From Actinomycetota bacterium (GTDB taxonomy: Bacteria; Actinomycetota; Acidimicrobiia; Acidimicrobiales; Ilumatobacteraceae), in the NCBI GenBank assembly GCA_005787035.1, contig SYCI01000021.1, positions 1 through 35,969 on the forward strand: 35,969 bases of DNA, given 5' to 3'. Of this stretch, positions 1 to 35,969 are shown one piece after another. Both the position numbers and the translations under genes were made by a program. The notes below the pieces were generated by a model, which saw nothing but the letters and a program-made list of their open reading frames with translations, was not told the origin of the DNA and did no database searches. Position 1 is the stretch's first letter, and each line of letters starts with the position of its first letter.

Positions 1-464
1 ATGATCCACTCGTCACCATCGAGGACCGCGCTCGTCTTCAACGACGCGAGGTCGGAGCCCGAGTTGGGCTCGCTGAATCCCTGACACCAGCGCGTCTTGC
101 CGTTCAAGATGTTGGGCAGGAACTCCTTCTTCTGTTCCTCGGTTCCCCACTGGAGAAGAGTCGGACCGACGAGCGTGTCACCGAAGAAGTCGGCGCGCAG
201 CGGAGCCTTGAGACGAGCGAACTCCTCCGACAACACCACTCCCTGCATGGTGGTGAGACCCTTGCCGCCGTACTCCTTGGGCCAGGTCGCACAGATCCAG
301 CCGCCGGCGAAGAGCTTCGACGGCCAGGTGTCGTTGAACTCCTTGCGCTGTTCGGCCGACAACTCGAAGCCGGGCTCACCCCAACCCTTGGGGAGGTTCT
401 CGACCAGCCAGGAACGGATCTCCTGGCGAAACTGCTCGGCATCGGTGGGGTAACTGAGTTCCAT
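1..464 (-). CDS. Acyl-CoA dehydrogenase, N-terminal part (cut by window edge)
   Basis: FAD-dependent dehydrogenase that oxidises an acyl-CoA to the enoyl-CoA and passes electrons to electron transfer flavoprotein. The first 154 codons are present and the gene runs off the left edge. The N-terminal alpha-helical domain fills about residues 1-120. Near the edge the flavin/substrate motif QGFSEPNSGSDLASLKT is readable, which is typical of the start of the middle beta-domain. The ATG at 464 fits the family start (MELSYPTDAEQF) and lies 6 bases after a -10-like GAGAAT, so the mRNA is probably leaderless. The physiological substrate cannot be told. Its likely electron acceptor, EtfAB, is encoded at 15590-17367. 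Confidence 0.9.
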   Translation of the reverse strand, partial: MELSYPTDAEQFRQEIRSWLVENLPKGWGEPGFELSAEQRKEFNDTWPSKLFAGGWICATWPKEYGGKGLTTMQGVVLSEEFARLKAPLRADFFGDTLVGPTLLQWGTEEQKKEFLPNILNGKTRWCQGFSEPNSGSDLASLKTSAVLDGDEWI

Positions 465-470
465 ACCCCG

Positions 471-476
471 ATTCTC
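471..476 (-). promoter_or_regulatory. -10 element of the acyl-CoA dehydrogenase gene
   Basis: Read on the minus strand the hexamer is GAGAAT, followed by 6 bases and the ATG at 464. This is the leaderless spacing seen repeatedly in the window. No convincing -35 is visible. Confidence 0.5.
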
Positions 477-528
477 ACCGCCGATGCGCCGAACCACCCA
501 ACCGATCGCTGGGTCGAGTCGGGTCAGG

Positions 529-547
529 GTTCACAGTCCGTTCACAC
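529..547. promoter_or_regulatory. Direct repeat GTTCAC-N5-GTTCAC between divergent genes
   Basis: Two copies of GTTCAC (529-534 and 540-545) are spaced 11 bp apart in the 126-bp gap between the acyl-CoA dehydrogenase and the winged-helix gene. The 13-mer AGTCCGTTCACAC (535-547) recurs exactly upstream of etfB at 17382-17394. It could be an operator for a fatty-acid regulator. The function is inference. Confidence 0.3.
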
Positions 548-577
548 GGGGCCAACAGACGAGAAACCCACCTTTCC

Positions 578-583
578 TACTTT
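578..583 (+). promoter_or_regulatory. -10 element of the winged-helix gene
   Basis: TACTTT followed by 7 bases and the ATG at 591, which fits a leaderless transcript for the winged-helix/antiporter operon. Confidence 0.55.
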
Positions 584-590
584 CTGCGCC

Positions 591-884
591 ATGGACTCCT
601 CCCCCTCGACCGTCCCGACCGAGTCCGCGTCGGATGCCGTGCGTCTCGGCCCGAATGAACTAGCCGTCTTGCAGGTGTTTCTGGACTCCGGGAACCGGGT
701 GGTGAGCCGACTCGAAATCGCCCGCCGGGCTGGATTGGCCGAAATGAACGAAAGGCGTTGCGACTCGATCCTCGTATCGCTGCGGCGGGTCCTTGGCTCC
801 GAGTCGATCCGCACGGTTCGTGGTCGGGGCTGGATGCTCGAAATCGGTGCCGTCGAGCTCGCCCACCACCTCGTCACCGCCTGA
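591..884 (+). CDS. Stand-alone winged-helix DNA-binding protein (OmpR/PhoB C-terminal type)
   Basis: A 97-residue protein made almost only of a winged helix like the effector domain of OmpR/PhoB response regulators. The fold runs from LGPNELAVLQVFLDSG (about residue 19) through the recognition-helix region (DSILVSLRRVLG) to the wing (IRTVRGRGWML, ending near residue 83). There is no receiver domain, so phosphorylation control is not expected. It probably binds DNA, and its target may be its own operon or the neighbouring ammonium genes (inference). The start is fixed by a leaderless -10 seven bases upstream. It ends 10 bases before the antiporter start, so the two are very likely co-transcribed. 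Confidence 0.75.
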   Translation: MDSSPSTVPTESASDAVRLGPNELAVLQVFLDSGNRVVSRLEIARRAGLAEMNERRCDSILVSLRRVLGSESIRTVRGRGWMLEIGAVELAHHLVTA

Positions 885-894
885 CGGCGAGAGA

Positions 895-2865
895 ATGAAC
901 GACATGTCCATGATCGCCGCCACCGCGGGCTCGTACGACCTCGCTCTGGTCCTCGGCAACCTGTTGCTGATTCTGGTGATCGCGCGCGTCGCCGCCGAAC
1001 TCGCCGAGCGCGTGAAGGTTCCGCCGGTACTCGGCGAGATCGTGGCCGGCATCCTGATCGGCCCCTCGGTGCTCGGTTGGGTCGACCCGATCGCCCATCT
1101 CGAGATCGCCGACATGGTTCTGCTCATCGGCGAGATCGGCGTGATCCTGTTGCTCTTCCAAGTAGGTCTCGAAATGGACCTCGGCGAATTGAAGAAGGTC
1201 GGGCGATCGGCGGTTCAAGTCGGCGTGATCGGAGTCGCTGCCCCCTTCGCTCTCGGCCTCGGAGTAGCGAGCGCATTCGGTGAAACCGGCAAGATCGCAC
1301 TCTTCATCGGCGCCGCCCTGACCGCTACGAGCGTGGGCATCACCGCGCGCGTCCTCGGTGATCTGCGTGCGCTGTCCACCAAAGAGGCACGCATCGTGCT
1401 CGGGGCCGCAGTGGCCGACGACGTGCTGGGTCTCGTGATCCTCACGGTGGTCGTCAAGATCGTCACCGAGGGGACGATCGGACCCGGTGTGGTGTTCGAG
1501 ACCATCGGACTCGCCGTGGGCTTCCTGCTCGTGACCGGCCTGCTGTCGGTGTTCGTGATTCCGAAATTCCTCGATCGTCTGCACAGCCTCGCAAAGTCGT
1601 CGACCACCGTGGTGGTGGCCGGCTTCGCGCTCACCGTGGCGTTCTCGTTGCTCGCCAATCAGGCCAAATTGGCTTTCATCATCGGTGCCTTCATGGCCGG
1701 ACTCGGCATCGGACGCAGCGCGCAACACGAGCGCATCGCCGAAGGACTCAACCCGCTCGGGAACGTGTTCATTCCCGTCTTCTTCGCATCGATCGGCATC
1801 AACGCCGACCTCGAAGCCATGTTCAAGCCCCACGTTCTCGCGCTGGCCGGTTGTCTCACCGTCGTGGCGGTGATCGGCAAGCTCGTGTCGGCGTTCGGCG
1901 TGAACGGATCCGCGGACCGCGTCCTGATCGGCTTCGGAATGATCCCGCGGGGCGAAGTCGGATTGATCTTCGCGTCGATCGGCCTGAGCAAAGGCGTACT
2001 CGACAAGGATCTCTACGGCGCGCTGCTCGTGATGGTTCTCCTCACGACGCTCATGACGCCGCCGATGCTCACCGCGCGTCTCCGTCGTACCGGTGTCGCC
2101 ACAGACGTCGATACCACACCCATCGAACACGAACCCGAAGGCGGCTGGCTGCAGGTCCGCGACGACCGAATGGTGCTCGTCGGTTCGCCACCGGTTTCGC
2201 TCACGGTCACCCTCGCGCTTCGAGCGGCCGAATTGTCATCGATCCACTCGGTCGACGACGGCGTGTTCGATTGGTTCGGTTCACATCGCACCACTCGTCT
2301 CGAGTGGCGGCCGGCCGACACCGAGCAACTCCTCGCCCTACTACGCGATGGATCACCCAAGTCGTGGCGCACTCTCTCCACCACCGGTGTGATCGAACGC
2401 GCGCTACCCGAAGTCGGCCGCAGTATCGATCGGCGGCGGGTCGATGCCGAACACATGGATGGCTCGCACGTGTTTCATCTTCCTCGCGTCGATCGAGTAC
2501 GCGAACTCAACGGTTCACCGGGCATCGAACCCACCTTCGACCGGCTGTACGCGTCGCTCGAGCATCCGGATCTACTCACGCTCGCCGTGTTCGTGTCGGA
2601 CGCGACCGACGACGGCCGCGACGCCGTGTCACTCGCCGAACGGCTTCGTCGCAGTGACTCACGAACCGTGATGAGGATCCTCGGACTCGCCGACGCTGTC
2701 GCTCTCGCCGCTCGCGGACCTGACATCTCGGTCGACGATGTGCTCGCGCGGGTCGACGATCCGCAGATCGCCCGCGCGGCCATGGCGCTTGCCCTCGCTT
2801 CGACCGTCGACACCGTGCACGCCGCCCTCGACGAGGCCGGTCGGGACCTGCTCGACGAAGACTGA
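895..2865 (+). CDS. CPA2 cation:proton antiporter with a C-terminal GlnD-like domain
   Basis: Membrane antiporter expected to exchange K+ or Na+ for protons. Residues about 10-395 form the Na+/H+ exchanger domain: the PPVLGEIVAGILIGPSVLGW entry motif, the ion-binding acidic pair Asp175-Asp176 in VADDVLGLVIL, and the late motif IPRGEVGLIFASIGL. KefB/KefC relatives end in a nucleotide-binding RCK domain. Here residues about 416-656 instead resemble the linker and HD region of GlnD: TGVIERALPEVGRS (from about 496), SHVFHLPRVDRV, HPDLLTLAVFVSDATDDG (from 557) and VDDPQIARAAM (from 620). The HD metal ligands look lost, the FHD of GlnD being VSD here. There is no nucleotidyltransferase or ACT domain. 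The ATG at 895 was chosen because it follows GGCGAGAGA and gives a normal N terminus. 656 residues. It sits between the winged-helix gene and amt-glnK. Confidence 0.88.
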   Translation: MNDMSMIAATAGSYDLALVLGNLLLILVIARVAAELAERVKVPPVLGEIVAGILIGPSVLGWVDPIAHLEIADMVLLIGEIGVILLLFQVGLEMDLGELKKVGRSAVQVGVIGVAAPFALGLGVASAFGETGKIALFIGAALTATSVGITARVLGDLRALSTKEARIVLGAAVADDVLGLVILTVVVKIVTEGTIGPGVVFETIGLAVGFLLVTGLLSVFVIPKFLDRLHSLAKSSTTVVVAGFALTVAFSLLANQAKLAFIIGAFMAGLGIGRSAQHERIAEGLNPLGNVFIPVFFASIGINADLEAMFKPHVLALAGCLTVVAVIGKLVSAFGVNGSADRVLIGFGMIPRGEVGLIFASIGLSKGVLDKDLYGALLVMVLLTTLMTPPMLTARLRRTGVATDVDTTPIEHEPEGGWLQVRDDRMVLVGSPPVSLTVTLALRAAELSSIHSVDDGVFDWFGSHRTTRLEWRPADTEQLLALLRDGSPKSWRTLSTTGVIERALPEVGRSIDRRRVDAEHMDGSHVFHLPRVDRVRELNGSPGIEPTFDRLYASLEHPDLLTLAVFVSDATDDGRDAVSLAERLRRSDSRTVMRILGLADAVALAARGPDISVDDVLARVDDPQIARAAMALALASTVDTVHAALDEAGRDLLDED

Positions 2866-2871
2866 TCGGCA

Positions 2872-2890
2872 CCAGTTGGTCACCAACTGG
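2872..2890. repeat. 19-bp inverted repeat (9-bp arms, 1-bp centre)
   Basis: CCAGTTGGT-C-ACCAACTGG, perfect over both 9-bp arms, starts 7 bases after the antiporter stop. The right arm overlaps the GlnR-type box. It may act as a repressor operator or a short hairpin after the antiporter gene. There is no T-tract. Confidence 0.6.
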
Positions 2891-2916
2891 AAACAATTCC
2901 AAGACCGACCCGAAAT
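2879..2916 (+). promoter_or_regulatory. GlnR-type nitrogen box upstream of amt1
   Basis: The sequence reads GTCAC-N6-GAAAC-N6-AAGAC-N6-GAAAT. The known Streptomyces/Mycobacterium GlnR site alternates gTnAC and GAAAC half-sites every 11 bp. The first two half-sites match exactly, the fourth differs by one base and the third is weak. Lying about 100 bp before an ammonium transporter, it is a good candidate for control by a GlnR-like regulator. No glnR gene is in the window. Confidence 0.6.
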
Positions 2917-2970
2917 CCGGGTTCCTTAAGTTCTCCGCCAGACGAGCGCCAATGTTGCCGCCCCCCGTCT

Positions 2971-2982
2971 GGCCTTCGGGCC
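2971..2982 (+). other. Small UUCG-loop hairpin in the amt1 leader
   Basis: GGCC-TTCG-GGCC forms a 4-bp stem closed by a stable UUCG tetraloop, about 20 bases before the amt1 ribosome binding site. A role in mRNA stability or translation is possible but unproven. Confidence 0.4.
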
Positions 2983-3012
2983 GTTCGTAACAACCCCGAC
3001 CAAGGAGAACCA

Positions 3013-4551
3013 ATGATCACCAGATCACGGGCTGGCGCTTCACCGGCGGCAGTCGATCACTTCCCCGATCTCGTACGGAAGCGACCTTCGTTCCTGCGCA
3101 GATTCCTCATCGCCACCGCCATCTCATCGGGAGCGGTACTCGTCGCCGGTGGCGGTGCAGCTCTCGCCGCCGACGAATTCGATGCCGAGGGTGCCATCAA
3201 TTCACTGGCCACGGCCACGAACCTCCTGTGGGTGATCCTTGGAGCGTCACTCGTGATCTTCATGCAGGCCGGCTTCGCGCTCGTCGAAACCGGCTTCTGC
3301 CGCGCCAAGCACGCGGCCCACGTGGTGGCGACCAACTTCGCCATCTTCGGCCTCGGCTTCATCGGCTTCTTCTTCATCGGCTTCCCGTTGGCCTTCGGCG
3401 GCTTCAGCTATTCGGCTTTCGGACTCGATGCACCGATCGGTGGTTCGCTGGTCGGAAGCGGCGAGTGGGTGTTCCTGTGGAAGGGCGGCTGGGCGCTGTC
3501 GGGTGGCGGAATCACTCCGGCCCTCATCGGTTTCTTCCTCTACATGGTCGCCTTCATGGACACCGTGGCCACCATTCCGACCGGCTCCATGGCCGAACGT
3601 TGGAAATGGGGTTCGTTCGTGGTGTGGGGCTTCTTCTGCGGAGCGGTCTACTACCCGCTCATGGCGGCGTGGACCTGGGGCGGCGGCTGGTTGTCGCAGA
3701 CCTGGAGCAGCATGAACCTCGGCGCCGGTTACGTCGACTTCGCCGGATCGGGTGTGGTGCACGCCGTCGGTGGTGTGGCGGCCTTCGCCGGAGCCAAGGT
3801 GATCGGAGCTCGCATCGGCAAGTTCGACAAGGACGGCAACCCGCGCGCGATTCCCGGCCATCACATCCCGATGGCCATGCTCGGCACCTTCATCTTGTTG
3901 TTCGGCTGGTTCGGCTTCAACGCCGCATCGACCTTCGCCGCGACCGATGTTCAGTTCGCCGTGGTGGCCACCAACACCGCAATCGCCGGTGCATTCGGAG
4001 GAGTGGTCGCGATGTTCTGGATCACCAAGCGGACCGGCAAGCCCGATCCGGGCATGATGGCCAACGGCATGCTCGCCGGTCTGGTGGCGATCACCGCACC
4101 GTGTGCCTTCGTGGCACCGTGGGCGGCCGCCGTGATCGGTTGCATCGCCGCCGTCCTCGTGATCGAGTCGGTGTTCTTCGTGGAGCGCACGTTGAAGCTC
4201 GACGATCCGGTCGGCGCGATCAGCGTGCACGGCGTGGGCGGAATGTTCGGCACGTTGTGCGTCGGAATCTTCGCCAACGGTTCGTACGGTGCCGGCTGGA
4301 ACCTGTCGGACAGCGAAGGTGTCGAGGGCATCATCAAGGGCGACTGGGGCCAACTCGGAGCACAAGCACTGGGTGTGGCCGTGATCATCGTGGTCCTCGG
4401 TGGCATCTCGTACTCGTTCTTCAAGATCCAGGACACGATCTCCAAGAAGATGGGCAAGGGCGGTATCCGCTCGAGCGAAGAAGACGAAGTCATGGGACTC
4501 GATCTTCCGGAAATGGGTGTGTACGCCTACCCCGAGTTCGTCAAGAGCTGA
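3013..4551 (+). CDS. amt: Ammonium transporter (Amt), first copy
   Basis: Trimeric inner-membrane ammonium channel. At 512 residues it is longer than bacterial AmtB because of a charged N terminus and a hydrophobic segment (about 30-50) ending ALA-ADEF, which looks like a cleavable signal peptide. Conserved features: FMQAGFALVETGFCRAKH (83-100), the ammonium-site Asp242 with the first pore histidine His250 in DFAGSGVVHAVGG, and the second pore histidine His406 in ISVHGVGG. About eleven membrane helices follow the signal. The cytoplasmic tail has the GLDLPEMGVYAYP motif by which GlnK and trimer coupling act in Amt proteins. The ATG follows AAGGAGAA. A glnK starts 24 bases after its stop, and a GlnR-type box lies upstream. 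Confidence 0.95.
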   Translation: MITRSRAGASPAAVDHFPDLVRKRPSFLRRFLIATAISSGAVLVAGGGAALAADEFDAEGAINSLATATNLLWVILGASLVIFMQAGFALVETGFCRAKHAAHVVATNFAIFGLGFIGFFFIGFPLAFGGFSYSAFGLDAPIGGSLVGSGEWVFLWKGGWALSGGGITPALIGFFLYMVAFMDTVATIPTGSMAERWKWGSFVVWGFFCGAVYYPLMAAWTWGGGWLSQTWSSMNLGAGYVDFAGSGVVHAVGGVAAFAGAKVIGARIGKFDKDGNPRAIPGHHIPMAMLGTFILLFGWFGFNAASTFAATDVQFAVVATNTAIAGAFGGVVAMFWITKRTGKPDPGMMANGMLAGLVAITAPCAFVAPWAAAVIGCIAAVLVIESVFFVERTLKLDDPVGAISVHGVGGMFGTLCVGIFANGSYGAGWNLSDSEGVEGIIKGDWGQLGAQALGVAVIIVVLGGISYSFFKIQDTISKKMGKGGIRSSEEDEVMGLDLPEMGVYAYPEFVKS

Positions 4552-4914
<363 letters not shown>

Positions 4915-5134
4915 TCCGACGGATCCAACAGAGCTCGTCGGCCGCGAGGTCGACAGCGTCGGAGGGTTTCCCTCTCCGGTAGGGGCAGTCCCCGGGCTAC
5001 TGGTATCGGCGATACAGCCGAACCGGCGGTCCGGGGACGTCCGCGTCCGGGTTCACGATCACGTTGTCGGAAGGAAACATTTCGGAAACATGTTTCGTCA
5101 ATTCTTTCCGGCACCCCCTACCGAAAGGAATTCG
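4915..5134 (+). promoter_or_regulatory. Structured 220-bp gap before the second amt, with GAAAC repeats
   Basis: This is the largest gap in the window. It holds a chain of stem-loops: GAGGG-TTT-CCCTC (4962-4974), CCGGTAG/CTACTGG (4976-4982 with 4997-5003, one G-U pair) enclosing GGGG-CAGT-CCCC, and GTATC-GGC-GATAC (5003-5015). Downstream are two GAAAC half-sites exactly 11 bp apart (5074-5078 and 5085-5089), preceded in phase by TTCAC (5052-5056). The second GAAAC is half of the 12-bp palindrome GAAACATGTTTC (5085-5096). It is probably a terminator or attenuator after glnK1 plus a GlnR-like promoter for amt2. Both roles are inferred. Confidence 0.5.
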
Positions 5135-6686
<1,552 letters not shown>

Positions 6687-6696
6687 TTCCCCGGGC

Positions 6697-6715
6697 CCGA
6701 GCGCACCGCGTTCGG
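6697..6715. terminator. Bidirectional hairpin between glnK2 and the nucleotidyltransferase
   Basis: CCGAGCG-CACCG-CGTTCGG forms a 7-bp stem with one G-U pair and a 5-base loop. It fills the gap between two convergent stop codons. There is no T-tract, as is common in actinobacterial terminators. Confidence 0.5.
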
Positions 6716-7453
6716 TCAGTCGGAAAGAGCGGCGGCGAAGTCGTCGATGAACGCTTCGAGTCCGGTGCGTTGCGGGTCGAAGATCGGGAGCGCGTGGAGA
6801 CCGGCGTTGGCGAGAAGACGCTTCTCGTTGAGAACCCATCGGCGACCGTCGGCCATGCGTCGGTGCGCTTCCTCCATGGCGGCCCGGGTGAGATTCCCGA
6901 TGGTTGCCGTCGCATCGCCGCGCCGCGCGTGCATGCGTGCGTAGTCGAGGGTGAAGTCGCGCTGGAATCCCCAACGACCGGCGGCTTCGCGGGCCAACTC
7001 TTCCGGATACGTCGTATCCAATTGGAGCGCACCGGTGAGGACGACCGAACTCGCGACTTCGGCCAACAACGTGTACGACGGGAATCCGGCGAGGTATCCG
7101 AGAAGTTGGTCCACCTCGTAATCACCTCGGCGAGCGCGCGTCGACCAGTCCTCCACGACGTCGAGATCACGAAGGATCACGTCGATCTCGACCCCGTCGA
7201 CGGCGAGCCATGCCCCACCGTTCATGAACCGACCCCATGAACCGGGCGGATGGACCGTGCCGAGTTCGGCCAAGGCTCCGAGATCGAGGTCTCCTCGGTA
7301 GAAGACGCCGAGATCCCAATCGCTCGCCTCGTCGGCGTCACCCGTCGATCGCGAACCACCAAGGGTGACCGCCACGACTCCTTGCGATCGGGTGACCACA
7401 TCGAGCACCGTGGCGACGACGTTCGGTAGTGGAGATGCAGGATCGGTCGACAT
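6716..7453 (-). CDS. Nucleotidyltransferase of the Pol-beta superfamily
   Basis: Predicted cytoplasmic nucleotidyltransferase of 245 residues. The diagnostic metal-binding pattern is clear: GGSRSTG (32-38), then Asp45 and Asp47 in SDWDLGVF, and a third acidic residue, Asp91, in GVEIDVILRD. This resembles minimal or antibiotic-type nucleotidyltransferases (DUF4037-like). The C-terminal half is helical. The substrate is unknown. The ATG overlaps the stop of the upstream molybdenum hydroxylase by one base (TGATG), so translation is probably coupled. A role in cofactor or substrate modification for that enzyme is possible but only inference. An upstream in-frame ATG would place 15 residues inside the previous gene. 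Confidence 0.75.
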   Translation of the reverse strand: MSTDPASPLPNVVATVLDVVTRSQGVVAVTLGGSRSTGDADEASDWDLGVFYRGDLDLGALAELGTVHPPGSWGRFMNGGAWLAVDGVEIDVILRDLDVVEDWSTRARRGDYEVDQLLGYLAGFPSYTLLAEVASSVVLTGALQLDTTYPEELAREAAGRWGFQRDFTLDYARMHARRGDATATIGNLTRAAMEEAHRRMADGRRWVLNEKRLLANAGLHALPIFDPQRTGLEAFIDDFAAALSD

Positions 7454-9741
7454 CACACGGCTTCGCGGATCGCCTGCCACACGCGCTGTGGCGTGCACGG
7501 AAGATCGACGTGCGCCACACCGAGGTGCGACACCGCGTCGACGACCGCGTTCTGAACCGCCGGGGTCGCACCGATCGTCCCGCTCTCACCGATGCCCTTG
7601 GCGCCGAGGTCGTTCATCGGTGACGGCGTGGCGAGGTGCACGGTCGTGAAACTCGGGACCTCGGCCGCCGACGGAAACCCGTAGTCGGCGAAGTTGCCCG
7701 TGAGCGGATTGCCGTCGGTGTCGTAGATGACTTCCTCGAAAAGTGCCTGGCCGATGCCCTGTACGAGCCCGCCGTGAACCTGACCTTCGGCGAGCAGAGG
7801 ATTCACGATGTTGCCGGCGTCGTCGACCGCCACCAATTCGCGCAGCACCGTCTTGCCGGTTTCGACATCGACTTCGACGACCGCGATGTGCGCGCCACTC
7901 GGAAAGGTTCCTCCGGCCTGCGCGAAGTCACCCTCACCGTCGAGAACCTCACCATCGGCCCGCGCCGCCGACACAACATCGGTCCACGACTTCGACACCG
8001 CTGGAGTTCCGGCCACATGGAATCGACCGTCTTCGAGGACGATGTCGGCTTCGGCGGCTTCGAGAAGTCGGGCCGCGATCCGCTTGGCCTTGTCGGCCAC
8101 CACACCCGCGGCGCGCCACACGTTGGTGCCACCGAGTTGCACCGAGCGCGAACCGCCGGTGATCTCGCTGCTGCGCACGAGGTCGGTGTCGCCGTGAATC
8201 ACGGTGACGTTCTCGAACGGGATACCGAGGCGATCGGCCACGATCATCGCCCACGTGGTGCGATGACCCTGTCCGTAGGGAGTGGTTCCGGTGACCACCC
8301 GCGCCGTCGGCTCGCCGGCCGCGTTCTCCCCCACTTCGACGATGCCGAGTTCGGATCCGCCCGACATGGCCGTGATCTCCACGTAGACCGCGAGGCCGAT
8401 ACCGAGCTGCACACGATCGCCAGTCGCGCGTCGACGGGATTGCTCGGCCCGCAGGTTCGCGTAATCGGCCGCCTGCAACACGAGTTCGAGGGCACCCGGA
8501 TAGTCACCACTGTCGTAGGTGGTCCCGGTGGCGGTGGTGAACGGGAATCGATCCTTGGCGATCAGATTGCGACGGCGAACCTCGACCGGATCCATGCCGA
8601 TCTCGCGCGCGAAGAGATCGACTGCTCGTTCGATGGCGGCCGCCGCCTCGGGCCGACCCGCCCCGCGATAGGCGACCGTCGGCACGGTGTTGGTCACCAC
8701 ACCTCTCGCGCGCATCGCTGCGTTCGGGATGTCGTAGGTGCCGGTGAGCATCGCGCCGGTCATGAACGGCAGAAAGGCCCCGAAACGTGGATACGCGCCC
8801 GACTCCTGGATCACGCTCAACTCGTAGGCGAGGATCTTGCCGTCACGGGTTCCACCGATGCGCAGATCCTGGATCTGACCACGACCGTGGCCGAGGCCAT
8901 TCATGCTCTCGCTTCGCGTCTCGGTGTAGCGAACCGGTCGATCGGTCTTCCTGGCGAGCCACGGAACGAGCAGATCCTCGGGATAGAAGAACGCCTTGGC
9001 GCCGAATCCGCCACCCACGTCGGGCGTGATCACACGGATCTGCTCGGCCGGGACGCCGTAGAACGCGCTGATCTGATTGCGAATCGGATGCGCACCCTGA
9101 CACGCCTGCCAATGGGTGAGGCGGCGTACACCCGAATCATCGGGTGCTTCCCAACGACTGGCCGCCACGCGCGCTTCGAGCGGACTCGGCGCGATACGGC
9201 GATTGTGCAAGCGCGCCGACACGACCACATCACACACGGAGAAATCGACTTCGCGTCCGGCCGGCAGGTCGACGACGACGTTGCTTCCGTGTTCGGGGAA
9301 GAGCAGGGTCGACGACGCAAGCGCCTCCTCCGGATCGACGAGCACGGTCAACGGTTCGTAATCGACGATGACTTCGTTGGCGGCATCGACGGCGAGAGCA
9401 CGACTCGTTGCCACCACCGCGGCCACCAACTCACCGACGTATCGGACGACACCATCGGCGAGCGCGGGACGCTTGATGCCCGCCGGCAGAAACGGCATGT
9501 CGATCGGGACCGGACCGATGCCGTCAGCCACGAGATCGGCGTGGGTGAACACGCCATGCACACCCGGCATCGACCTCGCACTCTCGATGTCGATCGAGGA
9601 GATCCGCGCGTGGGCCATCGTCGAGCGCACGTACACGACATGGAGTGCACCGTCGAGAACGAGGTTGTCGATGAAGGTCCCGTGCCCGGTCACCAAGGCC
9701 GGGTCCTCGGTACGAACCACACGTTCACCGATCATGCCCAT
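7453..9741 (-). CDS. Xanthine dehydrogenase-family molybdopterin subunit, CoxL form II type
   Basis: Large molybdenum-binding subunit of an aerobic carbon monoxide dehydrogenase/xanthine oxidase-family hydroxylase, 762 residues. An a/b hammerhead domain (about 15-125) precedes two molybdopterin-binding domains. The loop AYRGAGR (357-363) is the form II signature; true CO dehydrogenases carry the AYxCSFR form I loop. The catalytic glutamate is Glu719 in GAKGIGESGTIG. Residues ITPDVGGGFGAK match the conserved cofactor-binding glycine stretch. The ATG follows GGGGGA. The FAD (CoxM) and iron-sulfur (CoxS) subunits are not adjacent, so they must be elsewhere or the protein uses another partner. 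The substrate cannot be predicted beyond an aldehyde or N-heterocycle. Confidence 0.9.
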   Translation of the reverse strand: MGMIGERVVRTEDPALVTGHGTFIDNLVLDGALHVVYVRSTMAHARISSIDIESARSMPGVHGVFTHADLVADGIGPVPIDMPFLPAGIKRPALADGVVRYVGELVAAVVATSRALAVDAANEVIVDYEPLTVLVDPEEALASSTLLFPEHGSNVVVDLPAGREVDFSVCDVVVSARLHNRRIAPSPLEARVAASRWEAPDDSGVRRLTHWQACQGAHPIRNQISAFYGVPAEQIRVITPDVGGGFGAKAFFYPEDLLVPWLARKTDRPVRYTETRSESMNGLGHGRGQIQDLRIGGTRDGKILAYELSVIQESGAYPRFGAFLPFMTGAMLTGTYDIPNAAMRARGVVTNTVPTVAYRGAGRPEAAAAIERAVDLFAREIGMDPVEVRRRNLIAKDRFPFTTATGTTYDSGDYPGALELVLQAADYANLRAEQSRRRATGDRVQLGIGLAVYVEITAMSGGSELGIVEVGENAAGEPTARVVTGTTPYGQGHRTTWAMIVADRLGIPFENVTVIHGDTDLVRSSEITGGSRSVQLGGTNVWRAAGVVADKAKRIAARLLEAAEADIVLEDGRFHVAGTPAVSKSWTDVVSAARADGEVLDGEGDFAQAGGTFPSGAHIAVVEVDVETGKTVLRELVAVDDAGNIVNPLLAEGQVHGGLVQGIGQALFEEVIYDTDGNPLTGNFADYGFPSAAEVPSFTTVHLATPSPMNDLGAKGIGESGTIGATPAVQNAVVDAVSHLGVAHVDLPCTPQRVWQAIREAV

Positions 9742-9792
9742 GGAAATCCCCCGTCTCGCTGAGGCCACGGCTACGAGGCCCGGCCGAACCAC

Positions 9793-9798
9793 AGCGTA
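9793..9798 (-). promoter_or_regulatory. Possible -10 of the CoxL-like gene, overlapping the opposite promoter
   Basis: On the minus strand TACGCT shares bases with the plus-strand TAGATT (9797-9802), making a possible bidirectional promoter. Transcription would begin near 9786 and give a leader of about 45 bases with its own GGGGGA site. Confidence 0.35.
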
Positions 9799-9802
9799 GA
9801 TT
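9797..9802 (+). promoter_or_regulatory. -10 element of the FrhB-like gene
   Basis: TAGATT followed by 7 bases and the ATG at 9810, the leaderless arrangement. Confidence 0.6.
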
Positions 9803-9809
9803 GGCTCGC

Positions 9810-10997
9810 ATGACGATGACCGAGCCCGCTCCCCCGAAGGCCGAACGCTGGACAGCCCAGTGGAAGGAACTCTACGAAGAGGTCGTCACGACGGGTCTGT
9901 GCACGGGCTGCGCCGGTTGCGTCGTCACGTGCCCGCACGATGTGATCGGTTACGAACACGAAGAAGGCAAGTACAAGCCTTTCCATCTCGAAGAAGAACT
10001 CGGACCGGCCAACTGCCTCCACGGCGAGAAGGGTTGCACCACCTGCACCCGCGCGTGTCCGCGATTCCGTCAGTGGGAGCCGGCCGCCGACATGCATCTG
10101 TTCGGTCGGGTCCGCGAATCCGACGAGATGGCCGGCATCTGGCGTCAGCTCCTCCTCACCCGGGCAACCGACAAGGTTCAGCACGAGAAGGGTCAGGACG
10201 GCGGCTTCGTTTCGGCGATGCTCATCTGGCTTCTCGAACACGACTACATCGAAGCGGCCATGGTGAGCGGTGTGGAGCCCGACGACGCCTGGAAGGCCAA
10301 GCCAGTCCTCGCGCGCAACAAGGAAGAAGTGATCGCCACGGCCGGTTCGCGTTACACCTACTGCGCCAACCCGCTCGCGCTCCGCGACGCCAAAGAACAG
10401 GGCCTGAGTCGACTCGCCCTCGTGGGCATGGGTTGTCAGACGTCATCGCCGCCGGTCATGTGGGATCGCAAGGCCGGCAAGGTCAGCAAGCCGTTCTTGT
10501 TCAACATCGGACTTCTGTGCTCGAAGACCTTCGACGACGCCATCTTCCCCGAACTCTTCGAGGCCAAGTACGGGCTGAAGAAGCAGGACATGGTGAAGAT
10601 GAACATCAAGGGCGTCTTCCAGATCTGGATGAAGGACGGCTCGTACCACGAGATCGATCTGAAGGAATGCCACCAATGGACCCGCCAGGGTTGCAAGAGC
10701 TGCCCCGATTTCGCGGCCGAGCACTCCGACATCGCCACCGGTGGTATCGGCAAGGACAACGACTGGACCCTCACGATCGTGCGCACCGAACTCGGTGAAG
10801 AAGTCATCGAGCGCATGATCAAGGACGGAGTGATCGAAGCCCGTCCGGCTCAAGAGGACGAGGTCGCCATGAAGCTTCTGCGCACTCTCTCGATCGTGAG
10901 TCGTCGCCGGTGGCCCGAATGGGCCGACAAGGCGGTGTCGGTCGGTGTTCCGCCGCCCAAGAAGAAGGCCGACGGCGCCGCGCCCGCCGCGCACTGA
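9810..10997 (+). CDS. Coenzyme F420 hydrogenase/dehydrogenase beta-subunit-like protein (FrhB family)
   Basis: Iron-sulfur flavoprotein of 395 residues related to FrhB, which moves electrons between iron-sulfur clusters, FAD and F420. The N terminus has two ferredoxin-type sets: Cys31, 34, 37 and 41 (CTGCAGCVVTCP) and Cys69, 76, 79 and 83 (CLHGEKGCTTCTRACP). The FrhB N-domain includes KGQDGGFVSAML and GMGCQTSS; the C-domain ends with GCKSCPDFAAEHSDIATGG, a further cluster-type motif. The ATG follows a leaderless -10. An in-frame TTG three codons upstream would lie on the -10 and is rejected. No hydrogenase or formate dehydrogenase partner is adjacent, so the redox partner is unknown. Confidence 0.85.
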   Translation: MTMTEPAPPKAERWTAQWKELYEEVVTTGLCTGCAGCVVTCPHDVIGYEHEEGKYKPFHLEEELGPANCLHGEKGCTTCTRACPRFRQWEPAADMHLFGRVRESDEMAGIWRQLLLTRATDKVQHEKGQDGGFVSAMLIWLLEHDYIEAAMVSGVEPDDAWKAKPVLARNKEEVIATAGSRYTYCANPLALRDAKEQGLSRLALVGMGCQTSSPPVMWDRKAGKVSKPFLFNIGLLCSKTFDDAIFPELFEAKYGLKKQDMVKMNIKGVFQIWMKDGSYHEIDLKECHQWTRQGCKSCPDFAAEHSDIATGGIGKDNDWTLTIVRTELGEEVIERMIKDGVIEARPAQEDEVAMKLLRTLSIVSRRRWPEWADKAVSVGVPPPKKKADGAAPAAH

Positions 10998-11019
10998 CCA
11001 CGCCCCCGGCGGGTCGTGG

Positions 11020-11025
11020 CATGAT
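11020..11025 (+). promoter_or_regulatory. Possible -10 of the esterase gene
   Basis: CATGAT followed by 7 bases and the ATG at 11033. The first base departs from TANNNT. It supports the second ATG as the start over the one at 11021. Confidence 0.35.
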
Positions 11026-11032
11026 CATCGTC

Positions 11033-11947
11033 ATGCCGCTTCATCCGCAGACCGCAACGATCCTCACCACCCTCGAACAACTCGGCGCGCCGGCGATCGA
11101 GTCGCAAGAGGCCAGCGTCGCCCGCGCCGGATTCGCGGCCATGGTCATGCCGTCGTCGGAGATCGTGCACGAGGTACGCGATCTCGATGCCGACGGTGTG
11201 CGGGTTCGCCTGTACCGCCCGAACGAACGTCGCGATCTCGGCGTGCTCGTGTACTTCCACGGTGGTGGTTGGGTGGTGGGCGACCTCGAAAGTCACGATG
11301 ACGTCTGCCGCAAACTGGCCAATCAGATGGGCCACGCCGTGGTGTCGGTGGATTATCGCCTGGCGCCCGAGCATCCCTTTCCGGCGCCGCTCACCGACAG
11401 TGTGAACGCACTGCGGTGGGTGCACGCGAATGCCGCGACCTTAGGCATCGATCCGCAACGCATCGCCGTGGGCGGCGACTCGGCGGGCGGCAACCTCGCG
11501 GCCGTGGTCGCCCAGTTGCAGCCGGTGCCGCTTCGGCACCAGATGCTCATCTATCCGGTGACCGATGCCCGACGTGGTTCGCAGAGCTACCGCGACAACG
11601 CGAGCGGCTATCGACTCACCGCAGCCGCCATGAAGTGGTTCTGCGACCACTACCTGAGTGGTGAGCACGGTTCGGAGGCCGATCCGCGCGTCTCGCCACT
11701 GTGTGCCGACGACGCGATTCTCGCCGCCACTCCTCCCGCGCTCGTGATCACCGCCGAGTACGACCCGCTACGCGACGAAGGTGAGGACTACGCACGTCGT
11801 CTGATCGACAACGGCGTACCGTGCACCCTCACGCGCTACTACGGTCAGATCCACGGCTTCTTCTCGATGAGTGCCCTGTGCGACGACGGCGGACAGGCGA
11901 TCGCCCAAGCCGCCTTCGCCGTGAAGCAGGCCTTCGAACGTCAGTAG
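11033..11947 (+). CDS. Alpha/beta-hydrolase, hormone-sensitive-lipase-type esterase
   Basis: Esterase or lipase of the bacterial HSL family (family IV), 304 residues. The oxyanion-hole motif HGGGW is at 76-80, the nucleophile is Ser150 in GGDSAGGN, and the rest of the triad is Asp244 (EYDPLRDEG) and His274 (QIHGFF). A cap of about 50 residues precedes the hydrolase fold. It probably hydrolyses short- to medium-chain acyl esters; the natural substrate is unknown. The start at 11033 fits a leaderless promoter. An ATG at 11021 would add only MIIV. The 3' end overlaps the convergent uracil-DNA glycosylase gene by 7 bases. Confidence 0.9.
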   Translation: MPLHPQTATILTTLEQLGAPAIESQEASVARAGFAAMVMPSSEIVHEVRDLDADGVRVRLYRPNERRDLGVLVYFHGGGWVVGDLESHDDVCRKLANQMGHAVVSVDYRLAPEHPFPAPLTDSVNALRWVHANAATLGIDPQRIAVGGDSAGGNLAAVVAQLQPVPLRHQMLIYPVTDARRGSQSYRDNASGYRLTAAAMKWFCDHYLSGEHGSEADPRVSPLCADDAILAATPPALVITAEYDPLRDEGEDYARRLIDNGVPCTLTRYYGQIHGFFSMSALCDDGGQAIAQAAFAVKQAFERQ

Positions 11948-12639
11948 GACGCGAGCTCGGCGGCGCGTCGGAACACCGCGTCGAGCATCGGTTCGGTGAG
12001 TCGACCCGTGAAGGTGTTCTGCTGACTCGGGTGGAACGATCCGATCACGACCACGCCACTCCCGGTCTCGACTTCCACGCCGTGCGTGAACTTCGGTCGC
12101 GGCTTCACCGCGAACTCGGTACACGCCGCCTCGTAGGCGAACGCGCCCAAACAAACCACCACCCGTAACGAACGCAGGGCTTCCATCTCGCGCCGCAGGA
12201 ACGGCCGACAGTGGTCGCGTTCGGACGTTTCGGGTTTGTTGTCGGGTGGAGCGCACTTCACGACCGACGTGACCCACGCCCCCGTCAGGGTGAGTCCGTC
12301 ACCGATGTGAGTGGACTCCGGCTGATTCGCGAAGCCGGCTCGATTCATGGCGCGATACAACCAGTCGCCACTGCGATCACCGGTGAACACACGCCCGGTG
12401 CGATTGGCGCCGTGCGCAGCCGGCGCGAGTCCCCACACCATCACCCCGGCCGACGGATCACCGAAGCCCGGAATCGGCCGACCCCAGTACGTCTGATCGC
12501 GATACGACGCCCGCTTCTCGGTGGCCATTCGCTCGCGCCATTCGACGAGTCGCGGGCATCGACGACAATCGCACACCTCGTCGTGTACGACGGCCAACAT
12601 CCGCGATCGTGGCCGAGGAGGACGAGACGCTGACGGCAT
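11941..12639 (-). CDS. Uracil-DNA glycosylase, family 5 (UdgB-like)
   Basis: DNA repair enzyme that removes uracil and other deaminated bases, 232 residues. Motif A is GLAPAAHGANRTGRVFTGD, the family 5 form in which the usual catalytic acid of motif A is absent. The C-terminal motif is HPSQQNTFTGRLT. Cysteines in CDCRRC (23, 25 and 28), CAPPDNKP and CRPFLRRE are placed to hold the 4Fe-4S cluster of family 4/5 enzymes. The ATG at 12639 begins a family-like N terminus. The open frame continues to 13197, but that part is antisense to the phosphatase gene and is rejected. Divergent from the phosphatase operon. Confidence 0.9.
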   Translation of the reverse strand: MPSASRPPRPRSRMLAVVHDEVCDCRRCPRLVEWRERMATEKRASYRDQTYWGRPIPGFGDPSAGVMVWGLAPAAHGANRTGRVFTGDRSGDWLYRAMNRAGFANQPESTHIGDGLTLTGAWVTSVVKCAPPDNKPETSERDHCRPFLRREMEALRSLRVVVCLGAFAYEAACTEFAVKPRPKFTHGVEVETGSGVVVIGSFHPSQQNTFTGRLTEPMLDAVFRRAAELASY

Positions 12640-12647
12640 GCCACCAC

Positions 12648-12653
12648 TAGGTT
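12648..12653 (+). promoter_or_regulatory. -10 element of the phosphatase/DUF3090 operon
   Basis: TAGGTT followed by 10 bases and the ATG at 12664, giving a leader of only about three bases. Confidence 0.4.
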
Positions 12654-12663
12654 GGCATCCGTC

Positions 12664-13311
12664 ATGGCCACCAAGAAACCTGCCCCCGACGCGACACTCG
12701 TGTTGTTCGTGCGCCACGGTCAGACCCCGACCACGGGCAAGGTCCTCCCCGGACGGGCCACCGGACTCCACCTGTCGGATGCCGGTCGCCAACAAGCCGA
12801 GCGGGCCGCCGAACGACTCAAAGTGCTCACCAAGGTCGACGCCGTCTACGCATCTCCGCTCGAAAGAGCCAAGGAGACCGCGGCCCCGATCGCCAAGGCC
12901 CTCGGTCTGCGTACGTCGATCGACAAGGGTCTGCTCGAATGCGACTTCGGCGACTGGACCGGTGCCGAACTCAAGAAGCTCGTGAAGAAGCCCGAATGGT
13001 CGACGGTGCAGCGCGCACCTTCCACCTTCCGCTTCCCCAATGGCGAGAGCTTCACCGAGATGCAGACCCGCATGGTCGGCGCGGTAGATCGACTCCGAGC
13101 CGCCCATCGTGGTGGCGTCGTGGTGTGCGTTTCGCACGCCGATCCGATCAAGGCGGTGCTCGCGCACGCCATGGGAACCCACCTCGACCTCTTCCAACGC
13201 ATCGTCGTGAGCACGTGCTCGGTTTCGGCCGTGGCCTACACCGGTGCCGGGCCCATCGTTCTCACCGTGAACTCGACCGGCGGCTCACTCGCCGAACTCC
13301 GCCCGAGTTGA
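12664..13311 (+). CDS. Histidine phosphatase, MSMEG_4193-type phosphomutase-like protein
   Basis: Histidine phosphatase-superfamily protein of 215 residues. Catalytic RHG is at 17-19 (FVRHGQT), the conserved Glu/Arg region is ASPLERAKETA, and the second catalytic histidine is in CVSHADPIKAVLAHAMG. In actinobacteria this subfamily (MSMEG_4193 type) is typically encoded beside DUF3090 and SCO1664-type genes, exactly as here. The reaction is unproven. The ATG at 12664 lies three codons after an in-frame TTG that overlaps the -10. First gene of a four-gene operon (gap to DUF3090 18 bases). Confidence 0.88.
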   Translation: MATKKPAPDATLVLFVRHGQTPTTGKVLPGRATGLHLSDAGRQQAERAAERLKVLTKVDAVYASPLERAKETAAPIAKALGLRTSIDKGLLECDFGDWTGAELKKLVKKPEWSTVQRAPSTFRFPNGESFTEMQTRMVGAVDRLRAAHRGGVVVCVSHADPIKAVLAHAMGTHLDLFQRIVVSTCSVSAVAYTGAGPIVLTVNSTGGSLAELRPS

Positions 13312-13329
13312 ATCGCCGGTGAACCACCC

Positions 13330-13839
13330 ATGAGCGACGACATCAATCTCGAACGAGTCGATGTGTTCACCACGGGCGCGGTGGGCGTCCCCGGACATCG
13401 CACCTTCTTCCTTCAGGCTCGAGTCGACGCGCAAGTCGTGTCGGTGCGATGCGAGAAGCAACAAGCCGCCGCCATCGCGCTCTACCTCCGACGGGCACTC
13501 GCCCATCTTCCGATCATCGAAGGCAACGTGTTCCGCGAGCCGATGGCGCTCGTCGAACCCGACCACGAAGAATTCGTCCTCGGTTCGGTCGGACTCGAGT
13601 TCAACAAGAGTGCCGACCGTTTCACACTCGTGTTACGCGAATTCGATCCGCCCGGCGAAGACGAAGAAGTCGACGAAGACGACGTCGAGGGGCCGTCGGT
13701 TCGCATCTCGATCTCACGCGCGCAAGCCCTCGCGTTCTGCGACCAGACCGATCGCGTCGTGGCCGCCGGCCGACCCGATTGCGAGTACTGCAAGCGACCG
13801 GTCGATTCCGAAGGTCATTTCTGTCCCCGGATGAACTGA
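13330..13839 (+). CDS. DUF3090 family protein
   Basis: A 169-residue actinobacterial protein of unknown function. The body is beta-rich; a very acidic linker (DPPGEDEEVDEDDVEG) separates it from the C-terminal part. The end carries Cys151, Cys154 and Cys165 in CEYC and GHFCPRMN, a rubredoxin/zinc-knuckle-like motif that is the hallmark of the family. The conserved position between the phosphatase and the SCO1664-type kinase-like protein suggests that the three act together. No enzymatic motif is visible. Confidence 0.9.
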   Translation: MSDDINLERVDVFTTGAVGVPGHRTFFLQARVDAQVVSVRCEKQQAAAIALYLRRALAHLPIIEGNVFREPMALVEPDHEEFVLGSVGLEFNKSADRFTLVLREFDPPGEDEEVDEDDVEGPSVRISISRAQALAFCDQTDRVVAAGRPDCEYCKRPVDSEGHFCPRMN

Positions 13840-13841
13840 AC

Positions 13842-14534
13842 GTGTCGCCTCTCGAATTGCTCGCGACCGGTGAGATCGAGGTCGAGGGCCGCATGCCCTA
13901 CAGCAGCAACGCGACCTTCCTCGTCTCGCTCACATCGGGTGATCACTCGGGCAAGGCGATCTACAAACCGCTTCGGGGTGAACGACCGCTGTGGGATTTC
14001 CCGTCCGGACTCTTCCGACGCGAAGTCGCCGCCTACCGGTTGTCGCAGGCGATGGAGATCGACGTCGTCCCTCCGACCATCGAACGCGACGGACCTTATG
14101 GTCCGGGCTCGCTCCAGTGGTTCATCGAAGCCGACTTCGCCGAGCACTACTTCACGCTCTTCGAAGGTCGACCCGAATTGCACGACCAGTTCCGACGCAT
14201 CGCCGCCTTCGATGTGGTGGCCAACAACACCGACCGCAAGAGCGGGCACTGCCTGATCGACTCCGACGACCACATCTGGGCCATCGACAACGGCCTCTGC
14301 TTCTCCGCCGACTTCAAGCTCCGGACCGTGATCTGGGAGTTCGGTGGCGAACCCATCCCAGCCGATCTTCTCGCCACGATTCGTCGCGTCGCCGAGAATC
14401 CACCGGTGGCCGTGGCGAGTCTGCTCGACTCGGACGAAGTGGAATCGATGATCGAGCGCGCGTCTCTGCTGTCGGAGTCGGGAGTGTTCCCGATCGACTC
14501 GACGGGTCACCGCTATCCGTGGCCGATGGTCTGA
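13842..14534 (+). CDS. SCO1664 family protein, PI3/PI4-kinase-like fold
   Basis: A 230-residue protein of the actinobacterial SCO1664 family, which resembles phosphatidylinositol 3/4-kinases in its catalytic region. Readable motifs: IYKPLRGERPLWDFPSG with a likely ATP-contacting lysine, REVAAYRLSQAM, the catalytic-loop-like VVANNTDRKSGHCLI and the metal-binding-like WAIDNGLCF. Kinase activity is inference. The GTG start lies 2 bases after the DUF3090 stop; an overlapping frame reads on upstream through DUF3090 but has no family similarity there. The gene is followed after one base by the unknown protein. Confidence 0.85.
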   Translation: MSPLELLATGEIEVEGRMPYSSNATFLVSLTSGDHSGKAIYKPLRGERPLWDFPSGLFRREVAAYRLSQAMEIDVVPPTIERDGPYGPGSLQWFIEADFAEHYFTLFEGRPELHDQFRRIAAFDVVANNTDRKSGHCLIDSDDHIWAIDNGLCFSADFKLRTVIWEFGGEPIPADLLATIRRVAENPPVAVASLLDSDEVESMIERASLLSESGVFPIDSTGHRYPWPMV

Positions 14535-14535
14535 C

Positions 14536-15582
14536 ATGGACCACCCCGTCGACGACGACGAACTCGACCGATCGATCGCCCGCGCCGATCTCGACGACCT
14601 CGTACGTCTGGTCGACACGCGCACGTCGCAACGCGACTGGGAGGGCCTCTTCCGATTACGTCAGCGCGCGCGTTCGGCCATCCTGACCGGACGTCAACTC
14701 TGGCCGGCGGCCACGCTCGCCGAGCACCGACTCGCGCTGTACGCGGATGCCACTTGGGCGAGTCGGGTCCTCGACGAAGAGAGCGGGCGATTCGCCATCG
14801 GTCCGCTCACCGAGGTGATCGCCCAGAACCACACGTGGTCGGAGTTGAGTCCGCACCTGCCCGACGGTCCCCGGCGGGCCTTCGTGGCCTACGAGCGGGC
14901 GATCCTCGGCGATGACATCGCCGAGGCGATCGACGAAGTTCTCGACATACCCGTACAACCCACCGACTGGGAACCCACGTACGCGCGGGCGCGCTATCAC
15001 GATTTCGGCATCGAAGCCCCGAGCCCACTCGATGGCCTGAACCTCGACTGGCGCGAGATCGACGAGGTCGCCGACTTCGAACACGTCGACGACCCGTGGG
15101 TCGACCGCGCGTTGCACGATCTCGTGGAACCCTGGACCACGTCGTCGAACGGCCGGGCCGAATCGGTGGTCGTCGCCGGTGCCATCGACGACGCCATCCA
15201 CGCCCTCGGGGTGCGCCGCGGTCGCGTGGCGCCGATCGATGCGTCCCTCGCCATGGCGTGGCTCGCATGGTGTGGCGCATCGGGCGGTGCGCACGGCCGT
15301 CGGCGCGGCGCGGCAACCGGACGCTTCGGTGCCTGGTGGATGCTCGCCGCCATAGGTGGGCTCACCGACGAGTGGGACGAATTACGAGAAACCGGCGACC
15401 TTCACGACGAGATCGGATCGGTACTCGTGAACACGCAGTGGTGGTGCTTCGACGACGGCGACCGATCGGCCGCGTACCAACTGAGCTTGGCGGCAAGTGT
15501 TTACGATGACGACCCGGAAAGCGAAAGTGCGACACCGATCGGTGTCGCACTGCTCGCTCGGGATCACCCGAGCCTCGGTTGA
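14536..15582 (+). CDS. Conserved-looking protein of unknown function, last gene of the DUF3090 operon
   Basis: A 348-residue acidic, mostly helical protein that I do not recognise. It has no signal peptide and no clear membrane segment. Tryptophans are frequent (for example AMAWLAWCGASGG and TGRFGAWWMLAAIGG, about residues 236-275). The N-terminal half reads like helical repeats (ADLDDLVRLVDTRTSQRDWEGLFRLRQRAR). The ATG starts one base after the SCO1664-type stop, so translation is probably coupled and a shared function with that gene is likely. DUF6183-like proteins are one family worth comparing. The 3' end encodes a 26-bp palindrome. Confidence 0.8.
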   Translation: MDHPVDDDELDRSIARADLDDLVRLVDTRTSQRDWEGLFRLRQRARSAILTGRQLWPAATLAEHRLALYADATWASRVLDEESGRFAIGPLTEVIAQNHTWSELSPHLPDGPRRAFVAYERAILGDDIAEAIDEVLDIPVQPTDWEPTYARARYHDFGIEAPSPLDGLNLDWREIDEVADFEHVDDPWVDRALHDLVEPWTTSSNGRAESVVVAGAIDDAIHALGVRRGRVAPIDASLAMAWLAWCGASGGAHGRRRGAATGRFGAWWMLAAIGGLTDEWDELRETGDLHDEIGSVLVNTQWWCFDDGDRSAAYQLSLAASVYDDDPESESATPIGVALLARDHPSLG

Positions 15583-15584
15583 GG
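15526..15584. terminator. 26-bp perfect palindrome plus two further hairpins at a convergent gene junction
   Basis: Three hairpins are packed into the last 57 bases of the plus-strand gene. First is a perfect 26-bp palindrome (15526-15551, arm AGTGCGACACCGA). Next is GCTCGGG-ATCA-CCCGAGC (15556-15573, 7-bp stem). Last is CCTC-GGTT-GAGG (15573-15584) across the stop codon. The convergent etfA gene stops at 15590. A bidirectional terminator embedded in coding sequence is the simplest reading; a protein-binding site is the alternative. Confidence 0.6.
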
Positions 15585-15589
15585 TCTGG

Positions 15590-16552
15590 TCAGCGACCCT
15601 GCAGGGCCTCGATCAACTTGGGCAGCACCTTGTGGACGTCGCCCACGATGCCGAGATCGGCGATGCCGAAGATCGGGGCTTCTTTGTCCTTGTTGATGGC
15701 GATGATGTTCTTGGAACCCTTCATGCCCACCATGTGCTGCGTGGCGCCCGAGATACCGGCCGCGATGTAGACGCTCGGCTTCACGACCTTGCCGGTCTGG
15801 CCGACCTGATACGAGTACGGGACCCAGCCGGCATCGACGATCGCGCGTGATGCTCCGGGCGCGCCCTTCAGCAACTTGGCGAGAGTCTCGACCAATTCGT
15901 ACTTGGCGCTCTCGCCGAGTCCACGACCACCCGACACCACGATGTCGGCTTCGTCGAGCTTGGGACCCGATGTTTCCTCGACGTGCGTCGCGGTGACCTT
16001 GGCGCCACCGGCGGTACCGAGATCGGGAACACTCACACTCGTGACCGCGGCCGCGGCTCCACCGGCCGACTCGGGAGCGAAGCTCTTCGGACGGAATGCC
16101 GCGAGGTACGGACCCGAACCGGTGAAGGTGGTGGAGACGAGTGTGTTGCCACCGAAGATCGGAGTGGTCACGACCACCGAATCGCCCGAAGCGGCGATGT
16201 CGATGTTGTTGGTGAGCACCGTGCGATCGAGCTTGACCGACAGACGCGACATCACGTCGCGACCTTCGTAGGTCTGCGGGAACATCACGAGATCGGGGGC
16301 GTCTCCGCCGTCGATGGTGGCCTTCATGGCCGCGGCCACAGCCACACCGGCGAGGTTGGTGCCGTAGTCGACCGCGTAGACCTTGGTCGCGCCGAAATCG
16401 CCGAGTGCACCGGCCACCGAAGCGCCGTCACCCGCGACCCACACGCTCACCGCACCACCGAGGCTGCGCGCCTTGGTGACGAGTTCGAGCGAGCCCGAGG
16501 TGGGGGCACCGTTCGAGGTCTGAGCGAACACCCAAATGTTGTTGATTGCCAT
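15590..16552 (-). CDS. etfA: Electron transfer flavoprotein, alpha subunit
   Basis: Alpha subunit (320 residues) of the FAD heterodimer that takes electrons from acyl-CoA dehydrogenases and passes them to the quinone pool through ETF dehydrogenase. The C-terminal FAD-binding domain is typical: VVSGGRGLGESAKYELVE, SRAIVDAGWVPYSYQVGQTG, VYIAAGISGATQHMVGM and the end motif APIFGIADLGIVGDVHKVLP. The N-terminal domain begins AINNIWVFAQ. The ATG lies 29 bases after etfB in one operon. ETF dehydrogenase is not in the window. Confidence 0.96.
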   Translation of the reverse strand: MAINNIWVFAQTSNGAPTSGSLELVTKARSLGGAVSVWVAGDGASVAGALGDFGATKVYAVDYGTNLAGVAVAAAMKATIDGGDAPDLVMFPQTYEGRDVMSRLSVKLDRTVLTNNIDIAASGDSVVVTTPIFGGNTLVSTTFTGSGPYLAAFRPKSFAPESAGGAAAAVTSVSVPDLGTAGGAKVTATHVEETSGPKLDEADIVVSGGRGLGESAKYELVETLAKLLKGAPGASRAIVDAGWVPYSYQVGQTGKVVKPSVYIAAGISGATQHMVGMKGSKNIIAINKDKEAPIFGIADLGIVGDVHKVLPKLIEALQGR

Positions 16553-16581
16553 TGTTCAGTCCGTTCTCTTCGATCCGTGCG

Positions 16582-17367
16582 TCAGATGACCTTGAGTCCC
16601 TCGAGGAAGGACACGATCTTGGTGAAGGTCTCACCGTCGTCTTCGATGATCTCGCCGGCGGCGCGGGCTTCGGCCTGGGCGACGTTGCTGATCTGCTGAC
16701 CGGCACCGGCCCAACCGACCGGTGACACGCCGAGGTCGGAAGCCTTCACTTCTTCGACCGGCTTCGACTTGGCGGCCATGATTCCCTTGAAGCTCGGGTA
16801 GCGAGGCTCCACCACACCAGCGGTGACGGAGATGAGAGCCGGCAGCGGGCAGGTGACTTCGTCGTAACCGGCTTCGGTCTGACGATCGGCCTTCAACGTG
16901 CCGCCGTCGATGGCGACCTTCTTGGCGAACGTGACCGACGGAAGTCCGAGGATCTCGGCCATCTGCTCGGGAACGGTTCCGGTGTAGCCGTCGCTCGACT
17001 CGGTGGCCGCGATCACGAGATCGGCGCCGCCCAAGCGCTGGACCGCAGCGGCGAGAACTTTGGCGGTGGTGAGGGCATCGGAACCTTGCAGAGCCGGATC
17101 CGACACGAGCACGGCCTTGGCGGCACCCATCGCAAGGGCGGTGCGCAGACCGGCGGTCTCGCTGTTGGGAGCCATCGACACGAGGCTGACTTCTCCGCCA
17201 CCGGCCGCATCGACCAACTGGAGGGCCATCTCGACGCCGTAACCATCGGACTCGTCGAGGATCAATTTGCCGTCACGCTTCAGGGTGTTGGTCGACGAAT
17301 CGAGGGCACCGGGGGTGGCGGGGTCGGGGATCTGCTTCACACAGACGATCACTTTCATGTCGGGCAT
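16582..17367 (-). CDS. etfB: Electron transfer flavoprotein, beta subunit
   Basis: Beta subunit (261 residues) of ETF, which binds AMP and completes the dimer with EtfA. Diagnostic parts: VIVCVKQIPDPATPG at the N terminus and the signature VIAATESSDGYTGTVPEQMAEILGLP, described here as positions about 117-142. The start may be the ATG at 17367 or the one at 17358 (MKVIVCVKQ), which matches most homologues better; neither has a strong ribosome site. First gene of etfBA. A 13-mer shared with the acyl-CoA dehydrogenase upstream region ends 15 bases before this start. Confidence 0.95.
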   Translation of the reverse strand: MPDMKVIVCVKQIPDPATPGALDSSTNTLKRDGKLILDESDGYGVEMALQLVDAAGGGEVSLVSMAPNSETAGLRTALAMGAAKAVLVSDPALQGSDALTTAKVLAAAVQRLGGADLVIAATESSDGYTGTVPEQMAEILGLPSVTFAKKVAIDGGTLKADRQTEAGYDEVTCPLPALISVTAGVVEPRYPSFKGIMAAKSKPVEEVKASDLGVSPVGWAGAGQQISNVAQAEARAAGEIIEDDGETFTKIVSFLEGLKVI

Positions 17368-17374
17368 TCTGCTC

Positions 17375-17394
17375 GCTTGTGAGTCCGTTCACAC
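17375..17394. promoter_or_regulatory. Possible operator at the etfB start
   Basis: A 20-bp imperfect dyad with outer arms TTGTG and CACAA lies immediately upstream of etfB. It contains AGTCCGTTCACAC (17382-17394), identical to 535-547 upstream of the acyl-CoA dehydrogenase. The core AGTCCGTTC recurs at 16558-16566 just before etfA. The 9-mer also occurs in two coding regions, so it is suggestive only. Confidence 0.3.
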
Positions 17395-17453
17395 AACCCG
17401 TCCGGCACCCTTCGGACCGGCGTGACGCACGACCCCAGCCGCGTCACGGCTGG

Positions 17454-17459
17454 TACGGT
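17454..17459 (+). promoter_or_regulatory. -10 element of the lipid kinase gene
   Basis: TACGGT followed by 8 bases and the GTG at 17468, consistent with a leaderless mRNA. Confidence 0.5.
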
Positions 17460-17467
17460 CGGCGGCG

Positions 17468-18436
17468 GTGCGGATCCTCTTGGTCGTCAACTCCTTCGCA
17501 TCGTCGGTGACCGCCCGCAACACCGTGATGGTCCACCGGGCGCTCTCCCACGACCACCACGTGCAGGTCGTGGAGACCAACCGGCGGGGCCACGCCACCC
17601 GTTATGCCCAGGACGCCGTCCGCCAAGGGCTCGACCTCGTGGTGTCCTTCGGGGGTGACGGAACCCTCAACGAGGTCGCCACCGGGGTGGCCGGCTCCGA
17701 CACCGCCCTCGGGGTGCTCCCCGGCGGCAGCACCAACGTGTTCGCCCGGACCATCGGCTTACCCAACGACCCGACGGCGGCCGTGGCCCGCCTGATCGAG
17801 GGACTCGCCGACCCCGAGCGCAACATCCGGCCGATCGGACTCGGCCGGGTGAACGGTCGCTTCTTCTGCTTCCACACCGGGGTCGGCTACGACGCCGCCG
17901 TGGTACGCACGGTCGAACAGCGCGCGTATCTGAAACGTTGGGCGGGGCACCCGTTGTTCATCTACGCCGCACTGCACACGTGGCTCACCAAGTACGACCG
18001 CAAGCACCCGCACTTCCGGGTGGCGGCCGACGACGCGATCGGCGGTTACGGCACCGACGGAACGCCGAGTGGCTCGGCGCGGCTCGTCAACGACGGCTAC
18101 TTCACGATCGTCATGAACACCAATCCGTATTCGTTCCTCGGTAACCGACCGCTCGATCTCTCACCGCACGCCGGACTCGACAAACCATTGGTGGCGGTGA
18201 CGTTCCGCACCATGTCGGCGCGCGCGGTGCTGTCGACAGTTCTCGGTGCCCTCAAAGGTGGCGGCGTCACGCCGAACGAGAACGTGTCGGTCTTCGACGA
18301 CGTGCACGAGTTGGTGGTCGAACACGAGAGTCCGTTCCCGTATCAGGTGGACGGTGACTACTTGGGCGAGACCACACGTCTTCACTTCCGTCACGTGCCC
18401 GAAGCGGTGCGCCTCGCCTTTCCCGCCGGCAACTGA
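17468..18436 (+). CDS. Diacylglycerol kinase-family lipid kinase
   Basis: ATP-dependent lipid kinase of the DAGK catalytic family (322 residues), expected to phosphorylate diacylglycerol or a related lipid at the membrane. The ATP-binding motif GGDGT is at 62-66 in VSFGGDGTLNEVATG, followed by LGVLPGGSTNVFARTIGLP. The C-terminal beta-sandwich holds NTNPYSFLG and the late acidic VDGDYLG motif. The GTG start is set by the -10 eight bases upstream. Convergent with the glycerophosphodiesterase gene with only 5 bases between the stops. Both proteins act on phospholipid-related compounds, but convergence gives no operon link. Confidence 0.92.
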   Translation: MRILLVVNSFASSVTARNTVMVHRALSHDHHVQVVETNRRGHATRYAQDAVRQGLDLVVSFGGDGTLNEVATGVAGSDTALGVLPGGSTNVFARTIGLPNDPTAAVARLIEGLADPERNIRPIGLGRVNGRFFCFHTGVGYDAAVVRTVEQRAYLKRWAGHPLFIYAALHTWLTKYDRKHPHFRVAADDAIGGYGTDGTPSGSARLVNDGYFTIVMNTNPYSFLGNRPLDLSPHAGLDKPLVAVTFRTMSARAVLSTVLGALKGGGVTPNENVSVFDDVHELVVEHESPFPYQVDGDYLGETTRLHFRHVPEAVRLAFPAGN

Positions 18437-18442
18437 TCCGGC
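18425..18442. terminator. Short hairpin across convergent stop codons
   Basis: GCCGG-N8-CCGGC has 5-bp arms spanning the lipid kinase stop and touching the phosphodiesterase stop. It is a weak candidate for a shared terminator. Confidence 0.3.
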
Positions 18443-19128
18443 TAGGCGCGTTCGCGCGCGAGATCGGGACGATTGGTGCAGATTCCGTCGACGCCCCAGG
18501 CGACGAGTTCGTCCATCCGATCCGGGTCGTCGCACGTCCAGGTGTTGACCGCGAGTCCGTGCGCGTGGCACGCATCGACGAGTTCGCGAGTGAGTGCTCC
18601 CACCCACGGGTGGAGTGCGGCATGGCCGGTGGCCACCAAACCGTCGAGCACTTTCGTCACGTCGGACTCGTCCACTTTCACCGTGAGCCAGGCGGTGCGA
18701 ATGTTCGGACGTATCGCGCGACAGCGGTCGACCGTCTCGAGTCGGAACGACGAGATGAGCCAGCGGTCGTCGCCTTCGGATCGGCGAGCCAACAACGCGA
18801 TGGTGTCGTCGGCGATCGAATCGGTGGCGTCGAAGTCGGGTTCGGTCGGATCGTTCTTGATCTCGACGTTCACCCACGCGGGACGACACGCATCGAGCGC
18901 GGCGTCGAGCGTGGGAACGTGCGTCGGTACATCGGCGTGGTCGAGGTGCGCGATCACGCGTCCGTCAGCGAGATCGGGGTTGTGATGCACCACGAGAACA
19001 CCATCGCGCGTTCGTCGCACGTCGAGTTCGATGCCATCGGTTCTCATTTCCACGGCGCGACGAAATGCTTCGACGGTGTTCTCGCGTTCGGCCTTGGACG
19101 CTCCGCGGTGGGCGATGACGGCGGTCAT
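18442..19128 (-). CDS. Glycerophosphodiester phosphodiesterase
   Basis: Cytoplasmic enzyme that hydrolyses glycerophosphodiesters to glycerol-3-phosphate and an alcohol, 228 residues. The TIM-barrel motifs are clear: HRG at 7-9 with ENTVEAF, the metal-binding IELDVRRTRDG, VVHHNPDL with the second catalytic histidine, VNVEIKN, and NTWTCDD near the end. There is no signal peptide, unlike secreted GlpQ, so it resembles cytoplasmic UgpQ. The ATG at 19128 begins exactly at the conserved fold (MTAVIAHRG); upstream sequence in frame shows no homology. Divergent from whiB. Confidence 0.93.
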   Translation of the reverse strand: MTAVIAHRGASKAERENTVEAFRRAVEMRTDGIELDVRRTRDGVLVVHHNPDLADGRVIAHLDHADVPTHVPTLDAALDACRPAWVNVEIKNDPTEPDFDATDSIADDTIALLARRSEGDDRWLISSFRLETVDRCRAIRPNIRTAWLTVKVDESDVTKVLDGLVATGHAALHPWVGALTRELVDACHAHGLAVNTWTCDDPDRMDELVAWGVDGICTNRPDLARERA

Positions 19129-19345
19129 CGACACAGCATGACATCGATGTGATTCGTCGCCGAACGTCGACTCCCGGCCTTCGTGGGATTTCACAAATGC
19201 ACAGGCTGTGGATACCGCGGGAATTTCTTGCCGACCCCTTGATAGTCGCTCCACTGTTTGCCACTCTTGGGGAGACGGACGGATGTCCTCCCGACACCCT
19301 CCCTCGAACCCCCAAGACCACCCCCTACCTCGCTGGGAGCACACA
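19129..19345 (+). promoter_or_regulatory. Divergent gap carrying the whiB promoter and leader
   Basis: 217 bp without a gene. A palindrome CACAG-G-CTGTG lies at 19200-19210 and could be an operator. A possible promoter is TTGATA (19239-19244), 17 bp, CACTCT (19262-19267), giving a leader of about 70 bases; the -10 is poor. No terminator-like hairpin is evident. Confidence 0.3.
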
Positions 19346-19666
19346 GTGTCAATCCTCGCCTCTTCCCTCGCCCTCGGTTCGGCCGACTACACGTGGCGCA
19401 ACGAAGCCGTCTGCAAGGACACCGATCCGGAACTGTTCTTCCCGGTCGGCACCACGGGTCAGGCTCTGTTGCAGATCGATCGGGCCAAGGAAGTGTGCTG
19501 CGAGTGTCCGGTGAAGGTCCGCTGTCTCGACTTCGCAATCGAGACCAATCAGGACTCGGGCATCTGGGGCGGAACGTCGGAAGAAGAACGTCGCAACATT
19601 CGTCGGCAGATCGCCGCTCGCAAGAAGGCGCTGGCCGCGAGCCGCGCGATCGTCGTCGTCGCCTGA
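19346..19666 (+). CDS. whiB1: WhiB-family iron-sulfur transcription factor (WhiB1-like)
   Basis: Small actinobacterial regulator (106 residues) whose 4Fe-4S cluster senses nitric oxide or redox state and which binds the housekeeping sigma factor. Cluster ligands are Cys23, Cys51, Cys54 and Cys60 (CPVKVRC), with an extra Cys52. The turn GIWGG (about 73-77) and the basic tail RRQIAARKKALAASRA are typical. The GTG at 19346 was chosen because GGGAG lies 6 bases upstream; a longer frame from 19208 adds 46 residues with no WhiB similarity. It sits tail-to-tail beside a PdtaS-like kinase, as whiB1 does in mycobacteria. Confidence 0.93.
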   Translation: MSILASSLALGSADYTWRNEAVCKDTDPELFFPVGTTGQALLQIDRAKEVCCECPVKVRCLDFAIETNQDSGIWGGTSEEERRNIRRQIAARKKALAASRAIVVVA

Positions 19667-19669
19667 CCG

Positions 19670-21151
19670 CTAACGCGGCAGACGCAATTCCACCACGGTG
19701 CCGCCACCGCGCGGCCGACCCTCGATCTCCACGGCGACGAAATCTTCGGCGCGTCCGGGTCGGATCTCGATCGTTCCGTTGAGTTCGGTCGTCACGAGTG
19801 TGCGCACGATCGACAAGCCGAGTCCGGTTGCCGCATCGAGATCGAAACCCGGATCGAGCGGATGACCATCGTTCACCACGGTGATGTGCATCTCCTCGTC
19901 GTCACCGTCGAGTTGCACCACCACCACACCACCGTCGCTCCCTTCGGGGAAACCGTGATCGACGGCGTTCTGCAACAGTTCGGTCAGCACGACCGACAAC
20001 GGTGTGGCGATCGTGGCTGGCAGCCGGCCACCGTCGCCCCCGACCACGAATCGCACCGGTCGATCGGGTGACTGCAGGCTCTCCTCGGCCAGGCGCAGCA
20101 ACGGGCGCACGATCTCGATGAACGCGACGTCGTCGCCGGGTTCGCGCGACAGCGTTTCGTGAACGAGGGCGATGGTGCGGATGCGTCGCACGCTCTCTTG
20201 CACCGCGGCCTTGGCCTCGGGTGACGAGAGCCGACGCGCCTGAAGGCGCAGGAGCGACGAGATCGTCTGCAGGTTGTTCTTGACCCGGTGGTGGATCTCG
20301 CGAATGGTCGCGTCCTTCGACAACAGCATGCGATCACGGCGACGAACCTCGGTGACGTCGCGGAGCAGAACCATGCCGCCCGTGGCGACTTCGTCGGCCA
20401 CGATCGGAATGCAACGCACCAGAAGGGTCACATCCGCGGTCTGATCGAATTCTTCGATCACGGGCTCGAGTCGTTCGAAGGCCTGGCGAACCGGGCTGTC
20501 GAAGAATCCGAGCTCGCTCAGTGTCTGCCCGACGGCATTCGCGCTGATTCCCACGCGGTGGAGAGCCGAGACCGCATTCGGAGACGCATAACGCACACGC
20601 GCGTTCTCGTCGAGCACGATCGCACCGTCGCCCACACGTGGGGCGGCACTCAGATCGGCGGCCCGACCGGCGAACGGAAACGCACCACCGGCGATCATCT
20701 CCGCGAATCGCTGGAAGATCGACAAATACGTGCGCTCGAGTTCACCGGGTTGGCGGCTCGTCTTGGACGACCATTCGCGAGTCATCACCGCGACCGGACC
20801 GGTTTCGCCACGCACCGGTATGGCGAGCACGTGCACCGAGTCGTCGATACCGACTTTGTCGAGTTCGGCTTCGGAGATGCGTTGCGACGTGAAGGTCGAC
20901 TCGAGCAACGCCGACTCCTCCTCACTCGCCGGGGTGTCGACCAGATCAGAACGATGAATCGTCTGACCGGTGGCCGGCCGGACCTGCGCCCCCACGAGCC
21001 ACTTCCCCTCGGTGTCGCGCAGATACAGAACGAGATCGGCGAAACACAGATCGGCGAGCATTCCCCACTCACCCACCAACTGCTGAAGATGCGAGGCGTC
21101 TTCCTTGGAGAGTTCGGTGTGCTGGCGGACGAGCTCGGCCAGAGTTGCCAT
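19670..21151 (-). CDS. pdtaS: PdtaS-like sensor histidine kinase (HisKA_2 type)
   Basis: Cytoplasmic histidine kinase of 493 residues with no membrane segment. Order: GAF-like sensor domain (about 1-165), PAS domain (about 175-280, VLDENARVRYASPNAV), HisKA_2 dimerisation domain with EIHHRVKNNLQT (phospho-acceptor His287/288), and an HATPase domain (LTELLQNAVDHGFPEGS, then ATGLGLSIVRTLV). This matches PdtaS, which pairs with the RNA-binding ANTAR regulator PdtaR. No pdtaR is in the window. Only 3 bases separate its stop from the whiB stop; DUF3107 lies upstream on the same strand. Confidence 0.9.
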   Translation of the reverse strand: MATLAELVRQHTELSKEDASHLQQLVGEWGMLADLCFADLVLYLRDTEGKWLVGAQVRPATGQTIHRSDLVDTPASEEESALLESTFTSQRISEAELDKVGIDDSVHVLAIPVRGETGPVAVMTREWSSKTSRQPGELERTYLSIFQRFAEMIAGGAFPFAGRAADLSAAPRVGDGAIVLDENARVRYASPNAVSALHRVGISANAVGQTLSELGFFDSPVRQAFERLEPVIEEFDQTADVTLLVRCIPIVADEVATGGMVLLRDVTEVRRRDRMLLSKDATIREIHHRVKNNLQTISSLLRLQARRLSSPEAKAAVQESVRRIRTIALVHETLSREPGDDVAFIEIVRPLLRLAEESLQSPDRPVRFVVGGDGGRLPATIATPLSVVLTELLQNAVDHGFPEGSDGGVVVVQLDGDDEEMHITVVNDGHPLDPGFDLDAATGLGLSIVRTLVTTELNGTIEIRPGRAEDFVAVEIEGRPRGGGTVVELRLPR

Positions 21152-21163
21152 GACTACGAGTCT

Positions 21164-21183
21164 GCCCGATCACACGACCGGGC
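21164..21183. terminator. Hairpin between DUF3107 and the sensor kinase
   Basis: GCCCGATC-ACAC-GACCGGGC has 8-bp arms with one A-C mismatch. It lies in the 43-bp gap after the DUF3107 gene and just before the kinase start, and may terminate DUF3107 transcripts. Confidence 0.4.
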
Positions 21184-21194
21184 GAGTAACACCC

Positions 21195-21425
21195 CTACGA
21201 ACCGAACCCCATACGACGGTCCTTGTCGGTGTTGCCGATCTCGACGTATGCAATCTTGGACGCCGAGACACCCACCTGGCGGCCGCGCTTGTCGGTCAAC
21301 CACAGAACATCGACGGCACCCGACAGTGCTGCTTCGACCTTGCTCTTGGTCGATTCGAGTTCGTCGTCGGCCTGTTCGAGGGCGACCTCACGACCGACAT
21401 TGCTCACGACGATTCGAACTTCCAC
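21195..21425 (-). CDS. DUF3107 family protein
   Basis: A 76-residue actinobacterial protein of unknown function. The family pattern is clear: MEVRIVVSNVGREVALE at the start, LWLTDKRGRQVGVSASKIAYVEIG in the middle (about 41-64) and the end RRMGFGS. Two tandem GTG codons occur; the second (21425) is preferred because AGGAGG lies 5 bases before it and homologues begin ME. It is a single compact domain with no cysteine or catalytic motif. On the same strand as the SufR-like gene, which stops 50 bases upstream. Confidence 0.9.
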   Translation of the reverse strand: MEVRIVVSNVGREVALEQADDELESTKSKVEAALSGAVDVLWLTDKRGRQVGVSASKIAYVEIGNTDKDRRMGFGS

Positions 21426-21448
21426 CACGACCTCCTGGGACGACGATC

Positions 21449-21454
21449 ACGCTA
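21449..21454 (-). promoter_or_regulatory. -10 element of the DUF3107 gene
   Basis: TAGCGT read on the minus strand, 23 bases before the GTG at 21425. The transcript would have a short leader containing the AGGAGG site. Confidence 0.35.
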
Positions 21455-21455
21455 C

Positions 21456-21472
21456 CTCGCGGCCACCGCGAG
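21456..21472. terminator. Perfect hairpin after the SufR-like gene
   Basis: CTCGCGG-CCA-CCGCGAG is a 7-bp perfect stem with a 3-base loop, directly after the stop at 21476. It is a likely terminator, although no T-tract follows. Confidence 0.5.
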
Positions 21473-21475
21473 CGC

Positions 21476-22225
21476 TCAGACGATGGTGGAGCAGAAACTG
21501 TCGCCCTGGGGCAACGACTCGGCCGCCGAGACATCGGCGTCGCCGTACAGCGCGGTCAGCATGCCCTTGACCATCCCGCGATCGACCGCGCAGATGACGG
21601 GATGTTCGATGGCGACGTCGCCGAAGGGACAATGGTTGTTGATGATGCGCAGTTGGTTGTTGCGCTTCTCGGCATGCGCCGCGAAACCATGGGCGGTGAG
21701 GGCATCGGCCACCGACTGCATCGCCGAGCGCAGACTGCGCTGACCCGACGCGAGATCGTTACCCGTGAGTGCGGCGGCCATGGCCCGCCCGTACTCCTGA
21801 CCGACCTCTTCGGCGATCGACTGCGCCTGATCGGGGGGCAACAGCGCGAGCGTCTTGCCGAGCAGGCTCAGCACGAGATCGTCACTGCGCACCGGGAACT
21901 CACCCGATGCGAGATCGGCCACTGCGGTGTAGCGCTTGGACGGACGTCCGGCACCGCCACCAGCGGGTCGGGCAACGGCGACTTCCACGTAACCACCGGC
22001 CGCCAACTTGTCGAGATGATGGCGGGCGACGTTGGGATGCAGACCGAACTCGGAAGCGACCTCGGCGGCCGTTGCGCCGTCGGTGGCACCACGCACGAAC
22101 AGGTAGATGGCTCGCCGGGTGGGATCGCCGAAGGCGTTGGTGATGGCCGACACCGTGGCCGTGAACGCTCCGGATTGTGCCCGTGACGCGGAACCACTGA
22201 CCGGGGTGGAGAGGCTCGACGACAC
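21476..22225 (-). CDS. SufR-like iron-sulfur-sensing transcriptional regulator
   Basis: ArsR-type winged-helix regulator of 249 residues. The DNA-binding domain is at about 25-100 (FGDPTRRAIYLFV, TAAEVASEFGLHPNVARHHLDKL, GRPSKRYTA). The C-terminal domain carries Cys199 (NNHCPFGDVA), Cys212 (HPVICAVD) and Cys245 (GDSFCSTIV). The C-X12-C spacing equals that of cyanobacterial SufR, which binds a 4Fe-4S cluster and represses iron-sulfur biogenesis genes. The GTG start follows a -10 TAGAAT after 6 bases, so the mRNA is leaderless. It is divergent from the ApbC-type iron-sulfur carrier, which may be its target (inference). No suf operon is in the window. Confidence 0.85.
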   Translation of the reverse strand: MSSSLSTPVSGSASRAQSGAFTATVSAITNAFGDPTRRAIYLFVRGATDGATAAEVASEFGLHPNVARHHLDKLAAGGYVEVAVARPAGGGAGRPSKRYTAVADLASGEFPVRSDDLVLSLLGKTLALLPPDQAQSIAEEVGQEYGRAMAAALTGNDLASGQRSLRSAMQSVADALTAHGFAAHAEKRNNQLRIINNHCPFGDVAIEHPVICAVDRGMVKGMLTALYGDADVSAAESLPQGDSFCSTIV

Positions 22226-22231
22226 GCCGGT

Positions 22232-22237
22232 ATTCTA
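22232..22237 (-). promoter_or_regulatory. -10 element of the SufR-like gene
   Basis: TAGAAT on the minus strand, 6 bases before the GTG at 22225. It is one of the best -10 matches in the window. Confidence 0.6.
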
Positions 22238-22300
22238 CCTATCGCCGTAGTGCAAATTCAGGTGGTCACCACCCCGCCCCCACCAGAAGGGACATCCCCC

Positions 22301-23446
22301 ATGTCGCTCACCCGCGAGCAGATCGTCGACGCTCTGCGTCCCGTCGAGGACCCGGAACTCCACCGGTCGATCGTCGACATCGGCATGTTGCGCGACGTCG
22401 AGATCGCCGGCAACGGTGACGTCCGCATCCAGATCGCCCTCACCGTGGCCGGTTGCCCGCTGCGCAACGAGATCACGAACCGCGTCCAGTCGGCCGTCAC
22501 GCCGCTCGCCGGTGTCGGCCGCGTCGACCTCGACTTCACCGTCATGACCGACGACGAGCGGGCACGCCTGCGCGAACTCCTGCACGGTGATCCGTCGTCG
22601 ACGGCCGGTTCGGGCCAGGCCCACGGACACGCCGAGGGTCGTGCCATTCCCTTCGCCGAACCGGGTTCGAAGACCCGTCCGCTCCTCATCTCGTCGGGCA
22701 AGGGCGGTGTGGGCAAGTCGAGCGTGACCACCAACCTCGCCGTGGCCCTGGCGGCCCAGGGTCACAAGGTCGGCGTCGTCGATGCCGACATCTACGGCTT
22801 CTCGATCCCGCGCATGCTCGGCGCCGATCGCGATCCGGTGGTGATCGATCGCATGTTGTTGCCTCCGGAGTCGTACGGAGTGCGTTGCATCTCCATCGGC
22901 TACTTCGTGCCCGACGGCCAAGCCGTGATCTGGCGCGGACCCATGCTCCACAAGGCACTCGAGCAGTTCCTCACCGACGTCTACTGGGACGAGCCCGACT
23001 TCCTTCTCATCGACATGCCCCCCGGCACCGGCGACATCGCGCTCTCGCTCAGCCAATATCTGCCCCGTGGCGAGGTGTACGTCGTGACCACACCGCAGTC
23101 GGCGGCGCAGAAGGTCGCCCGTCTCTCGGCGGCCATGGCGGCCAAGGTGAACCTGCCCGTCAAAGGCGTGATCGAGAACATGTCGTGGTTCACCGGCGAC
23201 GACGGCAAGAAATACGAGTTGTTCGGACACGGTGGTGGCAAGGAGCTTGCCGACGAACTCGGAGTTCCGCTCCTCGGTCAACTTCCGCTCGTGCCCCAGC
23301 TACGCGACGGTGGCGACGACGGTCGGCCGATCGCAGCCGTCGCACCCGACAGCGAGGCCGGTCGCCTCTTCCATCAGATCGCCGAGAAGATCGCCAAGGA
23401 CATGAAGCCCAAGAAGATCTTCAGCAAGTTGCTGAAGGTCAACTGA
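22301..23446 (+). CDS. Iron-sulfur carrier ATPase, ApbC/Mrp/NBP35 family
   Basis: ATPase of 381 residues that carries or assembles iron-sulfur clusters for transfer to apo-proteins. A MIP18/DUF59 domain occupies about 1-85 (PVEDPELHRSIVDIGMLRDV), then the ParA/MinD-type P-loop SSGKGGVGKSS (131-141) and the IDMPPGTGD switch. Many Mrp proteins have a cluster-binding CxxC after ENMS; here the segment reads ENMSWFTGDDGKKYELFG (from 292) with no cysteine, so the cluster site may differ. The ATG was chosen over an upstream in-frame ATG because AGAAGGGA precedes it. Divergent from the SufR-like regulator. Confidence 0.92.
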   Translation: MSLTREQIVDALRPVEDPELHRSIVDIGMLRDVEIAGNGDVRIQIALTVAGCPLRNEITNRVQSAVTPLAGVGRVDLDFTVMTDDERARLRELLHGDPSSTAGSGQAHGHAEGRAIPFAEPGSKTRPLLISSGKGGVGKSSVTTNLAVALAAQGHKVGVVDADIYGFSIPRMLGADRDPVVIDRMLLPPESYGVRCISIGYFVPDGQAVIWRGPMLHKALEQFLTDVYWDEPDFLLIDMPPGTGDIALSLSQYLPRGEVYVVTTPQSAAQKVARLSAAMAAKVNLPVKGVIENMSWFTGDDGKKYELFGHGGGKELADELGVPLLGQLPLVPQLRDGGDDGRPIAAVAPDSEAGRLFHQIAEKIAKDMKPKKIFSKLLKVN

Positions 23447-23450
23447 GCGG

Positions 23451-24125
23451 TCAGTCGTTCCAGAAACGTTGTTCGCGGAACGGATCCGCGTACATGTGAT
23501 AGCCGTTGCGCTCCCAGAATCCGGGAGCGTCGGCCGCACGGAGTTCGAGACCGCGGACCCACTTCGCGCTCTTCCAGAAGTAGAGATGCGGAATCACGAC
23601 GCGCACCGGACCGCCGTGTTCGGCGGTGATCTCCTCACCGTCGAAGGCGTACGCGATGAGCGCTTCATCGGTGGTGATGTCGGCCAGCGGAACATTGGTG
23701 GTATAGCCGAACTCGGCGTGCTCCATCACATGGGTCGCATCGGCACGTACCCCGGCGAGCGCGAAGAGATCACGTACGCGCACACCCGTCCAGGTGGTGT
23801 CGAATTTGCTCCATTTCGTCACGCAGTGGATGTCGAAGGTCAGCGAAACCGAGGGCAAGGCCCGAAGATCGTCGAGATTCAGAGTGACCTCACGATCGAC
23901 CAGACCGAAGATCTTGAGGTCCCACTGACCGGGCGCATAGGTGGGGATGTCGCCCACGTGAAGTACCGGGAAACGATCGGTGAGGTACTGGCCGGGCGGA
24001 AGACGACGGGCATCGAAACCTTTGGCCACGGTCTCTTGACGGTTGCGCTCGAAGAATCCCACGAACACAGTCTGTCCCCACTTCGTTTTCGGACCAGCGT
24101 CGGACAGGAGTAACTTTCGCCCCAT
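23451..24125 (-). CDS. Sulfite oxidase-like molybdopterin oxidoreductase
   Basis: Molybdenum-cofactor enzyme of the sulfite oxidase/MsrP (YedY) fold, 224 residues. The molybdenum-ligating cysteine is Cys101 in FDIHCVTKWSKFDTTWTGV. Other fold motifs: LPPGQYLTDRFPVLHVGDIP, LKIFGLVDREVTL and HGGPVRVVIPHLYFWKSAKWV. There is no Tat signal or haem domain, so a cytoplasmic enzyme of unknown substrate is likely. The ATG at 24125 shares two bases with the opposite-strand ATG of the SixA-like gene. Convergent with the ApbC gene with 4 bases between stops. Confidence 0.88.
   Translation of the reverse strand: MGRKLLLSDAGPKTKWGQTVFVGFFERNRQETVAKGFDARRLPPGQYLTDRFPVLHVGDIPTYAPGQWDLKIFGLVDREVTLNLDDLRALPSVSLTFDIHCVTKWSKFDTTWTGVRVRDLFALAGVRADATHVMEHAEFGYTTNVPLADITTDEALIAYAFDGEEITAEHGGPVRVVIPHLYFWKSAKWVRGLELRAADAPGFWERNGYHMYADPFREQRFWND
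24111..24116 (+). promoter_or_regulatory. -10 element of the SixA-like gene, inside the opposite gene
   Basis: TAACTT followed by 7 bases and the ATG at 24124. It lies within codons 4-5 of the sulfite oxidase-like gene on the other strand. Confidence 0.55.
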
Positions 24126-24609
24126 GTCGGCCGACACCTTGTATCTGGTCCGCCACGCCAAGGCGGGCGATCGGTCGAAGTGGGAGGGCGACGATCGATT
24201 CCGCCCGCTCACCAAATCCGGTTGGCGGCAATCAGAAGCCCTGGCCCAGCGCATTCACGACGCCGTCGGTGTCCGTTTCGCCGGCCGACTCGTCTCGAGT
24301 CCGTTCGTCCGCTGCCGCCAGACCCTCGAACCACTCGCCAATCTCCTCCACACGGCGATCGAGGACGAACCTTGCCTCGCCGAGGGTTACGACCGCGACG
24401 GAGTTCTCGAACTCGTGCACTCGCTACCCCACCACTCGGTGATGTGCAGCCACGGCGACGTCATTCCCGACGTGATGGCCGCTCTGCAACGACGCGGCAC
24501 CGAATTCGCCAACGAGCCCGACTGGCGCAAGGCCACCGTGTGGGTGCTCGATCGGACGAGCGGACACGTCGACTGGGCCACGTGCTGGTCGCCACCCGAC
24601 ATCGACTGA
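24124..24609 (+). CDS. SixA-like histidine phosphatase
   Basis: Short histidine phosphatase-superfamily protein (161 residues) with catalytic Arg10-His11 in YLVRHAKAGDRSKWEG and the second histidine in MCSHGDVIPDVM. The length and the RHA rather than RHG triplet fit the SixA branch, which dephosphorylates histidine-containing phosphotransfer proteins, although small-molecule substrates are equally possible. The start is fixed by a leaderless -10 and by family alignment. It stops 9 bases before the convergent ccmI-like gene ends. Confidence 0.88.
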   Translation: MSADTLYLVRHAKAGDRSKWEGDDRFRPLTKSGWRQSEALAQRIHDAVGVRFAGRLVSSPFVRCRQTLEPLANLLHTAIEDEPCLAEGYDRDGVLELVHSLPHHSVMCSHGDVIPDVMAALQRRGTEFANEPDWRKATVWVLDRTSGHVDWATCWSPPDID

Positions 24610-24618
24610 CGCAACCGT

Positions 24619-25374
24619 TCAGGAACCCTCGAGTTCGTCGGCGATGCTCGCCGCGAGTCCTTCCACGAGCGACTTCACTTCGGCCGGCGGATTCGATTCG
24701 AGACACGCCTCCACTTCGGGTTGAGCGGCTTGGGCGTCCTGCAGGAATCGGTAGAACGAGATGCCGAGGAAACAATGCGCATCCGGATACGTCGGATCGG
24801 TCACCGTCGCCTGCCGGATGAGCAGCAGACCCGACTGGAAACGCTCGCGCACCACGGCGTCCTCCGAGGTCTCATCGGAGGTGGCCGACAGAACCGTGAA
24901 CCAACCGAAGTACGTGAGGGCTTCGACGTTGTCGGGTTCGATGGCCAAGACCTGCGAGTAGAGATCGAGTGCCCGCGCGGTGTCGGCCATGCCGGTCGAG
25001 CGCGCTTCGACGAGCAGAGAACTCACACTTCCGTCGTTGCTCCCACCGGTCATCCCCTGGCCGGGTAGACGTTCTCCGGCCTGTCGGGCCACGAGAACTC
25101 CGGCACCTGCGGCCACCAGCAGAACCAAAGCAGTCCAGACCGCGAGACGCGTCGAGCGCCGTCGCGAGATCTTCGGAGCGGGCCGTTCGGTCGCCATCGC
25201 ATCGCCATCGATCGTCCGGATGATCGCCGCCGCCCGCGCCACGTACGAATCGCGCAACGACACGTAATCGGCGTCGTCCACGTCACCGGCAGCGCGTTCG
25301 CGCTCCAGGTCGTCGAGTGAGGCGAGCAGGAAGTCGCGCTCCTCGATCAGACGATCGCGCTCGTCAGGCTCCAT
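24619..25374 (-). CDS. ccmI: Cytochrome c biogenesis protein CcmI-like, TPR-containing
   Basis: Last gene of the ccm operon, 251 residues. CcmI/CycH proteins act as apocytochrome c chaperones at the membrane. The N-terminal helical hairpin LIEERDFLLASLDDLERERAAG (two-part coiled region, about 9-60) is typical of CcmI and precedes a membrane helix (about 78-97). The C-terminal part faces outward and resembles TPR repeats (ARALDLYSQVLAIEPDNVEALTYFG). The ATG at 25374 overlaps the ccmH end by 11 bases. The order of parts and the operon position make the assignment firm, although sequence similarity in this family is low. Confidence 0.8.
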   Translation of the reverse strand: MEPDERDRLIEERDFLLASLDDLERERAAGDVDDADYVSLRDSYVARAAAIIRTIDGDAMATERPAPKISRRRSTRLAVWTALVLLVAAGAGVLVARQAGERLPGQGMTGGSNDGSVSSLLVEARSTGMADTARALDLYSQVLAIEPDNVEALTYFGWFTVLSATSDETSEDAVVRERFQSGLLLIRQATVTDPTYPDAHCFLGISFYRFLQDAQAAQPEVEACLESNPPAEVKSLVEGLAASIADELEGS

Positions 25375-25852
25375 CACGGTTCTTCCGCCGAGCCGACGCG
25401 ACCAACACCGCATCGGCGTCGGACACAGTGGTCGTGGACATCTGCTGCCAGCGACGGAAGGCGAGGGCCAGACCCACGATCGCCAGAACTCCCGACGCGA
25501 CCGGCAGAGCCCACACCAGCGAATCGATACCGGTGGCCGAAGGAACGAGGAGGACGTCGCTGCCGAAACTCGACTCGATGTTCTTCACGATCTCGCCATC
25601 GGTCAACTGACCGTCGGCCACGAGGCGTGCGATCTCCTTCTTGATGGCCACCGATGCACTGCCCCGCGATTCGAAGACGCTCTCACCGTCACACGTGGGG
25701 CACGCGAGCCGCTGGGCCACCGCATCGATTCGTTCCTGAGGCGTGGAAGGTCCGGAGTCGCGCTGAATCCCGACCGCCATCAGCACCACGAACACGAAGA
25801 GCGCCAGAAGCCAGCCCGGTAAGGACTTCAGGCGACGATGCCAGGAGCTCAC
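25364..25852 (-). CDS. ccmH: Cytochrome c maturation protein CcmH (thioredoxin-like LxCxxC protein)
   Basis: Membrane-anchored thiol protein (162 residues) that reduces the apocytochrome haem-binding cysteines. An N-terminal helix (13-29), the redox motif Cys51-Cys54 in RLACPTCDGESV, the family core AIKKEIARLVADGQLTDGEIVKNIESSFG and a second membrane helix (about 108-130) are all present. The GTG start overlaps the ccmG stop (GTGA), so an alternative upstream start inside ccmG is rejected. Confidence 0.9.
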   Translation of the reverse strand: MSSWHRRLKSLPGWLLALFVFVVLMAVGIQRDSGPSTPQERIDAVAQRLACPTCDGESVFESRGSASVAIKKEIARLVADGQLTDGEIVKNIESSFGSDVLLVPSATGIDSLVWALPVASGVLAIVGLALAFRRWQQMSTTTVSDADAVLVASARRKNRDGA

Positions 25853-26406
25853 GACGAAGACCCCGAAGCCGTCATCGACTGGATCGCCGTACCCAGAAGT
25901 TGGGCCGTGATCTGTCCGGTGAAACGCTCGACCACCAGACCAGTCGGGCTGATCAACCACGTCTCGGGCACCTTGGCCACACCGAAGGCCACCGAGATCT
26001 CGCTGTTGTCGTCGCGCACGATCGGCCAGCCGCCCCCGTTCTCGGTGAAGAACTCGCGCACCGCCTCCTCGTCGTCGTCGTTCACGATCGTGAAGAGTTC
26101 GGCGCCCGAAGCACCCAGCGCCTGCTGACCTGCGAAGAACTGGACGAGTTCGGGGTGCTCTCGTTTGCACGGAACGCACGTCGAGTTGAAGAAGTTGAGA
26201 ACCACCCACGATCCACGTCGACGCGACAGATCGAACGTTGCTCCGTCGTAGGTGGTGCTCACGACGGCCGGGGCCGGCTTCATGAGAAGTGGTGAGTCGG
26301 CGGTCTCGGTGGACCGCCCCGCCGACACGGCGAGTACCACCACGAAGAAAACCATGACCGCCGCCACCGCCGAAGCGATCATCGGACCGAGTCGTCGCTC
26401 AGACAT
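25849..26406 (-). CDS. ccmG: Thiol:disulfide oxidoreductase CcmG/ResA-like
   Basis: Membrane-anchored thioredoxin-fold reductant for cytochrome c maturation, 185 residues. One N-terminal helix (about 9-29) acts as the anchor. The active site is Cys77-Cys80 in NFFNSTCVPCKREHP, with the cis-proline segment VPETWLISPTG. The extracytoplasmic domain has the ResA/CcmG-type insertion (DDDEEAVREFF). The ATG at 26406 overlaps the ccmF stop by 8 bases, and the GTG of ccmH overlaps its end. Confidence 0.92.
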   Translation of the reverse strand: MSERRLGPMIASAVAAVMVFFVVVLAVSAGRSTETADSPLLMKPAPAVVSTTYDGATFDLSRRRGSWVVLNFFNSTCVPCKREHPELVQFFAGQQALGASGAELFTIVNDDDEEAVREFFTENGGGWPIVRDDNSEISVAFGVAKVPETWLISPTGLVVERFTGQITAQLLGTAIQSMTASGSSS

Positions 26407-28375
26407 GTCCCACCGCTTCGTCGGCGGACGCGAGGCCCTCCGATGTCGGAGAAATCGGTCGACGACGTGAACCGGGGAATGCAGCCAGAACCGTGCCAAG
26501 GGCGGTGAGTCCACCACCGATCCAGAGCCACAGGATCATCGGCTTCACGAACACCTTGATGCGCGCTTCTGTGTCGTCGGGTCGGACGTTGCCCTCGAGG
26601 GTGAGATACAGGTCGTGCCGCAAACCGGTCTTCACACTCGGAGTGCCGATGTCCATCCCTTGTTTGATGTACTTGCTCCGCGCCGGCGCATAGACCTGAT
26701 CGTCGTCGATTCGCACGGCGGCCTTGACCGATGCCTTCACGTCGTCGCTCTCGACCGACAGACCTTCGAAGGTGAACGAGTGACCGGAGAACTCCACGCG
26801 ATCGCCGACTTTCATCACGAACTCTTGGCTACGCGTGAACCCGCCCGAGGCCGCCAGCGCCACCGAGATCACGATCACCCCGAGGTGGACGATCATGCCG
26901 CCGTTGGCCCGCCCGACGAATCCGCGCCAACCGTGTCGACGCGCGGCCAGAGCAAGTTGGCGAAGGGCCGAACCGGCGGCGAAGCCACCGAGGGCGAAGG
27001 CCAGCAGCGGCGCCCAACCGTCGGCACCCACGATCAGACTGAAGGCCAAACCGCCGATCCCGATCCACACCGGCCAGAACAATCGATCGCGGAGCAACTC
27101 GCCGCTCGCCTTGCGCCACGGCAGCACCGGGGCCACGGCCATCAGGAACAGCATCGTGATACCGATGGGTTTGGTCATGGTGTCGAAGAACGGTTGACCG
27201 ACGACGAGTCGTCGATTCTGAAGAGCCTCGACCACGAGCGGGAAGACCGTTCCGAGCAACACGATGAAGGCGAACACGCTGAAGAGGACGTTGTTGGCGA
27301 GAAACGCACCTTCACGACTCAGTGGGGAGTCGATGGTGCCCGGGGAACGAAGTCGGTCACCCCGCCAGCCGATGAGCACCACCGAGACCGCCACGACGAT
27401 CGTGAAGAACGTCAGCAACCACGGACCCACGCTTCCTTCGCTGAACGCGTGGACGCTGTTGATCACGCCGGAACGGGTGAGGAACGTTCCGAGGATCGTG
27501 AGAGCGAACGTGGCGATCACGAGACTCAGGTTCCACACTCGCAACATGCCCCGACGTTCCTGCACGAGCACCGAATGAAGGAATGCGGTACCCGTGAGCC
27601 ATGGCAGGAAACTCGCGTTCTCGACCGGGTCCCACGCCCACACACCGCTCCAGCCGAGGACCTCGTAACTCCACCAGCCGCCGAGGATGATGCCGACCGT
27701 CAGGAAACCCCATGAATAGAGCGTCCAACGACGGGTGGCCAGGAGCCATCCCTCGCCGAGTCGACCGGTCACCAGAGCCGCGATGGCGAAAGCGAACGGA
27801 ACGGTGAATCCGACGTAACCGACATAGAGGATCGGCGGATGGAAGAGGACGAGGATGTGGTTCTGGAGCAGCGGATTGGGTCCCGGCCCGTCGTCGATGC
27901 CAGCCGGACCGACCGCGAACGGATTGGCCGGTCCGAACGACAACAGGAAGAAGAAGATCGCCACCGCGAACATCACGATCATCGCCCAGGCGAGCAGAAC
28001 GTCGTCCTTCTGGCGGCGGAACTTGCGGGCCACCGCGGCGGTGAAACCGGTGAGGATCAGGATCCACATGAGGATCGAACCTTCGAGTGCGCTCCACAAG
28101 GCCGTGATGTTGTAGAGCGCGGGCGTGTCGCGCGAGCCCACCTGCTGGACGTAGGCGAGACTGAAGTCGCGCGTGATGAGAGCACGCTCCATCACCACGA
28201 AAGCCACGATGGCCGCGGCGAACGATGCATAGGCGTAACGCGAACTCGAGGCCAAGGCCCGAGGGTCGCCACGTCTGATGCCGGCGAACGTGATCAGTGC
28301 GCCGGCGATGCAGACTAGGAGCCCACAGAGAATCGCGCCGCGACCGAGGGCCGCGTTCAGGCTGACGGCGAGCAC
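26399..28375 (-). CDS. ccmF: Cytochrome c haem lyase CcmF
   Basis: Large integral membrane protein (658 residues) that attaches haem from CcmE to apocytochrome c. The periplasmic tryptophan-rich WWD domain is unmistakable at about 233-259 (VWAWDPVENASFLPW), with conserved histidines in LLQNHILVLFHPPILYVGYVG and SVHAFSEG. About 14-15 membrane helices are seen. The late soluble loop (about 540-620) and final helix match CcmF rather than CcsA/ResC. The GTG start at 28375 is preceded by AAGGG at 6 bases and overlaps ccmE by 19 bases. Confidence 0.96.
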   Translation of the reverse strand: MLAVSLNAALGRGAILCGLLVCIAGALITFAGIRRGDPRALASSSRYAYASFAAAIVAFVVMERALITRDFSLAYVQQVGSRDTPALYNITALWSALEGSILMWILILTGFTAAVARKFRRQKDDVLLAWAMIVMFAVAIFFFLLSFGPANPFAVGPAGIDDGPGPNPLLQNHILVLFHPPILYVGYVGFTVPFAFAIAALVTGRLGEGWLLATRRWTLYSWGFLTVGIILGGWWSYEVLGWSGVWAWDPVENASFLPWLTGTAFLHSVLVQERRGMLRVWNLSLVIATFALTILGTFLTRSGVINSVHAFSEGSVGPWLLTFFTIVVAVSVVLIGWRGDRLRSPGTIDSPLSREGAFLANNVLFSVFAFIVLLGTVFPLVVEALQNRRLVVGQPFFDTMTKPIGITMLFLMAVAPVLPWRKASGELLRDRLFWPVWIGIGGLAFSLIVGADGWAPLLAFALGGFAAGSALRQLALAARRHGWRGFVGRANGGMIVHLGVIVISVALAASGGFTRSQEFVMKVGDRVEFSGHSFTFEGLSVESDDVKASVKAAVRIDDDQVYAPARSKYIKQGMDIGTPSVKTGLRHDLYLTLEGNVRPDDTEARIKVFVKPMILWLWIGGGLTALGTVLAAFPGSRRRPISPTSEGLASADEAVGHV

Positions 28376-28839
28376 GCAGAACCCTTGGACTCACCGTCGT
28401 CGGCCGCCACCCGGTCGGGATTCTCGGCCTTGTATTCGTTGGAGTGCTTCACCTCGATGCGATCCCCGTCGAACACACCGTCTTCCAGGATTCCGTGCAC
28501 GACCACCGGGATGCACTCCTTGAAGATGCCACCGGGTTCACCTTCGTACCGAACCGGCATCGATACGGCGCCGAACGAGATCGAGAAGGTGGTGGCGGTA
28601 CCGTCCTCGGACACCGTGCCTTCGTCGACGACTCCTTGCACGCGAAGGCGTCGGCCCGCTTCGCAACCATCCTTGGCGCCGATCTCGTCGACGTTGCAGT
28701 AGTAGTCGATCGCCGATGTGAGGAACTGCGTCACGATCACGCCGCCGGCGGCGATGACCAAGGTGAGAACCGCAATCGGGAGCCACCGACGACGGCGACG
28801 AGAACCGGAGTCGGCCACCGGGCGCGGGGTCAGGTCCAC
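28357..28839 (-). CDS. ccmE: Haem chaperone CcmE
   Basis: Membrane-anchored haem chaperone (160 residues) that covalently holds haem between CcmC and CcmF. An N-terminal anchor (about 19-40) is followed by a beta-barrel (RLRVQGVVDEGTV, TFSISFGAVSMPVRYEGEPGG). The haem-binding motif is His132-x3-Tyr136 in VKHSNEYKAENP, so this is the histidine form and not the cysteine variant described in archaea and some bacteria. The start is GTG at 28839, overlapping the ccmD end by 10 bases. Confidence 0.93.
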   Translation of the reverse strand: MDLTPRPVADSGSRRRRRWLPIAVLTLVIAAGGVIVTQFLTSAIDYYCNVDEIGAKDGCEAGRRLRVQGVVDEGTVSEDGTATTFSISFGAVSMPVRYEGEPGGIFKECIPVVVHGILEDGVFDGDRIEVKHSNEYKAENPDRVAADDGESKGSACSPSA

Positions 28840-28964
28840 GGACGATCCTCGGGCGGAACCTGTTCGGCGAGTCGACGGGAACGACGCACCACCGACCAGG
28901 CGAAGAGTCCGACCGCCACCAAAGTGACGGCGTAACTCCCGACGATGAAACCGAGATCGTCCAC
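28830..28964 (-). CDS. ccmD: Cytochrome c maturation small membrane protein CcmD
   Basis: A 44-residue protein: one membrane helix (about 6-26, GFIVGSYAVTLVAVGLFAW) followed by a basic stretch VVRRSRRLAEQ. This is the CcmD pattern; CcmD helps release holo-CcmE from the CcmABC complex. The GTG start follows the ccmC stop by 2 bases and the stop codon overlaps ccmE. The gene is too short to stand out except by position and pattern. Confidence 0.82.
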   Translation of the reverse strand: MDDLGFIVGSYAVTLVAVGLFAWSVVRRSRRLAEQVPPEDRPWT

Positions 28965-28966
28965 GA

Positions 28967-29719
28967 TCAGCCCACCTCGGCCCGACGGGCGGCGATGGCG
29001 AGGTCGAGGCCGGTGTCGTCCACTAGATCCTGCAGCGCCAACGCACGCTGACGATGGAGCAACAGCCACACGTACATCAGGGTGAAGACGATGACTCCGA
29101 GGAACAGAGTGAAGAGCATGAGTCCATCCATGGTCACGTCGGTGTTGCCGGCCACGCTCGCCTCCTGATGGAGCGAGTTCCAGAGCTCGACCGAGAAGTG
29201 CACGAGCGGGATCTCGAGAACCGCGAGCAGGGCGAGTACCGCACTCCGCCGGGCCCGCTGATGATGGCTTCCACCGAGATTGCGAACGGCGAGATATCCG
29301 ACGTAGGTCACGAACAAGAACGCGGTCGTGGTGAGCCGCGCGTCCCACGTCCAGAACGTTCCCCACGTGAGTCGACCCCACAGGCTTCCGGTCACGAGCG
29401 AGATGCCCATGAACAAGACCCCGATCTCAGCCGATGCACCGGCGATTCGATCCCAGGTGAGGGACCGAGTCCGGCGCCAGAGATACGCGGCCGAAGAAAT
29501 GCCAGTGACCACGAAGGCGAGATAAGCGAGCCAAGCCCCTGGCACGTGCGCGTACATGATGCGCACCGACTCACCCTGATTCACATCGGCCGGCGTCACG
29601 AACAGTCCGAACCACGAGAGCCACAGCACGCCGACCAGCGTCACGATTCCGAGCGCGCGCGTGAAGGGTGTACCGGTGACGCGATCCGGACGCCCCGTCG
29701 TGGCGGTGGAAGCGGTCAT
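28967..29719 (-). CDS. ccmC: Haem-handling membrane protein CcmC
   Basis: Six-helix membrane protein (250 residues) that loads haem on CcmE. The WWD motif WGTFWTWDARLT is at 119-130; the haem-ligand histidines are His58 (MYAHVPGAW) and His184 (SVELWNSLHQ), with His174 nearby. Length and helix number fit CcmC. The ATG follows AAAGGAG at about 7 bases. Preceded by ccmB with a 21-base gap and followed by ccmD after 2 bases. Confidence 0.96.
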   Translation of the reverse strand: MTASTATTGRPDRVTGTPFTRALGIVTLVGVLWLSWFGLFVTPADVNQGESVRIMYAHVPGAWLAYLAFVVTGISSAAYLWRRTRSLTWDRIAGASAEIGVLFMGISLVTGSLWGRLTWGTFWTWDARLTTTAFLFVTYVGYLAVRNLGGSHHQRARRSAVLALLAVLEIPLVHFSVELWNSLHQEASVAGNTDVTMDGLMLFTLFLGVIVFTLMYVWLLLHRQRALALQDLVDDTGLDLAIAARRAEVG

Positions 29720-29740
29720 CGGATCTCCTTTGCTCGGTTC

Positions 29741-30430
29741 TTACTCATCGACGAGGGGTCCGAACGCAACCGCTCCTACGACACTGAACAACACCGCGAA
29801 CACGGCGAGCAAACCGAGCCACGGCCAACCCTCCGACACCGCGATGCCGTTGGTTCCGAACGCCGACTCGGTCGCCCTCGTGGCGCCGATCAGAACGGGT
29901 GCCACCACCGGCAACAACAGCAGCGGGAGCAGGGTTTCCCGGCCCTTGGTACCGGCGGCCAAACCTCCGTAGAGAGTAGCCACCGACGCCAGACCGGTGG
30001 TCGCGACGAGAATCGTCGTGACCAAGAGCACGCCACCTCCGAGCGACACATCGGCGCGATACAGCACCACAGCCGCCACCACCAGCGCGACGTCGAGAAC
30101 GAGCAATTGCACCGCCACCGCCACCGACTTGCCCAGGAAGATGGCGACCGGGTTCACGCCGGCCGAGCGCATGGCGTCGAGCGCGCCGTCGGCGGTCTCC
30201 ACCGCGAAAGAGCGGGCGGTGAGAAAGAGGACGCTGAAGATCGTGGCCAACCAGACGAGACCCGGTGCCACCCGCTCGAGCACCGCATCCGAATCGAGCG
30301 CGAAGGCGAACATGACCATCACGAGAACGGCGAACGGGATCACCTGGTTGGTGACCACCCGACTCCGCCATTCGACGAGTAAGTCGCGACGGGCGATGGC
30401 CCGCGCCACCGCGAGCGTGCCGGATCTCAT
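29741..30430 (-). CDS. ccmB: Haem exporter permease CcmB
   Basis: Six-helix ABC permease (229 residues) that works with CcmA and CcmC to free haem-loaded CcmE. Family features: RRDLLVEWRSR at the N terminus, the ATIFSVLFLTARSFAVETADGALD loop (about 62-85) and GRETLLPLLLLPVVAPVL. The start codon overlaps the ccmA stop (ATGA), giving coupled translation. Confidence 0.94.
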   Translation of the reverse strand: MRSGTLAVARAIARRDLLVEWRSRVVTNQVIPFAVLVMVMFAFALDSDAVLERVAPGLVWLATIFSVLFLTARSFAVETADGALDAMRSAGVNPVAIFLGKSVAVAVQLLVLDVALVVAAVVLYRADVSLGGGVLLVTTILVATTGLASVATLYGGLAAGTKGRETLLPLLLLPVVAPVLIGATRATESAFGTNGIAVSEGWPWLGLLAVFAVLFSVVGAVAFGPLVDE

Positions 30431-31122
30431 CGGAGATCTCCTCGCACCTGACCGGCCACGATCTCCACTTGACGGGTGGCCAACCCACCGGCGCGTTCGA
30501 GTTCGTGACTCGCCACGATGATCGTCGCACCCGCGGCGGCCGCGGCGCGGAGAACACGATCGAGTTCGTCACGCCCATCGGCGTCGAGTCCGGCGTGTGG
30601 TTCGTCGAGGAGCCACAGTTCGGCCCGACGTGCGACGAGCCCGGCCAGAGCGGTGCGACGTCGTTGACCGGCCGACAACTTCGACACGCGTACTCCCGAA
30701 AGTCGACCATCGAGTCCCATCCGCTGCATGGCTTCATGCACCTCAGCCGACGTTGCACCCGACAGCCGACCCCAGAATCCGACGTTCTCGGCCACCGTGA
30801 GATCGTGATACAAGCCATTGGTGTGGCCGATTATCCCGACGTGCGCGCGCACGAGTTCGCGATCGGTCGCCAGATCGACACCACAGACCGATGCCGATCC
30901 TCGCTCGAGCGGGAGCAGACCTGCGCACAGCCGCAAGAGGCTGGTCTTGCCAGCACCGTTGGGGCCGCGCAACAACAGAATCTCGCCACGCTCGACACGA
31001 AGTGACGCGCCGGCCAACGCCGGGAACGATCCGATCAGAGCGACCGCATCGATCAGCTCGACGACCGAACCGGTGGCTGCACCGTCGGCAGCGGATGTCA
31101 CTATCGGCTGCGCACCGGACAT
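30427..31122 (-). CDS. ccmA: Haem exporter ATPase CcmA
   Basis: ABC ATPase of the CcmABCD complex, 231 residues. Walker A GPNGAGKT (53-60), signature LSAGQRRRTALA (149-160), Walker B LWLLDEPHAGLD (169-180) and switch histidine VASHELERAGG. The ATG at 31122 begins about 20 residues before the ATPase fold. Upstream frame continues to 31344 but is antisense to the sortase. First gene of a nine-gene operon. A -10 (TAGCGT) sits 10 bases upstream. Confidence 0.94.
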   Translation of the reverse strand: MSGAQPIVTSAADGAATGSVVELIDAVALIGSFPALAGASLRVERGEILLLRGPNGAGKTSLLRLCAGLLPLERGSASVCGVDLATDRELVRAHVGIIGHTNGLYHDLTVAENVGFWGRLSGATSAEVHEAMQRMGLDGRLSGVRVSKLSAGQRRRTALAGLVARRAELWLLDEPHAGLDADGRDELDRVLRAAAAAGATIIVASHELERAGGLATRQVEIVAGQVRGDLR

Positions 31123-31132
31123 AACAGTTCCG

Positions 31133-31138
31133 ACGCTA
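31133..31138 (-). promoter_or_regulatory. -10 element of the ccm operon
   Basis: TAGCGT on the minus strand, 10 bases before the ccmA ATG, giving a nearly leaderless transcript for the whole ccm operon. Confidence 0.4.
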
Positions 31139-31169
31139 CCGGCGACGTTCACGGGCCGAGACCGAGCGC

Positions 31170-31175
31170 TAGCGT
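31170..31175 (+). promoter_or_regulatory. -10 element of the sortase gene
   Basis: TAGCGT followed by 9 bases and the GTG at 31185, giving a leader of at most a few bases. Confidence 0.4.
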
Positions 31176-31184
31176 CAGCCCTCT

Positions 31185-32204
31185 GTGAGCACATCGGCCG
31201 ACACGGGTGGCGCGCATCGCTCGCACCGGGACTGGTACTGGTTCCTCGGCCGAGCCGGCCAGTTCCTGATCGCGACCGGCGTCCTCCTCTTTCTCTTCGT
31301 CGGTTACCAACTCTGGGGTACGGGCATCGAGGAGACCCAGGCACAGAATCGACTTCAGGACCGCTTCGAAGAGACCATCACCACGGCACCGGCGACCGAA
31401 ACTCCGGAAGCTGACACACGACCGATCACTATCGAATCGGGTGACCCGATCGCGATCCTGCGGATTCCGCGCATCGGCGTGGAGAAATACGTCGTCGAAG
31501 GAGTCGAACCCGACGATCTGAAGAAGGGACCCGGTCACTACCCGCATTCGGTTCAGCCGGGACGACTCGGCAACTTCGCGGTCGCCGGCCACCGCACGAC
31601 GTACGGCGAACCCTTCCGCAATCTCGACCAACTCGATAACGGTGACGAGATCACGGTGCTCGACGCCAAGGGTCGAGAGTTCGTCTATCTCGTCACCGGA
31701 ATCACGATCGTGAGCCCATCCGACACGTGGGTCGTCACGACCACGGACCCCGACACGGCCGTGCTCACGCTCACGACCTGCCATCCGGAGTTCTCGGCCA
31801 AGCAGAGACTCGTCGTGTCGGCGCAGCTAGCCACCGAGCGGACGTCATTCGCCCCAGACGACGCGTTCGTCGTGGGCGACGGCTACGCGCTCCCCCAGAA
31901 TCCACCGACCACCGCCGATCCATCGGTGATCACCACAACTCCCCCCGACATCACCGACGACTCGACGATGATCCGCGAGATCGAGACGTTCGATGCCGGT
32001 TGGTTCTCCGATACGAGTGCGTGGCCCGATCTCGGAATCTGGCTCGCCGTCGAGATCGCCTTCGTGGTGGTCCTGTGGCGATTCGCGCGAGACCGGAGTC
32101 GGGTAACGCGGCTCACGACACTGGCGATCGGCGCCCTGCCCGGACTGGTCTTCCTCTACTTCGTCTTCCAGAACGTGAGCCGGCTCCTACCGCCCAATCT
32201 CTGA
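31185..32204 (+). CDS. Class E sortase with extra C-terminal membrane helices
   Basis: Membrane transpeptidase of 339 residues that anchors surface proteins to the cell wall. An N-terminal helix (about 22-44), a proline/threonine linker and the sortase barrel follow. The catalytic set is His136 (AVAGHRTTYG), Cys199 (TLTTCHPEFSA) and Arg208 (KQRLVV); TLTTC is the class E form. After the barrel come a TP-rich linker and two hydrophobic helices (about 284-302 and 311-333), which ordinary class E sortases lack. No LAXTG-type substrate is visible nearby. GTG start with a near-leaderless -10. Its stop codon directly abuts that of the crotonase gene. Confidence 0.88.
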   Translation: MSTSADTGGAHRSHRDWYWFLGRAGQFLIATGVLLFLFVGYQLWGTGIEETQAQNRLQDRFEETITTAPATETPEADTRPITIESGDPIAILRIPRIGVEKYVVEGVEPDDLKKGPGHYPHSVQPGRLGNFAVAGHRTTYGEPFRNLDQLDNGDEITVLDAKGREFVYLVTGITIVSPSDTWVVTTTDPDTAVLTLTTCHPEFSAKQRLVVSAQLATERTSFAPDDAFVVGDGYALPQNPPTTADPSVITTTPPDITDDSTMIREIETFDAGWFSDTSAWPDLGIWLAVEIAFVVVLWRFARDRSRVTRLTTLAIGALPGLVFLYFVFQNVSRLLPPNL

Positions 32205-32942
32205 TCAGCGCCCTTCGAAACGGGGCGCACGCTTCTCCATGAAGGCGCGGCGCCCCTCGATCGCATCGTCACTGTTCCAGGCCGCGAGCCGCGCGGACTC
32301 CATGTGATCGTCGGAAACTTCTCGACCCGGTGCCGATGAAACACCCTCGAGAATCGCCTTGTGCGCAGCGATGGTGAGTGGCGCGAGAAGTGCCAATTCG
32401 TCGGCCCACGCCAGAGCGTCGTTCACGTCGCCGATGCGATGAACGAATCCACCGAGCAACGTCGACGCCTCGATCGACTCTCCGGTGAGGAGCATGTATC
32501 GCGCCGGGCTCCATCCAGCTTCCTGGGTGACGCGTTCGACCGTCCAGCGATCGACGGCGAGTCCCAACTTGGCCGCCGGAACACCGAAGCGACTCGATGC
32601 CGTGGCCATGCGTAGATCGCACGCCGCCGCGAGTTGGGTGCCGGCACCAAGGGCTGGGCCGTCCACGGCCGCCAACGTGAGCACGTCGAGGGCGCCGAAA
32701 CCACGCAGTACCGAGAGCAAGGTGTCGGTGAAGACACCGAGTTCGACGCCGGTGAGATCGGCACCGCTACAGAAGGCCGGTGGTGCACCCGACAACACGA
32801 GGACCCGGGCGTCCGACCGACGGACCATCGTCTGCGCGTCGGCGATCGCGTGCAGCGTTTCGAGGTCGACCGCATTGCGCTTTTCCGGACGATCGATCAC
32901 GACCGATACGACTCGCCCGCGCACTTCGGTTCGAACTGCCAC
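32205..32942 (-). CDS. Crotonase-family protein, EchA6-like
   Basis: Enoyl-CoA hydratase/isomerase-fold protein of 245 residues. The oxyanion-hole segments are APPAFCSGADLTG and DGPALGAGTQLAAACDL. In true hydratases the next segment supplies two catalytic glutamates; here it reads FGVPAAKLGLAVDRWTVERV, with alanine where the first Glu is expected. The whole pattern, including MEKRAPRFEG at the end, is close to mycobacterial EchA6, which binds long acyl-CoAs without hydratase activity. The GTG at 32942 follows TACGGT after 6 bases; an in-frame ATG at 32978 would cross the promoter and the opposite start. Convergent with sortase. Confidence 0.88.
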   Translation of the reverse strand: MAVRTEVRGRVVSVVIDRPEKRNAVDLETLHAIADAQTMVRRSDARVLVLSGAPPAFCSGADLTGVELGVFTDTLLSVLRGFGALDVLTLAAVDGPALGAGTQLAAACDLRMATASSRFGVPAAKLGLAVDRWTVERVTQEAGWSPARYMLLTGESIEASTLLGGFVHRIGDVNDALAWADELALLAPLTIAAHKAILEGVSSAPGREVSDDHMESARLAAWNSDDAIEGRRAFMEKRAPRFEGR

Positions 32943-32948
32943 GTTCTC

Positions 32949-32954
32949 ACCGTA
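32949..32954 (-). promoter_or_regulatory. -10 element of the crotonase gene
   Basis: TACGGT on the minus strand, 6 bases before the GTG at 32942. Only 5 bp separate it from the plus-strand -10 at 32960. Confidence 0.5.
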
Positions 32955-32959
32955 CTCGC

Positions 32960-32965
32960 TAGGGT
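32960..32965 (+). promoter_or_regulatory. -10 element of the small membrane protein gene
   Basis: TAGGGT followed by 6 bases and the GTG at 32972. Confidence 0.5.
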
Positions 32966-32971
32966 TCTTCC

Positions 32972-33247
32972 GTGACATCGAACGAGCGGCAACCGAACGT
33001 CGATCCCGTTCGAATCCGTCGGCAACGCATCGCCCACTGGACGCTCCTTGCCAACCGGGTCGGCTACTTGCTCTACGCCGTGGCCATCGCTCTCTTCGTC
33101 ATGGCCTTCGCCTTCGGATTCAAAGGTGTTCTGGTCACGCTCATCACGATCTTCCTGATCGCCGGTTCGATCCTGTTGGCCCCGGCGATCATCCTCGGTT
33201 ACGCCATCAAAGCCGCCGAACGCGACGATCGTGAGCGCGGCCTCTAG
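32972..33247 (+). CDS. Small membrane protein of unknown function
   Basis: A 91-residue protein I do not recognise. The N-terminal basic part (VRIRRQRIAHW) is followed by two membrane helices (about 28-49 and 51-76, GVLVTLITIFLIAGSILLAP) and a charged tail KAAERDDRERGL. The positive-inside rule places both ends in the cytoplasm. The start is GTG with a leaderless -10. It is divergent from the crotonase gene and 48 bases before a TetR gene on the same strand. No functional hint beyond the context. Confidence 0.75.
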   Translation: MTSNERQPNVDPVRIRRQRIAHWTLLANRVGYLLYAVAIALFVMAFAFGFKGVLVTLITIFLIAGSILLAPAIILGYAIKAAERDDRERGL

Positions 33248-33275
33248 CCGCATGGAATCGTCCACGATCAGCCGT

Positions 33276-33281
33276 TACCGT
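33276..33281 (+). promoter_or_regulatory. Possible -10 of the TetR gene
   Basis: TACCGT, 14 bases before the ATG at 33296, implying a leader of about 7 bases. It is the weakest of this set. Confidence 0.3.
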
Positions 33282-33295
33282 GAGGCTCGACCGAC

Positions 33296-33883
33296 ATGGC
33301 CATGAGACTCCCCGCCCCGGAACGACGCGAACAGTTGCTGTCGGTCGCTCTCACTGTGTTCGCCCAGCACGGCTACCACGACACGTCGATGAACGACGTC
33401 GCCGAGGCCGCCGGCATCACCAAGCCCGTTCTGTATCAGCACTTCGCATCGAAGCGTGAGCTCTTTCTCGACGTCATCGAAGAGGCCGGGCATCGGATGA
33501 TCTCGGCGATCACGACCCAGGCCACCACCGACACCGATGGTCGTCGACGGACCGAGCTCGGCTTCCGCGCCTACTTCACGTGGGTCGCCGAAGATCACGA
33601 TGCCTTCTTGCTCCTGTTCGGGAGCGGCTCACGTCGCGATGCCGAGTTCGCCGATGCCGTGCGCCAGTTCACCTCGAAGGTTGCCGACGCCATCGAGCCG
33701 CTCATCACCGCCGACATCGACGCGTCGCACCGACGAACGCTCGCCTATGCGATCGTCGGCATGACCGAGGCGATCTCACGGCGACTCGTCGAGGACGGCG
33801 CCAAGTTCGATCCCGACTTCGTGGCCCGACAGGTGAGCGATCTCGCCTGGGCCGGACTACGTGCCGTTCAACGGCCGCGTTGA
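33296..33883 (+). CDS. TetR-family transcriptional regulator
   Basis: Dimeric repressor of 195 residues. The N-terminal helix-turn-helix is textbook TetR: REQLLSVALTVFAQHGYHDTSMNDVAEAAG then ITKPVLYQHFASKRELF (about 11-59). The C-terminal ligand domain (about 75-190) contains FRAYFTWVAEDHDAFLLLFG, seen in regulators of lipid metabolism, but the ligand is unknown. An ATG two codons downstream is also possible. Nearby acyl-CoA genes (crotonase, thioesterase) are reasonable targets; this is inference. Its stop is one base from that of the convergent methyltransferase. Confidence 0.92.
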   Translation: MAMRLPAPERREQLLSVALTVFAQHGYHDTSMNDVAEAAGITKPVLYQHFASKRELFLDVIEEAGHRMISAITTQATTDTDGRRRTELGFRAYFTWVAEDHDAFLLLFGSGSRRDAEFADAVRQFTSKVADAIEPLITADIDASHRRTLAYAIVGMTEAISRRLVEDGAKFDPDFVARQVSDLAWAGLRAVQRPR

Positions 33884-33884
33884 C

Positions 33885-34517
33885 TCAATCCACGCGACGC
33901 AACACGCGCAGGCTGCCGGTCGCCGACTCCTCCACGAAGAGACCACTGTCCAGCGCCGGTCGGTAGATCTGCTCGTACGGCGGTCGCCCGCCGTCGGCGG
34001 GGTCGGGAAAGACATCGTGGATCGCCAGAGTTCCACCCGGCGCCACGTGCGGGGTCCAGAGTTCGTAATCGAGTCGGGCCGGCTCCACGCCGTGGCCACC
34101 ATCGATGAACAAGAAGGCGAGTGGAGCCTTCCAGTTGCGGGCGACGGTCGGTGAGGCGCCCACCACCGCGATCACGACGTCTTCGAGCCCGGCGCGGGCG
34201 ATCGTGCGACGGAAGTGCGGCAGTGTGTCGATGAGTCCGGTCTCAGGATCGACCAACGTTTCGTCGTGCCACTCCCATCCGGGTTGGTTCTCTTCGGATC
34301 CGCGATGGTGGTCGACCGCGAATACCACAGTGTCGTTCGCTCGCGCCGCGGCACCGAGCCACACCGTCGATCGACCGCAATACGAACCGACTTCGAGAAG
34401 AGGGAGTCCCGGCCGGCGTGCAGCTGCCTCCGAGGCGGCGCGATGGAGGGCGTCACCCTCGTCGACGGGCATGAAGCCGACGGCGCTCGACGCGACGTCG
34501 CGTAGATGCTGATCCAT
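33885..34517 (-). CDS. Class I SAM-dependent methyltransferase (Methyltransf_24 type)
   Basis: Rossmann-fold methyltransferase of 210 residues. Motif I is LLEVGSYCGRSTVWLG (about 40-55); the acidic strand-2 end is FAVDHHRG; the post-motif LAFLFIDGGHGVEPARLDYELW and PGGTLAIHDVF resemble TylF/cephalosporin-hydroxylase-like O-methyltransferases with a metal-binding DG.H. The substrate is unknown. It lies 16 bases after the nitroreductase gene on the same strand, so the two are probably one operon. Confidence 0.85.
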   Translation of the reverse strand: MDQHLRDVASSAVGFMPVDEGDALHRAASEAAARRPGLPLLEVGSYCGRSTVWLGAAARANDTVVFAVDHHRGSEENQPGWEWHDETLVDPETGLIDTLPHFRRTIARAGLEDVVIAVVGASPTVARNWKAPLAFLFIDGGHGVEPARLDYELWTPHVAPGGTLAIHDVFPDPADGGRPPYEQIYRPALDSGLFVEESATGSLRVLRRVD

Positions 34518-34533
34518 GGTGGTCAGCGAACGC

Positions 34534-35193
34534 TCACCAAGTGTCCCAGTGGATGATCGAGTCGGCGTCCGGACGCTGCGCCGGCTTGAAATCGGTTCCC
34601 TTGGTGAACGCGAGAGGTGACAAACAGACCTGTTGCACGGTCTCGAAGGGGATGCCGAGTACGTCGGCCGCCTGCTGCTCCATCATGAGGTGCACGGTGG
34701 TCCAAGCGGTGCCGAGACCGCGGGCCCGGGCGGCGAGCATGAAACTCCACATGGCCGGGAGAACGTTGCCCATGAGCGACGAAGTCATCATGCCGGGCGC
34801 GTTCTCGGCGCGGGCACCGACGTTGCACGCGATCACGAGTGCCGGCGCATCACCCATGTGATCACCGAGATAGTCGGCCGAGTCGGCCGAACGCTGTTGC
34901 TGGGCATTGGCGGTCGATTCACCCTTGTCGATGCTGCGGATGTACACGCCGTCCATCGACTGATAGATCGAGTAGCACTGGCGATAGATGTCGCCGATGG
35001 CCTTGCGCTTGGCCGGATCCTTCACGATCACGAACTGCATGGTCATGTTGTTGGAGCCCGACGGTGACTGCATGGCGACCGACACGCACTCCCGAATGAG
35101 CTGATCGGGAACCTCTCGCGAGAAGTCGAGTCGCTTGCGAACCGCCCGGGTCGTCGAGAGGAGTTGGTCGGGGTCCAAGGGAAGCAGTGCCAT
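34534..35193 (-). CDS. Nitroreductase-family FMN-dependent oxidoreductase
   Basis: FMN flavoprotein of 219 residues that uses NAD(P)H to reduce nitro compounds, quinones or similar acceptors. FMN-binding parts: STTRAVRKRLDFSREVP near the N terminus, SPSGSNNMTMQFVIVKD (43-59), the central NVLPAMWSFMLAARARGLGTAW and the end LGIPFETVQQVCLSPLAF. It forms a swapped dimer in the family. The ATG at 35193 follows TAGGGT after 7 bases, a leaderless start. An in-frame extension to 35424 would overlap the opposite thioesterase gene and is rejected. Confidence 0.9.
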   Translation of the reverse strand: MALLPLDPDQLLSTTRAVRKRLDFSREVPDQLIRECVSVAMQSPSGSNNMTMQFVIVKDPAKRKAIGDIYRQCYSIYQSMDGVYIRSIDKGESTANAQQQRSADSADYLGDHMGDAPALVIACNVGARAENAPGMMTSSLMGNVLPAMWSFMLAARARGLGTAWTTVHLMMEQQAADVLGIPFETVQQVCLSPLAFTKGTDFKPAQRPDADSIIHWDTW

Positions 35194-35200
35194 GGCCGTG

Positions 35201-35206
35201 ACCCTA
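35201..35206 (-). promoter_or_regulatory. -10 element of the nitroreductase gene
   Basis: TAGGGT on the minus strand with 7 bases to the ATG at 35193, a leaderless arrangement. Confidence 0.55.
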
Positions 35207-35263
35207 TCCGTGACACCCCGATCCGTCGTCGCCGGATGACCCGATCGACCCGAGTCGTCGTGC

Positions 35264-35269
35264 GAGAAT
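35264..35269 (+). promoter_or_regulatory. -10 element of the thioesterase gene
   Basis: GAGAAT followed by 6 bases and the GTG at 35276. The same hexamer and spacing serve the acyl-CoA dehydrogenase at the other end of the window. Confidence 0.45.
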
Positions 35270-35275
35270 GAGCAC

Positions 35276-35969
35276 GTGTCCGACACCCTCCAAGGCCTGA
35301 TCGACCTACTCGACCTCGAGCCGATCGAGGTCAACATCGTCCGCGGCCGTTCACCGCAAGAGAACCGCCAGCGAGTGTTCGGTGGGCAGGTGGCCGGGCA
35401 GGCTCTGGTGGCCGCTGGTCGCACCGTCGACGACCGCGATCGACGAGTTCATTCGCTCCACGCCTATTTCCTTCGGCCCGGCGACCCCACGGCGCCGATC
35501 CTGTACGACGTCGACCGCATCCGCGACGGCCGTAGTTTCACCACGCGGCGAGTGGTCGCGATCCAACACGGTCAGGCGATCTTCAATCTGCAGGCGTCGT
35601 TCCACGCACCCGAAGAGGGCATGTCGCATCAGACCCCGATGCCCGACGTGCCGGCGGCCGACACTCTCCCGGACTTCAAGACGCGCATGGCTCCTCACAA
35701 AGAGATGCTCGGCGAGTGGTACGACCGGCCCCGGCCCATCGACATTCGTTACGTGGAGGGCGACCCGATGTCGCGATCGCGCACTCCGACCGATCGCCAG
35801 CGCGTGTGGCTCCGTGCCGACGGAACACTCCCCGACGACCCCACGCTCCACGCGTGCATCGTCACCTATGCGAGCGACATGACTCTCCTCGACACCACAC
35901 TGCTGCCGCACGGACTGGCCTGGACCGACAACGTGCAGATGGCCAGTCTCGACCACGCGATGTGGTTTC
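35276..35969 (+). CDS. tesB: Acyl-CoA thioesterase II (TesB-like), cut by window edge
   Basis: Double-hotdog thioesterase that hydrolyses acyl-CoA to the free acid and CoA. 231 codons are present of about 285 expected. The first hotdog carries VFGGQVAGQALVAAGRTV and HSLHAYFLRPGDP (about 35-73), then YDVDRIRDGRSFTTRRVVAIQHG and FNLQASFH. The second begins about residue 150 (DIRYVEGDPM), with ACIVTYASDMTLLDT and LDHAMWF at the edge. The GTG start is in the frame of the conserved protein; an ATG 8 bases upstream is out of frame. Leaderless -10 upstream. Divergent from the nitroreductase gene. Confidence 0.93.
   Translation, partial: MSDTLQGLIDLLDLEPIEVNIVRGRSPQENRQRVFGGQVAGQALVAAGRTVDDRDRRVHSLHAYFLRPGDPTAPILYDVDRIRDGRSFTTRRVVAIQHGQAIFNLQASFHAPEEGMSHQTPMPDVPAADTLPDFKTRMAPHKEMLGEWYDRPRPIDIRYVEGDPMSRSRTPTDRQRVWLRADGTLPDDPTLHACIVTYASDMTLLDTTLLPHGLAWTDNVQMASLDHAMWF

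Follow-up and report, generated by a model that had tools for sequence, protein, structure and literature searches.

To our knowledge, nitrogen control of transport runs through PII proteins, as with GlnK on the ammonium transporter Amt, and we know of no transporter on which a GlnD-type regulatory module occurs. This study focused on a gene that joins such a module to a CPA2 antiporter, and that lies in a 35,969-nt stretch of DNA (the window), which is contig C157 of a 2.19-Mb genome in 166 contigs, 77.5% complete. No description of an antiporter-GlnD fusion was found in the open-access literature, and the gene is best called a variant of the C-terminally regulated CPA2 antiporters with a regulatory module that we know from no other transporter.

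Several described systems resemble the fusion in part. GlnD, the bifunctional PII uridylyltransferase/uridylyl-removing enzyme, shares with it a linker, an HD-like body and, in most relatives of the window's protein, two ACT domains, all in the same order, but the fusion carries an antiporter in place of the nucleotidyltransferase, has lost the HD metal ligands, and falls into a separate clade. NapA of Thermus thermophilus, a CPA2 Na+/H+ antiporter, corresponds to the whole antiporter domain, including the DD pair, the equivalent of K305 and the ATSVGITARVL stretch of TM4. However, the solved NapA chains (385-394 aa) stop about where the antiporter domain of the fusion does, and have no C-terminal module. 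In the Amt-GlnK pair an amt gene adjoins that of a nitrogen-status protein, and both the fusion and glnK occur beside amt1, but in the fusion it is the transporter itself that bears the GlnD-derived module. Plant ACR proteins differ from the fusion in having no transporter domain, and we know of no HD-like part in them. What they have in common with it are GlnD-type ACT domains, described as putative amino-acid sensors (PMC3173338). Lastly, KefC and KefB, which exchange K+ for H+, are CPA2 antiporters that likewise bear a regulatory domain at the C-terminus, in the cytosol (PMC11150392), but the fusion is without RCK, has DD instead of QD, and is far less similar to them (50 bits) than to NapA.

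The fusion gene and its antiporter domain

The fusion gene is a 656-aa open reading frame with no internal stop, and the gene order around it is winged helix, fusion, amt1, glnK1, amt2, glnK2 (Table 1). The winged-helix gene ends 10 bp upstream of the fusion, and 30 of 53 loci from named genomes (see below) have a homologue no more than 300 bp from the frame of the fusion. The amt1 product matched both TIGR00836 and TIGR03644, in each case under the cut-off. A preliminary, sequence-only reading of this DNA had placed two amt-glnK pairs next to the antiporter, and these are indeed present, at 3013-6686. The genome of the window also encodes a separate GlnD, above the TIGR01693 cut-off, at a location other than that of the fusion.

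Table 1. Location of the fusion gene, its parts and the adjoining features in the window
Feature	Position	Strand	Basis
Fusion gene: NapA-like CPA2 antiporter plus GlnD-derived C-terminal module, without ACT	895..2865	+	ORF, families, relatives
Antiporter domain, residues 26-392	970..2070	+	PF00999 E 3.6e-65; NapA 4bwz E 1.9e-55
GlnD-derived module (by homology), residues 410-656: EPxGGW-initiated linker and degenerate HD-like region	2122..2862	+	hhalign
Direct match to TIGR01693 (UTase_glnD) positions 371-476	2296..2601	+	profile scan
Winged-helix (Trans_reg_C) protein, 97 aa, no receiver domain	591..884	+	PF00486 E 1e-7
GlnR-box-like tandem site, GTnAC-n6-GAAAC twice, 15/18 positions	2879..2916	+	between fusion and amt1
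amt1, ammonium transporter, of the type adjoining the fusion in relatives	3013..4551	+	PF00909
glnK1 (PII)	4576..4914	+	PF00543 E 2.8e-32
amt2, ammonium transporter, start codon provisional	5090..6334	+	PF00909 E 2.2e-119
glnK2 (PII)	6348..6686	+	PF00543 E 7.3e-33

The antiporter domain matched PF00999 (Na_H_Exchanger) with 220.7 bits, against a cut-off of 26.2, and the Pfam scan of the fusion protein gave no match past residue 392. The NCBIfam CPA2 model TIGR00932 scored 187.2 bits, under its cut-off of 238.3. The closest solved structure by sequence was NapA (4bwz), at 191.8 bits, compared with 50.1 bits for KefC. Residues D175, D176 and K329 align with D156, D157 and K305 of NapA, and are invariant in all 18 fusions that were aligned. 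Two acidic residues together with a lysine are given as the rule for electrogenic CPA2 antiporters (PMC6181914), and because the DD pair and the lysine are present, the fusion is predicted to be an electrogenic member of this family. Its likeness to NapA suggests Na+ as the transported ion, in a putative Na+/H+ exchange. The sequence-only reading had instead proposed a KefB-type antiporter for K+ or NH4+, an identity that was rejected given the large difference between the NapA and KefC scores and the values for the NCBIfam Kef models, which were far under their cut-offs (KefB, 72.1 bits against 804; KefC, 68.5 bits against 752). An RCK (TrkA-N) domain was also sought in the window's protein, with no Pfam match at E values up to 10. 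Judged by these comparisons the antiporter is NapA-like, not Kef-like, and the DD and lysine pattern points to a Na+-type transporter.

The GlnD-derived module and its family

Taken directly, the match between the window's protein and GlnD is weak. Residues 468-569 matched TIGR01693 at E 2.2e-4 (19.6 bits) when the whole protein was scanned, and the C-terminal part alone gave E 3.7e-5 (22.1 bits). The curated cut-off of this model, 519.4 bits, was reached neither by the window's protein nor by the best fusion (128.7 bits), and an HMMER profile built from 21 true GlnDs of the same order scored only 1.7 bits against the window's C-terminus alone, with shuffles scoring up to 5.7. In contrast, a profile-profile comparison (hhalign) between 20 fusion C-termini, that of the window included, and the 21 GlnDs gave a probability of 99.9 (E 3.5e-35, 437 columns), and one of 96.9 (E 1.9e-10, 226 columns) when limited to the columns of the window's protein, whereas five column-shuffled controls gave a probability of 0.1 with E values of at least 0.4. 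On the strength of these controls a chance resemblance to GlnD was rejected, and since the profile-profile match of the family is strong, homology was accepted for the window's copy despite its weak direct match. All but one of the 20 fusion C-termini score E≤1e-3 against TIGR01693, the lowest value being 1.2e-38, and in several fusions the match runs unbroken from about position 364-373 to 842-847. The EPxGGW segment, found just after the nucleotidyltransferase in GlnD, is common to the fusions and the true GlnDs of the same order, while the nucleotidyltransferase domain itself is absent from the fusion, where PF00999 stands in its place. From this evidence the module is homologous to the part of GlnD downstream of the nucleotidyltransferase domain, a conclusion settled by the family and not by the window's copy alone. 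The earlier observation that the C-terminal region follows the block order of the GlnD linker and HD region was well founded, as the blocks fall on matching GlnD positions, and the profile searches matched GlnD (hhalign probability 96.9-99.9) rather than an unrelated fold.

When only the C-terminal part was used as query against 298 genomes of the order, 23 of them matched at E≤1e-3, comprising that of the window, 21 with the fusion, and G151. The best non-self match had an E value of 1.1e-30; that of G151 (E 6.6e-4) was a response-regulator frame and was dropped as spurious. Antiporter and module share one frame in all 21 relatives. Four of these end at a contig edge (L004, L013, L016 and L022). 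Measured from stop to stop, the frames of the remaining 17 span 730 to 1012 aa, and 16 of them (881-1012 aa) reach the two-ACT region, with the architecture antiporter, GlnD linker, HD-like body, ACT, ACT. When the contigs of named genomes were scanned with a profile of ten relatives, 53 loci were recovered, 11 of them on the same contigs, judged by length, as the order-search set, so that the two sets overlap; the same contigs scanned with the window's protein as query gave no matches. The antiporter is in the same frame as the module in 49 of the 53. The exceptions are L130 and L173, both ended by a contig edge, L175, which has one in-frame TGA between antiporter and module, and L161, a module without an antiporter that lies directly upstream of a full-length GlnD frame. 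The 53 loci are titled Actinomycetota, Actinobacteria, Actinomycetes or with lower acidimicrobial names, except for one titled Acidobacteria. The contig of this last locus is as long (62,863) as G188:C99 of the window's order.

In a sample of 396 genomes from the phylum, two verified fusions were detected outside the order (G336 and G322), each beside amt, as well as a stand-alone module (G338). None of 15 lower-scoring loci examined in this sample had an antiporter, and 13 had the GlnD nucleotidyltransferase. Plasmid records gave 231 matches to the antiporter part, none of which covered 80% of the query. Fusions were found here only in Actinomycetota, with search patterns that were built from the window's order and that distant fusions could escape. 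In the reconstructed tree a single branch (SH-aLRT 100) separates the 31 true GlnDs from 22 fusions and 2 stand-alone modules, using a quick method and midpoint rooting, with uncertain placement of the copies of the window and of G108. Because the fusions group apart from the true GlnDs, the fusion looks like an old paralogue with a single origin, rather than a recent accident.

The degenerate state of the HD-like region was evident from comparison with the 21 GlnDs, all of which keep the residues in question. The histidine of VDRH was present in none of the 20 fusions, those of FHD and NAYH in one fusion each, and the second histidine of HH in two, while the aspartate of FHD was kept in 16, with glutamate in the other four. 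The HD metal ligands, already reported missing from the window's copy in the sequence-only reading, are by this alignment lost across the fusion family. Two ACT domains occur in 18 of the 20 aligned fusions, and Pfam ACT scored above cut-off in five of six relatives scanned. They are missing from the copies of the window and of G108, which both end ahead of the ACT region, at about the same alignment position. An ACT pair hidden in another downstream frame was considered and rejected, as no ACT remnant was found downstream of the window's fusion, other frames included, or downstream of that of G108 (best E 0.21).

The ACT domains of GlnD are considered its glutamine sensors, and the glycine of the ACT beta1-alpha1 loop forms the ligand-site turn (PMC3173338). 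In the ACT-bearing fusions this glycine is kept in 17 of 18 (ACT1) and 16 of 18 (ACT2), and sensing may be retained in them despite the loss of catalytic residues. ACT domains bind various amino acids; glutamine is the candidate ligand here by analogy with GlnD. With the ACT pair missing from the window's copy, the case for nitrogen sensing is weaker there than for the family.

Linkage to amt and glnK

Most homologues of the fusion lie near nitrogen genes, a linkage that the sequence-only reading had made a point for survey, and neither of the two outcomes that it named as refuting was observed. In the named-genome set, amt was present within 5 kb in 40 of the 53 loci (counting the antiporter-less L161) and glnK within 5 kb in 29. 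Neither gene was found within this distance in 13 loci. For three of these (L131, L134 and L175) the sequence extends 6-8 kb in either direction, while in ten it is shorter than 5 kb on one side. In the neighbourhoods of 20 relatives (the short contig of G025 was excluded), an amt1-like gene stands beside the fusion in 15, and glnK occurs in only three (L043, L044 and L049), of which L043 has glnK without an amt1-like gene. Both were absent from L037, L039, L040 and L046, with L040 ended by a contig edge. By genome, those without either gene near the fusion include G108, G186 and G012.

Unfused antiporters provided a control. In the 22 fusion genomes, amt was no more than 10 kb away for 15 of 20 fusions and for none of 32 unfused antiporters (Fisher p 3.5e-9). 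When the partial amt of G250, which only tblastn detected, is not counted, the figures are 14 of 20 and none of 32 (p 2.2e-8). The control comprised PF00999 genes at E≤1e-20 and the rows were compared by eye, and the shortness of many contigs restricts the unfused group as well. In the other direction, of 20 amt1 loci that have no adjoining fusion (19 from genomes without a fusion match, and one from another contig of G012), none had a CPA2 neighbour and 10 had glnK. The linkage of the fusion to amt/glnK in relatives is non-random. Nevertheless, G251, a member of the same genus, has the cluster winged helix-amt1-glnK-amt2-glnK, which is that of the window minus the fusion; the fusion is therefore dispensable there, and it seems to be gained or lost as a whole gene.

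The tandem site between the fusion and amt1 resembles the GlnR-box consensus, gTnAc-n6-GaAAc (PMC3087709). It is the only match in the 36-kb window, where 0.01 would be expected, and one of 100 shuffles had a match. In the loci of 51 relatives (L173 and L181 were left out of the 53), 26 matches fell between -150 and +750 bp of the 3' end of the fusion, against one in the other 647 kb, in a test that is partly post hoc, the pattern and the stretch having been fixed after the first matches were seen. The 26 matches were spread over 23 loci, the remaining 28 having none in that stretch, and eight shuffled consensuses gave 0 or 1 match in either part. The presence of these GlnR-like sites supports a putative nitrogen control of amt/glnK. 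In the window, the site comes after the fusion, which may be outside that regulon and transcribed separately with the winged-helix gene.

Proposed mechanism and alternatives

The favoured explanation, to which a probability of about one half is given, is that an amino-acid sensor derived from GlnD gates the antiporter directly. On this view a NapA-like cation/proton antiporter took the place of the nucleotidyltransferase half of GlnD. The ACT pair would bind an amino acid, glutamine being the likeliest, and the HD body, presumably dead as a catalyst, would pass the signal to the transporter dimer, with the module docking on or off the transporter, as proposed for the RCK domains of KefC. Cation/proton exchange would in this way be tied to nitrogen status beside Amt, PII being no necessary middleman, and the cell would probably use this to adjust its cation balance and the pH of the cytosol while ammonium is taken up and assimilated. 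KefC provides the precedent, as its C-terminal ligand-binding domain inhibits the CPA2 transporter by contact (PMC11150392), and by analogy a contact between module and transporter is proposed for the fusion. The ACT-less copy of the window would probably be constitutive, or else controlled by its remaining HD-like part or by another partner. The nitrogen-responsive antiporter envisaged in the sequence-only reading is thus favoured by the GlnD homology and the amt/glnK linkage, but less so for the very copy on which it was based, which is without the ACT pair of most relatives.

It is also conceivable, if rather doubtful for the family at large, that the module is a scaffold or remnant in which sensing has been lost, so that the antiporter would be constitutive and its linkage to amt would reflect shared expression only. 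For the ACT-less copy of the window this is a serious possibility. Like the copy of G108, which is also without ACT domains, it sits on a long branch (1.59 and 1.57, respectively), and the GlnD part was less conserved than the antiporter in all 18 members compared. The retained glycines of the ACT loops argue against a general loss of sensing, as does the persistence of the architecture outside the order. The ratio of C- to N-terminal identity of the window's copy, 0.556, is near the low end of the family range (0.543-0.708) but inside it, so that the signs of relaxed selection on its module are mixed, the ratio being within the range but the branch long.

Less probable still is that the module serves as a docking platform for PII, with GlnK, modified or not, binding the HD-like part and gating the antiporter as it does with Amt. 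Since PII is what GlnD acts on, a surface for PII could have survived on the HD body; glnK is close by in many of the named-genome loci, and in the window, where the ACT domains are gone, the HD-like part is still there and so are two glnK genes. Against this, few of the relatives' neighbourhoods include glnK, and three genomes, G232, G186 and G018 (97, 98 and 96% complete), carry the fusion but gave neither a PII match nor a GlnD above cut-off, allowing for possible gaps in metagenome-assembled genomes. Because the fusion is kept in these three, PII would not be obligatory across the family, contrary to the response to PII suggested in the sequence-only reading, and docking was demoted as the sole mechanism.

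Similarly improbable is an antiporter that exports ammonium (or K+) and not Na+, as a glutamine-opened NH4+/H+ relief valve opposite Amt. Adjacency to amt would fit such a role, and AmhT of Bacillus pseudofirmus is a CPA2 member that moves NH4+. However, along with the DD pair and lysine, the A-T-S of TM4 (A144-T145-S146) is invariant in the 18 aligned fusions and the same as in NapA, which is the electrogenic CPA2 pattern, whereas KefC has QD (PMC6181914, PMC11150392), and the identity with NapA in TM4 would favour selectivity for Na+. As to an artefact, whether a frameshift, a chimeric contig or a chance resemblance to GlnD, the low direct scores of the window's copy (22 bits for TIGR01693, 1.7 bits for the profile of 21 GlnDs) might suggest one, but the fusion recurs in 49 of the 53 named-genome loci, which come from many assemblies, and this, together with the profile-profile probabilities, makes the explanation extremely improbable.

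If the fusion is gated directly by its GlnD-derived module, it would couple the balance of ions and protons directly to amino-acid status. More tentatively, and with less assurance than for the gating itself, the fusions could represent a class of ion transporter gated by a GlnD-derived glutamine sensor, in which nitrogen status is read at the membrane beside Amt with PII bypassed, and which in some lineages may be the only surviving part of the GlnD/PII pathway. The fusion also opens to experiment the question of whether a stand-alone glutamine switch can be made of the HD/ACT half of GlnD, since here that half is found apart from the uridylyltransferase and, in some genomes, with no PII detected.

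Modules without the antiporter and a split copy

Two stand-alone modules belong to the fusion clade. That of locus L161 is followed directly by a full-length GlnD frame and is nested within the clade in the tree, so the antiporter was probably lost there. The second, the HD/ACT-like protein of L202 (genome G338), lies at the edge of the clade, and no antiporter, amt or glnK matches were found near it. In a further locus, L175, the antiporter and the GlnD-like part are separated by one in-frame TGA, which may reflect a natural split, decay or an assembly error.

Features of the window and of related loci
Feature	Location	Strand	Remarks
Trans_reg_C winged-helix protein	window 591-884		97 aa, stand-alone, no receiver domain
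Tandem GlnR-box-like site	window 2879-2916		
NTP_transf_2 nucleotidyltransferase-domain protein	window 6719-7495	-	small; adjoins glnK2
Module without antiporter, then GlnD frame	L161 7407-11876		module is a 683-aa stop-to-stop frame
HD/ACT-like protein	L202 6533-8137		stand-alone
Antiporter and GlnD-like part	L175 4617-7508		

Genomes without a PII match and unfused CPA2 genes

Three genomes (G232, G186 and G018; 96-98% complete) have Amt, and in these there was neither a PII match nor a GlnD above its cut-off. Unfused CPA2 genes, with stop-to-stop frames of ~900-1340 aa, were seen on contigs G018:C25, G018:C65, G197:C11, G250:C85 and G143:C50.

Putative regulatory elements beside the fusion

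The position of the tandem GlnR-box-like site near the 3' end of the fusion is conserved in 23 of 51 loci of relatives. In 30/53 loci a homologue of the winged-helix protein lies no more than 300 bp from the fusion frame, and one is also present upstream of amt1 in G251, a genome without the fusion. It is possible that this 97-aa protein is a dedicated regulator.
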